Shown here: piece by piece, positions 1 to 35,951 of the stretch
How positions within the stretch are numbered: position 1 is the first letter of the stretch
How the letters are laid out: each line of letters starts with the position of its first letter
IMG/VR virus record: IMGVR_UViG_3300025806_000083
Location: 1 to 35,951 of that record
Origin: a virus
Length of the DNA stretch: 35,951 bases
Reading direction: 5' to 3' (one strand)
Program-made: the position numbers and the translations under genes
The notes under the pieces: generated by a model
Database searches by the model: none
What the model saw: only the letters and a program-made list of their open reading frames with translations
Told to the model about the DNA's origin: nothing

Positions 1-1
1 C

Positions 2-229
2 TTTAATCCAAAAAGACCTAATGAGATTAGACTGAATGCATGGAAGTTAAAAAGATCTGCTGATAGTATTTGTGGTTCACTTTGTCATGAATTTGTTCAT
101 TTAACCGATTTCTTTTATAAAACTGCTTCTTTCGGCCATGCTTATCAAGATCATCCAGGAAGAGAGCTGACCGCTCCGTATCGAATAGGAGAGCTAGCAA
201 AACAACATTGTATAAAATATTTTGATTAG
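2..229 (+). CDS. HExxH metallopeptidase-like phage protein (3' part only)
   Basis: An open frame enters from the left edge and stops with TAG at 227-229, giving the last 75 residues of a longer protein. It holds the zincin-type motif HEFVH (codons 33-37 of the visible part), then an aromatic stretch, SFGHAY and TAPYRIGELAK. This HEFVH ... SFGH ... TAPY.IG arrangement occurs in small uncharacterised phage proteins with a predicted metallopeptidase fold. The two histidines and the glutamate could bind zinc and activate water; a third ligand may be the histidine in SFGH. The N terminus lies outside the window, so length and start are unknown. The next gene begins 10 bases downstream and uses the AGGAG that overlaps this stop codon. 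Substrate and role are not known. Confidence 0.6.
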   Translation, partial: FNPKRPNEIRLNAWKLKRSADSICGSLCHEFVHLTDFFYKTASFGHAYQDHPGRELTAPYRIGELAKQHCIKYFD

Positions 230-238
230 GAGTTAGGT

Positions 239-760
239 TTGAAAGAAATATGGAAAGATATTATTGGTTATGAGGGACTGTATCAGGTCAGTGATCAAGG
301 TAGAGTTAGGTCGTTAGATAGGATTATTGGGAAAAGAGAACATACAGGGCAATTACTCAAGCAAAGTAAATCACGCTGTGGTTATATGAGAGTAGGCTTA
401 AATAATAGGGGTAAAAAATTTATGTATATTCATAGATTGGTAGCAATTTCATTTATTGATAACCCAAAACACAAGCCGCAAGTCAACCATATAGACGGCA
501 ACAAGACCAACAATAACGCTTCAAACTTAGAATGGAATACCGCTAAAGAAAACATTGTTCATGCACGTAAAAATAATCTAATGAGAAGTTTGCTTGGTGA
601 AAAACATCAGAACACAAATCTCACAAACGAGATTGTGTTAGAGTTAAGAAGATTCCACGAAAAATACAATCTAAGCAAGGTGGAAGTTGCTTACCTGTTT
701 GATATGAAACCATCAACTTGTGGCCAAATTATTAGAAAGGAAAGATGGAAACATATATGA
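239..760 (+). CDS. HNH homing endonuclease, NUMOD4 type
   Basis: This 173-residue protein starts at TTG, preceded by AGGAG. Residues 1-50 match the NUMOD4 DNA-binding module (EIWKDIIGYEGLYQVSDQGR, then VRSL). Residues 60-108 form the HNH nuclease core, with H65, then QVNHIDGNKTNNNASNLEWN containing H84, D86 and the asparagines of the metal site. The C-terminal 45 residues look like a helix-turn-helix ending in RWKHI, as in many free-standing phage HNH endonucleases. Such enzymes nick or cut a cognate site in related phages and spread their own gene by recombination. It sits between the HExxH gene and a VRR-NUC gene with no visible intron, so it is most likely free-standing. All catalytic residues appear present. 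Confidence 0.93.
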   Translation: MKEIWKDIIGYEGLYQVSDQGRVRSLDRIIGKREHTGQLLKQSKSRCGYMRVGLNNRGKKFMYIHRLVAISFIDNPKHKPQVNHIDGNKTNNNASNLEWNTAKENIVHARKNNLMRSLLGEKHQNTNLTNEIVLELRRFHEKYNLSKVEVAYLFDMKPSTCGQIIRKERWKHI

Positions 761-843
761 AAAATATGCGTGAAGAAAGTTTCTTTTGGTATGCCACTAG
801 TGGCCTGGCCATTCTATATATTTTAAAGGAAGTGATAATTTGA
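745..843 (+). CDS. very small membrane protein (32 aa)
   Basis: This short frame starts inside the end of the homing endonuclease gene (AAAGGAAAG lies just upstream of ATG 745) and ends with TGA at 841-843, overlapping the TTG start of the next gene as TTGA. The product has one hydrophobic segment (from about residue 13, SFFWYATSGLAILYILKEV) after a short charged N terminus, so it would be a single-pass membrane peptide. A second ATG at 757 is possible but further from the ribosome site. Support comes from the overlaps on both sides and the clear membrane segment. No function is recognised. Confidence 0.4.
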   Translation: METYMKNMREESFFWYATSGLAILYILKEVII

Positions 844-1214
844 GAAGTCTAAAGAAAATAAGTGAGCATGGTGAACAAGTGAGAATATTCCAGTGGGCAA
901 AGCTTATGGAAATAAAACATCCTCAACTTAAATATATGTTTTCAACTTTAAATGGTATCAAGCTTTCAATTGGATCTGCGAAAAAAGCCAAGTTGTCTGG
1001 TAATAAAAAAGGTGTGCCGGATATTATATTCCCTTATAAGTCTGGAAAGTATTCCGGCCTTATGATTGAGCTTAAGATTGAATACAATAAACCAACAACT
1101 GAACAAAAAGATTATATAAAATTTACAAGGGATCAAGGTTTTTATTCCCAGGTATGTTATGGTTCGGATGAATCTATAGAGCTTATTAAAAACTATATGG
1201 ATGGTGCTTTGTGA
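840..1214 (+). CDS. VRR-NUC domain nuclease
   Basis: This 124-residue protein starts at TTG with AAAGGAAG placed about 7 bases upstream. The whole length is a VRR-NUC fold of the PD-(D/E)xK superfamily: E12-Q13 in the first helix, G58-V-P60-D61 in the first metal-binding strand, the IELK motif (E77, K79) in the second, and EQKDY (E88-Q89) in the following helix. Stand-alone VRR-NUC proteins of this size are common beside phage replication and recombination genes and act as structure-specific or Holliday-junction nucleases in the families studied. The stop overlaps the next gene's GTG by four bases. The nuclease assignment is firm; the DNA structure it cuts is inference. Confidence 0.92.
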   Translation: MRSLKKISEHGEQVRIFQWAKLMEIKHPQLKYMFSTLNGIKLSIGSAKKAKLSGNKKGVPDIIFPYKSGKYSGLMIELKIEYNKPTTEQKDYIKFTRDQGFYSQVCYGSDESIELIKNYMDGAL

Positions 1215-1492
1215 ATCAAACAGACGAAGTTAGCACCTGGATAGAAAGACAATCGAAGCCATGTAGTAATTGCAAAGAAGTGAAAAGCTTTTCAGAGTTT
1301 CATAAAAACAAAGTATGTCGAACTGGTAGGCATAGTTATTGTCGCAAGTGTAGAGGTATCCAGGGATCGCAAAGCCAATTAAATAAAGCTGCTGAGAATG
1401 GTGAAGATGTAAGAGAGTGTGAAGAGTGTGAGTTACTATTTAGATCAAAAAATTATAATAAGTGTCGCAATTGTAGGGGTAAAAATGTTTGA
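1211..1492 (+). CDS. double zinc-ribbon protein
   Basis: The protein has 93 residues and starts at GTG, overlapping the TGA of the VRR-NUC gene. Two CxxC/CxxC knuckle pairs are clear: C18/C21 with C44/C47, and C70/C73 with C85/C88. The first half (CSNCKEVKSFSEFHKNK, then HSYCRKC) resembles the zinc-binding N terminus of phage endonuclease VII and HNH proteins, but no HNH or EndoVII catalytic core follows. It is therefore likely to be a nucleic-acid or protein-binding adaptor, or the binding half of a lost nuclease. Translation coupling to the VRR-NUC gene suggests joint expression; direct cooperation with that nuclease is speculation. Confidence 0.75.
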   Translation: MNQTDEVSTWIERQSKPCSNCKEVKSFSEFHKNKVCRTGRHSYCRKCRGIQGSQSQLNKAAENGEDVRECEECELLFRSKNYNKCRNCRGKNV

Positions 1493-1568
1493 AATTATAA
1501 TCTTATCAATAGCACTATTGGCAAGCAATGTTTTGGCAATAGCTTTTATCAAAGGAGCAAACAGATGA
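1485..1568 (+). CDS. very small membrane protein (27 aa)
   Basis: ATG 1485 lies inside the last codons of the zinc-ribbon gene, and the TGA at 1566-1568 overlaps the next ATG as ATGA. The product is almost entirely one hydrophobic helix (MFEIIILSIALLASNVLAIA) followed by FIKGANR, so a single-pass membrane peptide. The positive charges at the C-terminal end would favour that end in the cytoplasm. Such peptides are often missed by gene callers. The overlaps on both sides support it. No function is recognised. Confidence 0.5.
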   Translation: MFEIIILSIALLASNVLAIAFIKGANR

Positions 1569-1732
1569 TTGAAAAAATAATTAAAGTATTAGAGGAAGTT
1601 GTTGATCGCAAGTCAAGGATGTGTGATGGATATAGTAAGTCGGATGATATTGGAGCTTGTTATCATGGCCAGGTTCATCCTGTTAAGGAAATGATAAAGT
1701 TTTTAGAAGAGATGGAGAAAAAAGATGAATAG
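1565..1732 (+). CDS. small hypothetical protein (55 aa)
   Basis: This gene starts at ATG 1565 in an ATGA overlap, with AAAGGAG (1552-1558) as a ribosome site. The product is acidic and helical at both ends (EKIIKVLEEVVDRK and KEMIKFLEEMEKK) with a middle part carrying C20, C32, Y33-H34 and H38, which could bind a metal. Its stop overlaps the next ATG. I do not recognise the family. Confidence 0.6.
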   Translation: MIEKIIKVLEEVVDRKSRMCDGYSKSDDIGACYHGQVHPVKEMIKFLEEMEKKDE

Positions 1733-1901
1733 TTTTTTATCCTTTGAGAGATCCAGAGAAGATGTATGTACGGTTGAGATGGAAACTGTAGAGTGTGCTG
1801 AATGTGATCGTGAGTTTCATAGGGAAGTAGGTTCAGAGTATATCATCTGTAGTAAAAAATGCTTAGACGATGCTAAGTTTGCTTTTAATGGCGAAGATTG
1901 A
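1725..1901 (+). CDS. small zinc-finger-like protein (58 aa)
   Basis: The start ATG overlaps the end of the preceding gene by eight bases, and GATGGAGAAAAA gives a GGAG ribosome site. The protein has C24xxC27 and C42xxxC46 separated by a short hairpin-like stretch (EFHREVGSEYIICSKK), typical of a four-cysteine zinc knuckle. Together with the zinc ribbon at 1211-1492 it makes two cysteine-rich small proteins in one coupled run. A role in binding nucleic acid or partner proteins is plausible but not shown. Confidence 0.6.
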   Translation: MNSFLSFERSREDVCTVEMETVECAECDREFHREVGSEYIICSKKCLDDAKFAFNGED

Positions 1902-1904
1902 TCG

Positions 1905-2180
1905 GTGCAATTATTAAATAACGGTGCAATTAGATGTGAGAAGGTTATTGATTTATATCATGACGATAATGAGTTTGTTTTATTATCTAAGTACGAAAAA
2001 CTAGAAACCCAACTAAAAGAAGCTGAAAAGATTATTGATTTTTATGCTGATATAAAAAGTTGGCATGGAACTACCATAGATAATTCTGACAGAAACAGAA
2101 TAGAGAGTGAGAATTTCACTAGAAGGGGCGGCAAAAAAGCAAGAGAATACAAAACTAAATACAACAAAGATAAAGGATAG
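1905..2180 (+). CDS. hypothetical protein, paralogue of the gene at 2333-2599
   Basis: This 91-residue protein starts at GTG only three bases after the previous stop, with a weak ribosome site, so it probably depends on translational coupling. The N-terminal half is variable; the middle has a helical motif (ETQLKEAEKIIDFY) and the end is REYKTKYNKDKG. Both motifs recur in the product of 2333-2599 (KTQLKEAEKVIDY, REYKAKYTRDKG), so the two are paralogues with different N termini and a shared tail. The shared TQLKEAEKxID segment is a short coiled-coil candidate. Function unknown. Confidence 0.6.
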   Translation: MQLLNNGAIRCEKVIDLYHDDNEFVLLSKYEKLETQLKEAEKIIDFYADIKSWHGTTIDNSDRNRIESENFTRRGGKKAREYKTKYNKDKG

Positions 2181-2188
2181 ATATGAAT
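2146..2188 (+). repeat. 43-bp direct repeat, copy 1
   Basis: This segment is identical by eye to 2296-2338, exactly 150 bases further on. It spans the last codons and stop of the gene at 1905-2180, an AAAGGAT ribosome site and an ATG. It therefore carries a complete stop/ribosome-site/start junction. Confidence 0.9.
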
Positions 2189-2294
2189 GATTTATAAAAT
2201 CAAGCATTTAAAATTTTGGTTTATAAAAACCTTTATTGATCGAAATAGAATTTGTAAGTGTAGGTATTGCTTTAGGTGGACACCATATAAGTAA
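2187..2294 (+). CDS. possible small cysteine-containing peptide (35 aa)
   Basis: ATG 2187 lies a few bases after the ribosome site in repeat copy 1 and opens a frame that ends with TAA at 2292-2294. The product is very basic, rich in aromatic residues and ends with a CKCRYC cluster. It lies wholly between the two repeat copies. It could be a real small protein or the eroded remains of a duplicated gene; the ATG at 2183 in the repeat gives only four codons. Low certainty. Confidence 0.3.
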   Translation: MIYKIKHLKFWFIKTFIDRNRICKCRYCFRWTPYK

Positions 2295-2295
2295 T

Positions 2296-2338
2296 AATAC
2301 AAAACTAAATACAACAAAGATAAAGGATAGATATGAAT
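2296..2338 (+). repeat. 43-bp direct repeat, copy 2
   Basis: This is the second copy of the repeat at 2146-2188. Here the former gene end is not in an open reading frame, but the repeat supplies the ribosome site and the ATG (2333) of the gene at 2333-2599. The arrangement looks like a tandem duplication of a gene tail plus junction. Confidence 0.9.
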
Positions 2339-2599
2339 TACAAAGAATATTTCAATGCTTTTGTAGATATTGATAATTTGAAAGAGGCTTCAATTGTCTG
2401 GGTTAAAGAAGATATAAGAAGATTAGAAAACTACGAGCAGAATATTAGGTTATCTGAAAAACATATAGAAAAAATAAAAACCCAACTAAAGGAAGCTGAA
2501 AAGGTTATTGATTATTGCTTAACCGAAACCGTAATGCACAGTTACGATAAGGATAAACTAAGAGAATATAAAGCTAAATACACTAGAGATAAAGGATAA
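2333..2599 (+). CDS. hypothetical coiled-coil protein, paralogue of the gene at 1905-2180
   Basis: This 88-residue protein is read from the ATG inside repeat copy 2 with AAAGGAT upstream. It is mostly helical: residues 15-60 are charged and heptad-like, then TQLKEAEKVIDYC and a C-terminal REYKAKYTRDKG. The central and C-terminal motifs match the protein encoded at 1905-2180, while the N-terminal 45 residues differ. This is the last gene before the intergenic control segment of the XRE regulator. Function unknown. Confidence 0.65.
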   Translation: MNYKEYFNAFVDIDNLKEASIVWVKEDIRRLENYEQNIRLSEKHIEKIKTQLKEAEKVIDYCLTETVMHSYDKDKLREYKAKYTRDKG

Positions 2600-2746
2600 G
2601 AGATGATTTTTTAATAATTACTGGTGTAAAATTACAGAATAATGTATGGAAAAACTCTTTAATTATACAGAATAATAAATAACTCGGTTTTAAATGAACA
2701 ATACGAATAACAGTATAAAATAAAACTATACGCTTAGGGACATAAT
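2600..2746 (+). promoter_or_regulatory. intergenic control segment upstream of the XRE gene, with repeats
   Basis: This 147-base AT-rich gap has no gene. It contains an 11-base direct repeat, TACAGAATAAT, at 2633-2643 and 2666-2676, 33 bases apart (about three helical turns). It also has an inverted pair GTATA (2713-2717) and TATAC (2727-2731). Such spacing suits operator sites for the repressor-like protein encoded next, but no convincing -35/-10 pair could be fixed. Operator function is inference. Confidence 0.35.
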
Positions 2747-3088
2747 ATGAGTAGCAAATTTAAGAACATTGGCAAGACTGTTAAGACCTGGAGACTACAT
2801 AATGATATATCTCAGGCTAGGTTGGCGAAGGCCATTGGTTATAAGAACGGCCAATTTATATCTAACCTTGAGCGTGGTCTTTCCAGCATACCACATGAAA
2901 AAATATTGATACTCTGTGAAGTACTCAATATAGAAACTGAGTGGATAGTTGATGCAATACTCCAAGATCACAGGAAAGAAATAGCTACATGCATCGATAT
3001 GTGTATTATCAAAAAAAAGGAACTTCCTTATATGCCGAAGTTTTTGGCAAGTAGCATGACAAATAAACCTGAACTAATATATTTCTAA
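2747..3088 (+). CDS. XRE/Cro-CI family helix-turn-helix regulator
   Basis: This 113-residue protein has AGGGA six bases before its ATG. Residues 6-67 form an HTH_XRE domain: GKTVKTWRLHNDISQARLAKAIGY is the first helices and turn, QFISNLERGLSSIP the recognition helix and the typical 'SxxERG' end, then ILILCEVLNIETEWI. The C-terminal 45 residues match no known domain and are too short for a CI-type autoproteolysis domain, so this is more like Cro or a small repressor. The repeats in the upstream gap could be its own operator. It probably governs the downstream phosphoesterase unit or itself; that is inference. Confidence 0.88.
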   Translation: MSSKFKNIGKTVKTWRLHNDISQARLAKAIGYKNGQFISNLERGLSSIPHEKILILCEVLNIETEWIVDAILQDHRKEIATCIDMCIIKKKELPYMPKFLASSMTNKPELIYF

Positions 3089-3119
3089 TCGCTTGATCTT
3101 TTTGATCAGTCTTAAATAA

Positions 3120-3155
3120 CTTTCTTGTTTTAGATTATTCTCTTATAATTTTTAC
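3120..3155 (+). promoter_or_regulatory. candidate promoter giving a leaderless transcript
   Basis: A perfect TATAAT lies at 3144-3149, with a poor -35 (TTTCTT, 3121-3126) at 17 bases. A start site about seven bases after the -10 would fall on the ATG at 3156. No Shine-Dalgarno sequence exists between the -10 and the ATG. A small GATC-flanked hairpin (3096-3112) precedes it. Expression may thus start directly at the initiation codon. Confidence 0.4.
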
Positions 3156-3887
3156 ATGAAAGAACTTCCTTATAGAAAACACATTGTTGCTCTAGATCAA
3201 AGTGTCTTGATTATTAGCGACATGCATGCTCCGTATTCTCACCCCGATTGGTTTCCATTTTTAAAAGCCATCAAAGATAACTATAAACCAGAGATCATTA
3301 TCAACGTAGGTGATGAGTGTGACAAACATGCTGAAAGTTTCCATAACAGTGAGTCGTGCCTACCAAACTCGGATCAAGAATTAGACGATGCAATTTTAGA
3401 AATGCAAAGACTACATAGCTTATTCCCTAAGATGTATCTGGCCGAGAGTAACCACGGATCGATGACATACCGTAAGCTGAAGTCAGAGGGTATTTCGATA
3501 AGAAATTTAAAACCACTACATGAATTATATGAGACTCCACTATGGCAATGGCATCATGAGATAATGCTTGAGACTCACCAGGGTAAAGTTATAATTGTTC
3601 ATGGAAAGTCTGGAGCATATAACAAACTCGCTTCAGAGTTTGGTTGTAGTGCTGTACAAGGTCACTTCCATGCTAAGTTTGAAATTACCTGGCATCAATC
3701 GGCCCACTCAACTAGGTTCAATATGATAGTTGGTTGTCTTGTTGATCCTGTATCAATGGCATTCGCATATGGGAAGAACTTCCCAAAAAATCCAATACTA
3801 GGTGTCGGTTGGATAAATGAGTTAGGTGAACCAGCACTAATAAGAATGATGTTAGATAAGAATGGAAGATGGAATGGTAAACTATAA
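3156..3887 (+). CDS. calcineurin-like metallophosphoesterase
   Basis: This 243-residue protein carries the metal-binding motifs of the calcineurin-like superfamily in order: D22-M-H24 (DxH), G52-D53-E-x-x-D56 (GDxxD), S98-N99-H100 (GNH variant), then VHGKSG and GHFHAK (GH-x-H). The usual GN(H/D) glycine is replaced by serine, which is common in phage versions. Phage proteins of this size occur near replication or regulatory genes; substrates may be nucleic-acid ends, cyclic nucleotides or phosphoproteins and cannot be told from sequence. No Shine-Dalgarno precedes the ATG, and the -10 box lies only six bases away, so the mRNA may be leaderless. The end overlaps the next gene. Confidence 0.88.
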   Translation: MKELPYRKHIVALDQSVLIISDMHAPYSHPDWFPFLKAIKDNYKPEIIINVGDECDKHAESFHNSESCLPNSDQELDDAILEMQRLHSLFPKMYLAESNHGSMTYRKLKSEGISIRNLKPLHELYETPLWQWHHEIMLETHQGKVIIVHGKSGAYNKLASEFGCSAVQGHFHAKFEITWHQSAHSTRFNMIVGCLVDPVSMAFAYGKNFPKNPILGVGWINELGEPALIRMMLDKNGRWNGKL

Positions 3888-4302
3888 CATATCCATAAGA
3901 GAAGTAAAAAACCTTGATCCCATTATATTATTGAACGAACTAATTTTTCCAGAGGATGAACTAGATGTCGGACATAACACTTTTCATTGGCTTGCAAGAA
4001 ACAAGCATAATAACGAACCAATCGGTTTCTGTAGTGTTTCCGATTTTGGGGAGGGGATACTATTCCTATCTAGAGCTGGACTCTTACCAGAGTATCGTGG
4101 AAGAAATATTCAGAGAAGATTTATTCGTGTACGAGAAAAGTTTGCAATGCGTAACGGGTATCAAAAAATCATAACCTATACATTGAAAAATAATTATAAT
4201 AGTATTAGTTCCCTAATTAAATCTGATTATCATATCTATACTCCAGCTTATGAGTATGTTGGAAAAGAGTTTACTTATTTTATAAAGGATCTTTACCGAT
4301 GA
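3874..4302 (+). CDS. GNAT-family acyltransferase-like protein
   Basis: The product is about 142 residues. The frame also has an ATG at 3862, four codons earlier; I prefer 3874 because GGAAG lies five bases before it, but both overlap the phosphoesterase gene. The GNAT acetyl-CoA motif is seen in the middle: a strand (GEGILFLSRAGLLP) followed by EYRGRNIQRRFI, the Q/RxxGxG/A-type loop and helix. This is followed by a second core strand and helix (QKIITYTLKNNYNSISSLIKSDY). The fold is well supported; the target is unknown. Phage GNAT proteins can modify host proteins, toxins or their own products. It ends in an ATGA overlap with the next gene. Confidence 0.78.
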   Translation: MVNYNISIREVKNLDPIILLNELIFPEDELDVGHNTFHWLARNKHNNEPIGFCSVSDFGEGILFLSRAGLLPEYRGRNIQRRFIRVREKFAMRNGYQKIITYTLKNNYNSISSLIKSDYHIYTPAYEYVGKEFTYFIKDLYR

Positions 4303-4505
4303 AGTGCCAAGTTAAATTCTTTCCTATAAAATTTAACCCTGATCTGGAAGAAATAAAAAGACTCCAGGATATCCAGGACATGATAACACTCACTCACCAG
4401 AACATTAGAAGTGAAGCAAAGAATAAATATGACTATGTTGTAAGGACGCAAGCACTACATAAGAGAGTTCGCAATAGTTGGAAACTTATTGATGGTATTT
4501 TTTAA
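4299..4505 (+). CDS. hypothetical protein (68 aa)
   Basis: This small basic protein starts in an ATGA overlap with the GNAT gene, with AAAGGAT nine bases upstream. It is predicted helical from residue 14 on (DLEEIKRLQDIQDMITLTHQ and later basic helices) after a short N-terminal strand. It is the last plus-strand gene on this arm, and its TAA abuts the stop codon of the convergent late unit with no spacer. No family is recognised. Confidence 0.65.
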   Translation: MKCQVKFFPIKFNPDLEEIKRLQDIQDMITLTHQNIRSEAKNKYDYVVRTQALHKRVRNSWKLIDGIF

Positions 4506-4802
4506 TTATTTTTTACACTTTCTTTTAGATAACAAACAAAGATAATGGCCGTATTCCCTGGCTTCATAATATAACTTTAGCTTTTCAACATTTTCCTGGT
4601 CTTTTATAATTGTCAATTTGCTAGGTATAGCTACTATTTTACCATCACATGCCATCATGCCAAGTGTCGCACCGTCCTGGATAAGTGTAATACACTCGTT
4701 TATAACAGGTCTATTGAAGTAAAGTTCTGGTGTTCTATTCTCGCAAGATGCCAGGGTTATTAAGCTGCTGTAAAGTAACACTATGGGCAATAAGTTCTTC
4801 AT
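4506..4802 (-). CDS. lipoprotein, possible outer-membrane spanin subunit
   Basis: This 98-residue protein has a lipoprotein signal: MKNLLPIVLLYSSLITLASC with the acylated cysteine at position 20 (lipobox LASC). AAAGG lies nine bases before the ATG. The mature part is about 79 residues with cysteines near the middle and end. The gene starts 68 bases inside the preceding small membrane-protein gene in another frame, the arrangement of Rz/Rz1-type two-part spanins that fuse inner and outer membranes at lysis. It closes the late unit just after the endolysin region. It is not proline-rich like Rz1, so the spanin role is inference from context; other lipoprotein roles, such as superinfection exclusion, are possible. 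Confidence 0.6.
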   Translation of the reverse strand: MKNLLPIVLLYSSLITLASCENRTPELYFNRPVINECITLIQDGATLGMMACDGKIVAIPSKLTIIKDQENVEKLKLYYEAREYGHYLCLLSKRKCKK

Positions 4803-4989
4803 TTGTTTCGGCCTTTGATATTGCTAAAATTAAAGCATCTCTTTGGTTTTGTGTTGTCACTCGATGTCTATCTATTTTCTTTATCTTGTGGTCCAATAAT
4901 TTTTCACTTAATAAATTGATAAGATCAAAGACATAAGGAACGGCCTTTGCAATTGAAAATATTCCTGATGCAATGGCCGTTATTCCCAT
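4735..4989 (-). CDS. small membrane protein, possible inner-membrane spanin subunit
   Basis: The product has 84 residues with an N-terminal hydrophobic stretch (residues 2-28, ITAIASGIFSIAKAVPYV and FDLINLL) and a charged, helical remainder (LLDHKIKKIDRHRV, then a Q- and E-rich helix). One membrane anchor plus a soluble helix fits an i-spanin or a small holin. Its start shares one base with the stop of the upstream gene, and the lipoprotein gene begins within its 3' end. The nested pair is the main evidence for the spanin idea. No sequence family is recognised. Confidence 0.5.
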   Translation of the reverse strand: MGITAIASGIFSIAKAVPYVFDLINLLSEKLLDHKIKKIDRHRVTTQNQRDALILAISKAETNEELIAHSVTLQQLNNPGILRE

Positions 4990-5249
4990 TATGCTTGCTC
5001 GATTTCTTTACCAACTTCATAAAGCTTTTTAACGATCTCAAGTGCTTCAGCACCATCTAGATCTTTAACTTCATCAAGTGCTTCACTAGCACCTTTGAAT
5101 GCTTCAATCATACCGTTGATTTCGCTTAGTAAGCTAATAGCAACTGGCAAATCCAGAAGATCTACTTTGTTATCGGCCATAACTTTTTTTGCTGATACAC
5201 CGATCACTTCAATTTTTTCTAAGATTAGGATGATTTTATCAATATCCAT
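4989..5249 (-). CDS. small acidic helical protein of the lysis region
   Basis: The frame opens at 5261, but the ATG at 5249 has GGAGGG four bases upstream, so I use that start (86 residues). The protein is acidic and rich in I, L, V, A and E, with helix-forming repeats (VDLLDLPVAISLLSEINGMI, then ALDEVKDLDG). It has no clear membrane segment. It lies between the NlpC/P60 gene and the putative spanin pair, as do small conserved proteins in the lysis cassettes of related podoviruses. A lysis or superinfection role is only positional inference. Confidence 0.6.
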   Translation of the reverse strand: MDIDKIILILEKIEVIGVSAKKVMADNKVDLLDLPVAISLLSEINGMIEAFKGASEALDEVKDLDGAEALEIVKKLYEVGKEIEQA

Positions 5250-5265
5250 ATTACCCTCCATAGGT

Positions 5266-5700
5266 TTATATTGTCCTGTAAGGTATTTGTATTGAGGCTA
5301 TCAAGTCTCGTCTACTACTTACTGGCTTTATTCTAACTCTTGCATCTATTTTTGCAAGTTCTTCCTTGCTCATTTTTAAAGAATTACTTCCAGCTCCACC
5401 AGCTTCTATCATATAATGCTTACCTTCTAATAAGCCAAGTGATATTGCGGTGTGTGTCGCCTTTCCATTCTTACCAAAGAACAATATTGAATCGCACATA
5501 ACGTCACTGGATGCGTCACCATTCTTTTCGCAATACTCCATAAGTGAGTTAGCTGTCATATCTGGTAAAGTTAATCCTACATCATGTAGACTTTTTAAAA
5601 CAAATCCAGAACAATCAAGTCCATCATAGTTATTTCCACCCCACTTATAGGGCACATTTAGATATTGCATGGCCATTAGTGTTAGGAGTGTTGTGGTCAC
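5266..5700 (-). CDS. NlpC/P60 cysteine peptidase, likely endolysin
   Basis: This 144-residue protein starts at GTG, one base into the preceding stop codon, with GAGGGA upstream. It has the NlpC/P60 core: a YKWGGNNYDGLDCSGFV segment with nucleophile C30, then ATHTAIS with H83, and HYMIEAGG with E99 as the likely third polar residue. Members cut peptide bonds in peptidoglycan stems, usually gamma-D-Glu to diaminopimelate. There is no signal peptide or separate wall-binding domain, so release to the periplasm would need a holin. Its place among small membrane proteins supports an endolysin role. A virion-associated role is less likely because the tail genes lie upstream. Confidence 0.85.
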   Translation of the reverse strand: MTTTLLTLMAMQYLNVPYKWGGNNYDGLDCSGFVLKSLHDVGLTLPDMTANSLMEYCEKNGDASSDVMCDSILFFGKNGKATHTAISLGLLEGKHYMIEAGGAGSNSLKMSKEELAKIDARVRIKPVSSRRDLIASIQIPYRTI

Positions 5701-5996
5701 TATCTTCCCTCGTGCTTGCTTTGAAAATCTTCAACCAGGCTTAACATCTGCATCTGTCCACCTTCTAATGCATGTAATCTCTCTCTTACCTTGATTAGTT
5801 CTGTCTCGTTCTTGTGGTGTCGGTCTGAGTTAAGTCTACTTCTCTCTTCTGTCGCATCATGGTTAGCTATTAATACGGCCAACTTCAATTCAACATCTGA
5901 TATTTTCTCCAAGGTCTTTCTGGCAAAGAACGAGTTGATAACCAATAGCCCTGACATTATTGCTCCACCTATTGATACTATTATTTCTAATGCCAC
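5700..5996 (-). CDS. membrane-anchored coiled-coil protein (holin or spanin candidate)
   Basis: This 98-residue protein has one hydrophobic N-terminal segment (residues 3-23, LEIIVSIGGAIMSGLLVINSF) and a charged heptad-like helix (residues 28-95). It sits directly upstream of the NlpC/P60 gene and shares a base with it. Known small phage proteins with this build include i-spanins and single-pass holins. Because a second membrane protein overlaps the lipoprotein gene further down, I favour a holin or regulator role here, but the choice is open. Confidence 0.55.
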   Translation of the reverse strand: MALEIIVSIGGAIMSGLLVINSFFARKTLEKISDVELKLAVLIANHDATEERSRLNSDRHHKNETELIKVRERLHALEGGQMQMLSLVEDFQSKHEGR

Positions 5997-6005
5997 TATT
6001 ATTCC

Positions 6006-6758
6006 TTAGTTAGATGTTGGTACTTCCGTTATTGTTCCCCAGGAATCATTGGCCGTAATCGTAGTGTTAAAACCCCTACCACTACTTGCTTTGAATATAC
6101 CAGCCTGCCCAGAGGTCATATAGACTTGTGTACATCCATAAATATAAACAGGTCTGCTTCCTGTTTGCCAAATATAAATAGAACCACCTAATGTGTAAGA
6201 AGTCCCGGCCACTGTAAACCTATTCGAGACAATCAGAGGTGCAGTGAATGTAGCTGTAGCCCAAGTAACTGCCATACATACTCTATAAAATGCATCTCTC
6301 GGTGCAGTAAAAGTGTCTGTGCCAAGGTCAAAGTCTCCATTGGGATCAGAACTATCATTGACAACCTGAAAGTTAACTGTCGCTGCTGTAAAAGCTGGAA
6401 CTACCTGATTGGTTGTAACTGTAACCTCTAAGTGAGTTAGGTTATCACCGCCCCCAACCGCTGCCCATGTTGAACCGTTATGAGCTTCGAGCGATCCTGT
6501 GGTTGTATTCCATCTGATCATCCCACTTTCTGGTGTGCCAGGTCTAGCTCCTGTAGATCCTTTAGGGATAATCAAAGATGTAGATGTGTCCACTTTCATT
6601 GATCCTGTGCCGGACGGTGTGATCACTATGTCCTGGTTTGCAAAAACATCTGGTGTGCTTATACTTGTTAGTTTCACATTTGTCTGACTACTGTCTATCG
6701 CAATGGCATAAAAGGAAACAAGCGTTAAAATAAGTGCTAATAATTTCTTATAATTCAT
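6006..6758 (-). CDS. fibre-like protein with N-terminal signal peptide
   Basis: The frame is open from 6806, but the ATG at 6758 follows the stop of the upstream fibre gene and has AAGGA nine bases before it, so I choose it (250 residues). This start gives a classical signal peptide: MNYKK, a hydrophobic core (LLALILTLVSFY) and a likely cleavage site after AIA (residue 20). The mature part has a fibre-type segment (KGSTGARPGTPESGMIRWNT, TTGSLEAHNGSTWAAVGGG) then a C1q-like beta domain (residues 105-250, with FTAPRDAFYRV). Such C-terminal heads trimerise and bind surface ligands in fibre proteins. A signal peptide is unusual in a virion fibre and suggests export by the infected cell. Confidence 0.75.
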   Translation of the reverse strand: MNYKKLLALILTLVSFYAIAIDSSQTNVKLTSISTPDVFANQDIVITPSGTGSMKVDTSTSLIIPKGSTGARPGTPESGMIRWNTTTGSLEAHNGSTWAAVGGGDNLTHLEVTVTTNQVVPAFTAATVNFQVVNDSSDPNGDFDLGTDTFTAPRDAFYRVCMAVTWATATFTAPLIVSNRFTVAGTSYTLGGSIYIWQTGSRPVYIYGCTQVYMTSGQAGIFKASSGRGFNTTITANDSWGTITEVPTSN

Positions 6759-6759
6759 A

Positions 6760-7746
6760 TTAAAAATTCCTTGATGTTTCAATATAACGATCTTCTGTTG
6801 CGTCATATAAAAAATTGATTATATCATTGTTACCCAAAAATACACTTGCTCCGTTTATTAGACAACCACCAGTTATATCATTATTTGTTATTTCTAGTTG
6901 ATTTATATTGTCTGTGCCTATTAAAGAAACAAGAATGTTATTTCCTGGAGTAGTGCTAAAGGGAGTTGTGCTTGCTGTTTGTGTGCCAGCGTTGCCGGCT
7001 ACTCTACAAAATTGTATGTTTTCATCTGCTTCTAAAACTACTTGTCCACCACTAGAAACGCTCTGAACTGTTTTTATAAATGGAATGCCGGTTGTAGCCG
7101 CTGCTGCTATTGCTGCTGCCTCTGCTGCTGCCGCATTATTCTCACTTACAAGTGCTGCTGCTGCTGAAGCTGCGGCCGCTACTGCGTTACCACTTGCTGC
7201 TGTTATTTGTGAAGCTGAAGGCCCTACTACAAAACCATCTCCAGTGCCGTTAACTGCTATTGTTGCATCTGCTGTGCCAGCTAAATCAACTGGTAAAGTT
7301 GTGTCAAAGTCTGCTGATAAAACTGTGGTTGGTAACTTTATGCTTGCGTCTATCATTGCTTGTTGTTGTTGACTGATCATAACTGTTCTATCAAAAACAT
7401 CTTCAATGACCTCTGGAAAATATTGACCTTGATTTCTGATATCAGTTTCTTGTTGAAGATCTGCTATTCTTTTGATTGTTAACTTATATGTACTGTCTAA
7501 ATTGTTAGAAGTTCCTATCCATGCCTGACTATTATCAACTAAAGTGATAGTGCCGCCCGATGAATTTCCAACATTTGCTACTGTGTAATCTGTAGCTATT
7601 ATTAACTCAGTCTCGATTGATGTTGATATCTCTTTAACAACTAAAGTTAAATCATCTTCATCAAATATTTTATATGTATAGTTATAAGTACCTGTGGCAT
7701 CTGTGCCAGTGTAGTCATTCCTGTTCGTTAGTGATGATATTGTCAA
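6760..7746 (-). CDS. tail fibre with T7 gp17-like N-terminal domain
   Basis: This 328-residue protein starts at TTG (AAGGGGA six bases upstream). Residues 1-140 match the virion-attachment domain of the T7 tail-fibre family, including the YKLTIKRIADLQQETDIRNQ stretch and DVFDRTVM. Residues 183-217 are an alanine-rich heptad run likely to form a trimeric coiled coil. Residues 220-328 are a small beta-rich head with LYDATEDRYIETSRNF at the end. It lies straight after the giant internal protein, as gene 17 follows gene 16 in T7. At 328 residues it is shorter than T7 gp17 (553), so the receptor-binding part is small or is completed by another protein. Confidence 0.88.
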   Translation of the reverse strand: MTISSLTNRNDYTGTDATGTYNYTYKIFDEDDLTLVVKEISTSIETELIIATDYTVANVGNSSGGTITLVDNSQAWIGTSNNLDSTYKLTIKRIADLQQETDIRNQGQYFPEVIEDVFDRTVMISQQQQAMIDASIKLPTTVLSADFDTTLPVDLAGTADATIAVNGTGDGFVVGPSASQITAASGNAVAAAASAAAALVSENNAAAAEAAAIAAAATTGIPFIKTVQSVSSGGQVVLEADENIQFCRVAGNAGTQTASTTPFSTTPGNNILVSLIGTDNINQLEITNNDITGGCLINGASVFLGNNDIINFLYDATEDRYIETSRNF

Positions 7747-7800
7747 AGTATTCCCCTTATTGTTTTAATATATTCTATTATGTTTTTACCTTTTATAAAA

Positions 7801-10800
7801 CTACTTTACACCTTTTTTACCTGTCACTAATCCTCTAGTATAGTCAATTGGTCCTGTCGGTTGTGCTTCACCACTCTCAACTGCCATGACATATCTAAAA
7901 GGTTTAGACAATGGAGCTACCGGAAAACCTGTGACAACACTTATCACTGTCAATAACTCTCTAGACTTAACACGCTCCGTTATATCTTTGTCACTTCCAA
8001 AGTCTGGTATTGCATAGTCGGCTACACTAGCAACGGCCTCAAGGACTGGTGATGCACCTATCTTGTCATCGTAGAATTTTTCGTTACCCCTATTCATACC
8101 GGCTTGAATTGCTGGTCCAATTAACGGGAGCATACCTAGAAATAGCTCTGCTTGTGAAGCAATGAAAACATCGTATAGGTCATCCATATACATATCATCT
8201 TCATCTTCATCTAAACCACCCGCAGCGACTTTCCTCAACGCAGCACTCACGATTGCTATTGATGCGTATCCGGTTAAGTATGCATATAAAGCTTTACCTG
8301 TCTTTTCTTTTGCACTTAGATCTGAGTAGTATATCTTTTGCATATTTGTGGCATTCACATTGGCCATATTGTTAAAAAATCCCATAAACATCTGGATCAT
8401 TTTTAACATTGGATTTCCTTCCAGGTTTGATATGTCCAAAGGTCTGTTTCCATTTTGTGTTGTTCTTATAATTGAGTCTGCTAATCTAACTGAGTCCGAC
8501 TCACTCTTCCCACTCGCAACTGCCCTATCATATGCACCTATCCAAATAACCTCGTCCTGGAATGTTTGCAAAGCATTCTGAGTAATATAGGCATTATCTT
8601 GAGCAAAATCTCTCATAGTTAAGATCTTATTCTGTTCTTTAAATAAGTTATTTATTCTTTTGTTATTATCAAAGATTTCCATGTTAACTTTCTTTCGCAT
8701 GAAAGTGGACTTCTCATATATAGCTTCTCTAGTTTTCTTTCTATCCTTAAGAAGAGACATCGCACCGTGAGCTAAATCTTTTGCATCTATTCCATCCTTA
8801 GAAATTGCAACGGCCATATTTCCTAATTGCTCTACTGTATTTCTGATATGTCCAAAAAATAAAGCAGCACTTACATTTTTCCTAATGCTACCACCAATCT
8901 TCATGGCCAGGCCCATCCTGGTTGTCGGCACATCTGTAGTTTTATTTTTATCGGCCCTTATGATTGCTGGAATAATCATATTATCTATTAAAGATGGATC
9001 AATTTTATTCATCATCTCTTTAAAGCTATTACTGTTTACAAGTTTTGCTGCACTCGTAACTGCTGGCTTTACATGTGCAAATCTTATAACCTCGTCAATG
9101 TGTCTTGTGATAAGATCTATATTTAGGTTTAGAGCTTTGTTGTAGTTCTCAACCCTGCTTTTACCAAAACCATTTCCACCAGCTCCAGGAAGAGAAAAGC
9201 TAGGGCTACCCTCTACTATGTCCTGTAATGTATCTCTCTTACCAGCATCCGGCACAACATCGTAATCAACTTTAGCTGGAGCATAACCACCTTTATATTT
9301 CTTACCACTAGGCATTGTGATTTCATTTGTTGTGATCTCGCTGAAGTAATGGCCATAAACTTCTTTATGTGCCTTTTGAACCATTGGCTTTATCTCTTCA
9401 GTTATGTCCCAAATTTCTTGAACAAAGTCCATATGATCATCTGATATGATTCCCTCTGCATACATCCTCTGAATAAACTTATCCCACTTAGCGGTGTTTA
9501 AAGTTTTGTCATCATTTAGTGTCCCCCACTCTCTCCCGATTAAAAGCTTCTTAAAGTTAGAGTCGTTTCCTGTGTGAATCAATGCCCCTATTATCTCGCC
9601 TACATTTTCAAACTCATAACCCAACTCATCCGATTGAATTGCTTTAGGATCTTCTATACCTGGAACTTTCTCTTTAAGTCTCTCTGATGCGTCAATCATT
9701 TTCTTTGTATAGATATCACGATCTTCAAAGTATCTGTCTGTAGCCTCTGATAGTGGTGTAAAAATAGCCTTTCTAAAGATACCACCAATGTCACCCATAT
9801 CCATAAGTTCGATCCAATGCTCAAGTCTTCTCATCTTAGAAACTTGACTCATTATTTCTTCTTTGATCTTAGTAAACTTATCTTTTTTCTTTTCATACTT
9901 TCGCTTCGGAACTTCTTTTATGAAGCGACTTGCCGACTCATTCATCTGTTCAACAACTTTTTGAATATCAACTTTCTTTCCATCGATATCCATCTGCTTG
10001 CTTGTCTTAGATAAGTCCCACAATGTATCAAAGATATCATTTATCTCTGTGAATTGTTCAAGTGTTAGTTCTTTGTAACTTTGGTTTTCAATATCTACTG
10101 ACTCTATAATACTTGTAACCATTGCGTGAACATCCGGATCATATTTTCTGATCATATCCAGGTTGGCCATAACAACCTCTGGTTTAGATGCCAGGTCAAA
10201 TTTAGAAAGTATTGCCCTTGCTGCATTGATGAAAGTCATATCTCTAGTTTTAGAAAGTTTTGTGTCTGCTTGATTAAGCTTCTTAAATTTCTTTAGTTGT
10301 TTATTTTGTTTTTCTTTTATGTCTGAAGCTGATCTATAAAGCTCATGGCTTAGAAGCTCTCTTTGCTTTGCATCAAAGGCTTCGGCCCACTGGCCCTTAC
10401 TTATAAACTCTTCAACTTTCCTTGCTTCCCTTACTTCAGCTCTTTGATATAAGTACGGTCTGATTTTTTTCATCTGCATAGCACTTAATATTGTATTAGC
10501 TTCCTTTTTAATTTTCTCATTAGAAGGGATACGTCTAACTGTTTTTCTTGTGCCTTCTTTTAGGTTCGCCTGTTCAATGTCTGATAACAAAGAAAGTTCC
10601 ATTTTTAATAGCTCTGATCTTTTATCACTATGGATGAATCTTTTCGCAAGTCCTTCTATCCTGTCATCTGTTAACAATAGATCCTGGTTTTCTTGTCTCA
10701 TCCTATCTTCAGAGATTGCTTTTACTGCCTTGCTAAGCGGTGGTGCTTCGGCTATGCCATTGACCATTTTACCTACATCGGAAAATCCCATGATGCTTGC

Positions 10801-13800
10801 CACTACACTAGGGAGCATTCCACCGTTTGTTGTGTACATTGTGTTAGGTAACTTCTTTACAACTTCAGCTCCAAATAAGTTAACAAGATCACCCTTGTTC
10901 ATTCTTATTGGTTCACCGTCTATCGTTCCATTTTTAAAAATATCTAATGCTTTGTATACACCGTCTGACAATAACTCTTCTTCAACTTGAGCTTTTATCT
11001 CTTTACCTTTTTGGCTTGTAAATAACTCTTGCTCTTTCTTCCATGACTTCGCAAGGTTAATACTCATTTTATCTTTAGCTTCCTTGCTAAACAAGTCTCT
11101 TAATTCCTGGTATGTCTTAAGTTTATTTTTATCAACTTTACTTTCCATCTCTTTAGTTATGAGACTCTTAATTCCCTGTTCTTTAATTGCTGCATTTATC
11201 TCATCTTCAGTGGCAAGCATTCTGTCCATAAGACCTCTAACTTCATCTGTTAAAGGTGCATTTAAGTTTTTGATCTCTCTATATACAGTTATCAACCACG
11301 CTCTAAACCTGGAGAATGCTGTTTGTAGTTCCTTGGTCGGTGCTTTACCTTCCATAAGATAGGACTCAAAAGTTCTTGCAAATAACTCATGGTGTTTTGT
11401 TTCAATAGCGTTAAATGATTCAACTCCTAAATGAGTTAGAATAGCACTAACATCTTCCATAAACTTCTGCTGTACTTCGGTCCTATTACTTCCTTGAGCA
11501 ACTATAAAGTTGTAGTCTTCCCTCATCTCTTCCAGGAATAAATGTCCTGTTTCATGTAGGAATGTTGAAGGATCTGCTTTTGCTAATAAGTCGATTCTAA
11601 AAAAGTCTTTACCTACACTTATCTGGCCCTTAGGATCTTGTTTGCCACCTTGGAATAAAATCTTTTCTGCTTGTGAGTCTGTATAATTCTCAGTAACTTC
11701 CTGTCTATTATCATCGTTATATTCTACGATATCTAAACCTAAGCCTTTAAGTATCTTTTTAGTTTCGTCACTTGTATTTTCTGGAATGATTGCAGCTTGG
11801 AACTCGTCTATATCTACTGCCCTTTGAACTTTAGACTCAAAGTATTCTGTCTCCATATTCTTAAGCTTGTCCAGGAAGTCCACGACTTCTTGTTTCGTTT
11901 CATCTGATAAGTTATAGTATTGGTCCAGTGAATTGATATTTGTTTCGGCAACTTCTTTTAAGTGTTCAGAGAATAAATCAAGTGAACCCCAACCATCATA
12001 GTGCTTAACTTCAGCTTGTACTTTATCAAACAGGTCACCAAATTCTCTATCGATCTCTTCTTTGATAGCCTCGAACTCTTCCTTGGAAACAACCTTGTCC
12101 CTGTCTTTTCCCATTTCCTCTATAGACTTAAATTGCTTTGCAACTTTTGATCTAATGCTACCAACTCCATAATTGAAATTCTCACCATCTCTTAGTGATT
12201 TCTTCATCAACTTAACTACATTATCTAATGTATGAGGAATGTATCTAATTGCTCCAGTGTTCGGATTGGTATCTTTGAAGACCTTTTCTTTTATATCCAG
12301 TGTATCATATACATCTGAGGCATATTGGTCGAACTCTTCAGTGAGTGTTGGATCATCGAATATTTGTTTTTTAATATTAGTTTCGGTTTCTCTCTTATCT
12401 ATTTCCTGTGTATCATTGATAAGTCCCATATCTTCTTTAACTGAATATAAAACTCTATCAAGATAATGACCTCTAGGATCATCTAGTGCTTCCTGGATAT
12501 CTGAGATATCTTCCTGATCAACTTTGTTGCCTAGCTCATTTATATGAAACTCTTTGACTAGCTTTACGAACTCCTTATTTTGAGCGTCAAGCATTCCCTG
12601 TCCACCAAAGAATTTTTCAAAACCAGCTTCTCTATACGCTTCAACTTTTTCAGGTTCAATTGATTCATATGCAACAATTGGATCAATACCTTTACTTTCA
12701 AGGAATGCATACATCAAAGCTTTATCTTCCTGTAATGCTCTTAATCCACTTCCCTCTATTTTATTATAATCTGTACTGTCGTTAAAGATCTCTTCATTTA
12801 TACTACCAACTATATCTTCATATTTTTTTCTTCCAGCTTTAGGTATTGTGTAATCTATTGATGGATATCTAGGGCTATAAACATCTGCATTGAATGTCTT
12901 AGCTCCCTTTGTTTCTAACATGTCCGGTCTTGCTATTAGTGATATCTCTCCAAAGTTCTCTAGTGACTTACCTTTCTTTGTAACTGCTAACGATGGAACT
13001 GCGAGTCCACCAACTTTAAGTGCATGTTTTAAATTTCTCTCGCTTAAGTTATGTGTAACGAACAAGTCTTTTATTTCTTCTTTTGTTTTTTCTCCTGGAA
13101 CTGCTTTGTCTGCATCACTTGATTGACCTTCAATAAGAACCCACTCAGGAAGTAGCCCAACTTTTTGATCTGCAAAAGTAGTGTTAGCTGGATTTTCTCT
13201 ATTCTCTTTTCCTTTAGGACCATAGTTAACCCATGAGTTTTGCCCTCTGGTTTCCGTTGTCATTGCTCTGGCCGCTTTAGGTGAGTACATCCTAACGTGA
13301 GATTGCCATGCATTCTCTTCGCCTCTAGGACCAAAACTAGATCCTTCTTTGTAATGTCCAAAGTAATCGTGAACTATTCTAAAAAGATCATTTGCAGCTA
13401 ATTGATAACCGTCTATTGACTCATCTGTTTGTTGTAACAATGGATTATCCTGGACTTGATCACTTGATCCAAAACCTTGCTCTGTCGGGAAAAACCACAA
13501 GTGGCCATTGTCTAGATCTTTGAACATATCTTGTGATCCATTAGGATACGGATTTTCCATATCTGCTGTAATCATTTCAATTTTAAGTCCGGTATTTTTG
13601 ATTGACTGGTATTGTGCCAAAGTCTCATCGATCATGGCCTGGTATGCTTCTTTTACTTCCTGGTTTTCAGGATCATGCTTCATCTCTTCAAAGGCTTTTG
13701 ATATTCTTTTAGCTCTTTGAACATTCACTTTTACATATTCTGATTGTTGTCTTTCTTCAATTCCTGCTTCTTTGAGGTATTCTCTTGCGACTTGTCTTGC

Positions 13801-16800
13801 TTCTTGGTTGTGTTTGATGCCTTTTGGTTTTCCCTCAAGCTCTGTTGTGATCTCTGGAATCGCAAGTTCATTCTCTCTTTGTCCAGTTTCTCTTCCTTCA
13901 TTGTTATTGTCCTTGTTAATTAGTTTATCTGAGTATGCAATAAAGTACCTTTCTGAGTCACCAAAGGTTTCTTTTATAAACTTGTCTGGTGTTACAAGTG
14001 TTGCTCCATATATTCCCTTACTGTCCAGGAATTGAGATGCTTCCTTGTCACCACCCAACTCTTTAGAAACTGCTTTATATAATTCGTTACCAGTCTTTAC
14101 ACCTTTATATGACTTTGCAATTTCCTTTATTATATCACCCTGTTCACTAATTTTTTTATCTAAATCAAGAATAGGTAAATTTTCCACGTTTAAATCAACT
14201 TCTTTAACTGTGCCTTCAGTATCCTTAACCTGGTCCATTGACTTGCGATCGCCAACTTTCTGTGGACTTCTCGCTACTCTCATCTTTCTGTACATGTCTG
14301 CTATGGCTTTGTTTGCAGCAAAATATACACCATAACCATGTCTTGTGTTTTCTGCTTTATCAAAATCAAAGGTCTTAAAGTCTTCTTTAGTCCCGTGGTA
14401 TGCTGATTGAAATAAATCAAAATCGCTGGCCTTATCTTCTTGAATGCCTAGTAATGCCTTGAATGTCTGATCTGGTTCAACTTGTCCTGAGTGTATATTC
14501 TCATAACCGTTTTTAAGTCTTTCAATTGCTACTGTTCTGATTCTCTTATAAACTGCACCTTTTTTAGATAGTGCTGTCTTGCCAAAAGATTGCTTGTTCT
14601 TGGCTTGAACTTCTCTGTACCATTTAGGGAAAGTACTTTGTTGCATATCAACAATTGGTGCTCCACCTGTCTCCGCTTCAGTAAAGATCTTGTTACCTTT
14701 TTCTGATTGTGATATCTCATATATCATCTGTTCGACTTCAGTATCAATGGCCTGTTCTGCTAAAGTTAAAGCTTCACCTTGTAATTGCTCAACCTTTAAT
14801 TCTTTGATGCCGGCTTTCTTATTATTCTCTTCTTTTAGTTTCTTGTTTTTCAGGATCTCGTCATATGTAGTGTTATCTCTAACTACTTGCTGCCCTGTCT
14901 TTCTGATCTCAAGGTTTTGCTCCCTGAATAGCTCTAAAGGATCTTTACCTCTGAGTATTGCTCTGGTCTTGATTCTTCCTTCATATAGGTTAGCTTGTAG
15001 CTCCGCATCTTTGTCATTCATTCCAGCTAATTTTAATTGATCTTTAACTCTAGATTTTACTTCTTTTGCTGATTGAATAAACTCATCATCCTGCAATTTT
15101 GCTACTTGTTCGGATAATTGTTTCATAACCGATGGCAACTCATTCATGGTTTTATTTGCTTGATTTAAGTTCATGCCATCTGATCTAGTTTTAACTGAAT
15201 TTAAAAGACCATCTGCGTCATCTGTCTTTGCAATTGTTTCAGCATAGTCACCAATTGGAATCTCAATATCTGATCCAAGGGCACTCGCCTCTGCATATGA
15301 TTTTCCAACTTCGTCACTGATCTCGTATGCCTTAGCTAGTGGACTTTCACCTTTTGAGTTCCAGAAATTATTAAAATCATCCACCTGGAAATAAACCGAA
15401 CTTGATTCACCTTCATCATTAGCACTCTCTACTAAGTTTCTTATAGCGTCTTGAGCTTCACTTGTGTTCTTAGCTTCTTTTATAGCAATACTTAAGTCAT
15501 TGACCGCTTGTATTTCCTGGATCGATTCTATGGCATTCTGAGCATCATTAACAACGTCCTCTGCTGACTTAATTGGATCGTCTATAAATTCTTGTCTTAT
15601 TTTGCTCGCTGCACCAATGGCAACATCGTTTATTGAACTACCTAGTGAAGTCGTCCCTTCCTGGATTGCTTGACCGATTGATACACCTTTCAGGCTTTTC
15701 TCTTTTGCAACTTGACCTACAAATTCACCGATACCTTCTCCGGCCATATCTGCAATTACATCTTTAGTTCCAGCTTTTACAAGGGCCGTTTTTCCAACTG
15801 CTTTTCCAGTTTCTTTTGCTGCCTTCTTAACTCCAGCTAATGCCTTACCAGCGAACATGTTAAATATGCCGTCAACCGCTGCTGTACCGATACCCTTTCT
15901 TTGTGCCCTTTCTATGACTGTCTGCATATACTCTTTGTTATTAAGCATCTTCTCAACTGCAATTGGATCTGTTAAATCAACCCCACGCTCCGCAAGATCC
16001 TCTGATATTGCTCCACCGATCTCTGTTAAGACTGATCCTGCAAAAGTTCCAACTCCAAAACCAATCGCTCCACCAATAGCTGTACCCTTTACTGGCACAA
16101 CTGATCCTGCAATTGCCCCTGCCTTCATACCAGCGAAACCAGTGATTATAGAAGGAAAAGAATTGGCCAATGACTCTGTAGATGAATAGACAAGTCCTTT
16201 CGGTCTTATAACTGCTGATCCAACTAGCTCTAGTGTTTCACCAACTGTCTTAGCTCCACCGGCCGCAAAGTCTGTTAAGGCATCAATAATGTTACCTTTC
16301 CTTAACTCTTCATATGATCCTTTAAATTGTTCAAAGGCTTCATCAATATCTTTAACATCACTTGCCATTTCTTTGTCGAACTCTTTTGAAAACTCTGGCT
16401 TTTGACCTTTTAACTCTTGTGCTCTCTTAGCATTGCTTGATATGTTCTGTGCTATATCTTTATTATTTCCAACCCCATATGCTGACATAACAAATTGAGC
16501 TGAAGTATTTAACTGATTCCAACCTGTATAAAGTGCTGAGTCTAATTGTTTTGTGAACCTTTCATCTTTCTTATTTTTTCTTATTTTAAATGCGGCCCTT
16601 TCAACTCTCTTAAGTGGTTCTATTTCTTTCTGTGCGATTGCTGCGTGATCTGGATTTTCTAACCACTTTGATAAACCTGGATTAATCTTCAATAGTTCAT
16701 CATACTGAAAAGAGTCTTCCTTTTCTTTGGCTTTAAATTGGTCTAGGTTTTTATCTACAATATTAGATGGAAGGTTATTCTTTTTAGATATATTAAATAC

Positions 16801-16980
16801 GTCTTTACTTCTTAAAGGATCTTTAGTTGATGCAAGCTTTATCGTTTCTTTGACCACGTTTTTCTGATCACCTAACATGCCATCGACTACATCATCATAT
16901 TCATTGACTGGCCCTTCTTGTTGTTCTGGTTCGTTTCCAGTTATTACTTCATCATACTCGTTATAACCGTTATCTTCCAT
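7801..16980 (-). CDS. giant internal virion protein with polyvalent enzyme modules (3059 aa)
   Basis: The ATG has GGAAGGAA upstream. Visible parts in order: an acidic N terminus; a Gly/Ala-rich hydrophobic segment (about 275-325); charged helices; an ADP-ribosyltransferase-like module with Y861-H-G-T and G882-Y-G-V-Y-F-A; a module with H1204-D-Y-F-G-H and a TTETRGQNSW motif; a segment starting T1309-H-N-L-S-E; a metallopeptidase-like motif H1809-E-T-G-H1813; long helices; and a C-terminal 650 residues like the ends of large podovirus internal proteins (LPD38-like), with membrane-prone stretches. By position it equals T7 gp16, which is ejected to form a DNA conduit. No lytic transglycosylase motif was seen. 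Enzyme modules in the particle suggest delivery of effectors to the host; that is inference. Confidence 0.85.
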   Translation of the reverse strand: MEDNGYNEYDEVITGNEPEQQEGPVNEYDDVVDGMLGDQKNVVKETIKLASTKDPLRSKDVFNISKKNNLPSNIVDKNLDQFKAKEKEDSFQYDELLKINPGLSKWLENPDHAAIAQKEIEPLKRVERAAFKIRKNKKDERFTKQLDSALYTGWNQLNTSAQFVMSAYGVGNNKDIAQNISSNAKRAQELKGQKPEFSKEFDKEMASDVKDIDEAFEQFKGSYEELRKGNIIDALTDFAAGGAKTVGETLELVGSAVIRPKGLVYSSTESLANSFPSIITGFAGMKAGAIAGSVVPVKGTAIGGAIGFGVGTFAGSVLTEIGGAISEDLAERGVDLTDPIAVEKMLNNKEYMQTVIERAQRKGIGTAAVDGIFNMFAGKALAGVKKAAKETGKAVGKTALVKAGTKDVIADMAGEGIGEFVGQVAKEKSLKGVSIGQAIQEGTTSLGSSINDVAIGAASKIRQEFIDDPIKSAEDVVNDAQNAIESIQEIQAVNDLSIAIKEAKNTSEAQDAIRNLVESANDEGESSSVYFQVDDFNNFWNSKGESPLAKAYEISDEVGKSYAEASALGSDIEIPIGDYAETIAKTDDADGLLNSVKTRSDGMNLNQANKTMNELPSVMKQLSEQVAKLQDDEFIQSAKEVKSRVKDQLKLAGMNDKDAELQANLYEGRIKTRAILRGKDPLELFREQNLEIRKTGQQVVRDNTTYDEILKNKKLKEENNKKAGIKELKVEQLQGEALTLAEQAIDTEVEQMIYEISQSEKGNKIFTEAETGGAPIVDMQQSTFPKWYREVQAKNKQSFGKTALSKKGAVYKRIRTVAIERLKNGYENIHSGQVEPDQTFKALLGIQEDKASDFDLFQSAYHGTKEDFKTFDFDKAENTRHGYGVYFAANKAIADMYRKMRVARSPQKVGDRKSMDQVKDTEGTVKEVDLNVENLPILDLDKKISEQGDIIKEIAKSYKGVKTGNELYKAVSKELGGDKEASQFLDSKGIYGATLVTPDKFIKETFGDSERYFIAYSDKLINKDNNNEGRETGQRENELAIPEITTELEGKPKGIKHNQEARQVAREYLKEAGIEERQQSEYVKVNVQRAKRISKAFEEMKHDPENQEVKEAYQAMIDETLAQYQSIKNTGLKIEMITADMENPYPNGSQDMFKDLDNGHLWFFPTEQGFGSSDQVQDNPLLQQTDESIDGYQLAANDLFRIVHDYFGHYKEGSSFGPRGEENAWQSHVRMYSPKAARAMTTETRGQNSWVNYGPKGKENRENPANTTFADQKVGLLPEWVLIEGQSSDADKAVPGEKTKEEIKDLFVTHNLSERNLKHALKVGGLAVPSLAVTKKGKSLENFGEISLIARPDMLETKGAKTFNADVYSPRYPSIDYTIPKAGRKKYEDIVGSINEEIFNDSTDYNKIEGSGLRALQEDKALMYAFLESKGIDPIVAYESIEPEKVEAYREAGFEKFFGGQGMLDAQNKEFVKLVKEFHINELGNKVDQEDISDIQEALDDPRGHYLDRVLYSVKEDMGLINDTQEIDKRETETNIKKQIFDDPTLTEEFDQYASDVYDTLDIKEKVFKDTNPNTGAIRYIPHTLDNVVKLMKKSLRDGENFNYGVGSIRSKVAKQFKSIEEMGKDRDKVVSKEEFEAIKEEIDREFGDLFDKVQAEVKHYDGWGSLDLFSEHLKEVAETNINSLDQYYNLSDETKQEVVDFLDKLKNMETEYFESKVQRAVDIDEFQAAIIPENTSDETKKILKGLGLDIVEYNDDNRQEVTENYTDSQAEKILFQGGKQDPKGQISVGKDFFRIDLLAKADPSTFLHETGHLFLEEMREDYNFIVAQGSNRTEVQQKFMEDVSAILTHLGVESFNAIETKHHELFARTFESYLMEGKAPTKELQTAFSRFRAWLITVYREIKNLNAPLTDEVRGLMDRMLATEDEINAAIKEQGIKSLITKEMESKVDKNKLKTYQELRDLFSKEAKDKMSINLAKSWKKEQELFTSQKGKEIKAQVEEELLSDGVYKALDIFKNGTIDGEPIRMNKGDLVNLFGAEVVKKLPNTMYTTNGGMLPSVVASIMGFSDVGKMVNGIAEAPPLSKAVKAISEDRMRQENQDLLLTDDRIEGLAKRFIHSDKRSELLKMELSLLSDIEQANLKEGTRKTVRRIPSNEKIKKEANTILSAMQMKKIRPYLYQRAEVREARKVEEFISKGQWAEAFDAKQRELLSHELYRSASDIKEKQNKQLKKFKKLNQADTKLSKTRDMTFINAARAILSKFDLASKPEVVMANLDMIRKYDPDVHAMVTSIIESVDIENQSYKELTLEQFTEINDIFDTLWDLSKTSKQMDIDGKKVDIQKVVEQMNESASRFIKEVPKRKYEKKKDKFTKIKEEIMSQVSKMRRLEHWIELMDMGDIGGIFRKAIFTPLSEATDRYFEDRDIYTKKMIDASERLKEKVPGIEDPKAIQSDELGYEFENVGEIIGALIHTGNDSNFKKLLIGREWGTLNDDKTLNTAKWDKFIQRMYAEGIISDDHMDFVQEIWDITEEIKPMVQKAHKEVYGHYFSEITTNEITMPSGKKYKGGYAPAKVDYDVVPDAGKRDTLQDIVEGSPSFSLPGAGGNGFGKSRVENYNKALNLNIDLITRHIDEVIRFAHVKPAVTSAAKLVNSNSFKEMMNKIDPSLIDNMIIPAIIRADKNKTTDVPTTRMGLAMKIGGSIRKNVSAALFFGHIRNTVEQLGNMAVAISKDGIDAKDLAHGAMSLLKDRKKTREAIYEKSTFMRKKVNMEIFDNNKRINNLFKEQNKILTMRDFAQDNAYITQNALQTFQDEVIWIGAYDRAVASGKSESDSVRLADSIIRTTQNGNRPLDISNLEGNPMLKMIQMFMGFFNNMANVNATNMQKIYYSDLSAKEKTGKALYAYLTGYASIAIVSAALRKVAAGGLDEDEDDMYMDDLYDVFIASQAELFLGMLPLIGPAIQAGMNRGNEKFYDDKIGASPVLEAVASVADYAIPDFGSDKDITERVKSRELLTVISVVTGFPVAPLSKPFRYVMAVESGEAQPTGPIDYTRGLVTGKKGVK

Positions 16981-16981
16981 T

Positions 16982-18745
16982 CTATTTCCTTCCCAACTTT
17001 TTATTTAAGTTCTTGATATAAGCTTCAAAGATCTGCTTTTCTGTAGGATCATTTATGCCTTTTTTTCTTTTGAACGATTCCTTTATTTTTTCAACGTCAT
17101 CTTTAGATATTTCTTCATACTCCATCTGATCTATATCTTCCTGATTAAGTTCAAAGGCAAATTTTGTATCATCCGGACTTAAGTAATCTTTGTCAATAAC
17201 CAACTTGACTCTCAGATTATCTACTATTTCTTGTACTTCATTGTTTAATACTTTACGTCCCTTTTCAAGTTGTTTTTCAGTAATAAGCTCATCAACTTTT
17301 TTCCTAAAAGATATTGCTTTTTCTGCTTCTTGTTGAGAAACTTTCCCACTATAATTAATTCCCATGCCCTTAAGTCCACCGTTAACAATATTGTTTTTAG
17401 TTTGGATACCGTCCAACAGTTTACTTGCTTCTTCTCCAGCTCCAGGTTTTCTAAGTGCGGCTTGAATTGTAGATAACTTTACAAAGTGTGAGTCATTTAA
17501 TTTATGCTTATACTCCAATAGGTTTTGATCTTTAAAGGCGGTTGGCTTATCACCTGACATTTGCTGCAATTGGTAAAACACTCCAAGATCTGTCTCTATG
17601 TCTTTGCCACTTGCCTTTTTTTCTAAGTACTTTCTTATCCCATTTCTTTGTTGATGCGTTAATTTATCTAGTCTCATCCCTAAACCATCTAAGCTCATAG
17701 TTTTCTCTACTTGTAAGAAAATAGCTTCATAGTTTTCTTCTTTCTCAATTCTCTCTACTTGCTTTTGCTCATTGTATCTATTTTTAACACGACTCGTTAC
17801 CTCATCTCTAACTTCGGCATCTTCAATCTGTCTTGCCTTTGCTAGTCCATCTGACATTGGTAGACCTTCACCCATAATGGTATCTGTCGCCCTCTGTGCT
17901 TGCCCTCTGATCGATGCATTATCAAGTGCTGCCTTGAGCTTAACTGCTGCTGATCCTTCAATCTCGTCAACTTTTGGATTAGTCGCTGCGTTAAAATAAT
18001 CAAGTGCTATTTGATCCTGGTCTGCGTTTAGCATGTTCGTAATAACTGAAGTATGTAGTTTAGTTGTTGCTTGCTGAAACATGTTTTTTGCTGTTTGTTC
18101 ATCAAGCCCTTTTCTTCCAACAAGTCCCTGGTTTACCGGCTTACCATCGGCCATTATCAAGTCACCAGTTTTGGGATCTTTAGTTCCATAAATGGCACTT
18201 TTTATCTCATCGATATTAGTCCCTATTTTGTTGGGATTAAGAATAGCTTCACTTGTTAAAGTCTCGATTGTAGATTCAAAAACATTGTCCTCGTATCTTT
18301 CAATTTCTTTTGTTGCATGTGAAGAAAATTGTGAATAAAGATCATTTCTGTTTTTCTTAGTAAGTAGTTGGAGCTTTTGCTTAAGTCTCTCTGATCCACC
18401 ACCATAGTTTGTGATTTCTTCTTGTGTGAATTTATCGTAATCATTATAGTAATTCTGCATGTTCTTAGCTGCGTCCTTACCTGTCTCTCTAAAATAGCCT
18501 TTGTCTTTATCAACTGTAAGTTCTATTTTCTTCTTTCTCAGTTTGTTTGCAAATTCTTGAGCTTGAATATCTTCAGCTTTTAAAGACTCATTCTCGTTTA
18601 TCTTCATCACCTGGAGTGCAGCTCCGGCCAATTGCTCACCAGCGTTAACTCTAGATGTCGTATCACCTAGTCTACTTTTAAAACCACCAACTCTGGTAAC
18701 TTCTTCTCTTACTCTAGGTTCGTTTTGCGTAGGTATTCTAGGCAT
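16982..18745 (-). CDS. internal virion protein, T7 gp15-like position
   Basis: This 587-residue, highly charged protein is helical throughout, with no enzyme motif. Its N terminus (MPRIPTQNEPRV, then RLGDTTSRVNAGEQLAGAAL) is typical of the middle internal core protein of T7-like podoviruses. GGAGC lies seven bases before the ATG. It is encoded between the gp14-like protein and the giant protein, matching the T7 order 14-15-16; in T7 these three form the ejected core and trans-envelope channel. The two-base gap to the giant gene suggests coupled synthesis. The assignment rests on order, composition and N-terminal resemblance. Confidence 0.8.
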   Translation of the reverse strand: MPRIPTQNEPRVREEVTRVGGFKSRLGDTTSRVNAGEQLAGAALQVMKINENESLKAEDIQAQEFANKLRKKKIELTVDKDKGYFRETGKDAAKNMQNYYNDYDKFTQEEITNYGGGSERLKQKLQLLTKKNRNDLYSQFSSHATKEIERYEDNVFESTIETLTSEAILNPNKIGTNIDEIKSAIYGTKDPKTGDLIMADGKPVNQGLVGRKGLDEQTAKNMFQQATTKLHTSVITNMLNADQDQIALDYFNAATNPKVDEIEGSAAVKLKAALDNASIRGQAQRATDTIMGEGLPMSDGLAKARQIEDAEVRDEVTSRVKNRYNEQKQVERIEKEENYEAIFLQVEKTMSLDGLGMRLDKLTHQQRNGIRKYLEKKASGKDIETDLGVFYQLQQMSGDKPTAFKDQNLLEYKHKLNDSHFVKLSTIQAALRKPGAGEEASKLLDGIQTKNNIVNGGLKGMGINYSGKVSQQEAEKAISFRKKVDELITEKQLEKGRKVLNNEVQEIVDNLRVKLVIDKDYLSPDDTKFAFELNQEDIDQMEYEEISKDDVEKIKESFKRKKGINDPTEKQIFEAYIKNLNKKLGRK

Positions 18746-18757
18746 ATATGCTCCTTA

Positions 18758-19273
18758 TTATTTCTTTGTGCCGTATTGTTTATTTATTCCATATGCTGAA
18801 ACTGCTGAGTTAACAAGACCCATAGTTCCTTGAACTTCTTGATCATATGCTTTGGCCTCTGACTGAACTGTTTTAAACCTGGTATCTAACTCCAGGTCCA
18901 TTTGATCCATCTCGATTCCCATTGATCTCTTCCATGCATTGTTCTTAATTGCCTTAACATCACCCTTTGCGGCTTCTCTGGCATCTCTCTCTAGTAAAGA
19001 TCCAAGTTCACCCTCTAGTTCAATGCCTTGTCCGGCAAAGCCAACTCTTTGTGATCCTAACATTTGTCTTAATTGTTTTTGTCTTAGTGAAGCTTCGTTA
19101 TCACCTTGCTCGATAACTTCTTGCTGCTGTATTTCCATTTGTTCTTTTTGGAACTGTGCCATTTCTTGATTCATGGCATTTTGATTTCTTATAGAATCGG
19201 CATTACTTTTGCCTTGTTGGTATTTCATTGCACCTTGAACTAAGGTCATTGCGACCATTGTTTCTACGCCCAT
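18758..19273 (-). CDS. internal virion protein B, T7 gp14-like
   Basis: This 171-residue protein has a hydrophobic N terminus (MGVETMVAMTLVQGAM) and a long Q-, E- and M-rich helix, then the family-like stretch GSQRVGFAGQGIELEGELGS followed by LLERDAREAAKGD. This pattern is typical of the small internal core protein of podoviruses (T7 gp14), which is ejected first and inserts into the outer membrane in T7. It directly follows the nozzle gene and precedes the gp15-like gene. GGGAG lies seven bases before ATG. Confidence 0.85.
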   Translation of the reverse strand: MGVETMVAMTLVQGAMKYQQGKSNADSIRNQNAMNQEMAQFQKEQMEIQQQEVIEQGDNEASLRQKQLRQMLGSQRVGFAGQGIELEGELGSLLERDAREAAKGDVKAIKNNAWKRSMGIEMDQMDLELDTRFKTVQSEAKAYDQEVQGTMGLVNSAVSAYGINKQYGTKK

Positions 19274-19283
19274 TATCTACTCC

Positions 19284-22133
19284 CTAGTTGATTGGAAACT
19301 TACCGGCCGGATATATAGCTCCTATTCCCATTGGAACTGGATCAACCTGTCTGATAAATATTCTTCCATTACTATTCCATTCTGATTGGATTATAGCACT
19401 TATTACTTCAGTTTTTAAATCATTAGGTTCGGATGGATCTTCATCTTCTCTTAGTTTTACCTCTGTAAGACCTTCAACCGGATCTAGCAAGACGTTCGGA
19501 TCAATAAGTGGAGCTTTACCACCTATCCAAATACCTCTAGTATCTTCAACATGTAGGCTAACTTCTTTGACAATCTTATATTTATCACTAAGAGTTTCAC
19601 CATTCGCTGTGTCAATATTCAATGTTTCAATATCTGATAAGTAAGGAAGTCCAACATGTATAACTGCATAGTTATTATCTAGTGTAACTATTCCATCTGT
19701 AACTGTAATGTCTGTGTACGAATCATTATTAGGACTCGCAACAACAAAGGCATCGCCCAGGACCGAAACATTTTCACCTTCTAAGTGTTCTAAACCACCA
19801 ACTGTATCTAAAGCTCTGGCAAAAATAGATGTACCTGAGAATTTAAAACTTATTGGAACTGCAACTATGGCCTCTACTGTGACGACTGTAGGGCTTGTGT
19901 ATGCTGTTACCCTTACTCTCGCTTGTTCTGTATATGTAGGATCAATAACTATAGACATCTGAATATCTCTTCCAACATCATCTGCTGTAAAGTAGTTACC
20001 ACCTGTACATGTTAAAGTTAGTGAAGTGCCGGCCACCCATGAACCACCACCGGATAATTGTAGAGATAATGATGTATCTGTATTTCTTCCATCATAAGTT
20101 AAGCATGAGTCCATGAACTTATTATCTCTAATATCATTTATCTGTCTTGTGCTTAGCTTTTCGATGTATCTAACTTCGCTACCATCAACTTCTCTTAATA
20201 CTGAAACATATAAGAAGTCCTGGTTTCCTTCTGGAACTACTGCAACACTCTCACATACTCCACCTAAATCGTGTCTATGCCACGCTCTTATTTGCTGGTC
20301 CTTTACATATGTAAGACCTAATAACGCTCCATCTGATCTTACGATCCATAGTATTGAGTTAGGTATTTGCTGATATGCCCAGTCTGTAATTGTGAAATTA
20401 TCAAACAAGTGAGCTGAAAATATTGTTAAGTCATTCCCTCTATATCCATCAACTGCAAAGTCAAAGGAAAGATCTCGTATAACTGAACCCCTAGCTTGCT
20501 GGTATAGTGCTGATCCATCAATAACAATCGGTGGCAAAGCACCTGATCCGTTATAAGAATATTGTTTTGTATTTATTGCTGTAGGTTCAACAACTCCGGC
20601 TTCGTTTCCGGCCGCATTCCATTCACCACCACTTGTTAAAATAACAAAGCTTCCAAGATCTAAAAGGTTTTCAACTGAGTTAACTTGCCTACCTGTCATT
20701 TGAAAAGTGATAGAATCATCCGACTGTACAGGACTTGATGTAGAGAAGTTTTTGTAGTCTGAAGTTTTAGACATGAATATTTTTTCTGTGTTGTTATTTG
20801 TATTGGCAAAACAAAGTCTTTGCTGGATATAGTTAACAACTGCTGGATAGTTATTCACTCCCAGGAATGGATACCTAGCTGAAGGATACGTAACACTATC
20901 ATCAACTCCTTGGCCAATATCTAAGAAACTTGTGTTTGTTGTTACTCCAAATAATGCATATGATCCAAAAGATTCTTTGTATATTCTAAACTCAACTGCA
21001 CCTGCTGGAGCTGTCCAACCTATAGTGATTGGTGATCCAGTCGTAGGAACTGCCTTAGAAAGTAATTCTGCTGGTGTATATTGCATCAACCCTGAACTTG
21101 TATAAACCCCAAAGTCTGTGCTATCAATGTTTCTCAATGAGAAGGTACTTGTCGTTATTACATCCACCACAAAGAATTTATTATTTAATTCCGTTATACC
21201 ATTGGACAACCCTGTTAATTTAACTGCCTGTCCAGTGATAAGTGTGTGAGTCCCCGATATGGTCACAACTGCTGGATTAGCATTTGTTATACCTGTGATT
21301 GATTCGCTGTTTAGGTTAAGTCCTGGTAACGATTCATTATTTTGATCATCAATTGCTGTTACTACATATCGATAATCATTAGTTCCAGCACTACCACCAG
21401 TGGCCACTATTGAAGTTGGGTTTGCAACTGTAGGTGCAAAAGTTAACTCGTTAAAGGTCCAATTGGTATCACCCAGTCTTAAAAGCTCTAAAGGTGGATG
21501 TGATGGATGTGCAATTGTTACTACATCACCACTTTGAACATACTTAAATTCTTTTGCCTCTGCTGCTGTATAAACTGTTTGAAGTTCATATACTTTCCTG
21601 GACTCACCACCACTGACATATGCCCCGAATGGTCCACCGTTTATATTACTATATGGTACATCTGGTGTTAGTAACTGATAACTATTTGCTGCAACCGCTG
21701 AAACTGAGAAGAGTTTATTGTTAAGCTCTGTCATCCCTTCTATTCCAGTAATTTCTATTATATCACCATTGGAATAACCATGTGCTGTAGAGCTAACTAT
21801 AACTGGATCTGTCTGCAAAGTGTTGGTTATAACCTTCGCTGTTTCTTTTTGAAGTACTCCATTTTTATGTATCCTTAAATAGTATTGTCCAAACTCTAAT
21901 ATGTAAGTCTGATCATTACTGAATATAAAGGGTACAAGCCTGACATCATATGCTGCGAACTTGACTGGAGAAATAAACTCCGTGCCAGGTCTGTTAGATA
22001 CTCCACCGTAACGCATAACCATAGAATTTTTACAAGTCCTTAGACCGGATGCATACTTTGTAACGTCAACCCTGGAGTAAATAGAAGGTGAGACTTCACC
22101 ACTAGAAAAAGTTCTTTGTGATAGCGTTGTCAA
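19284..22133 (-). CDS. tail tubular protein B (nozzle)
   Basis: This 949-residue protein starts at TTG two bases after the preceding stop, with GGGG seven bases upstream. The N terminus (TLSQRTFSSGEVSPSIYSRV, then DVTKYASGLRTCKNSMVMRYGGVSNRPGT) is diagnostic of the podovirus nozzle family (T7 gp12 and relatives). Inside are repeated beta modules of the 'YxLxxxxxPY' type (residues about 110-170 and 285-350) that occur in nozzle platforms. The protein forms the hexameric tail tip below the tail tube A adaptor. Length is within the family range. Confidence 0.92.
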   Translation of the reverse strand: MTTLSQRTFSSGEVSPSIYSRVDVTKYASGLRTCKNSMVMRYGGVSNRPGTEFISPVKFAAYDVRLVPFIFSNDQTYILEFGQYYLRIHKNGVLQKETAKVITNTLQTDPVIVSSTAHGYSNGDIIEITGIEGMTELNNKLFSVSAVAANSYQLLTPDVPYSNINGGPFGAYVSGGESRKVYELQTVYTAAEAKEFKYVQSGDVVTIAHPSHPPLELLRLGDTNWTFNELTFAPTVANPTSIVATGGSAGTNDYRYVVTAIDDQNNESLPGLNLNSESITGITNANPAVVTISGTHTLITGQAVKLTGLSNGITELNNKFFVVDVITTSTFSLRNIDSTDFGVYTSSGLMQYTPAELLSKAVPTTGSPITIGWTAPAGAVEFRIYKESFGSYALFGVTTNTSFLDIGQGVDDSVTYPSARYPFLGVNNYPAVVNYIQQRLCFANTNNNTEKIFMSKTSDYKNFSTSSPVQSDDSITFQMTGRQVNSVENLLDLGSFVILTSGGEWNAAGNEAGVVEPTAINTKQYSYNGSGALPPIVIDGSALYQQARGSVIRDLSFDFAVDGYRGNDLTIFSAHLFDNFTITDWAYQQIPNSILWIVRSDGALLGLTYVKDQQIRAWHRHDLGGVCESVAVVPEGNQDFLYVSVLREVDGSEVRYIEKLSTRQINDIRDNKFMDSCLTYDGRNTDTSLSLQLSGGGSWVAGTSLTLTCTGGNYFTADDVGRDIQMSIVIDPTYTEQARVRVTAYTSPTVVTVEAIVAVPISFKFSGTSIFARALDTVGGLEHLEGENVSVLGDAFVVASPNNDSYTDITVTDGIVTLDNNYAVIHVGLPYLSDIETLNIDTANGETLSDKYKIVKEVSLHVEDTRGIWIGGKAPLIDPNVLLDPVEGLTEVKLREDEDPSEPNDLKTEVISAIIQSEWNSNGRIFIRQVDPVPMGIGAIYPAGKFPIN

Positions 22134-22135
22134 CC

Positions 22136-22459
22136 TTATACCCCGTATATTATTTGTGAGCTATCTGATTGTTTGATAACTTCATCGGTATCATCTTTTT
22201 TAACTTCCATCTCTTTAACCTGTAATTCAACACGTAGAGATTTTTCATCACTACCTTCTAACTCACTAGATACTTCAACAACTTCAACAACTATTTCCAT
22301 GTTAAATTTCTGGCCAATTGCTGGTGTACCTTCCAGGTTAAGTTTCTTTAACTCTTCCTTTCCTAGTGACAACTTAAGTCCATGAGGATACTTAGGTTTG
22401 TTAATTGAAGGTGTGCTAAAATCTTTTAGTTCAATTTCTTCATAACTCATATCTATCAT
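22136..22459 (-). CDS. small virion protein between tail tube A and nozzle genes
   Basis: The frame can open at GTG 22480, but ATG 22459 has AGGA six bases before it, so I prefer it (107 residues). The N-terminal third carries KPKYPHGLKLSLGKEELKKL; the rest is a beta-rich acidic domain (NMEIVVEVVEVSSELEG, then SLRVELQVKEMEV). Proteins with this YPHGL-type segment are found at this place in related podoviruses and have been described as capsid-associated minor proteins; I cannot fix the role. It overlaps the end of the tail tube A gene. Confidence 0.7.
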   Translation of the reverse strand: MIDMSYEEIELKDFSTPSINKPKYPHGLKLSLGKEELKKLNLEGTPAIGQKFNMEIVVEVVEVSSELEGSDEKSLRVELQVKEMEVKKDDTDEVIKQSDSSQIIYGV

Positions 22460-23084
22460 AACTGATCCTATCCCTTGCACCGCCTCTAGATCTGATTAGA
22501 TCAGATTCATTATGGCGATCGTGTTGTACTTCGTTCATGTTTTTCTTTTTAGCAAAACCAATTTCCATCTGATAGTGCTGAAGCATTTCGGCTTTAATTC
22601 TAAAGTCATCCCCTGCTGTCAATCGTGAGCAAATAAAAGCGGCCAGTCTGTAGGAAAGGGCCATTGCAAACTCACTATCGAAAATTGATGCATCTGTTAT
22701 ATCTGTCGTGTACTCAACAACTGCTGAGTCCTGGTCTGTATATATTTTTCTAGTTCCACCATCTACTACTATTCTATAGGGTATTCTTGATTGTTGTGTG
22801 TCCTGTCTAGATCCTGATAGTATTCTTCTTAGTCTCAAACAATCTGTAGGATATTGGTAAGAATATCTATACTCTGTAGTTGGATCTTCCTCGACTAAAC
22901 CTAGTGTTGCAAAAGTGCTGGCAAAATTCCAGTCAAGATCTGATAAAGTTATCTTCTTTGCACTCTCGTAAAAACTACGACAAGCCCTTGCTTCTTGTGA
23001 TTTCTCAGTATCAACATTAGCTATTTCCTTACCTATTCCCAGGTGTGAGATTGCCATGTTTGCTATTTCTGTCTTACTTGCCAT
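22440..23084 (-). CDS. tail tubular protein A (gatekeeper/adaptor)
   Basis: This 214-residue protein begins MASKTEIANMAISHLGIGKE and continues with a helical region (ARACRSFYESAKKITLSDLDWNFA written in two blocks: ARACRSFYESAKK, ITLSDLDWNFA). That N terminus is typical of T7 gp11-like adaptor proteins that sit under the portal and connect the nozzle. A beta part with YRYSYQYPTDCLRLRRIL follows, then helices. AGGAA lies before ATG. The gene opens the tail cluster immediately downstream of a hairpin terminator. Confidence 0.9.
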   Translation of the reverse strand: MASKTEIANMAISHLGIGKEIANVDTEKSQEARACRSFYESAKKITLSDLDWNFASTFATLGLVEEDPTTEYRYSYQYPTDCLRLRRILSGSRQDTQQSRIPYRIVVDGGTRKIYTDQDSAVVEYTTDITDASIFDSEFAMALSYRLAAFICSRLTAGDDFRIKAEMLQHYQMEIGFAKKKNMNEVQHDRHNESDLIRSRGGARDRISYDRYEL

Positions 23085-23097
23085 TTTGTTTCCTAGT

Positions 23098-23127
23098 TAA
23101 AGAAAGGAGTGGTCTTTCAACCACCCC
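23098..23127 (-). terminator. rho-independent terminator after the head genes
   Basis: Read on the minus strand, GGGGTGGT and ACCACTCC pair as an 8-bp stem (one G-T wobble) around the loop TGAAAG (23106-23127), followed by TTTCTTTAAC. It lies in the gap between the 78-residue head protein gene and tail tube A. T7 has its main terminator at the equivalent place after the capsid gene, which lowers expression of tail genes. Partial read-through would be needed for the tail cluster unless another promoter exists. Confidence 0.75.
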
Positions 23128-23137
23128 GATCTATTAA

Positions 23138-23374
23138 TTAAATAACTTCCGAATTACTGTCTGCATCATCTTGTTCATCATCTGCGTCATCTAGTAAAAC
23201 ATTAGGGATTGGTTCGGGCTTATCCTGGATAAGTACCTCGTCAACTTTTACGTTCTTACCTAGTTTCTCCATCCATTCCTCTGAGAAATGTTTTGAGTCT
23301 TTAAGTCTGAATTTTTGTCCCTCTCTGATCCTGATGTCTGCATAGTATCCAAGACGTTTTGCTTTAACTTTCAT
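23138..23374 (-). CDS. small head-region protein (78 aa)
   Basis: The product begins MKVKAKRLGYYADIRIREGQ and continues with KFRLKDSKHFSEEWMEKLG, a pattern I recognise from small conserved genes placed after the cement protein in BPP-1-like and related podoviruses. The C terminus is very acidic (DDADDEQDDADSNSE). AGGAG lies six bases before ATG. The function is not established; a head-completion or decoration partner is plausible. It is the last gene before the terminator. Confidence 0.7.
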   Translation of the reverse strand: MKVKAKRLGYYADIRIREGQKFRLKDSKHFSEEWMEKLGKNVKVDEVLIQDKPEPIPNVLLDDADDEQDDADSNSEVI

Positions 23375-23389
23375 TCTAACTCCTATTTA

Positions 23390-23821
23390 TTAACTAACTG
23401 TGAATCCATCTGCAAAATAAAAATCATTTTGGATGAACGATTGTGGAATCATGTGACATGAAACAGTAGCCGAAGGAGTTGTACCACCTAGAGTATAATT
23501 AACTCTAAAGTACTGATCACCACGGTTGTCTGCTGGTACAGGTAAAACAAACTTAGATCCTGCTGCTGATCCTCTAGGGATAGAAATTGAACTAAGTTCA
23601 ACTGCTGATCCAAATCCAACATCTGAGTCTGATTGTAATGCAACTGAATAAGTCTCATCTGCATTAGCGTCATCTGCTTCAACTTCGATAGTGATAACTA
23701 CGGCCATTGGTTCACCAACTCCTAAGTTTCCATCGATACCAGAATCAATAACATTTGTACTAACTGCTGTAGCTGTTAGAGCTTGACTGTCTGAAAATTG
23801 TAATTGCTTATCTATAATCAT
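23390..23821 (-). CDS. capsid cement protein, Bbp16-like
   Basis: This 143-residue protein begins MIIDKQLQFSDSQALTATAV and has the GIDGNLGVGEPMAVVITIEV stretch typical of the Bbp16 family of capsid cement or decoration proteins. It is beta-rich throughout (SVALQSDSDVGFGSAVELSS, RGSAAGSKFVLPVPAD, QYFRVNYTLGG). It is encoded directly after the major capsid protein, with AAGGAG before ATG. In relatives it binds the outer capsid lattice and stabilises the expanded head. Stoichiometric expression with capsid fits its place before the terminator. Confidence 0.88.
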   Translation of the reverse strand: MIIDKQLQFSDSQALTATAVSTNVIDSGIDGNLGVGEPMAVVITIEVEADDANADETYSVALQSDSDVGFGSAVELSSISIPRGSAAGSKFVLPVPADNRGDQYFRVNYTLGGTTPSATVSCHMIPQSFIQNDFYFADGFTVS

Positions 23822-23855
23822 TTTAATTCTCCTTGTATTATAAATACGTTTTTAA

Positions 23856-24851
23856 TTAAGCTACTGTAGCTTCAGTTTCTAGTAATGCATCTACTGTCTT
23901 AAGAGGGATACCTCTAAAATGAGGGATTCTCTTACCATCAACTTCTTGATACGCAAGTGCTGATCCAACCATGTCATCTCTTCTTTGGATGTCTAGGTAT
24001 TGAACAACTGTACGGTTAGCATAGAAGCATGGTTTACCCATGTTAAGGTTAGGGATTCTATGTGTTGCTTTAATCATAAGGTTAACGATATCCGCTGCTG
24101 ATCCTGTAGCAAGATCTGAAACATCAATGTTAGCGATACGAACAACATATCTCCAGTCCTTAAGTGCAATACCAGTTTTCCACTTAAAGTGATCTTGGTA
24201 AGCTCTCATTCTTTCACCAGCGATACCATTAGTAGTCTCGATAGTTTGAAGTCCTAGATCTTCGTGAGTTAAGCCAGCTTTAGATCCTTTTGGAAAGATA
24301 CCGCAACAAGTTTGCTCGCCCCAAACAATTAACCAAACTGATGAATTGTCTGATCCTGATCCACCACCGTTAACGATGTTTTGTGCATTAGGAGCTGATA
24401 AGTCAGAGTAACGAACTGAAAGGCCGTTAAATTCCTCTGGTGATAGTGAACTATTCCCATAGAATAAAGTTGAAGCCATTTCTTGGTTCATTGCTTCTAA
24501 GAATGCTTGAGCTTCAGATAATCTAAAAGAGTTTACGTTACCGTTAAGTTCCGCTACTTCTTGATCTACTTCACTCCATGCTTCTAGCATTCCGCATTGC
24601 TCGTCAATTTGTGCAGCTAGTGATTTACTTGGTTGAACTCCTTGATTTAAAAGTCTCCAGTAAACTTGTGGTAAACCTGTTCTTACAGTGATTCTATGAC
24701 CTGTAGGTAAGTTACCTTCCATGAATTTCATGTCGTCTAGAATTTCGTTTGTTTGTGCAAGTAGTTCAACGATCTTTGGTGTTTTTCCATCTGGATCGAT
24801 TCTTTTTGCAAAGTCAATAAGTGTTAATGCGTTTGATGATAATGTTGCCAT
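23856..24851 (-). CDS. major capsid protein, Bbp17-like
   Basis: This 331-residue protein matches the HK97-fold coat family of BPP-1-like podoviruses: SNALTLIDFAKRIDPDGKTP, then GHRITVRTGLPQVYWRLLNQ, VDQEVAELNGN with FRLSEAQAFLEAM, and the C-terminal FRGIPLKTVDALLETEA. It lies between the scaffold and the cement protein, with AAGGAGAG before ATG. No N-terminal pro-domain is evident; assembly would use the separate upstream scaffold. The length is normal for this family. Confidence 0.93.
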   Translation of the reverse strand: MATLSSNALTLIDFAKRIDPDGKTPKIVELLAQTNEILDDMKFMEGNLPTGHRITVRTGLPQVYWRLLNQGVQPSKSLAAQIDEQCGMLEAWSEVDQEVAELNGNVNSFRLSEAQAFLEAMNQEMASTLFYGNSSLSPEEFNGLSVRYSDLSAPNAQNIVNGGGSGSDNSSVWLIVWGEQTCCGIFPKGSKAGLTHEDLGLQTIETTNGIAGERMRAYQDHFKWKTGIALKDWRYVVRIANIDVSDLATGSAADIVNLMIKATHRIPNLNMGKPCFYANRTVVQYLDIQRRDDMVGSALAYQEVDGKRIPHFRGIPLKTVDALLETEATVA

Positions 24852-24880
24852 TTAAAACTCTCCTTAGTTTTTAAATTAAT

Positions 24881-25561
24881 TTAATTACTTCCATAAAAAT
24901 AATCTTCTGTTCTTTTTTCGCCACCAAATTCCTTGCCACTAACGAGTGTATCATCACTCATGGCAGCTCCAATGGCCGATACAAACCTGACAAATTCCGG
25001 ATTGTCCCCATAACCTGTCTCACGTAGCATATTAACAAAGTCCTCTGAAGCATATTTGCCGACTACTCTTTTAGCATTCTCAACTGTAGTCTTTAAATTG
25101 TCTCCACCCATTACTTTGTCGTTTACAACCTGATCTCTCCACTGATCTTTCTCAGCTTCAATAGCTTCAGTTTTTGACTCAACCCACTTCGCAAGCACTT
25201 CTTCCTGTTTGTTAAGCATCCCTTTGGCCACATCTTCAGATATGTTATTCTCAACTAAAAAAGATTCAATCTCTTCTAAAAAAGAATTGTCCATTAGGCT
25301 ATTCTCACTTAACTCCAGCTTATATTGTGCTGTCTCTTTTAGATCCTCGGACTCCTTAACATCGTCACCTGACTCAGTTTCTTCCTTAGACTCTGTGATT
25401 TTATCACTGTCTGCGGCTTCTTCTTTTGTCTCGTCAATTGTCTTGTCATTCCCAGGTTCAGCTCCGTAAAGACTGTCCTCAACTGTAGTTTCTTTTATTT
25501 CATTCTCTGCTGGTTCTGTAACCACCGTTTCTTTAACTTCCATTTCTGTTTGTTTACTCAT
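24881..25561 (-). CDS. head scaffolding protein
   Basis: This 226-residue protein is strongly acidic. The first 80 residues are low-complexity E, D, K and T (KEEAADSDKITESKEETESG), followed by a helical half with VAKGMLNKQEEVLAKWV, EKDQWRDQVVNDKVMGG and the end EDYFYGSN. The helix-rich C-terminal half (ending in an aromatic tail) is typical of podovirus scaffolds encoded just before the coat gene. It guides procapsid assembly and leaves before packaging. Its start overlaps the preceding stop as TAATGA with GGAG upstream. Confidence 0.88.
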   Translation of the reverse strand: MSKQTEMEVKETVVTEPAENEIKETTVEDSLYGAEPGNDKTIDETKEEAADSDKITESKEETESGDDVKESEDLKETAQYKLELSENSLMDNSFLEEIESFLVENNISEDVAKGMLNKQEEVLAKWVESKTEAIEAEKDQWRDQVVNDKVMGGDNLKTTVENAKRVVGKYASEDFVNMLRETGYGDNPEFVRFVSAIGAAMSDDTLVSGKEFGGEKRTEDYFYGSN

Positions 25562-25860
25562 TAGTTCTCCTTACCTTTGTTATCTTTCATTAGTTTTAAA
25601 AGTAGATTCTCATCTGCTTGTGTAATTTCTGACATAATGAAATGACCTAAGTCTTGTTTACCGGCAAGGTAACTCATGGTTGAATGTTGCTCATTGAATA
25701 CAGTGTTGAAAGTGTTGCAATGTTCAAGTATTCTCCAAAATAACCTACGTCCACTAATACTAGAAAGTACTGTGCGAATGTCGTTAAGTTGTTGCTTCCT
25801 TAAATCTTTTTCTTTCAACTCTGCTTTTTTAACTTGTTTCGGGTCTGCTAAGTTATTCAC
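25561..25860 (-). CDS. Bbp19-like phage protein
   Basis: This 99-residue protein starts at GTG, with GGGGG six bases upstream, eight bases inside the portal gene. Residues 35-92 match the Bbp19-like domain: GRRLFWRILEHCNTFNTVF, then SYLAGKQDLGHFIMSEITQA and LLLKLMKD. The family is encoded between portal and scaffold in many podoviruses; its structural role is unresolved. Position and motif make the call firm. Confidence 0.85.
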   Translation of the reverse strand: MNNLADPKQVKKAELKEKDLRKQQLNDIRTVLSSISGRRLFWRILEHCNTFNTVFNEQHSTMSYLAGKQDLGHFIMSEITQADENLLLKLMKDNKGKEN

Positions 25861-27619
25861 TTACTGCCCCCATTAGTTCATCCAATGCTGATCCTTCATC
25901 CATCTTGGTTTCACTCAAAGTTTTGCCGGCCGCAACTGCTTCCTGTGCTTGCATTGCTTGTTGCTCTGCTTGCTGCTGTGCTGCCCTTTGTTCTTTGATC
26001 GCTTCCATTTCTTCTTTACTCGTTATAAGACTTTGTGGAACTCCCACATAATCCCCGTATAAATCAATTGTTTCTTCAGTGTTAAGTTTATCAAGTGCTG
26101 TCGGATCGTATTGTGCCATCTGTCCAACAAAGCCTGTAAACCTTTCAATGTTACCAATACCAGCAAGTCTCTGTGCTTGTGCCATTATTGATATGTACTC
26201 AACTTTATAGTCCTGTCCTTTAAGTTCCTCTGGTATTTCTGGCAATAAGTCTTGCTTATCCATTATAGCAAAAGTGTTTTCAATTAAAGGGTCTAATAAG
26301 TCTTGATTTATTCTCTCTAAAACTGGCCCTAATGCCAAGAGTTTTTCTTCATGTCTTTCTTCTATTTCTCTCGCTGTGATCTGTCGTCTATCTGACTGTG
26401 CTAACATCAAGAAAAGATCTTCATAATAAGTCCTTGATATTCTCTGTCTTATCTGATCCTGCTTATTCTCAAGCTCCCTTGCATCAAAGTCTATTTCAAA
26501 CAACCTTCTAAAACCCTTAGATCCTTCCCTTTCATCCAGGTAAGTAATATCACCAGGAAGAATAGATGCCTTTTGGTTTTGAAGTGCAATAGGTCCAACC
26601 ATTGCCGGCTTGATTTTTTGATCGATTGCTGTAGCTATATTCTTTTCACCAAATTGTAACTGTCTAACGTCACCAATACAAATCATACCAGGACAATTAA
26701 CTCCATAAGTATCTTCACCAACAACTTCCCAACGTGGTGCTAATACAGGAAAGTAATCAAAGCCTTTTTCACTTAAGAACTTACCTGGATAATCAACTGA
26801 TAAATTGTTTTGGTTAGACTGATTACTTGCACCTTGCTCATAATATACTGAGCTAAATTTCTTATATTTTGATTCTAAGCTATCCGGTCTATGATCATCG
26901 TTAGGTAAAACCATATGGCCAATATTAACCATGCTTTCAAGTTGTCCTCTGTCATATTGATATCTTACATTTTCAGATAACTTACTCCAGTCTATTTGCA
27001 TCCCATTTTTACCAGGCTTAGGTGATCCAAACTTCTCGATAAGCTGTCTAACTGACATCTGGAACTCTCTATAAAACACTCTAACTCTTCCTTTATGGTC
27101 GTTAGCTATCATGTATGAACCAATAGGGAAGGCAGTAAACCTAACCGTATCATCCATATCTTCTTCCATGAAAAGACAACCCGTTCCAAAAGTTCCCATG
27201 TCTCCATATATTGTAGGAAGCACGTTATATAAATTACTTCTAAGAAAGATTGATCTCATCTTTTCTGTGGTGTCCTGGAAGTATTTCTTTATATTAGTGT
27301 TAGGTGCTTTATCACCTGATCCTGGAGCTAAATTGAACCATGATCTTGCTGGTGAAGTGATACCCGTCATCATACCACTTGATAATGTTCTAGATGCTAG
27401 TGTAGCTGTAGAGTCAATAATATTAAAGTTCCTACGATCGCCACGTTTTGCATCTGATATAAAAAACCTTGAACGTCTAGGAAGGATATAATCTGAAAGA
27501 TCTCTCCAATATGTCCTAAATGAGTCACGGTCTTCACGTAGTTGCTTCTCTACGACATTGTAATATTGTCGCTTTGATAAATAATTATACCCTTTTGGTG
27601 ACTTGTCCTTGTCATTCAT
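25853..27619 (-). CDS. portal (head-to-tail connector) protein
   Basis: This 588-residue protein matches the podovirus head-tail connector family (T7 gp8-like). Recognisable parts are the N-terminal helices (RTYWRDLSDYILPRRSRF), TLSSGMMTGITSPARSWF, and NVLPTIYGDMGTFGTGCLFM, then a beta wing and a C-terminal Q- and A-rich helix (EQRAAQQQAEQQAMQAQEAV), the barrel region. The dodecameric portal forms the DNA entry vertex and docks the terminase. AGGA is nine bases before ATG. Length is normal. Confidence 0.95.
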   Translation of the reverse strand: MNDKDKSPKGYNYLSKRQYYNVVEKQLREDRDSFRTYWRDLSDYILPRRSRFFISDAKRGDRRNFNIIDSTATLASRTLSSGMMTGITSPARSWFNLAPGSGDKAPNTNIKKYFQDTTEKMRSIFLRSNLYNVLPTIYGDMGTFGTGCLFMEEDMDDTVRFTAFPIGSYMIANDHKGRVRVFYREFQMSVRQLIEKFGSPKPGKNGMQIDWSKLSENVRYQYDRGQLESMVNIGHMVLPNDDHRPDSLESKYKKFSSVYYEQGASNQSNQNNLSVDYPGKFLSEKGFDYFPVLAPRWEVVGEDTYGVNCPGMICIGDVRQLQFGEKNIATAIDQKIKPAMVGPIALQNQKASILPGDITYLDEREGSKGFRRLFEIDFDARELENKQDQIRQRISRTYYEDLFLMLAQSDRRQITAREIEERHEEKLLALGPVLERINQDLLDPLIENTFAIMDKQDLLPEIPEELKGQDYKVEYISIMAQAQRLAGIGNIERFTGFVGQMAQYDPTALDKLNTEETIDLYGDYVGVPQSLITSKEEMEAIKEQRAAQQQAEQQAMQAQEAVAAGKTLSETKMDEGSALDELMGAVSE

Positions 27620-27621
27620 AT

Positions 27622-28029
27622 CTATAATCCTAATAGGTTTTTCTTACCTTGATTTTCTGAACCACCGTTATCACCTAGTGAGTCGGTTAAGATAGTCCCT
27701 GATCTTCCAGTCTTTCTCTTCTTACTTCCTGTTCTTCCAATTGCTGAGTCTCTCATTCCCTCTGCATCGGATCTTGCTTCGCCAAGTGCTTTTTCATCTT
27801 CTTGTTTCTTTTTGGCCATAGCTATTTGTTTAGTCTGTGCTTTCTTAGCTTCCTTCTCAGCGGCTTTTTTCTTCCTAGCGTTAGTTCCGTCCAGCTCGTT
27901 ATATACACCCCTTGTTTCCCTTGCAAACATATTGTTGACAGCAAGGTCTTTGCCCAGGATATCTTCTTGTTTTTTACCTATCTCGTTATAAATATTTTCA
28001 AATACATTACCACCACCGCCTGAACTCAT
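27622..28029 (-). CDS. basic coiled-coil protein upstream of portal
   Basis: The frame is open from 28104, but ATG 28029 has GGGAG five bases upstream and starts just after the GNAT stop codon; that gives 135 residues. The protein starts MSSGGGGNVFENIYNEIGK, has a long lysine- and alanine-rich helix (NARKKKAAEKEAKKAQTKQI), and ends with TILTDSLGDNGGSENQGKKN then LLGL. The 'T..L(T)SPLG ... KK.LLG' type of ending is shared by small proteins encoded before podovirus portal genes. Function is unknown; a minor head protein is likely. Confidence 0.72.
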   Translation of the reverse strand: MSSGGGGNVFENIYNEIGKKQEDILGKDLAVNNMFARETRGVYNELDGTNARKKKAAEKEAKKAQTKQIAMAKKKQEDEKALGEARSDAEGMRDSAIGRTGSKKRKTGRSGTILTDSLGDNGGSENQGKKNLLGL

Positions 28030-28031
28030 AC

Positions 28032-28487
28032 CTACTCCCTTAAGTCTTTCATATAAATAGTATCCATCACTGAATATTCTAACCTTTTTAAAATTAAACT
28101 CCAATCATTAAATCTTGTCACTGATCTAAAAATAAAGCTTATACCTTCTCTTTTCAATTGATTCTCGCACCATATTAAAAATTTTATACCATAACCACGC
28201 TTGTTACTAGAAATAAATAATACATCCTGGTTAGCTTGTAAGTGATCAACGTGTTGCAAGTGTTTCTGGATTATAAAGGTCGAGTATCCGATAAGCTCAT
28301 CATTCTCTCTTATTGTAAACGCTCTTAACCTATTCATCGATATAAGTTTGTGGTATGTATCAACATCTAAGTTCACGTTCAACCCGAAAAAATCAAGCTC
28401 TGTATTGTTCTCTTTAAATAGAGGTTCGGCTTCTTTTAAGAATATATTGAAACTATCCACTGTATTTATCTGGTGATATGTTCTCAT
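28032..28487 (-). CDS. GNAT-family acetyltransferase-like protein in the packaging cluster
   Basis: This 151-residue protein overlaps the large terminase stop as ATGA, with AAGG seven bases before ATG. GNAT features are a strand and loop (RAFTIRENDELIGYSTFIIQ), the acetyl-CoA motif (VLFISSNKRGYGIKFLIWCE, with K-R-G-Y-G) and a following strand (ISFIFRSVTRFNDWS). GNAT proteins at this place between terminase and portal are common in podoviruses. Targets are unknown; acetylation of a virion or host protein is possible. It is not closely similar by eye to the second GNAT protein at 3874-4302. Confidence 0.85.
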   Translation of the reverse strand: MRTYHQINTVDSFNIFLKEAEPLFKENNTELDFFGLNVNLDVDTYHKLISMNRLRAFTIRENDELIGYSTFIIQKHLQHVDHLQANQDVLFISSNKRGYGIKFLIWCENQLKREGISFIFRSVTRFNDWSLILKRLEYSVMDTIYMKDLRE

Positions 28488-29932
28488 CTCATAGCCTTGA
28501 ATGGATCGTACTCTGAATTATAACTCGATACGTTAGATCTTAAATGTGCATACTTATCTGCTGTCGGCATGTCTGGATGTGCGAATGTAAGTGCCAATGC
28601 ATCTGCAATATCTGGTGAAAAGCCTAGTCGTTTCTTGATCTGTTCTTTAGACTCCAGCATGAACTTACCATTTTTGATGAAGTAGTTCACTGAAGTTAGT
28701 TCTTTTTTAAGCTGGTTACATTTAGGTAAACAACCACCTTTTCTTATCCATGCGGCCATTTCTAGCCACATCTCACTTCTCTTGTTAAAATATCTAGGAT
28801 CAGTAGCTTTAGAACTGAAGTGGATTGGGATAGGTGACTGTCCTGATAGTTGAAGGGAGTCAACGACTGATCCACCAAAACCACCGGTGTCATCAACAAA
28901 TTCTAGTTCACTTTTCCACTTACTCTTTGCCATCAATATACGTGCGGCTACCTCTGGACCGTTGGCTTTTCTCATAGTGGCATATTTAAAACCAGCTAAA
29001 CCCTGTCTAGGAAAGATAACCGTTGCATCCATTCCACCCCTGGCAACGTCAATGCCTAGTCTCTTTTGAGCGTAATTATAATCTGTGATCTTTATGGTTC
29101 GTTCCATTGCCATCTCTACTTCTTGTATTGATAGCAGTGAATTGATTGCTGTTTTAGGGAAGTGCCCTAGTATATATGATGCTACCCAGGGATCGTCACG
29201 GCCATTCTCATCTATTTGTTGTTGTGCCCACTCTTTGTCTATACGTGGTGATCTCTCTGGATCTTCAGGATCGCCAGTGATTCTTATCACGTTCCAATAT
29301 TTAGAGGTCGATGCCATATAAAGCATTCCTGTAACACTGATTGGATTTCCAGCTTGTAATATTTTACAAAAACCACCACGTCCTTTAGTTTCTCCGGCCG
29401 CTTGCTCCGCTGCTTTAGCTATCTGATTAGGTATATCACCCGACTCATCTATTAAAAAAAGGACATACTTACTATGTATCCCTGATAATGTCTTCCCGAT
29501 TGTCTCCATGTTAGCTGACTGTGGGAATGACCTTGCTGACATGAACCAGGTTTCAGGATGATCATTGGCATATATCCTAGATGCGGTCCACGTAAAAGCT
29601 GCTATAAGATACCCTGATCTTTGTTGCCACTTAGATAGCTCAACCCATAAATTATCTCTTAGATTGTCTGCTGTAATTGATACGGCCGCACCTTTTGGAT
29701 GTTCACCAGGTTCACCATAACATGAAAGGAATAACCAACCGCACCATGAAAGGACCGCTGACTTTCCAGGACCGGCACATGCTTGTAATGAGATACGCAT
29801 CATGTCGTAATCTCCATCAATGAAATATTCCAGGGCTTTTACTTGCCACAAGTCCGGTTCTGCTTGGAAGTTATCCCTAACAAAATCAACTGGATTTTCT
29901 CTCCAGTATTTAATTTGCTCGTATGCTGTCAT
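28484..29932 (-). CDS. terL: terminase large subunit
   Basis: This 482-residue protein has both terminase parts. The ATPase part has Walker A A53-G-P-G-K57-S58 and Walker B LFLID162-E163. The nuclease part has the acidic residues of an RNase H-like fold: GID293-VARGGMD300, EFVD345-D346 and SPD439-IAD442. It packages DNA through the portal and cuts the concatemer. Its start has AAGGA upstream. The gene is separated from the small subunit by six other genes (33277 to 29940). The assignment is secure; the packaging strategy (cos, pac or terminal repeats) cannot be read from here. Confidence 0.96.
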   Translation of the reverse strand: MTAYEQIKYWRENPVDFVRDNFQAEPDLWQVKALEYFIDGDYDMMRISLQACAGPGKSAVLSWCGWLFLSCYGEPGEHPKGAAVSITADNLRDNLWVELSKWQQRSGYLIAAFTWTASRIYANDHPETWFMSARSFPQSANMETIGKTLSGIHSKYVLFLIDESGDIPNQIAKAAEQAAGETKGRGGFCKILQAGNPISVTGMLYMASTSKYWNVIRITGDPEDPERSPRIDKEWAQQQIDENGRDDPWVASYILGHFPKTAINSLLSIQEVEMAMERTIKITDYNYAQKRLGIDVARGGMDATVIFPRQGLAGFKYATMRKANGPEVAARILMAKSKWKSELEFVDDTGGFGGSVVDSLQLSGQSPIPIHFSSKATDPRYFNKRSEMWLEMAAWIRKGGCLPKCNQLKKELTSVNYFIKNGKFMLESKEQIKKRLGFSPDIADALALTFAHPDMPTADKYAHLRSNVSSYNSEYDPFKAMR

Positions 29933-29939
29933 CTATTCC

Positions 29940-31013
29940 TTAAGATATCTTAGTTATTTTAACCTGTGCGTAAATAGTATTAACTGAAAAGTTCGCACTT
30001 AATCCATAACCAAATGATCCGGCACTTGTTTGACATCTGTGCTGAAACTCATAAACTTTAGTTGATGCAACTGTTACAACTCCGGTGCATCTACTCATAG
30101 TCCCTGCGTTGGAAGCTGATCCTGAGTATTCCGATGAGCCTAGTATTTCTGTTACCGTATCTGTTATGTTTTCAAATCTTGTTTGATGGCCATTAACATT
30201 GGCCGCTGGTGCTGTTGCTTCTATATGATAAGTTCCGGCCGTTAAAGTTATCTGGTTAGATGATAATGAGACTGATCCTGTTGCACCTGTTAAAGTGTTT
30301 AGATCTCTAGTTCTCCATGCACCATTATTAAATGTACCACCAAAAGAAGCAGCGGTTTTAACATCCTTCAAATAAGTAACCTCGACTGTACTACCACCGG
30401 CTGCTGGATCTTGCCACGTTGCTGCTGTCCCTGATGTCGCTGTTAGTATCTGTCCTGTGGTCGGAGCTGTAGCCGCTGAAACATCGATAACTGTAGTCGC
30501 TGAGTTTAGAGCATCTGTAGTCCCTGAGTTTCCTGTGACATCTGTTTGATCGCCTGTATTTGTCCCTGACTGATTACCTAGTAAAGTTTTCTCCGCATCT
30601 GTGAAGGCATTGGTGTTTGCTTCTAATTCATACGCAACTTTGATTTCCGCACCTGTCTGATCTGCTGTGGCACTTGCTTCTATACCGTCTAACTTGCTTG
30701 CATCTGTCGCTAAGTTTCTTGTGTTAAGTGTGCCTACTCCACTCATATTACCAGAGTCATCAATGATAACTGCTGAGTCCTGAATTAACTTCCCTGTTAC
30801 TGTGTCATACCTTGCAACTGCATTATCTGTCGCAACTGCTGGCCCTACTACGTCACCAGAACCACCACCACCGCCACCTGTACCATACTCGGTATCAACT
30901 CCGGCATCATCTAGTGAGTGAAGTTTCTTTGTAGTTGAATCTACATATAAAGCTGTACTACCACTTTCTGGAGTAGTTGGTGCGGTGTCGTTCTTAATTG
31001 TTATCTTGCTCAT
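29940..31013 (-). CDS. fibre-like appendage protein with C-terminal beta head
   Basis: The 357-residue product starts with a repeat-like hairpin (DTAPTTPESGSTALYVDSTT, then KKLHSLDDAG) and a glycine linker. A fibre shaft follows, with the often-seen GDVVGPAVATDNAVARYDTV module and NLATDASKLDGIEASATADQ. The last 140 residues form a C1q-like beta domain (LTAGTYHIEATAPAANVNGH onwards). AGGAG lies six bases before ATG. It is encoded just upstream of the large terminase, far from the T7-like fibre. It could be a second receptor-binding fibre or a head fibre. Confidence 0.8.
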   Translation of the reverse strand: MSKITIKNDTAPTTPESGSTALYVDSTTKKLHSLDDAGVDTEYGTGGGGGGSGDVVGPAVATDNAVARYDTVTGKLIQDSAVIIDDSGNMSGVGTLNTRNLATDASKLDGIEASATADQTGAEIKVAYELEANTNAFTDAEKTLLGNQSGTNTGDQTDVTGNSGTTDALNSATTVIDVSAATAPTTGQILTATSGTAATWQDPAAGGSTVEVTYLKDVKTAASFGGTFNNGAWRTRDLNTLTGATGSVSLSSNQITLTAGTYHIEATAPAANVNGHQTRFENITDTVTEILGSSEYSGSASNAGTMSRCTGVVTVASTKVYEFQHRCQTSAGSFGYGLSANFSVNTIYAQVKITKIS

Positions 31014-31021
31014 GGTTTCTC

Positions 31022-32170
31022 CTAACTTCTTTTATATTCTCTTAAGCTTATTCTTATTGATAACTCTGTGGCATTGGTATCTGTGTCTGCTACAAAATAT
31101 AGTACATCTGTAGGTGATAATGGAAAACCAACGGGATCGGATATTGATATCGTATTCTCTACACCGGTATCTACTGTACTTCTAAAGACTTCAAATCTAG
31201 TCTCAAACTGTCTATTGAAAACATAACCCTTAATAAGAACTTTAGGGGATGAACCACCACTTGTCTTATTACAATTGATCCACAAGAAATGTGATACCGC
31301 ATCACTGTTAGAGTCAACAAAGAATATAGCTTGTTGTGTAGTCGAGTGCCCTGCTGGAATTACTGCTTGAGTAGTTCCACCTGTAGTCTCTGTTATTAAT
31401 ATATCGTTAGTGTTAAAAGTAGCTGATCCCGATGATGATAATGCACATCTATTTATTCCAAGACCACTAAAACTTGTAACATCTGATCCTGTATTCCCTA
31501 ATACGTGAGTCCCTATTTGTTTTAGTCCATCACTATCTATATATACAAAATATAAAGTTAAAGCACCTGTCGTGCCTAGTCCATCTGTGCCGCTGTTATA
31601 TGTGATAGTGAAAGTTGAAGCTGTAGTCATTGGTGTGAAATTGGTTGTTGTGGCCCATATTGTTTGCTCACCACCGGCATTTGTTAGACCGCTTCTATAT
31701 CCAAACTTATTAAAGTTAGATACACCGCCCCTTCTTCCGATTGCAACTTCATCAACAAAACTTGATGGTCTTACTGTCATTGCATCTGTGTCTCTGCCTA
31801 TGGATTGGTTAAGTGGAGCTGATGAAGGTACAAAATTATTTCCATAGTATGTCGTTAGTCTTAGGTATGTTTGATCTGTGCCATTGTTAACTAACCTTAG
31901 TCTGAAGTATCTTCCAAGCTTAACTGCTGTATGAAACTCTGGTATGTTTGCCGATACCTCAAAGCCCGAAACTGGAAAGGTACTATCCCAATTTATACCA
32001 TCGTTAGAAAAGTCAAAGTATAAAGTTCCGGCTACATCTGTTTTTAATTGAATACCAACGTGGGGCAAGTCGTTTTGCTCGCCTGTGCCTGTGAATGTAG
32101 TTCCGGCAAGTAGTGGAGTAACCGAACTATTTCCAATAGAAATTGCTCCGGTGTCTCTAAGTAAAGTCAT
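31022..32170 (-). CDS. beta-rich virion appendage protein
   Basis: This 382-residue protein is rich in T, S, G and N, with strands throughout. The first 110 residues look like a beta sandwich (GTLYFDFSNDGINWDSTFPV, then GRYFRLRLVNNG); the rest resembles a domain met in marine and environmental phage structural proteins (FGYRSGLTNAGGEQTIWATT, TGALTLYFVYIDSDGL). There is no enzyme motif. It overlaps the preceding gene by 14 bases with GGGAT upstream. Probably part of an appendage made with the neighbouring genes; exact role unknown. Confidence 0.68.
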   Translation of the reverse strand: MTLLRDTGAISIGNSSVTPLLAGTTFTGTGEQNDLPHVGIQLKTDVAGTLYFDFSNDGINWDSTFPVSGFEVSANIPEFHTAVKLGRYFRLRLVNNGTDQTYLRLTTYYGNNFVPSSAPLNQSIGRDTDAMTVRPSSFVDEVAIGRRGGVSNFNKFGYRSGLTNAGGEQTIWATTTNFTPMTTASTFTITYNSGTDGLGTTGALTLYFVYIDSDGLKQIGTHVLGNTGSDVTSFSGLGINRCALSSSGSATFNTNDILITETTGGTTQAVIPAGHSTTQQAIFFVDSNSDAVSHFLWINCNKTSGGSSPKVLIKGYVFNRQFETRFEVFRSTVDTGVENTISISDPVGFPLSPTDVLYFVADTDTNATELSIRISLREYKRS

Positions 32171-32606
32171 AATCTATCCCGTTATATATAAGTGAAAAAC
32201 TTTCCCTGTCTTTTATGGTTGGTGAAGCTGTCCCCTGTATTGTTATATTTAAAGTGTTGTCACCACCACTTCTATTAGTAACTGTTATCTGTGAACCTCT
32301 ACTTACAGAGCTAAAACTTGTGGTTATCCCTGATACTGTCTGTCTAACCACCTCAAAGACCTCTATATTTATAGTCTCGCTTACATCTGTATCTATTATC
32401 CTACTTAAAACCTTACCATTAAAGATAACAAGTTCACCATTAATAACAAGGTCGCCATCCAGGTTAAGTGCTTCATACACTATCATCTGCTGTCCGCTTG
32501 GAATTGTTAACTCTTTACCTAGTTCAACGTCTATATATGAGAAATTGATCTCATTAGGATCAACAAGATCTAACTTTCCTGTCAATGGATTGAACTTAAA
32601 GGGCAT
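32157..32606 (-). CDS. beta-rich structural protein (149 aa)
   Basis: It starts MPFKFNPLTGKLDLVD, an N terminus I associate with small virion or appendage proteins of tailed phages. The middle has a left-handed-helix-like run (GLNLDGDLVINGEL-type turns: LNLDGDLVINGELVIFNGKV), and the C-terminal half is a compact beta domain (SRGSQITVTNRSGGDNTLNI). It overlaps both neighbours by 11-14 bases, so it belongs to a tightly coupled appendage block. No defined function. Confidence 0.68.
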   Translation of the reverse strand: MPFKFNPLTGKLDLVDPNEINFSYIDVELGKELTIPSGQQMIVYEALNLDGDLVINGELVIFNGKVLSRIIDTDVSETINIEVFEVVRQTVSGITTSFSSVSRGSQITVTNRSGGDNTLNITIQGTASPTIKDRESFSLIYNGIDYDFT

Positions 32607-32892
32607 TCTTCACCACGCTAAGTAAAATTTTCTTTGCCGTGTCCTGGTATGTGACTGTTATGTTTCCAAGATCAACTGCATTCAAGCTGTATGTATATAC
32701 TTCTGTTAGTGCCGTAGGGTATGTCGCTGTGATTGTATCATACGAACCGAACGCTCCATCTGTTAAGACTCTTACATCCAATAATCGCTTGTTACTTCCA
32801 TCATCTTGTAATACATCTGTGGCCGTTATCTCTGAGTGATCAACGGTTGTGCCAGGCACATGCTCATTAGGTCCTGATATTCTTTGACTCAC
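32596..32892 (-). CDS. small structural protein (98 aa)
   Basis: GTG start in a GTGA overlap with the upstream stop; AAGGA lies six bases before it. The N terminus (RISGPNEHVPGTTVDHSEIT) is followed by a beta-rich domain (LTEVYTYSLNAVDLGNITVT). The composition fits a small virion protein of the appendage block. Family not recognised. Confidence 0.6.
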   Translation of the reverse strand: MSQRISGPNEHVPGTTVDHSEITATDVLQDDGSNKRLLDVRVLTDGAFGSYDTITATYPTALTEVYTYSLNAVDLGNITVTYQDTAKKILLSVVKNAL

Positions 32893-33110
32893 TGTGCATC
32901 CTTGAGTTTCATATTCTCAATTTCTATGTCTGCCAATATCTTAAGGTTAAATTCAAGATGCTTTTTAAGATCTTCTATGATTTTCTTTTGTTTACCTAGC
33001 ATGATAGCTGCATTTTTGATAACTGTCTCATGGTCCTGGACCACTTGTTCAAGTTCTGCATATGAAAGTTTCACTATGATATCGTTTGTTTCTTGCTCCA
33101 TTGTAGTCAT
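32889..33110 (-). CDS. small coiled-coil protein (73 aa)
   Basis: This is an all-helical protein with heptad pattern (KLSYAELEQVVQDHETVIKN, then KQKKIIEDLKKHLEFNLKIL). AAAGGAAG precedes the ATG, which shares a base with the stop of the 55-residue membrane protein gene. It may oligomerise; role unknown. Confidence 0.6.
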   Translation of the reverse strand: MTTMEQETNDIIVKLSYAELEQVVQDHETVIKNAAIMLGKQKKIIEDLKKHLEFNLKILADIEIENMKLKDAQ

Positions 33111-33277
33111 TAATCTTCCTTTAGTGTTGATAACTCTGATATATATAACATGTAATCCAGGACTCTATCAATTGGCCCTACAATTCTCTGATCATCTGTG
33201 AGAAATAAAAGGATAAATCCAATGGTTAGTGTAACGAAAAAAGGGATTACTAATACTAACCTGATAAAATACTTCAT
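33110..33277 (-). CDS. small membrane protein downstream of small terminase (55 aa)
   Basis: ATG 33277 overlaps the small terminase TGA (ATGA), and the TAA at 33112-33110 shares its last base with the next ATG. The product has one strong membrane segment (residues 5-26, IRLVLVIPFFVTLTIGFILL) and a short soluble tail with TDDQRIVGPIDRVLDYM. Small membrane genes beside terS are frequent in podoviruses, and T7 has its type II holin (17.5) there. A holin role is possible; the soluble tail is not strongly basic, so this is uncertain. Confidence 0.65.
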   Translation of the reverse strand: MKYFIRLVLVIPFFVTLTIGFILLFLTDDQRIVGPIDRVLDYMLYISELSTLKED

Positions 33278-33813
33278 TCCTTGTCCTTCATAGAGTTTCC
33301 AATGATCTGTTCAAGTGTTTGTGACATACCGACTTCCATCTTATCAGTAAATAACTTTAAATGTTTACCTAAATTTTCAAGCGACTTGTCTTTATTCCAG
33401 AGTTTGACCTTAACTACTTTGACAACCGCTAACTCTTCTCCGGTATCTCTGTCTCTTTCAACTCTTTCTTCTATATCTATATTTTGAATTGTTTTTGCTA
33501 CGTGGTCCGGGATCTCAGATATGTTTTTAAAAGTGCCATCATCATTTAACATGTCCTTTACACTTGAACTTGCTATCTTGTGAAGCTCCCCTAGAACAAA
33601 GTTAGCATCAATCTTAACTTCCTTTATTCTTTCCTGATTAAGCTTATACACTAATTCTAAGATGTTAGCATTTGACAACAAGCGTGAACCTTGCTGCCTT
33701 GCTGTATCTTCGCTGTATGAAGCTCTAATAGCCGCCTGAGTGGCATTCAGGTCTATGATGTACTCATGGCAAAATCTTTCTTGCTGCGGTGTTAGTTCGT
33801 TCTGATCACTCAT
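33274..33813 (-). CDS. terS: terminase small subunit
   Basis: The frame opens at a TTG (33831) that overlaps GGAG itself, so I prefer ATG 33813 (179 residues) with GGAG 12 bases upstream. The start ELTPQQERFCHEYIIDLNAT, then QAAIRASYSEDTARQQGSRL and LSNANI, is the classic DNA-binding helix-turn-helix of the Terminase_2-type small subunit. The C-terminal half has helices and a charged strand (VAVVKVVKVKLW-like: LAVVKVVKVKLWNKDKSLEN) used for ring formation. It recognises the packaging start and regulates the large subunit. It is the first gene of the leftward late unit. Confidence 0.92.
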   Translation of the reverse strand: MSDQNELTPQQERFCHEYIIDLNATQAAIRASYSEDTARQQGSRLLSNANILELVYKLNQERIKEVKIDANFVLGELHKIASSSVKDMLNDDGTFKNISEIPDHVAKTIQNIDIEERVERDRDTGEELAVVKVVKVKLWNKDKSLENLGKHLKLFTDKMEVGMSQTLEQIIGNSMKDKE

Positions 33814-33981
33814 AGTAATATTAGACTCCAAAAAAATTTAATTTACAATATATTGGCATATAAAAATTTCAAAGTTAAGAAAAATATATGTAAATAATGT
33901 TGTACTCTTGTCAAGTATGTGCGATAATATACTTCTTAAATATAACACATATCAATGATATGCACCAACCAAAGGATGAGT
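33814..33981 (+). promoter_or_regulatory. divergent control region with sigma70-type promoter
   Basis: This AT-rich gap separates the leftward late genes and rightward early genes. On the plus strand, TTGTAC (33900-33905) and GATAAT (33923-33928) are 17 bases apart, with TGC directly before the -10 (extended -10). Transcription would start near 33935 and read the gene at 33982. On the minus strand several AT-rich -10-like words occur, but no good -35 pair could be fixed. Confidence 0.6.
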
Positions 33982-34365
33982 ATGAAAGATCTCAAGTTCC
34001 AAAAATTAGTTCCATTTAACATGCAAACGTCACCCTGGAGAATCAATGTAGATCATACATTAAGGAAAGTTCCAAGGTGTCACGATAAAGAATCGATTGT
34101 TGTTACCAAAACAATAGAGAATGTGAATGGTGAACCTATCACTAGGGATCTATTTAGCCTGGATGCCGATGGAAACATAAAGATAACTTGTGAAAGTCAG
34201 TTAGCCGACCAGGTTTACTATGCTGATAATGATAAAAGAATCGTCTTGCTTGATGCGTTACGTAGAGGTGTAGAGGATCAATACGATGAATGTCCACCAC
34301 ACGGCATTGATAAAGAAATTATTGAAGATATTGAAAAAATCATAACTAAACTTAAGAGGAGATAA
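33982..34365 (+). CDS. hypothetical early protein (127 aa)
   Basis: The frame has ATGs at 33955, 33976 and 33982; AAAGG (33971-33975) is correctly spaced only for 33982. The protein has a beta-rich N-terminal part (FQKLVPFNMQTSPWRINVDH), a charged middle and a C-terminal helix (IDKEIIEDIEKIITKLKRR). It is the first gene behind the promoter at 33900-33928, so it should be among the first expressed. No family is recognised; a host-takeover role is only guessed from position. Confidence 0.7.
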   Translation: MKDLKFQKLVPFNMQTSPWRINVDHTLRKVPRCHDKESIVVTKTIENVNGEPITRDLFSLDADGNIKITCESQLADQVYYADNDKRIVLLDALRRGVEDQYDECPPHGIDKEIIEDIEKIITKLKRR

Positions 34366-34366
34366 T

Positions 34367-34591
34367 ATGAAAAACCAAGAAACTAGAAAAGCAACCGTAT
34401 CAGTTCGTAACATGCCTTTAGATGTATGGAGAAAAGCCAGGAAAGTAGCGATTGATAGACAAATAAGTATGACACAATACATCATGGAATTGATTGAGTC
34501 GGATAGCGTAGCGATTCCTGGACCTAAAACTGAGATTGATACTGTGGACCTCGCCAATGCTTTAAATCTTATACTAAATAAAAAAGGATAA
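34367..34591 (+). CDS. ribbon-helix-helix DNA-binding protein
   Basis: This 74-residue protein has the Arc/MetJ pattern: a short strand (residues 9-15, ATVSVRN), helix 1 (PLDVWRKARKVAIDRQ) and helix 2 starting with SMTQYIMELIES after the turn at I33-S34. Such proteins dimerise and insert the strand pair in the DNA major groove. The ATG follows AGAGGAGA. As the second gene of the early unit it may repress its own promoter or the divergent late one; that is inference. Confidence 0.78.
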   Translation: MKNQETRKATVSVRNMPLDVWRKARKVAIDRQISMTQYIMELIESDSVAIPGPKTEIDTVDLANALNLILNKKG

Positions 34592-34594
34592 ATC

Positions 34595-34900
34595 ATGAAA
34601 CATCATACCGAATTTAATTTTACTCATACTTTAACACAATACGTTGATGATCGTGAAGTAGATGAAGAGTCAATTGACCTAACAATTGTGGTTAAGGCAT
34701 GTCTTGATGTAACTCCAGGATATGAAGGTCTTGAATGTAGCTCAAGGATCTATGACAAAACTGGTGAACAAGATCTTACCGATGTCATTAGGTTTTTTAA
34801 TAAAGAGTTTTCAATGGAACTTGAATATCTCATTGATGAAGAAGTGAATAAAAATATGGCCGAAGCTTTATGTGAATGGATAAATGAAGGTCTAATCTAA
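34595..34900 (+). CDS. acidic hypothetical protein (101 aa)
   Basis: AAAAGGAT precedes ATG. The protein is acidic, with an N-terminal strand-rich half (TEFNFTHTLTQYVDDREVDE, SIDLTIVVKACLD) and a C-terminal helix (SMELEYLIDEEVNKNMAEAL). Small acidic early phage proteins sometimes mimic DNA or bind host enzymes, but there is no specific sign of that here. No family recognised. Confidence 0.65.
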   Translation: MKHHTEFNFTHTLTQYVDDREVDEESIDLTIVVKACLDVTPGYEGLECSSRIYDKTGEQDLTDVIRFFNKEFSMELEYLIDEEVNKNMAEALCEWINEGLI

Positions 34901-34921
34901 ATAAATTTTATAGGAGAAATT

Positions 34922-35149
34922 ATGAAGAAGGCAAAAATTATGGATATATTATCCGAAAAAGATTACAGGACTTGCGTAGAGATTACTAAAACATGTAGCG
35001 ATTATGAGATGTGCAAGGAAGTCGCTCGCATTGTTTTAGAACCAAACATTAGATCAATCGACAAGATCCTAGGTCAAAAGAATGATCCGTTATACCTGGC
35101 ATATGCAATTGTTTACGCTATTGAGTCTGGTAAGCATAAGGAATTTTAA
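34922..35149 (+). CDS. hypothetical helical protein (75 aa)
   Basis: AGGAG lies six bases before ATG. The product is helical (MKKAKIMDILSEKDYRTCVE) with cysteines at residues 18, 25 and 31. No motif or family is recognised. It lies in the early unit between an acidic protein and two tiny membrane proteins. Confidence 0.62.
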   Translation: MKKAKIMDILSEKDYRTCVEITKTCSDYEMCKEVARIVLEPNIRSIDKILGQKNDPLYLAYAIVYAIESGKHKEF

Positions 35150-35150
35150 C

Positions 35151-35231
35151 ATGTTGATGGATGTTTTAATTGTTTTTGTTTTGTCGTTACAAGTGCTTTT
35201 GCTTTATGTCTTAAGCCAAATAGGTAGATAG
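35151..35231 (+). CDS. very small membrane protein (26 aa)
   Basis: ATG 35151 has AAGGA nine bases upstream and ends with TAG at 35229-35231, filling the gap between two genes. The product is one hydrophobic helix (MDVLIVFVLSLQVLLLYVLS) with a short QIGR end. The ribosome site, tight fit and membrane segment support a real gene. Function unknown. Confidence 0.5.
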   Translation: MLMDVLIVFVLSLQVLLLYVLSQIGR

Positions 35232-35239
35232 GAGTTTAT

Positions 35240-35437
35240 ATGTATATTGATCCGTTAATTATTGTTGGAATTGTAATACTTGGCTTGAGGTGTACTCACA
35301 AAACAATGTATCCAATACCAAAAGAAAAGGAAGATGTGATCATTTTTAGGTCACAAGGTATTTTAATAGGAATTTTAGTGCCATTAGTCATTCAAGTTAT
35401 AGTGAATATTTTTGTATTTATAAGTGAAATAATTTAA
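35240..35437 (+). CDS. small two-pass membrane protein (65 aa)
   Basis: ATAGGAG precedes ATG. Two membrane segments are seen: residues 4-16 (DPLIIVGIVILGL) and 42-64 (ILIGILVPLVIQVIVNIFVF), joined by a basic/acidic loop (KTMYPIPKEKEDVIIF). It lies right before the ERF gene. Early-phage inner-membrane proteins of this kind may act in superinfection exclusion or host takeover, but nothing here decides it. Confidence 0.62.
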   Translation: MYIDPLIIVGIVILGLRCTHKTMYPIPKEKEDVIIFRSQGILIGILVPLVIQVIVNIFVFISEII

Positions 35438-35451
35438 CCAAAGGAAAAAAG

Positions 35452-35951
35452 ATGAGTGATCAACTAGATCTAATCAAACAAGAAGAGAAACAACTGGTAA
35501 CTATGGAGAGTCAAATTTTAGAGCTATCCATGCGTCCTGATTTCGATCCTGACAAGCTTTCAAAGTTAATTGATATGCAAGAAAGGATTGAGAATAGACA
35601 AGCTGAGAAGTCTTTGAATGCGGCCCTTAGTGGTTTCCAAAGAGAATGCCCTATTATCAACAAAATTAAAAAGGCACATAACTCAAACTATGCACCGTTT
35701 GATGAGATTGTCCACGTTATTAAACCATTTTTAGGGAAGTACGGATTGTCATATTATTTCGATACTAAGAATGTCGATGAAAGAACAAGCATGATAACCA
35801 TTACAATAAAGCATGCCGATGGTGGTCAATATAAATCAGAGTACTATTACGAGAAACTAGATGATGGTGGAAAGATGAATCAATCTCAAAGAAGAAAGTC
35901 CGCACTTACGTATGCGAAACGTGCGGCCATTGAGTCGGCTTTAGGTCTTGC
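35452..35951 (+). CDS. ERF-family single-strand annealing recombinase (5' part)
   Basis: The frame starts at ATG with AAAGGAAA upstream and runs off the window after 166 codons. After a charged helix (residues 1-55) comes the ERF domain: LNAALSGFQRECPIINKIKK, then YAPFDEIVHVIKPFLGKYGL, ITITIKHADGG and RRKSALTYAKRAAIESALGL. These are typical ERF core segments. ERF proteins form rings on single-stranded DNA and anneal homologous strands; in phages they help genome circularisation, replication and gene exchange. It opens the replication/recombination part that continues beyond the right edge, and could act with the VRR-NUC nuclease at the other end. Confidence 0.93.
   Translation, partial: MSDQLDLIKQEEKQLVTMESQILELSMRPDFDPDKLSKLIDMQERIENRQAEKSLNAALSGFQRECPIINKIKKAHNSNYAPFDEIVHVIKPFLGKYGLSYYFDTKNVDERTSMITITIKHADGGQYKSEYYYEKLDDGGKMNQSQRRKSALTYAKRAAIESALGL

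Follow-up and report, generated by a model that had tools for sequence, protein, structure and literature searches.

Phage proteins of the fibre type are normally classed as parts of the virion, and tailed phages assemble in the cytoplasm. The window, a 35,951-base IMG/VR record, encodes a fibre-like protein, P0001, that appears to begin with a secretion signal. This raises the question of whether P0001 is exported and, if so, what an exported fibre-like protein might do for a phage.

A selected leader in front of a C1q-type head

P0001 is encoded by a minus-strand open reading frame (6758..6006) of 250 amino acids plus stop. A Shine-Dalgarno sequence, AAGGA (6768..6772, minus strand), lies 9 nt 5' of ATG 6758, and a single base separates this ATG from the stop codon of the preceding fibre gene. 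No comparable signal precedes the alternative starts at 6782 and 6806. The core of this signal occurs in 21 of the 26 late genes of the phage, compared with 17% at random positions. The initial annotation had preferred ATG 6758 as the best-supported start, directly after the previous stop, and both points hold.

From this start, the protein begins with MNYKKLLALILTLVSFYAIA|IDSS (leader at 6699..6758, minus strand), in which an n-region with KK is followed by an uncharged h-region and a predicted AIA|ID cleavage site. The three parts of a Sec/SPase-I leader, i.e., a charged n-region, a hydrophobic h-region and an A-X-A site, are likewise present in the sister phage (contig L008/L131), which served as reference for identity and codon comparisons. 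Leaders were detected with a home-made heuristic that is conservative, recovering 6 of 9 well-known E. coli leaders. P0001 scored H=2.8; by comparison, when N-termini were sampled at random from the virion proteome of the phage, 167 of 200,000 passed. Among 198 genes of eight other phages, the eight that passed were Oac, spanins and further membrane proteins or lipoproteins, with no fibres.

In the codon comparison with the sister phage, constraint on P0001 was strongest in the leader. Residues 12-24 gave a dN of 0.03 and a dS of 1.05 (dN/dS about 0.03), while the remainder of the protein had ratios of about 0.2-0.3 (linker: dN 0.29, dS 1.54, ratio 0.19; head: dN 0.36, dS 1.22, ratio 0.30). 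A 12-nt in-frame expansion lengthens the leader of the sister phage by four residues while keeping both SFYAIAIDSSQT and the cleavage motif. At the nucleotide level, the two genes are 84% identical within the leader and 64-67% identical outside it, in a backbone where 19 other aligned segments share 88-99.5% identity. This pattern of a constrained leader and a divergent remainder suggests selection for the leader, and diversification or replacement of the head. A search of viral contigs with protein patterns retrieved no close homologue of P0001 except that of L008. Judged from these sequence features, P0001 is very probably exported via Sec.

The leader is followed by a linker of ~84 amino acids (residues 21-104, IPKGSTGARPGTPESGMIRWNTTTGSLEAHNGSTWAAVGGG; 6447..6698, minus strand) with matches in PHROG and INPHARED and in the Bacteroidota profile search described below. 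It consists mostly of a GxxxARPxxPxxGMIRWNT module, and residues ~38-105 match a module that is common in structural proteins of marine phages. The fast-evolving remainder (residues 105-250; 6009..6446, minus strand) forms the head, which was assigned by structure model, fold search and sister comparison. The model of the mature protein was weak (mean pLDDT 51, head 60-84). Nevertheless, Foldseek returned 293 PDB hits at E<=1e-3, with C1QTNF5, EDA, Cbln1 and ExsFA among the top matches, and the modelled head also matched viral C1q proteins. The head is thus predicted to adopt a jelly-roll C1q/TNF fold. By sequence, P0001 stayed under the cut-off of the Pfam C1q family (PF00386), and searches of Pfam, NCBIfam, PADLOC and PDB sequences gave no significant match. 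Cys161 and Cys209 of the head are conserved in the sister phage, and cysteine counts did not separate exported from cytoplasmic fibres. Of the fibre shaft and C1q-like head described initially, the head stands, while "shaft" was a generous term for a short linker made up mostly of a marine-phage module. The observation itself, a genuine secretion signal preceding a C1q-like head, was confirmed: the leader has three parts and is conserved in the sister phage, and the head has gC1q/TNF fold matches.

The fibre-lysis slot in this phage and in others

The virus is of a marine type and infects bacteria. It is a podovirus, with a portal protein 44% identical to those of phiV10-type phages. One nucleotide upstream of P0001 lies a tail-fibre gene (6760..7746, minus strand) with a T7/epsilon15-type N-terminal domain (phrog_1640, 1.7e-30) and no signal peptide. 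No N-terminal virion-attachment domain of the T7/epsilon15-like kind was found in P0001. The lysis region begins downstream with a small membrane/coiled-coil protein (5700..5996), followed by an NlpC/P60 endolysin (5266..5700), an i-spanin-like protein with an N-terminal hydrophobic segment (4735..4989) and an o-spanin-like lipoprotein with the lipobox LITLASC (4506..4802), all on the minus strand. The two spanin-like genes overlap, and together with the lipobox this indicates a host with an outer membrane. A second fibre-like gene (29940-31013) matches a tail-fibre PHROG and lacks a leader. It had been suggested that P0001 and the adjacent T7-like fibre exchanged domains, but BLASTP detected no match between the two; nor did the head show sequence similarity to the phage's own fibres, so that a ligand common to P0001 and these fibres is unsupported. 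Neither the window nor the ~4 kb added by the sister contig contained an integrase, and no tRNA genes were found. A search for the host with the P60 lysin over 84,980 species gave best matches of 37-40%; those inspected were chromosomal, with no prophage recognised.

To compare this position among phages, related loci were collected with the lysin as anchor, a sample that is biased because every locus came through the same lysin. In these loci, a fibre or tail gene is followed by a leader-bearing gene, a membrane gene and the lysin. The slot holds a 133-aa leader-bearing protein in L099 (2505-2906) and one of 253 aa in L103 (11869-12630). In L098 (3706-6624), a signal peptide (MRIISFLILFFLVAIPYGLTA|NPA) precedes a 972-aa fibre that ends in a Pfam C1q domain (29.8 bits); this is the sole long fibre-like gene of its tail region and starts <=4 nt from the preceding tail-region gene. 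L009 carries two small leader-bearing genes immediately upstream of its fibre. P0008 of L009 is, judged by eye, a candidate second case of a leader combined with C1q. Leader-bearing fibre-like genes also lie near the lysin of L106 (IMGVR_UViG_3300031551_000003), where three leader-bearing genes (679-2727, 3348-3830 and 3836-6106), two of them long and fibre-like, have membrane genes and a P60 lysin directly downstream. L103 further encodes a probable thermonuclease-like protein with its own signal peptide (MKILIIFLLPVLAWG|NCG; 1417-1815, minus strand), which brings the exported proteins of this phage to two or more.

The position between tail fibre and lysis cassette also serves envelope-directed functions in phages whose portal is related. 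The slot of phiV10 is occupied by oac, annotated as "functions in superinfection immunity", and the equivalent slot of Tyrion by an acyltransferase. Unlike P0001, these are enzymes (that of phiV10 modifies the O-antigen) encoded by a gene of their own on the opposite strand, rather than binding proteins from the late operon. The related pelagiphage HTVC034P has accessory fibre-like genes without leader after its fibre.

Collinear relatives and known systems

The initial annotation had called for a homology search to decide between phage and bacterial relatives. With known phage proteins, P0001 has no more than the linker module in common, and the collinear relatives found were bacterial secreted proteins. 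A two-sequence profile matched proteins in 14 of 395 Bacteroidota genomes; for two other phyla, the figures were 1 of 398 and 0 of 395. In one Bacteroidota genome the match reached E 1.4e-8. The phylum of G006 yielded one module-type match, and eight genomes searched singly gave none. The best Bacteroidota matches, proteins of 284-298 aa, have a leader, share the linker and module of P0001 and carry a C1q head. An hhalign comparison with five of the Bacteroidota proteins returned 96.3% probability over 138 columns with 32% identity. As in P0001, the proteins of L148, L149, L151 and L153 have, in the same order, a leader, an "NDVVV..SGNLGVG" linker, a "GGGAIRYN..LEYSDG..W" module and a "FNSSTGIFTAPRDGFY" C1q head. 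Judged from sequence, small secreted Bacteroidota C1q proteins are therefore the closest collinear relatives found. In L148, two such secreted C1q-domain genes stand in tandem (312-1227 and 1237-2089). Apparent N-terminal matches of P0001 to Microcystis and Nostoc phages were rejected as leaders, being in fact alanine-rich alignments in the middle of the proteins.

Bacteroidota rarely use Shine-Dalgarno sequences. In contrast to P0001, their C1q proteins are chromosomally encoded, while the genes of the window use such sequences. The strength of these signals argues against a Bacteroidota host, and the likeness therefore seems to stem less from recent transfer than from a secreted architecture that has long been shared.

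Two described systems resemble P0001 in part. In T5, llp adjoins the receptor-binding gene and its product blocks the receptor, and the Llp of BF23 has the same role with an unrelated sequence (PMC4728585). Like P0001, these proteins are phage-encoded and leader-bearing, with a gene beside a receptor-binding gene (P0001 follows the tail-fibre gene by 1 nt), and the slot is taken by unrelated sequences in different phages (PMC4728585; PMC9122224). Llp is a lipoprotein, whereas P0001 combines a C1q/TNF head with a fibre-type linker and has no lipobox, the cleavage region SFYAIA|IDSS containing no Cys; P0001 is thus not a member of the Llp family, and blocking is for P0001 a proposed role. The mosaic adhesive trimeric (MAT) fibres of Bdellovibrio bacteriovorus share with P0001 a signal peptide, phage-fibre-like modules and a TNF/C1q-like tip, and they have a beta-rich domain of ~130 aa right after the signal peptide (PMC10769870). 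They are typically ~1,000 aa long; the phage-encoded P0001, with 250 aa, has neither an S74 domain nor the ~130-aa domain, which by length could not fit between leader and head. The connection to Bdellovibrio raised in the initial annotation is conjectural, and an assignment as MAT fibre is, by this length test, not supported. Finally, virion tail fibres of marine phages with C1q-like tips share the linker module and head type, but have no signal peptide and possess virion-attachment domains or a position within baseplate genes.

Candidate roles of P0001

P0001 is a real, selected and very probably exported phage C1q-type protein and would belong among the phage proteins that act on the envelope. 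Considering that it has a leader and no attachment domain, and that its slot is envelope-directed in other phages, P0001 likely works outside the virion. The proposal of a surface adhesin, a receptor-blocking decoy or a host-type gene in the initial annotation was the right class of idea, given the bacterial secreted proteins found as collinear relatives. Our tentative choice within this class is that P0001 may be a Sec-exported C1q-type adhesin and no virion fibre, which masks the receptor used by its own phage, both on the cell and on debris. We infer the masking role from the analogy with Llp, the gene position and the diversification.

In such a scheme, P0001 would be translated late, from the tail-fibre/lysis operon, and its leader would be cut off at AIA|ID. 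The C1q head would bring three copies of the mature protein together, in the periplasm, at the outer surface or both, and would there bind an envelope structure, most likely the one used by the phage itself. The bound head could then mask this receptor from further virions and from progeny freed at lysis. P0001 would thereby act like the Llp of T5 and BF23, though it has a C1q fold and lacks a lipid anchor. An island of low identity in a conserved backbone would fit a protein that has to keep pace with a variable target in the envelope. Consistent with masking, the virion-attachment domain resides in the adjacent fibre and not in P0001, the second fibre-like gene of the phage has no leader, leader-bearing proteins occupy the slot in L098, L099 and L103, oac does so in phiV10 and an acyltransferase in Tyrion, and the collinear Bacteroidota proteins have leaders. 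On the other hand, P0001 lacks a lipobox and any other anchor to the outer membrane, and no route is known that would take it across this membrane. Expression from the late operon would leave little time for superinfection exclusion, yet would suit the shielding of progeny at lysis. The leader-bearing sole long fibre of L098 also means that such fibres could be parts of virions.

Alternatively, P0001 could be a captured host-type surface or secreted C1q adhesin that makes infected cells stick together, to a surface or to prey, so that progeny meet more hosts. The small secreted Bacteroidota proteins, as sole collinear relatives found, point in this direction, as do the MATs of Bdellovibrio, which are bacterial leader-bearing phage-fibre-like adhesins with TNF/C1q-like tips (PMC10769870). 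Yet the place of the gene in a late lytic operon, together with the lack of an integrase in the window and the added ~4 kb, makes a lasting benefit to the host cell unlikely, and the low identity to the bacterial proteins would imply an old capture or convergent domain shuffling. We regard this role as rather unlikely.

Slightly less likely still, in our view, P0001 might end up in the virion as a fibre, being exported or held in the membrane by its N terminus and joining virions at or after lysis, with the leader serving assembly. The best argument for this is the 972-aa L098 fibre, whose gene is the sole long fibre-like one of its tail region and lies close to the preceding gene; a linker module and heads of these kinds usually belong to structural proteins of virions, and leaderless accessory fibre-like genes follow the fibre in HTVC034P. 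Against it stand the cytoplasmic assembly of tailed phages, the strong purifying selection on the predicted cleavage site and the lack of the conserved virion-binding N-terminal domain of the neighbouring fibre, and not one of the 198 control phage genes was a fibre with a leader. Least of all do we favour an accidental leader, i.e., a chance hydrophobic N terminus or a wrong start on an ordinary cytoplasmic accessory fibre: the heuristic does pass a background of phage genes, mostly for membrane proteins, and starts at 6782 or 6806 would bury the hydrophobic segment, but the Shine-Dalgarno sequence serves 6758 alone, the leader has a low dN/dS and a frame-keeping expansion that preserves the cleavage motif, and leader-bearing proteins recur in the same slot.

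A selected leader, together with the recurrence of comparable genes at this position in unrelated phages, suggests that some fibre-type proteins act outside both cytoplasm and virion. If so, annotation pipelines misfile such proteins, which may be receptor-masking or adhesive factors, and phage fibres would be linked to secreted bacterial adhesins such as the Bdellovibrio MATs and the Bacteroidota C1q proteins. As a broader and rather doubtful conjecture, some tailed phages of diderm hosts might set the fibre-lysis slot aside for an "anti-receptor" protein that is exported and rapidly exchanged. In the present phage, this would be a soluble C1q-headed fibre mimic, coating the dying cell together with its debris and thereby sparing the progeny, a fibre-derived counterpart of the lipoprotein blockers.

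Two further observations concern the genome as a whole. At the position of an ejection protein, the window encodes a giant protein of 3059 aa (7801-16980, minus strand) with hardly any relative among viral contigs, the best being 21% identical across the C-terminal 700 aa. The two ends of the window's genome are linked by positions 5841-9989 of the sister contig L131, whose positions 9989-12276 match the window from 35951 to 33058. This suggests that about 4 kb with genes for an SSB, a helicase-like protein and a YqaJ-like exonuclease are absent from the window.
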